Shown one piece after another: positions 1 to 21,146 of a stretch of 21,146 nucleotides of DNA. Made by a program: the position numbers and the translations under genes. Where the stretch lies: positions 1-21,146 of IMG/VR virus record IMGVR_UViG_3300032304_001097. One strand, written 5' to 3'. Every line of letters begins with the position of its first letter. Position 1 is the stretch's first letter. The notes under the pieces are model-generated. The model ran no database searches and had not been told where the DNA came from. It saw only the letters and a program-made list of their open reading frames with translations. This DNA comes from a virus.

Positions 1-46
1 CCAACGCACGAATAACCCTGATAGTAATCCAAAACGCGAGGTAAGT

Positions 47-538
47 ATGGGCCGCCGCGGACCACCACCTAACCCAAACAGCAAGCGCACGCGAGACACG
101 CTGAAGCACGCCGCTACGCTCGGCATCGCTAATCAAGCAAAACCGGCGGCTGATTCCGATGCCACGCCAAAGGCCCCTGCAGACGTCGCGGCGAGGCCGG
201 TGGCCGCCGCCTATTGGCAGGCTCACGCCGACAGCCTGGCTGGCTTCGGCCGGCTGCGAGCTGACAACGTCGAAGGCCTCGCCCTGCTGTCGCACCTCTA
301 CGCCGACTGCCGCGATCTCGCGGAGCAGCTCGCCGCCGAGGGCTGGATGACAAGCACCGAAAAAGGCCAGCAGGCCAACCCGGTCGCGAGGCTACTGCGA
401 GACGCTCGCCGCGACTTCGTCAGCCTGGCCCGCGAGTACGGCCTGACGCCGGCGGCCGAGACCCGATTCCCGCCGGAGGCCACAGAGCATGGCGAAGAAG
501 ACGCCGAAGAGGCCGCGCTCAGAGCCTTCTGCGGCTGA
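47..538 (+). CDS. phage terminase small subunit, P27-like
   Basis: Likely the DNA-recognition subunit of the packaging motor, which binds phage DNA and hands it to the large terminase. The 163-aa protein opens with the Gly/Arg/Pro-rich stretch GRRGPPPNPNSKR, typical of the P27 small terminase family. A helical middle (about residues 50-135) and an acidic, Glu-rich tail follow. The ATG is preceded by GAGG about six bases upstream, which supports this start. The 3' end overlaps the large terminase start by 50 bases, an arrangement that fits co-translation. The family call rests on the N-terminal motif, the size and the neighbour; the body of the protein is not diagnostic by eye. Confidence 0.85.
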   Translation: MGRRGPPPNPNSKRTRDTLKHAATLGIANQAKPAADSDATPKAPADVAARPVAAAYWQAHADSLAGFGRLRADNVEGLALLSHLYADCRDLAEQLAAEGWMTSTEKGQQANPVARLLRDARRDFVSLAREYGLTPAAETRFPPEATEHGEEDAEEAALRAFCG

Positions 539-2102
539 GCCCGGCTCAGACCGGCCAGAGTACGTGCCTGGCTACACGTGGGATGCCGAGGCCGCGGCGA
601 AGCCTGCCGAGTTCATCGAAAGCCTCTGCCGCATTCCCAGCCAGGACGGTGGCGACCCGCAGCCGGTGACGATCATCCCGTGGCACCGCGACAACGTGAT
701 CGCGCCGCTGTTTGGCTGGAAGCGTTCAGACGGCCGCCTCCGCTATCGCCGCGGCGCCGTCTTCGTCCCCAAAAAAAACGCGAAGACGTTTCTGATGTCG
801 CAGCTCGCGCAGTACCTGCTGACGTCGCATCTTCCACACGCCGACGTGTACCCAGCCGCAGTCGATCGTGAACAGGCTCGCATTCTCTACCGGATGCTTA
901 AACGCTCTGTCGAATCGTCGCCGCTGTCAAAGGTGCTCGAGGTGGTCGACTCAAAGAGCATCATTCGCAACAGGAAGCACGGCAACATCCTCCGCTGCCT
1001 TAGTGCCGACAGTTGGAGAAACGAAGGATTGAATGGAAGTGTGATAATCGACGAGATCCACGCCCACCGCACTGACGAGCTCGTCTCGGCGTTGACCTAC
1101 GCCACTCGCGCGACGCCGAACGGCCTGGTGCTCGCGATCAGCACGGCCGGCGACGACCGCAAAGGCCCCGGATACCAGTGGTGGCAGGATGCCGAGCTGG
1201 TCATGAACAACCCGGCCGCCAACCCGACCTTTTTTGGCCTGATCTATGCGGCCAAGCCCGACGACGACTTTGACGACCCAAAGGTCTGGCGGAAGGCGAA
1301 CCCGTCTATGGGAATTACCTTTCCAGAGGAAGAGTTCCGGGCCGACTGGCAGGACTCATTGACCAACCCTGTCAAGAGAGCGCGATGGCTTCGCTATTCG
1401 CTCAATGTCTGGACCACGCCAGACAACAGGTGGTTCACGCCCGAGGCCTACGCCCCGTGCGTCGCGCCGCCACCGCTTCCGCTGGAGGGCCGGTCGTGCT
1501 TTATCGGCCTTGACCTTGCCGACCACCTCGACCTGACGGCAGCCGTGGCGCTCTTCCCCGACGGCCAGGGCGGCTACGACGCCGAGGCCATGTTCTGGAT
1601 GCCGGAAGAAAACGTCACTGAGCGCGAGAAGGAGGCCCGCGTGCCACTCCGCCAGTGGATCGCGGACGGCTGGATCAAGACGACGCCGGGCGTGCGTCTC
1701 GATCACGACCAGGTCGCCGCGGATCTCATCGCATACTCGCAGAAGCACCAGTGCCGAGGTGTCGGCGCTGACCCGTGGAACCTCGGCAGCGTGGCAACGC
1801 AACTTCAACGATCAGGCCTTCAAGTGCACGCTATCGGGCAGTCGGTTGGCCGCATGACGGCGCCCAGCAAACTGCTCGAGGTGATGATCCACGAGAAGAA
1901 GTTCCGGTGCCCGTCTCCGGTCATGCAGTGGATGGCTGGGAACGTTTGTCTGTACGTCGATCACCAGGGCAACCAGAAACCGGACAAGGGCAGGTCTCAA
2001 GAGAAGACAGACGGGATCGTCGCGACCGTCTGCGGTCTGGCGGTCTCGATGACGGCGGAGCCGGAGGCGAGCGCGGACTCATGGCAAATAATCGAGCTGT
2101 GA
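489..2102 (+). CDS. phage terminase large subunit (Terminase_1-like)
   Basis: ATPase and nuclease that drives DNA into the prohead and cuts the concatemer. The 537-aa length is normal for the family. Visible motifs in order: a Walker A-like PKKNAKT at residues 94-100 (Ala where relatives usually have Gly), Walker B VIIDE at 185-189, and a coupling-type AISTAG at 216-221. A C-terminal RNase H-like nuclease domain has candidate acidic residues D342 (in GLDLAD), D428 (in GADPWN) and D508 (in EKTDGI). The start lies inside the small terminase gene, with a GGAGG about ten bases upstream; no better start lies near. The gene ends inside the portal gene. The Walker A codons contain an in-frame A_AAA_AAC heptamer (see findings). 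Confidence 0.95.
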   Translation: MAKKTPKRPRSEPSAAEPGSDRPEYVPGYTWDAEAAAKPAEFIESLCRIPSQDGGDPQPVTIIPWHRDNVIAPLFGWKRSDGRLRYRRGAVFVPKKNAKTFLMSQLAQYLLTSHLPHADVYPAAVDREQARILYRMLKRSVESSPLSKVLEVVDSKSIIRNRKHGNILRCLSADSWRNEGLNGSVIIDEIHAHRTDELVSALTYATRATPNGLVLAISTAGDDRKGPGYQWWQDAELVMNNPAANPTFFGLIYAAKPDDDFDDPKVWRKANPSMGITFPEEEFRADWQDSLTNPVKRARWLRYSLNVWTTPDNRWFTPEAYAPCVAPPPLPLEGRSCFIGLDLADHLDLTAAVALFPDGQGGYDAEAMFWMPEENVTEREKEARVPLRQWIADGWIKTTPGVRLDHDQVAADLIAYSQKHQCRGVGADPWNLGSVATQLQRSGLQVHAIGQSVGRMTAPSKLLEVMIHEKKFRCPSPVMQWMAGNVCLYVDHQGNQKPDKGRSQEKTDGIVATVCGLAVSMTAEPEASADSWQIIEL

Positions 2103-3430
2103 CGAAAAAGGCGACGGCCAAGCCGAGAACGCCGCGAGCTGGCAAGAAGCTCGAGCAGTACGCACTTCGTGCCCTTGCCGATCACCTGCCGATCGGTGCC
2201 ATTCTCCAGACCGACACAATGTCGGCGGAGGTGGCCGTCCGCGTCACGTGCATTCTCGCCTGCGTGCGGTTCATTGCCAGCTCGCTGTCGTGTATGCCAA
2301 CCGAGATCATCCGCCGGCGGCCGGGCTTCCCGAAAACGCACTGTCACGACCTGCCCTGCTACGACGTTTTGACATGGCGGCCTAACTCGTGGCAGTCGGA
2401 CTTTGAGTACAAGGAAACGACCAGCTACCACCTTGCCCTGTACGGCCGGGCCTACTCGCGGATCGTCGCCGGCGACAGCGGGTTTTGCTCGTCGCTCGAG
2501 CCGCTGCACCCCAGCCGCATGACGTGCATGAGAGGGGCGGAAGGGCTCATCTACCGATACCTCCTGCCGCGTGGCACGTACAAGGATTTCCAGCAGAGCG
2601 AGATCGTGCACTACCGCTGGATGAGCGACAACAGCTACGAGGGCCAGCTCCCCGCCGAGCTCTGCGCGACGAGCGTCGCGCTGGCCCGCAAGCTCGACCT
2701 GGCTGCGACGTCATTCTGGGACAACAGCGCGAGGCCCGACGGCGTGATCGAAACGCAGGAAGAGATTCCTGCCGAGGCTCAGGCCCGTTTCCGCGACCAG
2801 TGGCGGGAGATCTACGGCGGGCCGAAGAAGCGCGGGTCGACCGCGATCCTGCCCAAGAAAACGCAATTCAAGGCGATCGACAGCAACAGCAACGAAGCCA
2901 ACCAATTTATGGAGCTTCGCAAGTCGATGCTGCCCGACATCGCCCGAGTCTACGGCATCCCTACGACGCTGCTGGGCGACGACGCAATGGCGAAGTACAG
3001 CAACGTCGAGCAGGAGTTCGTGACCGCCCACGTGTTCGGTCTGCTGCCCTGGCAGAAGCGTTTCGAGGGCGCGATCGACAGGTCGATCCTGCGGACCTAC
3101 GACAACCCAATGGACGGCCGCCACTACTGTCGGCTCGACAGCCGGGCACTACTTCGTGGCGACACGCAGGCCCGCGTGGCGCTGTACCAGTTCCTCTTCA
3201 ACTGCGGCGCGATATCGCCCAACGAGCTGCGAGACCTGGAAGACCTTGACCTGCTGGAGAACCCAGCAGCGAACGCCACCTACATGCAGCTCGGCTTTGC
3301 ACCGCTGGGAACGTCGGCCACCGGAAACGCACCTGACGTTCAGCCTGACCAAACGCAAACGCAGTTTCCGGCCGACACGATCGAGCCCGAGGACGTACCA
3401 GACGCAGAAACGGAGCCGACCGATGCCTGA
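2081..3430 (+). CDS. phage portal protein, HK97 family
   Basis: Forms the dodecameric ring at the unique head vertex through which DNA passes and to which terminase and connector bind. The 449-aa product matches the HK97 portal family in size and layout. The segment at residues 275-335 is typical: NEANQFMELRKSMLPDIA, then YGIPTTLLGD, YSNVEQ and LLPWQKRFE, the conserved region where the chain approaches the tunnel. I place the start at the ATG inside the last codons of the large terminase (22-base overlap), because the protein then begins with a normal basic, flexible N-terminus. The frame stays open about 300 bases further upstream, but that stretch is only a shadow of the terminase gene. The C-terminus (about 405-449) is Pro/Thr/Glu-rich and probably disordered. 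Confidence 0.93.
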   Translation: MANNRAVTKKATAKPRTPRAGKKLEQYALRALADHLPIGAILQTDTMSAEVAVRVTCILACVRFIASSLSCMPTEIIRRRPGFPKTHCHDLPCYDVLTWRPNSWQSDFEYKETTSYHLALYGRAYSRIVAGDSGFCSSLEPLHPSRMTCMRGAEGLIYRYLLPRGTYKDFQQSEIVHYRWMSDNSYEGQLPAELCATSVALARKLDLAATSFWDNSARPDGVIETQEEIPAEAQARFRDQWREIYGGPKKRGSTAILPKKTQFKAIDSNSNEANQFMELRKSMLPDIARVYGIPTTLLGDDAMAKYSNVEQEFVTAHVFGLLPWQKRFEGAIDRSILRTYDNPMDGRHYCRLDSRALLRGDTQARVALYQFLFNCGAISPNELRDLEDLDLLENPAANATYMQLGFAPLGTSATGNAPDVQPDQTQTQFPADTIEPEDVPDAETEPTDA

Positions 3431-4130
3431 AAACGAAATCGAACGGCGCTACGTGCCCACGGTCGTCGAGCCGATCGAGCTCGAGGAGCGGTCCGCGGCC
3501 TCGCCGATGATCAAGGGCATCAGCCCGCCGTTCAATTCCAAAAGTGAAGACCTTGGAAATTTCCGAGAGGTCTTTGCCCCCACGGCATTCGACAAGGTGG
3601 TCGGCCGCCACCGGAACGACCCGCGCGGCGGCATGGACGTCGTGGCCCTGTTCGACCACGAAGGCCAGCCCATCGGCCGGACCACGAACGACACGCTGAA
3701 GCTGGCGATCAGCGAGCGTGGGCTCGCCTACTCGATCAGCCCGCCCGACACCACGCTCGGCCGCGACATCGTGACGCTCGTCCGCCGAGGTGACCTCTAC
3801 GGTGCCAGCTTCGCGTTCTCGGTGGCCCCAGGCGGCGAGCAGTGGACGCAGGAGGCCGACGGCTCGGCCGTGCGGACCATCAGCGAGGTGGGCAACCTGT
3901 ACGACGTTTCGGTCGTGACCCGGCCCGCCTACCCGCAATCCTCAGCCGCCCTCCGATCGCTGGAAGCGTGGCGGGCCGAGAACCTGACGAGCCACGAGCT
4001 CGAGCAGCTCGTCGAGCAGCAGGCCGACGCCGCGGCAGACAAGCGTCGCCGCTGGTCCTACGCACTGACAGCAGCGGCCGCGAAGCTCGTCTCTGCGAGG
4101 CTCAAGTCGAATGCTCCACGAATCAAGTAG
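3423..4130 (+). CDS. prohead maturation protease (caudovirus U35-type)
   Basis: Serine protease that trims the major capsid N-terminus and scaffold during head maturation. The 235-aa protein carries the features expected of the HK97-type prohead protease family: FDH at residues 77-79 (candidate catalytic His79), YGASFAF at 126-132 (candidate nucleophile Ser129), and LYDVSVVTRPAYP at 159-171, a characteristic family motif. The early stretch IKGISPPFNSKSE is also typical. The C-terminal third (about 180-235) is a charged helical tail. The start overlaps the portal stop by eight bases. In most HK97-like phages the capsid gene comes next, but here about 3.4 kb of small genes intervene. Confidence 0.92.
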   Translation: MPENEIERRYVPTVVEPIELEERSAASPMIKGISPPFNSKSEDLGNFREVFAPTAFDKVVGRHRNDPRGGMDVVALFDHEGQPIGRTTNDTLKLAISERGLAYSISPPDTTLGRDIVTLVRRGDLYGASFAFSVAPGGEQWTQEADGSAVRTISEVGNLYDVSVVTRPAYPQSSAALRSLEAWRAENLTSHELEQLVEQQADAAADKRRRWSYALTAAAAKLVSARLKSNAPRIK

Positions 4131-4278
4131 ATCGTGCCGCAAGTGCGGAAGCCGCTGCCGCGTGATCACGTCGCGCCGTGCAGGCGATGACCAGGTCCAG
4201 CGTCTGGAATGCACCTGCTGCCACGCCCGCCGGAAACGATTGGTCCCCGCCACCGAGATCTGGAGCCGAAAGCGATGA
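4111..4278 (+). CDS. small zinc-ribbon protein (55 aa)
   Basis: A short gene read directly from the sequence. The 55-aa, strongly basic product has C9-x2-C12, then C16, and a second cluster C34-x-C36-C37-H38, a layout that suggests a single zinc ribbon. Many phages carry such small zinc-ribbon proteins, and Mu Com is one loosely comparable regulator, but no function can be assigned here. The ATG lies inside the last codons of the protease gene (20-base overlap), with GCGAGG about ten bases upstream. The stop overlaps the next start in an ATGA. The coupling on both sides and the Cys spacing argue that it is real. A nucleic-acid-binding role is an inference from charge and fold. Confidence 0.7.
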   Translation: MLHESSRSCRKCGSRCRVITSRRAGDDQVQRLECTCCHARRKRLVPATEIWSRKR

Positions 4279-4631
4279 TCGCAGAAGAATCAATCGCCAA
4301 CGTGTCGGCGCGGCTCAACGTCTTCTTTGCGTCTGCCCGCGAGCAGGCCAAGGACGGCCTTTCGTGGCAGGAGTTTGGCAGCTTGCTCGTGCAGTTGCTC
4401 TGGATGGCCGTCGAGGGGCTGGACGCTGTGGCATCGCTGACAGGGCCACAGAAACGCGAGGTCGCCGTGACGGCCGCCGCTGTGTTGTTTGACTCACTGG
4501 CCGACAAGGCCGTCCCCGTGGCCGCGTGGCCAGCGTGGATGCTGCTGCGGCCGGCTACTCGCCTGCTCGTGCTGTCGCTCGCCGCTGGTGCCGTCGAGGC
4601 CCTGCTCAGAATCTCCAGGAGTTCCACATGA
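4275..4631 (+). CDS. unknown protein with hydrophobic C-terminus, possibly holin-like
   Basis: 118-aa product, not assigned to a family with confidence. The N-terminal half is amphipathic helix (residues 1-50). A conserved-looking middle reads LTGPQKREVAV, followed by LFDSLADKAVPVAAWPAW. The C-terminal third (about 78-113) is hydrophobic, with one or two candidate membrane helices around PAWMLLRP and LLVLSLAAGAVEALL. The start is the ATG of an ATGA overlap with the zinc-ribbon gene. The size, hydrophobic C-terminus and clustering with other membrane proteins are compatible with a holin or another inner-membrane accessory protein. The holin idea is inference only, since no family signature is certain. 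Confidence 0.6.
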   Translation: MIAEESIANVSARLNVFFASAREQAKDGLSWQEFGSLLVQLLWMAVEGLDAVASLTGPQKREVAVTAAAVLFDSLADKAVPVAAWPAWMLLRPATRLLVLSLAAGAVEALLRISRSST

Positions 4632-4909
4632 TCACCGGCCTACTCGTTCTCGCGGCAATCGCGTTCCTGTTTTGGCCCAAGGGCGGCGTTACGAATCCTC
4701 TGCCTAAATCTCTTTCGGCCGAGGATCTGTTCCGCGTTCCTCCAATGGCCACGCCGGCCGCGACGGTGGCCCCGGATGCCCGCGAGGCGATCGACAGCCT
4801 GCTCGAGGTCCGCGACCAGTTGGCGGCCGTCAAGAAGCTGGACGAGGAAGCATCCAAGGCAGTCGACACGCTCTGGCTCGACCTGCTGCACGGGAGCGAG
4901 AAGAAATGA
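4628..4909 (+). CDS. single-span membrane protein with coiled-coil domain (i-spanin-like?)
   Basis: 93-aa protein with one N-terminal membrane segment (residues 3-16, LLVLAAIAFLFW). A short Pro-containing linker and a heptad-like helix rich in Glu, Lys, Leu and Val (about residues 52-88) follow. This is the shape of an inner-membrane spanin: N-terminal anchor, periplasmic coiled coil. The next gene overlaps it in an ATGA and encodes a lipobox protein, which fits the usual i-spanin/o-spanin gene pair. The ATG has a near-perfect AGGAG about seven bases upstream and itself overlaps the previous stop. No spanin homology can be shown by eye, so the role is inferred from topology and order. Confidence 0.65.
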   Translation: MITGLLVLAAIAFLFWPKGGVTNPLPKSLSAEDLFRVPPMATPAATVAPDAREAIDSLLEVRDQLAAVKKLDEEASKAVDTLWLDLLHGSEKK

Positions 4910-5364
4910 ACGACCGCCAGAAATACATCGCCGTCGCGGTATTGGCCGGCGGCGCGGTGCTCGCGGCCTGCGTGGAGTATTGGCCGCGGCCTGCCCCCAG
5001 CCCGACACCCGCCGCTGGCCTCAACCTTCGCGGCAAGTTCATCGGCCCATCGGCCCCGGACGACGCCGCGGCGTTTGCTGGCCTGTGCCGCGGCGTGGCC
5101 GAGGCCCTCGACAAGGACGGGGCCGCAGCCGCCCCGCGGATCACCACCGCGGCCCAGCTCGAGGACGTCCGCATCGCCACGAGCGAGGGCATGTTCCTGC
5201 CCGAGAGTTTCACTCGCAATCAGCCGCACGTCTCGGCAGCGGCCGGTCGGTTCCTCGACCAGGCTGTCGGCACCAGCGGTGGACCGATCGACCCGGCGGC
5301 CCGTGGCAAATGGTGCGACGCTCTCCGCGAGCTGGCCCGAGCGGCCGAGGAGGCCGTCCGGTGA
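4906..5364 (+). CDS. putative lipoprotein (o-spanin-like?)
   Basis: 152-aa protein with a signal sequence ending in a lipobox, LAAC, at residues 19-22, so Cys22 would be the lipidated N-terminus. Val at +2 predicts outer-membrane sorting under the E. coli rule. After the Cys comes a Pro-rich stretch (PRPAPSPTPAAG), a common trait of outer-membrane spanins. The remaining ~110 residues form a mostly helical Ala-rich domain with no family I recognise. At 131 mature residues it is long for an o-spanin. It could instead be a periplasmic lipoprotein acting on the host envelope, such as an exclusion factor. The start overlaps the preceding membrane gene in an ATGA, and its stop overlaps the next GTG start. 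Confidence 0.65.
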   Translation: MNDRQKYIAVAVLAGGAVLAACVEYWPRPAPSPTPAAGLNLRGKFIGPSAPDDAAAFAGLCRGVAEALDKDGAAAAPRITTAAQLEDVRIATSEGMFLPESFTRNQPHVSAAAGRFLDQAVGTSGGPIDPAARGKWCDALRELARAAEEAVR

Positions 5365-5606
5365 AAATCTCTGACTTCGTCTGGGAAATGATGGACAACG
5401 CGCTCTACATCATGCACCTGTTCGCCGTGCTGTGCGTCGGTGCTTCTGCCGTCGCGTGCCCGGTGCTGCTGTACTCACTGCTGGTCGAGATCCGCGAGCT
5501 GCGAAAAGAGATTCCTGAGTCGTGCCAGTGCCGGAGCGACGGCCCCGGCCCAGTTCTGCCGCGAGTGCTTCCGCGTCTTCGCCGCATCGGCGAGGAGGCG
5601 GACTGA
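5361..5606 (+). CDS. small single-span membrane protein, GTG start
   Basis: 81-aa product with one long hydrophobic segment (about residues 14-44, IMHLFAVLCVGASAVACPVLLYSLL). A basic/acidic helix and a C-terminal Cys-x-Cys (CQC at 56-58) in a Pro/Arg-rich tail follow. I chose the GTG start because it forms a GTGA overlap with the upstream stop and has GAGGAGG about seven bases before it. An in-frame ATG ten codons later is the alternative. The stop overlaps the peptidase start in TGATG. No family is recognised. The size and single long helix are compatible with a small holin or a membrane partner of the neighbouring peptidase. Confidence 0.6.
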   Translation: MKISDFVWEMMDNALYIMHLFAVLCVGASAVACPVLLYSLLVEIRELRKEIPESCQCRSDGPGPVLPRVLPRLRRIGEEAD

Positions 5607-6670
5607 TGAGCCACCGCAAAGCGGCCTGGACATTCTCGGCGCTGGCGTTTGTGGCGCTGGCGGCCATCGTCGGCGCCGTCGTCGACCACTACACCCACCG
5701 CGTCCTGCGGCGCGTCGACAACTCGTTCGGCTACCGGCCCGACCCAGTGGGCGTGCGGACGTTCCTACAAGAGCTCGACCGGCCGACGTTCCGCGAGGCC
5801 GGGGCCGACGCCGTCCGCCAGGCCAAGGGCCTCGACGTGTTTCTCTACCGGGCGACGAACAAGGCCTACCAGCGGACCTACGGCGAGCCGTGGACCTCTT
5901 GGAATCAGGGCAACGCGGGGACGTGCGTGTCGATGGCGTTTGGCCTTGGATGCCAGACCGCCCTGGCGACTGACTGGCTGGCTGGCAAGGGCCAGCCGCC
6001 GATGGCCGTGGCCACCGAGCCGATCTATGGCGGCGCCCGCACGTTTGGGATGGGCCAGCCCACGCAGTTCGGCGGCGACGGTGCCACCGGATTCGGCGCG
6101 GCTCGCTGGATTTCTGGCAAATGCAAAACGCCGGACGTCGGCGGCGTGCTGTTCCGAAAGCCATACGGCTCGGTTGATCTGACGAGCTACTCGATTCCGC
6201 TCTCGCGGGAGTGGGGCTCGCGGGGCGTGCCCCTCGAGCTCGCCAAGTTGGCCCACCAGAATCGGTGCTACGCCGTTGCCCAGGTGCAAACGTGGGAGGA
6301 GCTGGCGTCCGCCCTGGAGTCAGGCTACCCGGTGGCTGTTTGCTCTCAGGTTGGGTACGGCCCGACGCCGCGGCAGCGTGACTCGCTCGGATTCCTGACC
6401 CGCGGGACGTCGTGGAGCCACGCGATGCTCGTCTGGGGAATCCGGCACCAAAAGAACGGCGGCGGCCGCGATGGTGCGCTCATCCAAAACTCTTGGAATG
6501 TGTCGTGGGTGGACGGGCCGCGGTGGCCGAGTGATCAGCCCGAGGGCTCGTTCTGGACGAGTAAGGAAAACATTGAAGCCGCCATGCGTCAGGGCGACTC
6601 GTGGGCGATCTCTGGCACCACGTTTGAATACAAGAAACTCGACAACGCCGACTGGGGGCTCGCTCAATGA
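5606..6670 (+). CDS. membrane-anchored papain-like (C1-type) cysteine peptidase
   Basis: 354-aa protein with an N-terminal membrane anchor or signal (residues 9-26) and a domain carrying the papain catalytic set in the correct order. Gln101 and Cys107 lie in NQGNAGTC, matching the papain Q-G-x-C-G-x-C region. His272 lies in WSHAMLVWG. Asn295 lies in QNSWN, matching the NSWG motif. Topology suggests the enzyme faces the periplasm or cell exterior. The start has a strong GAGGAGG and overlaps the preceding stop; the stop overlaps the next gene in ATGA. Phage lysis enzymes are more often amidases, muramidases or NlpC/P60 or CHAP peptidases, so a true papain-type enzyme in a structural operon is unusual. 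Roles to consider are endolysin-like, degradation of a surface protein layer, or processing of a phage protein. Confidence 0.85.
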   Translation: MSHRKAAWTFSALAFVALAAIVGAVVDHYTHRVLRRVDNSFGYRPDPVGVRTFLQELDRPTFREAGADAVRQAKGLDVFLYRATNKAYQRTYGEPWTSWNQGNAGTCVSMAFGLGCQTALATDWLAGKGQPPMAVATEPIYGGARTFGMGQPTQFGGDGATGFGAARWISGKCKTPDVGGVLFRKPYGSVDLTSYSIPLSREWGSRGVPLELAKLAHQNRCYAVAQVQTWEELASALESGYPVAVCSQVGYGPTPRQRDSLGFLTRGTSWSHAMLVWGIRHQKNGGGRDGALIQNSWNVSWVDGPRWPSDQPEGSFWTSKENIEAAMRQGDSWAISGTTFEYKKLDNADWGLAQ

Positions 6671-6897
6671 ACCTGATCCTGTGGGCAATCTTTGGTGCCA
6701 TCGTTGGCGGCATCGCCCGCGGCCTGCTGCCGTCGAAGCTGCCGACCGGCTGGCTGCCGACGATCGCCGTGGGCGTGGTTGGCAGTGTTGCCGGCGGGCT
6801 GCCATTCGGCACCGGCCCGGCCGGGTTTGTCGGCTCGATCATCGGGGCTGTCGTGGTTCTCTACTTGCACCGCATCTGGAGCGAATCGAATGTCTGA
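6667..6897 (+). CDS. GlsB/YeaQ/YmgE-like small membrane protein
   Basis: 76-aa, very hydrophobic protein with three short membrane segments and the Gly-rich pattern of the GlsB/YeaQ (so-called transglycosylase-associated) family: IFGAIVGGIARG near the N-terminus, a central VGVVGSVAGG, and GFVGSIIGAVVVLYLHR near the end. Family members are small inner-membrane proteins, often stress-induced, with no firm biochemical role. In a phage membrane cassette it could act as a holin-like pore or a membrane modulator; that is inference. The start overlaps the peptidase stop in ATGA, and the end overlaps the next gene by eight bases, so expression is coupled to the peptidase. Confidence 0.75.
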   Translation: MNLILWAIFGAIVGGIARGLLPSKLPTGWLPTIAVGVVGSVAGGLPFGTGPAGFVGSIIGAVVVLYLHRIWSESNV

Positions 6898-7168
6898 CGC
6901 ACAGAAGAAACTTGCCGTTGCCGCTGTCGTGATGATCGCTGCCACGTGGTGGCTGGCCACTGCTCCAGACTCACCGATCCGGCCCCAGCCGCCGCGGCCG
7001 GATCGCCCCGTGCTGCGATTCATTGCCCGCGTGGCTGGCGTGGCCGCACGATTCGGCCTGACCGCTCTGCTGTTTGCCGAGCCGGCCCCCGATGCCGATG
7101 AGGTGCAGCTCGCCCACGCGGTCGTCGGCACCGACGGCCATCTCGTTCTCTCGAATGCGAGGTGGTAA
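6890..7168 (+). CDS. small membrane-anchored protein with Pro-rich linker
   Basis: 92-aa product with an N-terminal membrane segment (about residues 7-24). A Pro/Arg-rich linker (about 26-40) comes next, then an amphipathic helix (about 42-62) and a short C-terminal domain ending in ALLFAEPAP and GTDGHLVLSNARW. No family is recognised. The start overlaps the previous gene by eight bases, and the stop directly abuts the next ATG. Topology suggests a short periplasmic protein tethered to the inner membrane. Confidence 0.55.
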   Translation: MSDAQKKLAVAAVVMIAATWWLATAPDSPIRPQPPRPDRPVLRFIARVAGVAARFGLTALLFAEPAPDADEVQLAHAVVGTDGHLVLSNARW

Positions 7169-7441
7169 ATGCACGCTCTGTGGCACTGGATTCTGTACGT
7201 GCTGGCGTGGGCGTCTCACGACCCGTCGAGCATCGCCGCCGAGCGTGCGAGGGCCGCTGGCTGCGTGACCGTGGCGTATGCGTCTCTGGCACAAGAGCCC
7301 GCCCGCGAGGCTGAGAAGCCAGCCGCACCGGCTGCCTGCCCCTGCGGTGGCAAAGGCTACGTAACGCGGCCTGACGGCTCACGGTGGGCTTGCAAGTGCG
7401 GCACGTGCCCCGACGGCAAGTGCAGAAAAAATCTACCGTAG
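7169..7441 (+). CDS. small protein with N-terminal hydrophobic helix and C-terminal Cys cluster
   Basis: 90-aa product starting directly after the preceding stop (TAA ATG), with GCGAGGTGG just upstream as ribosome binding site. An N-terminal hydrophobic helix (residues 4-15, LWHWILYVLAWA) is followed by an Ala/Glu linker. A Cys-rich end follows: C57-x-C59, then GKGYVTRPDG, then C75-x-C77-x2-C80-x4-C85. This looks like a small zinc-binding module of the CxC...CxC type. No function is recognised. It is the last gene of the coupled accessory cassette; an 84-base gap separates it from the major capsid gene. Confidence 0.6.
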   Translation: MHALWHWILYVLAWASHDPSSIAAERARAAGCVTVAYASLAQEPAREAEKPAAPAACPCGGKGYVTRPDGSRWACKCGTCPDGKCRKNLP

Positions 7442-7525
7442 AACGGGCCAACTTCGACGGCCAGCCGAGACCGGGGACAGTGTGCGAGTCGTTCACGACA
7501 CCGCTCCACATTCCCGAGGACAAAC
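7442..7525. other. intergenic gap before the major capsid gene
   Basis: The longest gap between the terminase genes and the capsid gene. It ends with GAGGA about eight bases before the capsid ATG, a credible ribosome binding site. I see no convincing -35/-10 pair. A capsid-specific promoter is possible here because the gene before is the end of a tightly coupled run, but nothing in the bases proves it. Confidence 0.35.
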
Positions 7526-8746
7526 ATGAACAAGCTCCGCCTGGCCCAGGACGAAATCTCCGCCCTCATCCCGCAGATCGAGAACCTGCGGAACGTCGAT
7601 CCTTCCGATGACAAGGACGGCGCCGCGGCGGCCGCCCTGGAAAGGGCGCTGACGCGTGCGGACGAGCTCAACGTGGTCGTGGAGCGCGAGAACGCGATCG
7701 AAGCCCGCCTCTCGGCGGCTCGGTCGAAGCTCACCAACGTCTCCGACAGCGAGCCCCGCGCCGCGGTCGAGAAGGGCGAAGTGACCGGCGACCGTGCGGA
7801 CATCCGCTCGGGCGTGAAGGCCTTCAGCTCCGCCAAGGCAGCCGCCCTGGTTGGTGGCTACCTCCGGCAGCTCTACACCGGCGAGATCCGGGCGATGGGC
7901 GAGACGTCCAGCACCTACGACGCCAAGGGTGCCGAATACGTCGTCACCGAGCTCTACAATGCCATCGTCAACCGGCTCCAGTACGCGTCGGTCGGCCTGC
8001 AGCTCGCCACGGTGATCCGGCCCGCCGGTGCCAAGATCAATTTCCCCAAGGTTGGCGACGCCACTGCCAGCTTTGTGGCTGAAGGCTCGGCGACGACCGA
8101 CCAGGACCTGTCGACGAGCGCGGCAGACCTGACCCTCTACGAGATGCGGGCCAGCGTGGCCGTGTCTCGCAGCCTGCTCGAGGACTCGCCGATCGACGTG
8201 GCTGGCCTCGTGGCCGAGCGGTTCGCTCTGTCCTACGCCCAGAAGTTCGACGCCACGTGGCTCGGTGGCAACTCGTCCAGCCCGTCCATCACCGGCCTTG
8301 CCGGTGCGGTGGCGGCTGGCAACACCATCACCGTCGGGGCATCGGCCGCGACCACGCTCAACAACCTGGCCGACGTGGTCGGCAAGGTCGACGAGACCGT
8401 GATGGGGACCAGCTCGTGGGTCGCCAGCCGTGCCGGCTTCGTCGACCTGATGAAGCTGTGGTCGGCCCAGCAGACGACCATGACGGTCGGCGGCGGCCGC
8501 GTGGTGCCCACCGTCTTCGGTGCTCCGGTCTACATCGTCAAGGGCCTGCCCTCGACGACGCTGGCCCTCTACGGTGACTTCGCCATGTCGACGGTGGTAG
8601 GCATCAAGGACACCGGCCTCGAAATCGAAGCCGGCCGAGAAATCCTGATGCGTAACCGCCAGGTGCTCTACGTGGCGAACACCCGGTTCGGCGTGGCCAA
8701 CCACGCCCCCGAGTTCGTCGGCCGGCTCGCCAAGGCTGCCAGCTAA
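7526..8746 (+). CDS. major capsid protein, HK97 fold
   Basis: Main shell protein. The 406-aa length fits the HK97 family with its N-terminal delta (scaffold) domain. Residues 1-70 are a charged coiled-coil-like helix. A flexible Gly/Ser/Ala-rich region (about 75-105) follows, in which the prohead protease would be expected to cut. The mature domain begins around residues 110-150 and includes AEYVVTELYNAIVNRL. Typical family stretches include AGAKINFPKVGDATASFVAEG (the strand/E-loop region) and YEMRASVAVSRSLLEDSP. The final MRNRQVLYVANTRFGVANHAPEFV matches the P-domain end. The exact cleavage site cannot be read from sequence alone. GAGGACAAAC precedes the ATG. Confidence 0.93.
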   Translation: MNKLRLAQDEISALIPQIENLRNVDPSDDKDGAAAAALERALTRADELNVVVERENAIEARLSAARSKLTNVSDSEPRAAVEKGEVTGDRADIRSGVKAFSSAKAAALVGGYLRQLYTGEIRAMGETSSTYDAKGAEYVVTELYNAIVNRLQYASVGLQLATVIRPAGAKINFPKVGDATASFVAEGSATTDQDLSTSAADLTLYEMRASVAVSRSLLEDSPIDVAGLVAERFALSYAQKFDATWLGGNSSSPSITGLAGAVAAGNTITVGASAATTLNNLADVVGKVDETVMGTSSWVASRAGFVDLMKLWSAQQTTMTVGGGRVVPTVFGAPVYIVKGLPSTTLALYGDFAMSTVVGIKDTGLEIEAGREILMRNRQVLYVANTRFGVANHAPEFVGRLAKAAS

Positions 8747-8774
8747 GCCCGGCAGCGTGACGTGAACAACTGAC

Positions 8775-8806
8775 GCGGCCGGTGGTGGTCACCCGCCACC
8801 GGCCGC
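8775..8806 (+). terminator. strong GC hairpin after the capsid gene, possible terminator
   Basis: A perfect 11-bp inverted repeat (GCGGCCGGTGG at 8775-8785 and CCACCGGCCGC at 8796-8806) encloses a 10-base loop, 28 bases after the capsid stop codon. The 3' side is followed by ATCTCTAC, not a run of T, so it is not a textbook intrinsic terminator. It could be a partial terminator, or a stem that stabilises the abundant capsid transcript, setting capsid levels above those of the connector genes. Confidence 0.6.
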
Positions 8807-8832
8807 ATCTCTACACCCAAGGAATCCGCGCC

Positions 8833-9018
8833 GTGCCCAACATGAAATTCGTCCGCGACGGCTGGGGCCACAAGGCTGGCGACGTCGTCGACAAGCTGCC
8901 CGACTTCGCCCAGGTGCTCGAGCAGGAGGGCTACGCGGTGGAAACCACCGAGGCCCCGACCGTCGAGCATTCAGTCGCCCCCGAGCCGGAGAAGCGTACC
9001 GCGAAGCTGGAGAGGTGA
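8833..9018 (+). CDS. small unknown head/connector-region protein, GTG start
   Basis: 61-aa acidic product. The N-terminus reads MKFVRDGWGHKAGDVVDKLPD in essence: a short beta-type module (charged strand, then HKxGDVVD) often seen in small phage proteins next to capsid genes. A Glu/Pro-rich disordered tail follows. I chose the GTG at 8833 because AAGGA lies about nine bases upstream; an in-frame ATG at 8842 is the alternative. The frame stays open further upstream through the hairpin, but no good start supports that. No function is assigned; neighbours suggest a head or connector accessory. Confidence 0.6.
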   Translation: MPNMKFVRDGWGHKAGDVVDKLPDFAQVLEQEGYAVETTEAPTVEHSVAPEPEKRTAKLER

Positions 9019-9021
9019 TCC

Positions 9022-9621
9022 ATGCGTCTCCGCTCTCTTGCAGTCGCCACGCAGCCGGTCGTCGAGCCTGTCTCGCTGGCAATGGCCAAGGGCCACCTGT
9101 CGCTCCTGCCCGAGCAGGAGGAGGACGACACGCTGATTGTGTCGATGATTGCCACGGCCCGCAGGCTGATCGAGCGGCGGCTGGGCGTGGCCCTGGCCCC
9201 GCAGCAGCTCAGAGCCAAGTTTGACGCGACCGACGGCACCGGCTGGACCCGCGGCCCTGACAACGTAGGCCCCGTGGTGCTCCGGCTGCCTGTGGTGCCC
9301 GTGCTGACCGGCGGCAGCTACCCGGTGGCACTGGATGTCGACGGCACGGCCGTGAGCTCGTCCACGTACACCGTCGACGCCGACGCTGGCGAGATCCGGT
9401 TTGCAACCGCTCCGCAGATGTCGGAACTGACCACGCTGACGATCACGTATTGGGCCGGCCAGACTCAGGTCTCGCCGCAGCTCAAGACGGCGATGCTGCT
9501 GTATGTCGGCCACCTGTACGCAAACCGCGAGGCCGTGATCGCCACAGGTGCCCAGCCGGTCGCCATCCCGATGGCGTTTGAGACGCTACTGGCCAGCGAG
9601 TCTGTCAGCGGGAGGTGGTAA
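9022..9621 (+). CDS. head-tail connector protein, gp6-like
   Basis: 199-aa protein with the pattern of the HK97 gp6-like connector family, which forms the ring under the portal. The N-terminal half is helical, beginning with a short conserved run near VSLAMAKGHLSLL, then EEDDTLIVSMIATARRLIERRLGVALAPQ. A beta-rich middle follows (VVLRLPVVPV through TLTITYWAG), then a C-terminal helix, QLKTAMLLYVGHLYANREAV. This order and length are characteristic. GGAGAGGTGATCC precedes the ATG. The stop overlaps the next start by one base (TAATG), consistent with coupled head-completion genes. Confidence 0.85.
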   Translation: MRLRSLAVATQPVVEPVSLAMAKGHLSLLPEQEEDDTLIVSMIATARRLIERRLGVALAPQQLRAKFDATDGTGWTRGPDNVGPVVLRLPVVPVLTGGSYPVALDVDGTAVSSSTYTVDADAGEIRFATAPQMSELTTLTITYWAGQTQVSPQLKTAMLLYVGHLYANREAVIATGAQPVAIPMAFETLLASESVSGRW

Positions 9622-9953
9622 TGGCCATTCCAGCCGGCAGCCTGCGCGAGACGGTGGTGATCGAGAAGCAGACCGAGACGCGGAACGCGTTCGGAGAGGC
9701 AGTCTCGAGCTGGTCGACGCACGCGACTAGGCGGGCGGCCGTCGAGTCGATCAGCTACTCCGAGACGCAGCGGCAGAACCGCATCGGAGGGGCCGCCACG
9801 TGGGTCGTCCGCTGCCACTACGTGGAGGGCGTGAGCGGCAAGATGCGTGTGCGTTGGAAGAGCCGTGGAGACCGCTACCTCTACATCTCGTCGGTCGTCG
9901 AGATCGGCCCACGGCAAGAGCACGAGCTCACGTGTGAGGAGAAGGCCACTTGA
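9621..9953 (+). CDS. head closure / head-tail adaptor protein (SPP1 gp16-like)
   Basis: 110-aa beta-rich protein beginning IPAGSLRETVVIEKQTETRN, typical of the phage head-tail joining family that plugs or extends the connector and prevents DNA loss. The middle carries the ESISYSETQRQNRIGG and VVRCHYVEGVS type strands, then RWKSRGDRYLYISSVVEIGPRQ, the usual ending (compare 'r...i..v...d.r...l.i.c.e'). GGAGGTGG sits directly before the ATG, which overlaps the upstream stop by one base. The size and position between gp6-like and gp10-like genes support the call. Confidence 0.85.
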   Translation: MAIPAGSLRETVVIEKQTETRNAFGEAVSSWSTHATRRAAVESISYSETQRQNRIGGAATWVVRCHYVEGVSGKMRVRWKSRGDRYLYISSVVEIGPRQEHELTCEEKAT

Positions 9954-10441
9954 TTGGCGTATCTCTCAAGAACGACCCGGCGGCCGAGTGCCAGGCGATG
10001 ATCGCCCGGTTCAAGGAGTTCCCACGACACCTCGCCAAGAAGCACGTTCAGGCCTCTATGCGGCGTGCGATCAAAGACGGCATCCCGGCGATGCGGGCGG
10101 TGACGCCCCCTATTGGTGCCCGTCGTGGCCGCCGCAAAAAGGGCGAAAAGCGATCGACCGGCGCCCTGCGTCGATCAGTCACCACTAAGGCAAAGTACGT
10201 CGCCAAACCTACCCACGGGGCCGTCTACGGCGTGGTTGGCTACAAGGGCGGCATAGAGTCTCGTAAAGCCATCTGGCTGCAGTACGGAACGCGGCGAGGT
10301 CTGGCATCGCGGCAGATGCTCGAGCAGTTCCACCAGCAGTACGACAAAGTGTCGCTGGCCAGGCTGACGACCGAGCTGGCCGTTGGGATCGAAAAGGCTG
10401 CAGCAGAGCTGGCAGCCGGCAAGAACCCCGGGAAGAAGTAA
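9950..10441 (+). CDS. HK97 gp10-like neck/tail completion protein, TTG start
   Basis: 163-aa basic protein with the gp10-like layout. The N-terminal helix (LAKKHVQASMRRAIKDGIPAM) is followed by a basic loop and TGALRRSVTTK. A strand (VYGVVGYKG) comes next, then IWLQYGTRRG, matching the family's conserved 'Y..ylEyGT' segment. I infer a TTG start because TTG forms a TTGA overlap with the upstream stop and has GAGGAG eight bases upstream. No ATG lies close downstream. The C-terminus is a Lys/Ala-rich helix. Confidence 0.78.
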   Translation: MIGVSLKNDPAAECQAMIARFKEFPRHLAKKHVQASMRRAIKDGIPAMRAVTPPIGARRGRRKKGEKRSTGALRRSVTTKAKYVAKPTHGAVYGVVGYKGGIESRKAIWLQYGTRRGLASRQMLEQFHQQYDKVSLARLTTELAVGIEKAAAELAAGKNPGKK

Positions 10442-10839
10442 TGCCATACCCAGAACAGTGGCTTAAAGCTGCGATCGAGATTGCCAGCGGCTGCCTGGCG
10501 TGGCCGATGGAGGCCCCCGAGGGCGCCGCCCTGCCCTACGTGATCTACGGCCGGACGTCCACGCAGCGCGAGACGATCATGGCCGGGGCGACGGCGATCA
10601 ATATGAGGCCATCGGCACAGTTCTCTGTGCTGCTGTACGCGTCCACGTACTCCGGCGTGAAGACGCTGGCAGACGCCGTGCGCGTCGCCCTGCACAACTT
10701 CAACGGCACCGCCAACGGCGTGACAATCCGCGAGTGCCTGATCACCGAGGAGCTCGACGGCTCACCCGACTACCTCGACGGCCAGGACAAGCCAACGTAC
10801 ACGGTTGAGCATACGTACCAGATCCGCTGGGAGGAGTAA
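10441..10839 (+). CDS. tail terminator / tail completion-like protein
   Basis: 132-aa protein in the position of the HK97 gp11/DUF3168-type tail completion protein that caps the tail tube and joins it to the head. The pattern fits. The N-terminal helix is WLKAAIEIASGCLAWPMEAPE. The strand PYVIYGRTS follows. FSVLLYASTYSGVKTLADAVRVALHNF then gives strand plus helix. The ending TYTVEHTYQIRWEE has the alternating strand seen in this family. The ATG overlaps the preceding stop (TAATG). Assignment rests on order, length and secondary-structure pattern; identity to a named family is not provable by eye. Confidence 0.7.
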   Translation: MPYPEQWLKAAIEIASGCLAWPMEAPEGAALPYVIYGRTSTQRETIMAGATAINMRPSAQFSVLLYASTYSGVKTLADAVRVALHNFNGTANGVTIRECLITEELDGSPDYLDGQDKPTYTVEHTYQIRWEE

Positions 10840-10842
10840 TCC

Positions 10843-11187
10843 ATGCCGGACATCGTTGATTCGCAGGGAACGACGTTTACTTTCAACTCCGTCACGTTTG
10901 TCGCCAAGAACGTCAAGGTCAAGCGGACTCAGGCCTACATTGACACGACACCGCTTTCGGCGGCCGCCGGATCGACTCGGATTCTCCAAAAGGCTCCGCT
11001 CGTCGATGGCGACCAGATCACCTTGGAGTACATGGGCACAACTGCACCAGCGCGTGGCACTGCTGCCGCGATCGCGTGCTCGACGCTCGGCATCAGTGGC
11101 AGTGCCGTCTGTGAGGACTTCGAGCTGACCGCCGCAGTGGGCGAGCTGATCATGGGCAACGCCACGTTCAAGCTGACCGGCACCTGA
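10843..11187 (+). CDS. tail tube protein candidate 1
   Basis: 114-aa beta-rich protein three bases after the preceding stop, preceded by GGAGGAGTAATCC. It begins MPDIVDSQGTTFTFN. The next gene encodes a clearly related protein (MPDIPSSQGAVLSFR), with matching end segments: GELIMGNATFKLTG here, GELIVWAAVFQFSG there. The location before the tail chaperone and tape measure, plus the small beta-rich fold, points to the tail tube. Which of the two forms the tube, or whether both do, cannot be decided from sequence. It has two Cys (in AIACSTLG and SAVCEDF). Confidence 0.7.
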   Translation: MPDIVDSQGTTFTFNSVTFVAKNVKVKRTQAYIDTTPLSAAAGSTRILQKAPLVDGDQITLEYMGTTAPARGTAAAIACSTLGISGSAVCEDFELTAAVGELIMGNATFKLTGT

Positions 11188-11205
11188 TCGGCCGGGAGGT
11201 GACCC

Positions 11206-11595
11206 GTGCCAGACATTCCAAGCAGTCAGGGCGCCGTCCTGTCGTTCCGCGGCCAAGTGCTCGGCGTGCTGCAGAACGCCAACCCGTCGTTCAGTGTCGG
11301 CAACAAGCACGAAGTGACGAGCATGCGCTCGCCGGTCACTGGTGCCGGCCAGAACGCCCGCGTGCTCCGGCAATACAACGTCACAAGCATCGAGCCCGGC
11401 ACGATCACGGCTCGATTCTTGGGATCGCCAGACCTCGCCAGAGACGACATTGGTGGGCCGGGCATCCTGTCGTTCACGTGGGGCTCCGGCGCGACTCTGA
11501 GCGGTCAGGCGTTTCTCGAAACGCTCGACGCGGAGTTTTCGAAAGGTGAGTTGATCGTGTGGGCGGCCGTGTTTCAGTTCTCTGGGTTTAACTGA
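11206..11595 (+). CDS. tail tube protein candidate 2 (paralogue of the preceding gene), GTG start
   Basis: 129-aa beta-rich protein with a GTG start and a strong GGGAGGTGACCC about ten bases upstream. It shares the N-terminal MPDI-SSQG block, an ITARFLGS strand corresponding to ITLEYMGT, and the C-terminal GELI block with the preceding protein. I read the two as tandem paralogues. The copies have diverged at both ends and in the middle, where this one is about 15 residues longer. It would be the major tail tube protein or a partner at one end of the tube. Confidence 0.7.
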   Translation: MPDIPSSQGAVLSFRGQVLGVLQNANPSFSVGNKHEVTSMRSPVTGAGQNARVLRQYNVTSIEPGTITARFLGSPDLARDDIGGPGILSFTWGSGATLSGQAFLETLDAEFSKGELIVWAAVFQFSGFN

Positions 11596-11606
11596 CGAGG
11601 GATCAC

Positions 11607-11954
11607 ATGGGTTTGACTGCCGACGACATTCTGGCCATCGACGACATCCGCGCGCCGCAGAAGTTGCACGTGAAGGCGTGGAACCGCGAGGTGTATCTCC
11701 TCGACCCGACCGCCGACATCCGCGACGAGTGGGAAATCTTCTGCGCGTCCAACCAGGGCCAGCGGGCGAGCTGGCGGGCGAAGCTGGCCAGCCTGATCCT
11801 GTGCGACGAGGGCGGCAAGCGGTTGTTCACAAGCGACGCCGACGTGGCGAAGCTCGGCAAGAAGAACGCCAAGGCCATGCACGAGATCTGGCAGGCCGGT
11901 CAGAAGCTGTTGTCGATCACCGACGCAGAAATTGAGGAACTCGAAAAAAACTGA
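11607..11954 (+). CDS. tail assembly chaperone, G-like (unshifted product)
   Basis: 115-aa acidic/basic helical protein located between the tail-tube genes and the tape measure, the standard position for the lambda G-type chaperone. Its last codons are GAA AAA AAC TGA, containing the -1 slippery heptamer A_AAA_AAC in the correct frame directly before the stop. That lets a fraction of ribosomes continue into the downstream frame to make a longer fused protein. The protein includes WNREVYLLDP and EWEIFCASNQG, then a helix with KLASLILCDEGGKRLFTSDADVAKLG, the usual kind of sequence in this role. GAGGGATCAC precedes the ATG. Confidence 0.85.
   Translation: MGLTADDILAIDDIRAPQKLHVKAWNREVYLLDPTADIRDEWEIFCASNQGQRASWRAKLASLILCDEGGKRLFTSDADVAKLGKKNAKAMHEIWQAGQKLLSITDAEIEELEKN
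11945..11951 (+). promoter_or_regulatory. -1 programmed ribosomal frameshift site A_AAA_AAC
   Basis: The heptamer is in the exact zero-frame phase (A AAA AAC) and immediately before the stop of the G-like gene. A GC-rich stem can form just downstream, AGCCGG at 11957-11962 with CCGGCT at 11983-11988, five bases after the heptamer. It can be extended on the outside by GAGG/CCTC with a three-base bulge. Slippery sequence, spacing and hairpin match the known phage pattern for chaperone gene pairs. Confidence 0.85.
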
Positions 11955-12274
11955 GGAGCCGGCCGGACGACGTCTTTGTCTACCGGCTGGCCCTCGAGCT
12001 CGGAATACCAGACCCGGAGGAATGGAAGAAGAAGCTGACGCTGCGGCAGTTGCGGAAGTGGATGGGCTATTGGCGTGTCGAGCCGTTTGGTGACCAGTGG
12101 CGGATGGCAGCCAGGACGTCGCTGACGACGGCAGCGGGCATGGGCGCGAAGCCCGACCCGGAGGCCGAGGAGAGATTCTTGCCGAGCTACCGCGACAAGC
12201 CGCAGACCGAGGAAGAACTTAGACGTGAGCTGATGAAGATCCCAGCGTTTCGCGAGCAAATGCAGAAGGGCTGA
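11951..12274 (+). CDS. tail assembly chaperone, T extension made by -1 frameshift (GT-like)
   Basis: Second frame of the tail chaperone: join(11607..11951, 11951..12274), 222 aa in all with a 107-aa extension. The extension begins LRSRPDDVFVYRLALELGIPDPEEW, contains LTLRQLRKWMGYWRVEPFG, and has a charged helical end. The pattern of a hydrophobic-anchored helix followed by a 'W-x-Y/R...' motif is what T-type extensions show. No independent start with a ribosome binding site lies at its beginning, so translation is expected only by shifting. The extension would bind the tape measure while the G part binds tube protein. The tape measure gene starts three bases after its stop codon. Confidence 0.8.
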   Translation: MRSRPDDVFVYRLALELGIPDPEEWKKKLTLRQLRKWMGYWRVEPFGDQWRMAARTSLTTAAGMGAKPDPEAEERFLPSYRDKPQTEEELRRELMKIPAFREQMQKG

Positions 12275-12276
12275 CA

Positions 12277-13785
12277 GTGGCAACGATCGGCAAAGTATCC
12301 GCTGTGTTCTCCGCCAACACGTCCGGCCTGGTGTCCGGCACGAACGCGGCTGGCTCCGCGTTTAAAAAGTTGGCTGCAGACGTTGCCGGGCTGCGTTCTG
12401 GCATGCTCTCGCTCGTTGCCATTCAAGGTGCCCAGCTCTTTGGACAGGTGGCGTCGGGGGCCATGTCTGCTGCCCGGTCGTTCGTCTCGATGGGTATCGC
12501 ACAGGCTGACGTGATCGGCAGCCAGAAGGATCTTGCGGCCCGTCTTGGCATGACTTACGGCGAGCTCGCCGGCCTTGGGTTTGCTGGCGCTCAGGTGGGC
12601 GTGTCGATGGAGACTATCGGCAAGGCTGCCACTAAGGCCGACGTAGCGTTCATCAAGGCCTCGCAGGGCTCCAAGGTGGCCCAGGCGGCCTTCTCTGGCA
12701 TTGGGCTGTCTGTGCAGCAGCTCGAGGGCCTCTCGCCTGCCGAGCGGTTCCGGGCGATTGCCGACTCGATTTCTGCCCTGCCGACCGCTGCCGAGCGGAG
12801 CCGTGCAGCCATCCAAGTCTTTGGCAAAGCCGGTGCCGAGTTGCTCCCGATGTTTGAGGGCGGCGCCGGGGCGATCACGGCAGCTACTGAAGAGGCGGCC
12901 AAGTTTGGGCTGGCCCTCACAAACGAGCAGGCCAACAGCGTCGACTCAATGGGTGACGCGTTTGCTAAGGCGGAAATGGCCGTGCAGGGCATCGTGGGCC
13001 AGGTCGTGGCCTATCTGGCCCCGGCCATCCAGGGCGTCACCGATACGTTCTTGAATCTCATTGGAGGAATTGGCGGCGCCAACATTGGCCAGTTCATCGG
13101 CGAGGGCATCATGATGGGCGCCCAGTTCCTAGCCGGCATCGCCGACTGGATGATCTCTGGCATCGGCTCCGCGTTTGAATACGCCGGCACAGTGCTAGAC
13201 GTATTCAATCGTGTCGTGTCCGGTCTGCAGGCAATCTTTTTTGTTGGCGAGACTGTGTTTAAGGGCGTGGCCGCCCTGATTGCTAACGTGATTGCAAACG
13301 GCGCCGCGATCATGGACGCCCTGCCCGACTCTGTGGCCGGCACCGGCTGGGCCGAGTTCGGCAAGTCGATGGAAGACTCTGCCAGTCGGCTCTCGTCGGA
13401 GGCTGACGCCGCGGCTGGCAAGGCCCTCACGGCCGCCGGCAACGTGATCACTGGCGGGACCAGCAGCGTCGGCACATTCCAGGGAGCCGGGCCGCTGTCG
13501 ACGATCCTGGCAGACGGCATGGCCAAGGCCAGAGCGGACGCCGCGGCCCCGAGCGTGGTGGAACAGCCAAAGCCCATCACGCCGCCTGCCGGTCCAATAG
13601 GGGCCTCCACTGAATCTCTTAAAGCCACCGACAGCCGGTCGAAAGAGGGCATGTCGGAGATGTTCCGCCTGATGCGAAACAGCGGCGTCGACATCGCCGA
13701 GCAGCAGCTCGAGGAGCAGCGGAAGACCAACGAGCTGCTCTCCGAGGGCGACGACATGGAAGCCTACGGCATTCTGGGAGCGTAA
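12277..13785 (+). CDS. tail tape measure protein (short), GTG start
   Basis: 502-aa helical, Ala/Gly-rich protein that sets tail length and is threaded through the tube. Typical features are present: an N-terminal basic/amphipathic start (VSAVFSANTSG), long helical segments, hydrophobic stretches around residues 255-345 (including GQFIGEGIMMGAQFLAG and ALIANVIANGAAIM), and a charged C-terminus with a Gln/Glu-rich helix. Using about 1.5 angstrom per residue, the tail would be about 75 nm, a short siphovirus tail; this is an estimate. The GTG has AGAAGGG about eight bases upstream and follows the chaperone extension by two bases. Confidence 0.9.
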   Translation: MATIGKVSAVFSANTSGLVSGTNAAGSAFKKLAADVAGLRSGMLSLVAIQGAQLFGQVASGAMSAARSFVSMGIAQADVIGSQKDLAARLGMTYGELAGLGFAGAQVGVSMETIGKAATKADVAFIKASQGSKVAQAAFSGIGLSVQQLEGLSPAERFRAIADSISALPTAAERSRAAIQVFGKAGAELLPMFEGGAGAITAATEEAAKFGLALTNEQANSVDSMGDAFAKAEMAVQGIVGQVVAYLAPAIQGVTDTFLNLIGGIGGANIGQFIGEGIMMGAQFLAGIADWMISGIGSAFEYAGTVLDVFNRVVSGLQAIFFVGETVFKGVAALIANVIANGAAIMDALPDSVAGTGWAEFGKSMEDSASRLSSEADAAAGKALTAAGNVITGGTSSVGTFQGAGPLSTILADGMAKARADAAAPSVVEQPKPITPPAGPIGASTESLKATDSRSKEGMSEMFRLMRNSGVDIAEQQLEEQRKTNELLSEGDDMEAYGILGA

Positions 13786-13788
13786 CGC

Positions 13789-14667
13789 ATGGCAGTTGTG
13801 GCCGTTTTGGAAACCGCTCGCGGCACTGGCGTCAGCGGCAAGTTCGGCGAGTCGTTCACGTTCACTCGCCGGTGGCTTGTGCGTGTCGACTCCCCGTTCA
13901 CGCCGCGCACGCTGATTGCTCGCGCCCCCGGCATCGTGTTCGGCGCGGGCCATCCAGACTTTGCCAGCCACAAGGCAATGGAATTCGACTGCACAGAGGA
14001 GAGCGGAGACGGCTTGATGTGGTCGATCACGGTGCGGTATTACATCCCGCCGGTCGACAACACGCCTAATCCTGCTACGGGAATGCCGGCCGACAGTTGG
14101 TCGGGCAGCGGCACGACGATCACCATCCCGGTCTTTGAAGACAAGGACGGCGGCAAGATTGTCAATTCCGCGAAAGATCCGCTGGAGGGGGCCGAGCGAG
14201 AGTCGAGCGAGTTCACGCTCAACCTGACCAAGTGCTACGCCGACCTGTCCTGGTCTCCGATTGCCGAGTCGCAATCGAACACCGTGAACAGCTCGACGTG
14301 GAACGGCTCGCCCGCCAGGACGTGGAAGGTGGCGTTCAAGAGTGCTTCCAAGAAGGAGGCCACCTCAAGCTCGGCCGACACGACCCAGCCATACTGGGAG
14401 ACCACGTGGGAGTTTTGCTACCGGGCGGAAAAGTGGGACTACAAACCGTGGGATGTCGGGTTCAACCAGCTCGTCGACTCGTCGGGCAATCCGGCAGCCA
14501 ACGGGTCAAGTCGTGCCGCCGTTCTGGGGGCCGACAAAAAGCCAGTAAAGGCACCAGTGGCGCTGTCGAGCGGTGGCGTGGCCAAGGCTGCTGGCTCGGC
14601 CCCCGACGCCCTGACGTTCAAGCTCTACAAAGAGACTGACTTCTCCGTCTTTGGGACGCCGAGCTAA
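13789..14667 (+). CDS. unknown tail protein after the tape measure (distal tail region)
   Basis: 292-aa beta-rich protein in the position normally held by the distal tail protein (Dit). I cannot identify it by sequence. Visible: an N-terminal SFTFTRRWLVRVDSPFTPRT (strand and loop), a central block VNSAKDPLEGAERESSEFTLNLTKCYADLSWS, then FKSASKKEATSS and WETTWEFCYRAEKWDYKPWDVGFNQLVDSSGNP. The last includes a Trp/Tyr-rich stretch that could form a tail-tip surface. The Ser/Thr/Ala-rich C-terminal tail ends in TFKLYKETDFSVFGTPS. The ATG is four bases after the tape measure stop. Dit or another tail-hub role is inference from order only. Confidence 0.6.
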   Translation: MAVVAVLETARGTGVSGKFGESFTFTRRWLVRVDSPFTPRTLIARAPGIVFGAGHPDFASHKAMEFDCTEESGDGLMWSITVRYYIPPVDNTPNPATGMPADSWSGSGTTITIPVFEDKDGGKIVNSAKDPLEGAERESSEFTLNLTKCYADLSWSPIAESQSNTVNSSTWNGSPARTWKVAFKSASKKEATSSSADTTQPYWETTWEFCYRAEKWDYKPWDVGFNQLVDSSGNPAANGSSRAAVLGADKKPVKAPVALSSGGVAKAAGSAPDALTFKLYKETDFSVFGTPS

Positions 14668-15005
14668 TGGCCAAGCCTCCGCGACAATCCGGGCGGAAGG
14701 TGACCTTCACGCCGGAGGCCGCCCAGCGGATCGCTCGCGCCGTTGTCACAGTTGAGAAGGGCGACCGCTCGATCGCGGCAGCAGGCCGACAGTCGGCCGC
14801 CGGCGACGACGGCATCGTCCGCGGTACGTTCACTGCACCGTGGGATAAAGGGAGTAACAAGACGGTGACGGATGCCACGCTATCAAGCGTCACGTATGAG
14901 GGCGTGAAGAACTACTTTGCCACCGTAAGCGGATCTGGCAGTAAGAAGTGTGCGATTGCCTACGTTGCCGGCGAATGGATTCTCATAGCAGCGGAGTGCG
15001 GCTAA
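14667..15005 (+). CDS. unknown small tail-region protein
   Basis: 112-aa protein, one-base overlap (TAATG) with the previous stop and again with the next start. A basic N-terminus (KPPRQSGRKVTFTPEAAQRIARAVVTVEKGDR) is followed by a compact strand-rich domain with APWDKGSNKTVTDATLS, NYFATVSGSGSKKCAIAYVAGEW and the ending ILIAAECG. The domain looks like a small structural module attached to the tail tip. No family is recognised. The coupling indicates it is made at the same level as its neighbours. Confidence 0.55.
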   Translation: MAKPPRQSGRKVTFTPEAAQRIARAVVTVEKGDRSIAAAGRQSAAGDDGIVRGTFTAPWDKGSNKTVTDATLSSVTYEGVKNYFATVSGSGSKKCAIAYVAGEWILIAAECG

Positions 15006-15802
15006 TGCTTGGAGCAAGTTGCAGCCCGTGCTGTGGTGGTGGTTGTAGCTGTGAGATAAAACCGTCGTCAATGAAGCTAACCACACCAACGGTTGGCCGA
15101 CTAATTGACGAGCGGCTGCTATATGTGGTGGGGCCGCAGGTTGGAACACCTGCGCCGAACGGATTTCTTTTTGCAGAGCCAGCCAATGTTGATGCCGCAG
15201 TAATGCTTAACTTTGTTCGAGGCATCGGAAGCGCTGGGTTTGGGTCTACGGAAGTTGTTCTGACGCGCGACGACTCAGTCGCCCCGTACAGTGGATTCGG
15301 GTATGCCTACGACGGCGTTCCTGGAGTCGCCAGCGGCAGTTCTCGAGCGTTCAGGTTTTTCAATTTTTTCGGAGGCCCCAGTGTAGATGTTCCGAATTTA
15401 ACCACGACCTGTATGTCGCTCAATGCGAGGGTGTTTTTGTATTCCGCTTCAGATGGGCCATCGGTAACCACCGACTCTACGGAGCCGCAGCAACGCCCGT
15501 GTGTTCGCATTGGTTTCTATGTATCAGACACGCACAGGGTCAGTGCGCCATATGATCACATCGTATTTACGAGGGTCGCGTCGTGCGATGGACTTAGTGC
15601 TGTCCAAACATTTCTGGAGCCTAACGACTTTGGTACTGGCAGCAGAGTATTCCGGCCACCCGCTGTGTGCATTCCCAGGTTCTTGAACATTCCTGTGTTT
15701 GGAAACTCAAACAGTTACTACTCAGACACTACGTCGGCCACGCCTCTTACTGGAGACACGATGGGGTTCTGGTATTACGGCGTTTCTCTCGACAGCCAAT
15801 GA
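15005..15802 (+). CDS. unknown Cys-rich-N-terminus tail protein, A+T-richer than its neighbours
   Basis: 265-aa protein with an N-terminal Cys cluster, CSPCCGGGCSC (residues 6-16), then a strand-rich, Phe/Ser/Thr-rich body (for example FRFFNFFGG and FGNSNSYYSDTTS). No family is recognised. Base use differs visibly: runs such as TTTTTCAATTTTTTC and more A/T in third positions than in genes on either side, suggesting a more recent arrival than the core. The start ATG makes a TAATG overlap with the previous gene, and its stop overlaps the next in ATGA. Given the place, an adhesion or tail-tip surface role is plausible. Confidence 0.6.
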   Translation: MLGASCSPCCGGGCSCEIKPSSMKLTTPTVGRLIDERLLYVVGPQVGTPAPNGFLFAEPANVDAAVMLNFVRGIGSAGFGSTEVVLTRDDSVAPYSGFGYAYDGVPGVASGSSRAFRFFNFFGGPSVDVPNLTTTCMSLNARVFLYSASDGPSVTTDSTEPQQRPCVRIGFYVSDTHRVSAPYDHIVFTRVASCDGLSAVQTFLEPNDFGTGSRVFRPPAVCIPRFLNIPVFGNSNSYYSDTTSATPLTGDTMGFWYYGVSLDSQ

Positions 15803-16188
15803 ATTGCACGTTTGAAAGCGGGTCGAGCTCGTGTTCACGATGCGGCATTGAGTCGCCTTGGCCTGGCGTTCCGAGGATGTGCCGATCTGCCCCCGGCTTC
15901 CTCAATGAGCCGCAGTCTGTCGCCCTGCCCACCCACGGCCCTGGCGCCGAGCTTAAAAAGCTCCTCGCCCACGTCGGCATCACCGCCACGCCCGACTGTT
16001 CCTGCAACGCTCGCGCTGCCGAGATGGACCGCCAGGGCGTCGAGTGGTGCGAGGCCAACATCGACACCATCGTGGGCTGGCTCCGCGAGCAGGCCGCCGC
16101 CCGCGGCCTGCCGTTCCTCGACATTGCCGGGCGGCTCTTGGTGCGGCGGGCGATCGGCAATGCCCGGAAAGCCGCTGCCGGCGGATAA
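15799..16188 (+). CDS. unknown Cys-rich protein with conserved C-terminal helical domain
   Basis: 129-aa protein. An N-terminal Cys cluster (C3, C12, C15, C28) is followed by a Gly/Pro-rich turn (THGPGAELKKLLAHVG). A second cluster follows, C67-x-C69 with C84 in CSCNARAAEMDRQGVEWC, and then a helix IVGWLREQAAARGLPF and a C-terminal helix ending in RRAIGNARKAA. The segment from GPGAELKK to RGLPF looks like a compact conserved domain that probably binds zinc. I have the impression of similar small proteins in other phages but cannot name a family. It overlaps the preceding stop in ATGA. It was probably an independent small protein that joined the operon. Confidence 0.6.
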   Translation: MNCTFESGSSSCSRCGIESPWPGVPRMCRSAPGFLNEPQSVALPTHGPGAELKKLLAHVGITATPDCSCNARAAEMDRQGVEWCEANIDTIVGWLREQAAARGLPFLDIAGRLLVRRAIGNARKAAAGG

Positions 16189-16255
16189 CGCAGACTTCAA
16201 CGATTAACGCCCGCAGCCACAATTCAGAGCCTGACCCCACCGCAGGAGCGCAGGC
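16189..16255. other. 67-base gap between tail genes
   Basis: A short gap after the Cys-rich protein. It holds AGGAG about eight bases before the next GTG, a good ribosome binding site. No promoter or hairpin is convincing. The break separates the tail-tip group from the fibre group. Confidence 0.4.
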
Positions 16256-16642
16256 GTGGCCACAGAGTTCGTCCAGACACCGGCAGAGATGTCGATCGAG
16301 TGCGTGGGGGGCGACGAGCTCAACATCGGCTTGGCGTTCACCTCGGGCTCGACACCTATCAACCTGACCGGCTACACGTTCGAGGCCCGCGTCTATCTGC
16401 CAGTGTTCTCGAATCCCAGCGGATCAATGGCCGAGGGGGCCTACACGGTCGGCACAACGGCCGCCGCGTTCACCGTGTCGGCTGTTTCGCTTTCGGGCGG
16501 AACAGTAAACATCGGGCTCACTGAATTGCAGACGTCGGGGCTTAGTGCGGCGGTTGGCTACCGCTGGTATTTCCGCTGGACCGACACATCTGGCGTAACG
16601 CTGACCGTTCTATCGGGACCGTTCACGGCGAGGGCACCGTGA
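16256..16642 (+). CDS. small beta-sandwich protein, phage tail/baseplate accessory-like, GTG start
   Basis: 128-aa beta-rich protein. The pattern at residues 15-45 (ECVGGDELNIGLAFTSGSTPINLTGYTFEARVYL) resembles the N-terminal domain of phage baseplate upper and tail-fibre-associated proteins: Gly-Asp, alternating strand, then a Pro-Ile-Asn-Leu-Thr-Gly motif. Later strands read TVNIGLTELQTSGLSAAVGYRWYFRWTD and VLSGPFTARAP. AGGAG is seven bases before the GTG, so I accept that start. The end overlaps the long fibre gene in a GTGA, so the two proteins are probably made together as a complex. Exact family unproven. Confidence 0.65.
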   Translation: MATEFVQTPAEMSIECVGGDELNIGLAFTSGSTPINLTGYTFEARVYLPVFSNPSGSMAEGAYTVGTTAAAFTVSAVSLSGGTVNIGLTELQTSGLSAAVGYRWYFRWTDTSGVTLTVLSGPFTARAP

Positions 16643-18744
16643 GCGTAACAGTCACCGTCAACGGCAAGAGCGGCCCATCGGTTGTCGCCACGAGCGGCGA
16701 CACGATCTCGGCGAACGTGACGAAGAACACCGCCGTAAACGTCTCCGCGTCGGCGGCTGCAGCACCAGGCGGAATCGGACTGACAGGGCCGCAGGGGCCG
16801 CCCTCTACGACGATCACGGTCGGAAACGTCTCGACGCTCTCCGCCGGCAGCTCGGCCACGGTGGCCGCCACCTCGAGCAACAACGGGGCCAACCTGACGC
16901 TGGCGTTCGGCATTCCAGCCGGGGCCACGGGCTCCAACGGCATCACGCCTACCATCTCGGTCAGTGCTTCCACGCTGTCGGCTGGATGCCTGGCGACCGT
17001 CGCGGCCACGTCGAGCAACGGCGGTGCCAACGTCGCCCTGGCGTTCGGCATTCCGCAAGGCGCGACCGGTGCTGGCGGATCAAACCTGACGCTCTCCGAC
17101 GCCACGCCCGCGAATCTCGGGACGGCGTCAGCTGGCAGTAGCAATCTGGTGGCGAGAGCGGATCACGTCCACTCGCTGCCGGTGATCGCCTACAGCAACC
17201 TTTCGGGCGTGCCGGCAAACTTCCCGACAAACACGACGCTTGTGAGCGGACTGAATGCGTCCTACTCAGGAATCAACCACGGGCACAACTACGTCACCAG
17301 CATCAACGGCATTGCTGGAGCGTTGACGCTGGCACCCGGCCCCAACGTCACGATCTCGTCGAACAACCTGACGCTGACGATTGACAGTATCGGCGGCGGC
17401 ATCAGCCAGAATGATTCGATTGATGGCGGCGACTACATCGGGCAGATTCTGGGCGGGATCACGTTTGCCACGCAGCCGCAATCGCAGACGCTGACGCTGG
17501 CGGGATTCTCGCTCACGTTCTCGGCACTGAACGTGACCGCGACGGGCACGCCCAGCACATGGCTTCCAGACGGCGGCACGTTCGCCCTTAATGACAACTT
17601 ATCACCAGCATCAACGCTCGGCGCGGTGGCATTCAATAGCGGGCTGCTGGCGAACTATCGCAGGCTTGATGCGAACGGTACGCAGTATGCCGCTCTGTTG
17701 TCCTCGACCAACAACGGTGCGACTTGGACTGAAGCACTGCTGCTTGACACGGGTGGCGGCTTCGGCGCAGGCGCATTCGATATCTCTAGAAAGATATCGC
17801 TTGCAAGCAACGGAACGCGGACGCTGATAACCACGGGGATCAGTCGCGCATTCGACAGCCAGGTGGCTAACGCGGCACTGGTAATGAGGCGAGTAGACGG
17901 CAGCAATCTCAGCAACGCAGTACAGACGACGCAGCAGTACGCGCAAGTGGTGTATCTGCCGTCTGCGCAGCTGTTTCTAGCCATTGGGTTTTCAGGAAGC
18001 GCAATCTACCGATCACCCGACGGCGTTGCTTGGACGGAAATGGCGATTGGCGTTGGCGGCCCGCGGGCTCTGCACGTCGTCAACGGCATTGCCGTCGCCA
18101 TGCTCACAACTGGTGCCGTGCGATCAACGGACGGCGTGCAGTGGTCCTCTACGACCGTATATACCGACGAATACGGCACACCGGGCTATCAGTCGTCCGC
18201 AAGCAGTGCGACGCGAGTCGTGTGGATCGACAGTTCGGGCGTTGCCAGGTGCTCATCGGACGGATCTGCATGGGTGGCATCGTCCTCGGCCTCATTCGCC
18301 TCTCGCGTCACCTACGCTGCTGGCGTGTTCTGGGCGTTTTCGGGAACATCGTCTAGCACTGCACACACGTCGCCAGACGGCGTGACGTGGACTGCCCGCA
18401 CGCTGCCCGCTGCCAGCAGAGTCGTTGACGCTGCTGCGGCTGGTGCGTCTGGCCCTGTCGTCATCCTCGGCACAGCGCCTGCGTTGGCAACGGTGAGCGG
18501 TGCGACTGCCAGTGCCAACCTCAGCGTATCCGCAACGTCTGACGGCGGCGCTGCCGTCTCGTACCAGTGGCAGCGTTCGCTGGACGCGGGCACGACTTGG
18601 TCGAACGTCGCAAACGCAACCACGTCGTCGCTGTCGCTCAACCTGAGCACCGCAGACAGCGGTACGCGGTATCGAGCGCTGGCGAGTGCGACAGGCGCAA
18701 GCACGCTGGCGAGTCAGTCAGCAATTCTCACGGTCACGGGGTAA
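16639..18744 (+). CDS. tail fibre protein with tandem repeats, Asp-box repeats and Ig-like end, GTG start
   Basis: 701-aa host-contact protein. From the N-terminus: a short strand-rich domain (1-45); a collagen-like GGIGLTGPQGPP; two ~43-residue repeats, at about 58-100 and 104-146, sharing LSAG, TVAATSSN, GAN and AFGIP-GATG blocks; and then ADHVHSLP and NHGHNYV, a His pattern seen in trimeric fibre shafts. After about residue 350 come five Asp-box-type motifs (S-x-D/N-G-x-x-W), at about 355, 457, 494, 537 and 576, each beginning with Ser/Thr and ending in Trp. That implies a propeller-like region. The C-terminal 90 residues have the Ig-like YQWQRSLDAGTTWSNV. The GTG overlaps the upstream stop. 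Confidence 0.8.
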   Translation: MSVTVTVNGKSGPSVVATSGDTISANVTKNTAVNVSASAAAAPGGIGLTGPQGPPSTTITVGNVSTLSAGSSATVAATSSNNGANLTLAFGIPAGATGSNGITPTISVSASTLSAGCLATVAATSSNGGANVALAFGIPQGATGAGGSNLTLSDATPANLGTASAGSSNLVARADHVHSLPVIAYSNLSGVPANFPTNTTLVSGLNASYSGINHGHNYVTSINGIAGALTLAPGPNVTISSNNLTLTIDSIGGGISQNDSIDGGDYIGQILGGITFATQPQSQTLTLAGFSLTFSALNVTATGTPSTWLPDGGTFALNDNLSPASTLGAVAFNSGLLANYRRLDANGTQYAALLSSTNNGATWTEALLLDTGGGFGAGAFDISRKISLASNGTRTLITTGISRAFDSQVANAALVMRRVDGSNLSNAVQTTQQYAQVVYLPSAQLFLAIGFSGSAIYRSPDGVAWTEMAIGVGGPRALHVVNGIAVAMLTTGAVRSTDGVQWSSTTVYTDEYGTPGYQSSASSATRVVWIDSSGVARCSSDGSAWVASSSASFASRVTYAAGVFWAFSGTSSSTAHTSPDGVTWTARTLPAASRVVDAAAAGASGPVVILGTAPALATVSGATASANLSVSATSDGGAAVSYQWQRSLDAGTTWSNVANATTSSLSLNLSTADSGTRYRALASATGASTLASQSAILTVTG

Positions 18745-18747
18745 GAA

Positions 18748-20175
18748 ATGCCAAACAAGATCAAATTGCGCCGCTCCTACACCGCCGGTGCCGTGCCGCT
18801 GACCAGCGACCTCGAAACCAACGAGTGTTGCATTAACTACGCTGACAACAAGCTGTACGTGAAGACGCCCAGCGGAACGATCCAAGCAATCACGCTCGGC
18901 GGTGGTGGTGGCGGCTCGGCTAGCATCGTCACCGCAGCTACGGTCTCGGCGTTACCTGGCACGGGGGCCAGCGGCGTAATTTATGTGGCAACGGACACAT
19001 CTCGCGCCTACCAATGGCAGGGTGCGTACATTGAGTTGGGCGTAAGTGGTGGTGGTTCCGGTGGAGACGCCACAGACACAGTGCTTCGTGCATTGTTCAC
19101 GCCCGCCGCACCGACCGGCGTGACGGTGGCAGGCGGCAACGCGCAAGCGACCGTGTCGTGGACTGCGCCAACTGGCGTGATCTCGGCGGCTCCTGTCACC
19201 GACTATGTCGTGCAGTTCAGTTCTAACAGCGGCTCAACGTGGACGACTTTCAGCGACGGCACCTCAACTACTGCGTCTGCGGTGGTGACGGGGCTGACCA
19301 ACGGCACGGCATATGTGTTTCGCGTAGCCGCAGCGAACAGCCTCGGGCAGGGTGCGTTTTCGTCTGCGAGCGGTGCTGTGACTCCTGCCGCAGGCGACAT
19401 CATTCAGACGACGGCTGGCTTGTTTGCACGGTACGACGCATCGGAATCCAGCACGCTCTACGGGTCGGTGTCTGGCGGATCAGTCGCGTCCGCCGATAGC
19501 GTCGTCAAGCGTTGGGAGGATCGGTCTGGAAACGGCCGCCACGCTACGCTGCGAGCGGATGCAATCGATGCGTCCTACACAGGCCCGACGCTGAGATCGT
19601 CTTTCCAGAATGGACGGTCAGTTCTTCAGTTCGGCGTTGATGGCGGCGGGCTGATCGGGCTCGGCCTCGACGGCGTCGATGGAATGGGCCTGACGTCGAC
19701 CGGCGGCACGATATTTATCGTCGCCAAAGTAGACGCCAACAGTTACGGCGCACCGCTTGCCAAGGCGCAGGGGTCTTATCGTGGGTGGTGGTGGCAAGTC
19801 AAGCACGAGTACGGCGCGGCTTTTGTGTGGCAGCAGAGCGGCCCCGTGTTCTCTCAACTTTCGGCATCGACTGGCTACAACAACATTTTTGCCGTGATTG
19901 CAATGTCGATGCCAAACGGCAACCTTCCATCATCAGTGATGTACGTGAATGGCACGGCTGTCTCGACGTCGTATTACGCAGATGGTGGTGGCATTTCTGT
20001 TCCACCGTCAGGCAGCGACCGATTTACTATCGGCTACGCCAACCTTGGATCGCAGTCAAATGATTTACGATGGAAGGGGCATATCTGCGAGATCGCTCTG
20101 TATGACCAGCAGATTTCGTCCACTGCTATCGGGCAGATCAGCACGTTTTTGAAAACGAAATGGGGTATCGCCTAA
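18748..20175 (+). CDS. tail fibre protein with FN3 and ConA/LamG-like domains
   Basis: 475-aa fibre or tip protein. The N-terminal ~50 residues (IKLRRSYTAGAVPLTSDL, then INYADNKLYVKTPSGTIQ) resemble the common phage fibre anchor module that attaches to a baseplate. A Gly-rich hinge (51-57) and a short domain follow. One fibronectin type III domain (119-213) begins APTGVTVAGGNAQATVSW and includes FSSNSGSTWTTF and NGTAYVFRVAA. The C-terminal part (about 222-475) has RWEDRSGNGRHATLR and later strands, the layout of a concanavalin-like/LamG sandwich that could bind sugar. Its FN3 is very similar to that in the next gene. The ATG follows the previous stop by three bases. Confidence 0.78.
   Translation: MPNKIKLRRSYTAGAVPLTSDLETNECCINYADNKLYVKTPSGTIQAITLGGGGGGSASIVTAATVSALPGTGASGVIYVATDTSRAYQWQGAYIELGVSGGGSGGDATDTVLRALFTPAAPTGVTVAGGNAQATVSWTAPTGVISAAPVTDYVVQFSSNSGSTWTTFSDGTSTTASAVVTGLTNGTAYVFRVAAANSLGQGAFSSASGAVTPAAGDIIQTTAGLFARYDASESSTLYGSVSGGSVASADSVVKRWEDRSGNGRHATLRADAIDASYTGPTLRSSFQNGRSVLQFGVDGGGLIGLGLDGVDGMGLTSTGGTIFIVAKVDANSYGAPLAKAQGSYRGWWWQVKHEYGAAFVWQQSGPVFSQLSASTGYNNIFAVIAMSMPNGNLPSSVMYVNGTAVSTSYYADGGGISVPPSGSDRFTIGYANLGSQSNDLRWKGHICEIALYDQQISSTAIGQISTFLKTKWGIA
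19102..19386 (+). repeat. FN3 module, copy A
   Basis: Nucleotides encoding the FN3 domain of the first FN3 fibre gene. Copy B is at 20313-20597. The two share long near-identical runs, for example TGCAGTTCAGTTCTAA and CTGACCAACGGCACGGC, more similarity than function alone would need. Both keep the same domain boundaries, so the module appears to have moved or duplicated as a unit. Confidence 0.75.
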
Positions 20176-21047
20176 TGCCACTCTCGCCACCAGCATCCCC
20201 AACAGTCGGACAGACCTACGCTGCCAGCGGGCGAACATGGTCGTGGACAGGGTCAGCTTGGGAACTCGTCGCATCTGCCGGAACCTCCGACTCCCGGTGG
20301 GACTTGTTTCTGCCAGCCGCGCCAACCGGCCTCACTGCGACCGGAGCCAACGCGCAGGCAGCACTGACATGGACGGCACCAACAGGCGTGATCGCGCAGG
20401 CACCGATCACTGACTACACGGTGCAGTTCAGTTCTAATAGCGGCTCGTCTTGGACGACCTTCACACGGGCTGCATCGACGGCAACGAGTGCGACTGTTAC
20501 ATCGCTGACCAACGGCACGGCGTATGTGTTTCGCGTGGCGGCGATTAACGGCATTGGTAATGGTGCTTATACGGCAGCGAGTGGCAGCGTCACGCCAAGT
20601 GCGTCCAGCCTTACGGTCAGTCCATCCAGCGGCACCGCCGATATCGGCACAGCTTACTCATGGAGCGGCGCAGGCACGGCAGCAAGCCCTCTGGAGACTA
20701 GCGATGCCGCCTCGCCTAACGGAATTACGTGGACTTATGGAGGCGGCGCAAACACTTATGACCTCTGGCAGTTTACTTGCGGGGTTTCTGGCACTCTAAC
20801 ATTTGAGCTTGGTGGCGGTTTCGATGGTGACGGCGGCGCTGAGCGACCGAGTTTTGAGCGATACCTCCGCAACGGCGTGCAGTCTACGACTTTTGTTGGT
20901 GGTACGACGAATTTGGGGGATCATTACATACGCAGGTCTATAAGCGTCTCTGCTGGAGATGTTATACGACTTGGACGAGCCTCGCCTTTCTTCGGGTTTG
21001 CAGGCAGCGAAACGCTAAAAGGAAAAATCCGGCTTTGGATTTCATAG
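20175..21047 (+). CDS. tail fibre/tip protein with FN3 domain
   Basis: 290-aa protein. The N-terminus carries SPTVGQTYAASGRTWSWTGSAWELV, a short module often found at the start of phage fibre subunits (Gly-Gln-Thr-Tyr, then W-x-W-x-G-x-x-W). One FN3 domain follows (47-141), very close to that of the gene before. The last ~150 residues are beta-rich and contain TWTYGGGANTYDLWQFTCG and a Gly-rich GGGFDGDGGAERPSFERYLR, with no recognised family. The last third is more A+T-rich than the FN3. The ATG makes a TAATG overlap with the previous stop. Confidence 0.75.
   Translation: MPLSPPASPTVGQTYAASGRTWSWTGSAWELVASAGTSDSRWDLFLPAAPTGLTATGANAQAALTWTAPTGVIAQAPITDYTVQFSSNSGSSWTTFTRAASTATSATVTSLTNGTAYVFRVAAINGIGNGAYTAASGSVTPSASSLTVSPSSGTADIGTAYSWSGAGTAASPLETSDAASPNGITWTYGGGANTYDLWQFTCGVSGTLTFELGGGFDGDGGAERPSFERYLRNGVQSTTFVGGTTNLGDHYIRRSISVSAGDVIRLGRASPFFGFAGSETLKGKIRLWIS
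20313..20597 (+). repeat. FN3 module, copy B
   Basis: Second copy of the FN3 module, inside the following fibre gene; partner at 19102-19386. At the protein level both read APTG near the start, NAQA, WTAPTGVI, FSSNSGS-WTTF and LTNGTAYVFRVAA. Divergence is concentrated near the ends and in the third quarter of the domain, consistent with one duplication followed by drift. Confidence 0.75.
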
Positions 21048-21050
21048 CCC

Positions 21051-21146
21051 ATGCGCAGCCTCATTGAACTTCTAGTCTGCGGCACCATCGGCAGCTACTG
21101 CCTGTGGCGTGCTGCGAGCGTGTTGCCGCGAGCCCTTGCCGAGGCA
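21051..21146 (+). CDS. start of a small membrane protein, cut by the window edge
   Basis: 32 codons are visible, beginning MRSLIELLVCGTIGSYCLW and continuing to the window edge without a stop. One hydrophobic segment (about residues 4-20) suggests a membrane anchor or signal. The ATG follows the fibre stop by three bases, but the upstream ribosome binding site is weak. A small membrane protein such as a holin directly after fibre genes would be a normal arrangement, but too little is seen to decide. Confidence 0.4.
   Translation, partial: MRSLIELLVCGTIGSYCLWRAASVLPRALAEA

Follow-up and report, generated by a model that had tools for sequence, protein, structure and literature searches.

In lambda, the lysis genes lie between a late regulator and the small terminase gene (TerS), and cassettes of this type combine compact, overlapping genes for small membrane proteins with a single hydrolase. 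In two-component spanin systems, an o-spanin lipoprotein is partnered by an i-spanin, i.e., a protein with an N-in span and a periplasmic coiled coil. Xylellain and cathepsins B and L, members of family C1, are papain-fold peptidases with a Q-C-H-N active site. The SAR endolysins P1 Lyz, phi21 R, and Mu gp22 are exported lysozyme, transglycosylase, or amidase enzymes with a basic N-terminus and a single G/A/S/T-rich, weakly hydrophobic span; in Mu, further small membrane proteins are encoded near the lysin gene (PMC9239132). Papain-family N5 domains occur in mycobacteriophage lysin A, a modular multidomain enzyme, and thus provide a lysin precedent for this family (PMC3314691).

The locus described herein, a block of eight genes designated g2 to g9, resembles the lambda-type cassette in its compact overlapping genes and its small membrane proteins accompanied by one hydrolase, and in some relatives also in position, being located between a late regulator and the terminase (contigs L008 and L011) or just upstream of the terminase (prophages). 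Unlike that cassette, it has no detectable holin, endolysin, or spanin family, comprises eight genes, encodes a papain-like hydrolase and, in the DNA studied here, lies between the prohead protease and capsid genes. Based on sequence analysis, we consider g2–g9 to be probably (at a probability of about 70%) a late lysis module of a temperate planctomycete phage group. As a kind it would be a phage lysis module; its enzyme, its partners, its host group, and its position would be new.

A gene block at two sites

The window, i.e., the whole stretch of DNA analysed, is an entire IMG/VR record (IMGVR_UViG_3300032304_001097); as this is 21,146 bases long, the genome is probably incomplete. The features relevant here are as follows.

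47-538: TerS
489-2102: TerL
ending at 3430: portal
3423..4130, + strand: prohead protease (S78, HK97 type), left neighbour, outside the module
4111..4278, + strand: g1, 55-aa zinc-ribbon-like protein (CxxC...CxxC), head-operon gene
4275..4631, + strand: g2, 118-aa helical protein without signal sequence
4628..4909, + strand: g3, 93 aa, N-terminal membrane span, accessory
4906..5364, + strand: g4, 152-aa predicted membrane-anchored exported protein, core
5361..5606, + strand: g5, 81 aa, GTG start, one membrane span, accessory
5606..6670, + strand: g6, 354-aa signal-anchored papain-like cysteine peptidase, core, proposed lysin
6667..6897, + strand: g7, 76 aa, two or three membrane spans, accessory
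6890..7168, + strand: g8, 92 aa, N-terminal membrane span, core
7169..7441, + strand: g9, 90 aa, Cys-cluster tail (CPCGGKGY...CKCGTCPDGKC), core
7526..8746, + strand: major capsid protein (HK97-type), right neighbour, outside the module

The HK97-type order TerS-TerL-portal-S78 protease-capsid is present with g1–g9 as its sole interruption, and head-tail, tape-measure, and tail genes are located 3′ of the capsid gene. The protease matches Pfam Peptidase_S78 (E = 1e-35) and, above cut-off, NCBIfam proheadase_HK97. An earlier note on this DNA had stated that nine small genes part protease from capsid, and the distance between the two (4130 to 7526; 3,395 nt, ~3.4 kb) is indeed filled by nine ORFs. 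The tight coupling it described is likewise found at each junction: ATGA at g1/g2, g2/g3, g3/g4, and g6/g7, GTGA at g4/g5, TGATG at g5/g6, an 8-nt overlap at g7/g8, and direct abutment of g8 and g9. The protease overlaps g1 by 20 nt, and 84 nt separate g9 from the capsid gene. When compared with contig L012, pN/pS ranges from 0.00 to 0.31 across all nine ORFs (0.00-0.25 for g1), next to 0.22 for the protease and 0.18 for the capsid; since synonymous changes predominate in every one of the nine, we take them to be real. Across relatives processed with the same gene caller, 89% of gaps inside the block are ≤4 nt versus 58% between other neighbours, and this tight packing exceeds chance. A search around the block in the window found no promoter-like site; terminator-like sites there were more frequent than in shuffled sequences yet lay mostly within coding sequence and were left unused.

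Close g6 relatives are encoded by 45 viral contigs, with the gene order around g6 conserved in nearly all of those that reach far enough. In one set of contigs the block occupies the site between protease and capsid, while in others the nearby head operon is unrelated or absent. On L008 and L011, an intact g2-g3-g4-g5-g6-g7-g8-g9 series occurs in the order RusA, two genes, a small regulator-like gene (c15), g2–g9, HNH, TerS, TerL, portal, protease, g1 relative, and capsid. The g6 proteins of these contigs are 89-90% identical to that of the window, TerL just 35-38%, and their protease-capsid gap of 213 nt contains the g1 relative (E = 4e-16) alone. This arrangement identifies g1 as a gene of the head operon and g2–g9 as a unit able to use either site, i.e., an eight-gene transferable unit found at two sites. 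The earlier proposal of one system thus holds for a colinear, co-transferred block whose genes do not recur singly at random, in a version reduced from nine genes to eight, as g1 remains between the protease and capsid genes when the block is at another site. The label of a membrane cassette fits most products, which carry spans, and not g9, for which hydropathy gives no confident span. A recent insertion into the lineage of the window phage was rejected, because nearly every relative with the same head operon, down to ~37% capsid identity, carries the block at that position.

Loci bearing g6 are here termed type A. A core of g2-g4-g6-g8-g9 recurs throughout the relatives; of the 84 long type-A loci, every one contains g4 and g6, 82 have g8, and 78 have g9, with g7 (48/84), g3 (43/84), and g5 (32/84) being optional.

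The papain-like peptidase and its partners

The presence of a membrane-anchored papain-like peptidase, suspected earlier, is well borne out. An AF2 model of g6 (pLDDT 84, pTM 0.82) has xylellain (3ois) as its nearest Foldseek match (E = 2e-9, probability 1.00), with cathepsins also near, and its active site is composed of Q101, C107, H272, and N295, a tetrad invariant in the aligned relatives (Q 136/136, C 136/136, H 145/145, N 146/146). No Pfam family scored above cut-off, the best profile match being cathsilicatein (E = 0.0067); as the fold and tetrad are present and sequence-profile membership is not, g6 resembles C1 by fold only, though it would work like a C1 enzyme. It differs from xylellain and cathepsins B/L in its low identity (~12-19%), its membrane anchor, and a conserved N-terminal region of its own. 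Among its structural neighbours from viruses are papain-like phage proteins with muramidase or peptidoglycan-binding annotations.

The N-terminus of g6 has basic residues followed by a span, present in 118 of 132 near full-length relatives, in a predicted N-in/C-out orientation (mean N-side charge +1.3). This basic N-terminus, the single G/A/S/T-rich span (median fraction 0.42, i.e., 42%), and the exported hydrolase domain recall SAR endolysins, as the small membrane proteins around g6 recall those of Mu; in contrast, the g6 span, with a median KD of 2.15, cannot clearly be called weakly hydrophobic, and its enzyme is papain-like instead of a lysozyme, transglycosylase, or amidase. Like mycobacteriophage lysin A N5, the proposed lysin g6 would be a case of a papain-type domain in a phage lysis enzyme, differing in that it is single-domain and membrane-anchored.

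The unit opens with g2, which is shared more widely than its other genes (it occurs in type A and in type B, described below) and encodes a candidate holin-like protein. Most of its relatives have hydrophobic or amphipathic helices, and 146 of 182 have at least one hydrophobic span, while the window copy has none above threshold; no Pfam or PHROG family was found for g2, nor any Pfam family for g1. The g3 span (residues 1-19) is kept in 45/49 relatives, and its charge pattern, considered with the N-in span of an i-spanin in mind, suggests an N-out/C-in topology with a cytoplasmic helical tail. The g5 span (residues 20-38) is found in 35/35 relatives. An N-terminal span is present in 130 of 145 g4 relatives; the lipobox read into g4 (LAAC in the window) did not stand, as such a motif appears in just 14/145 relatives, and a role as o-spanin lipoprotein was accordingly rejected. 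For g7, likeness to GlsB is a faint one: the window copy falls below cut-off against Transgly_assoc (E = 0.061; 14 bits versus 25.3) and reaches E = 1e-6 against NCBIfam PRK10457, yet with 29 bits against a cut-off of 129, while its close relative in the complete phage G014 matches Transgly_assoc at E = 1.6e-5, so that g7 may be distantly GlsB/Transgly_assoc-like. The exported tail of g8 ends in NARW/HGRGW, a C-terminal motif that runs across relatives, and the N-terminus of g9 is weakly hydrophobic.

Distribution, unit types, and hosts

Relatives of g2 and g6 in IMG/VR number at least 485 and at least 547, respectively; in 50,697 isolated-phage records, no relatives of g2, g4, or g6 were found. 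Two contigs, L075 and L077, keep g2 with an otherwise different gene set, which we term type B (B58-bearing loci):

B55: member of the set on L075 and L077
B56: membrane protein
B57: anchored protein
B58: enzyme without anchor, with invariant Q77, C83, H235, and D253
B59: predicted secreted trypsin-like protease (Trypsin_2, E = 3e-21)
B60 and B61: two small membrane proteins

Relatives of B58 occur on 96 contigs. Its structure model is poor (pLDDT 50) and its best structural matches, xylellain and a C39 domain, are weak (E = 0.014); B58 is probably papain-like, and a profile comparison between it and g6 detected no sequence homology. Mergers of g4 with g8 and of B55 with B57 in single-linkage clusters were judged to be clustering artefacts. 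Across 202 g2 loci made distinct by sequence (as some fetched loci share one contig), 180 carry g6 or B58, 22 are truncated by a contig end, and none is enzyme-less. Since these loci were partly gathered via g6 or B58, a scan by g2 alone is the fairer sample; covering the best 80 of the 485 relatives, it yielded 54 loci with g6, 20 cut by a contig end, and 2 uncalled.

The hosts of block-bearing phages are planctomycete bacteria. Three genome bins with block relatives contain 25 to 73 copies each of PF07596, a planctomycete-typical family with zero matches in 14 control genomes, and 11 among 392 planctomycete genomes encode a g6 relative (E = 1e-20 or better). In G361 (a 6.4-Mb contig) and G143, the block lies just upstream of prophage TerL, portal, and capsid genes and consists of g2, a gene for a membrane protein, g4 and g6, a gene resembling g8, and one for a g9-type protein, the last of these having a thioredoxin-like tail in G361 (E = 7.5e-8). 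A more distant version is found in G411 and G321, where the g4-like protein does bear a genuine lipobox (LLPGC); in G321, three small membrane-type proteins are encoded upstream. Within the literature library covered, our searches found no paper on planctomycete phages and nothing directly comparable on cassettes inside head operons.

Probable lysis function and alternative readings

We infer lysis from the context of the block, its content, and the absence of alternatives. The key genome is G014, the only demonstrably complete relative, whose capsid is 96% identical to that of the window and whose 127-bp direct terminal repeat marks its 31,979 bp as a complete, circular genome. Its other genes are for packaging, head, tail, integrase, recombination, and replication, and a Pfam and PHROG scan of 39 of its proteins gave no peptidoglycan hydrolase or holin family elsewhere among the matches listed, which cover 25 of the 26 Pfam and 25 of the 106 PHROG families, so that the PHROG negative applies to those 25. 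Searches for Amidase_2, Phage_lysozyme, Peptidase_M23, and CHAP were each negative in 19 contigs (0/19), with positive controls working. Given these negatives, the block is the sole visible lysis candidate. The earlier statement that no endolysin is seen outside the block is true of the 21-kb window and extends to G014, in which no normal lysis cassette is recognised either. The second site adds support, as the gene order on L008 and L011 matches the position of the lambda lysis genes.

Several points weigh on the other side. Eight genes are many for a lysis cassette, and the lambda-like order is a positional argument. Holin, spanin, and endolysin profiles recognised no family for any block member, and a holin-family match was sought in vain for g2, g3, g5, g7, B60, and B61. 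Papain-family enzymes mostly act as proteases on protein. The sacculi of planctomycetes have peptidoglycan in them and are sensitive to lysozyme (PMC4432640), for which reason a muralytic enzyme would be expected, and this counts against the reading; by the same token, peptidoglycan peptides would be a natural substrate of g6. The leaning toward lysis voiced in the earlier note is retained as the favoured interpretation of context and content.

The location of the block among head genes, together with the protease character of g6 (papain-like) and B59 (trypsin-like), could instead indicate a virion module in which g6 and its partners are carried in the particle and digest envelope protein at entry. 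We consider this unlikely: the N-terminal anchors or export signals that most products have set them apart from proteins inside the head, the unit is also found next to a different head operon, upstream of the terminase, and G014 would be left without recognised lysis genes. Nearly every relative with the same head operon has the block precisely in the protease-capsid gap, which would also suit a head-assembly or maturation set at the membrane, with g6 as a second maturation protease; this is very improbable, however, given that in L008 and L011 only g1 lies between protease and capsid, with the block elsewhere, and that the capsid N-terminus looks like the capsid's own delta/scaffold domain.

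A temperate phage (as attested by the integrase of G014 and by the prophages) might otherwise use such membrane and exported proteins for superinfection exclusion or host-surface modification, i.e., lysogenic conversion. Overlaps of 1-4 nt tie these genes into the late head operon, and a search for promoter-like sites around them was negative, so that expression in a lysogen would be odd; exclusion systems do not, to our knowledge, usually have an obligatory papain-like enzyme, and the phage would again lack recognised lysis genes; we therefore give this reading little credence, on a par with that of an entry module.

Under the preferred lysis model, the N-terminal anchor would insert g6 at the end of infection so that its catalytic domain lies beyond the inner membrane, where it would cut peptide bonds of the wall, either in peptidoglycan stem or cross-link peptides or in wall-associated protein. 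Together, the g2 protein and three small membrane proteins (g3, g5, and g7) would permeabilise the membrane or trigger g6, and the exported partners g4, g8, and g9 may help to disrupt the outer envelope in a spanin-like role. In type B, the place of g3–g9 is taken by a probably papain-like enzyme that lacks a signal, together with small membrane proteins and a predicted secreted protease of trypsin type, and the missing signal would fit holin-dependent release. The presence of trypsin-like and thioredoxin-like members is a hint that the substrate may be envelope protein rather than peptidoglycan peptides. A more speculative version, which we hold to be doubtful, is that exported proteases (papain-like ones, with trypsin-like ones added in type B) and thioredoxin-like/Cys-cluster proteins, rather than a muralytic enzyme, cut and loosen a protein-rich, possibly disulphide-linked envelope and so open the host.

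If lysis is indeed its function, the unit would be the first concrete candidate for a lysis mechanism of planctomycete phages, whose hosts have a wall that has long been disputed, and would represent a lysis cassette operating from within a head operon; were the substrate protein, it would amount to an enzymatically new strategy of lysis, encoded by an eight-gene transferable unit. Being common in IMG/VR, the unit may also serve as a marker for planctomycete phages.

Endolysins are modular enzymes subject to domain swaps, and g6 on contig L040 provides an instance of such an exchange: its anchor is 95-100% identical to that of the window up to ~residue 60, and the block genes beside it are 86-98% identical, while the catalytic domain is ~40% identical, indicating that the catalytic domain alone was exchanged.

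Distant versions and range of the block

The distant versions of the candidate lysis module (block g2-g9) on the planctomycete chromosomes G411 and G321 (loci L360/L361 and L373-L376) encode g4 as a true, proline-rich lipoprotein (LLPGC). Upstream, G321 also encodes three small proteins of membrane type, one of which has a coiled tail. These chromosomal versions resemble a holin/spanin layout more closely than the window block does. Judged by sequence similarity, the family of the papain-like peptidase g6 extends past planctomycetes, since the genome of Mucilaginibacter pankratovii (Bacteroidota) holds a g6 relative with 36% identity (L113:10001-10723). Contig L114, binned as Alphaproteobacteria, carries block genes and a capsid of the window phage family (69%), and was probably assigned to the wrong bin.

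Domain exchange and neighbouring genes

In loci L040 and L047, exchange relative to the window g6 is limited to the catalytic domain, with a break point near residue 60-72; the anchor and neighbouring genes are almost unaltered. In terminase-side phages, glycosyltransferase-like genes and a radical-SAM-like gene adjoin the block:
L008:1203-2713
L018:7171-8043
L025:3846-4697

Protease and tail variants

Unlike the window protease, the prohead protease of many relatives bears an added C-terminal HAD-hydrolase-like domain (SLDYDRTFTAAPG...):
L075:3763-4767, type B locus
L077:4452-5423, type B locus
L115:1665-2675, in the complete circular relative G014

A fibronectin-III-like module (AAPTG-T--GNAQA--SWTAPTGVI...DYTVQFSSNSGS-WTTF) is repeated across consecutive tail genes (window 16639-21047), which suggests that their receptor-binding parts have been duplicated or exchanged.
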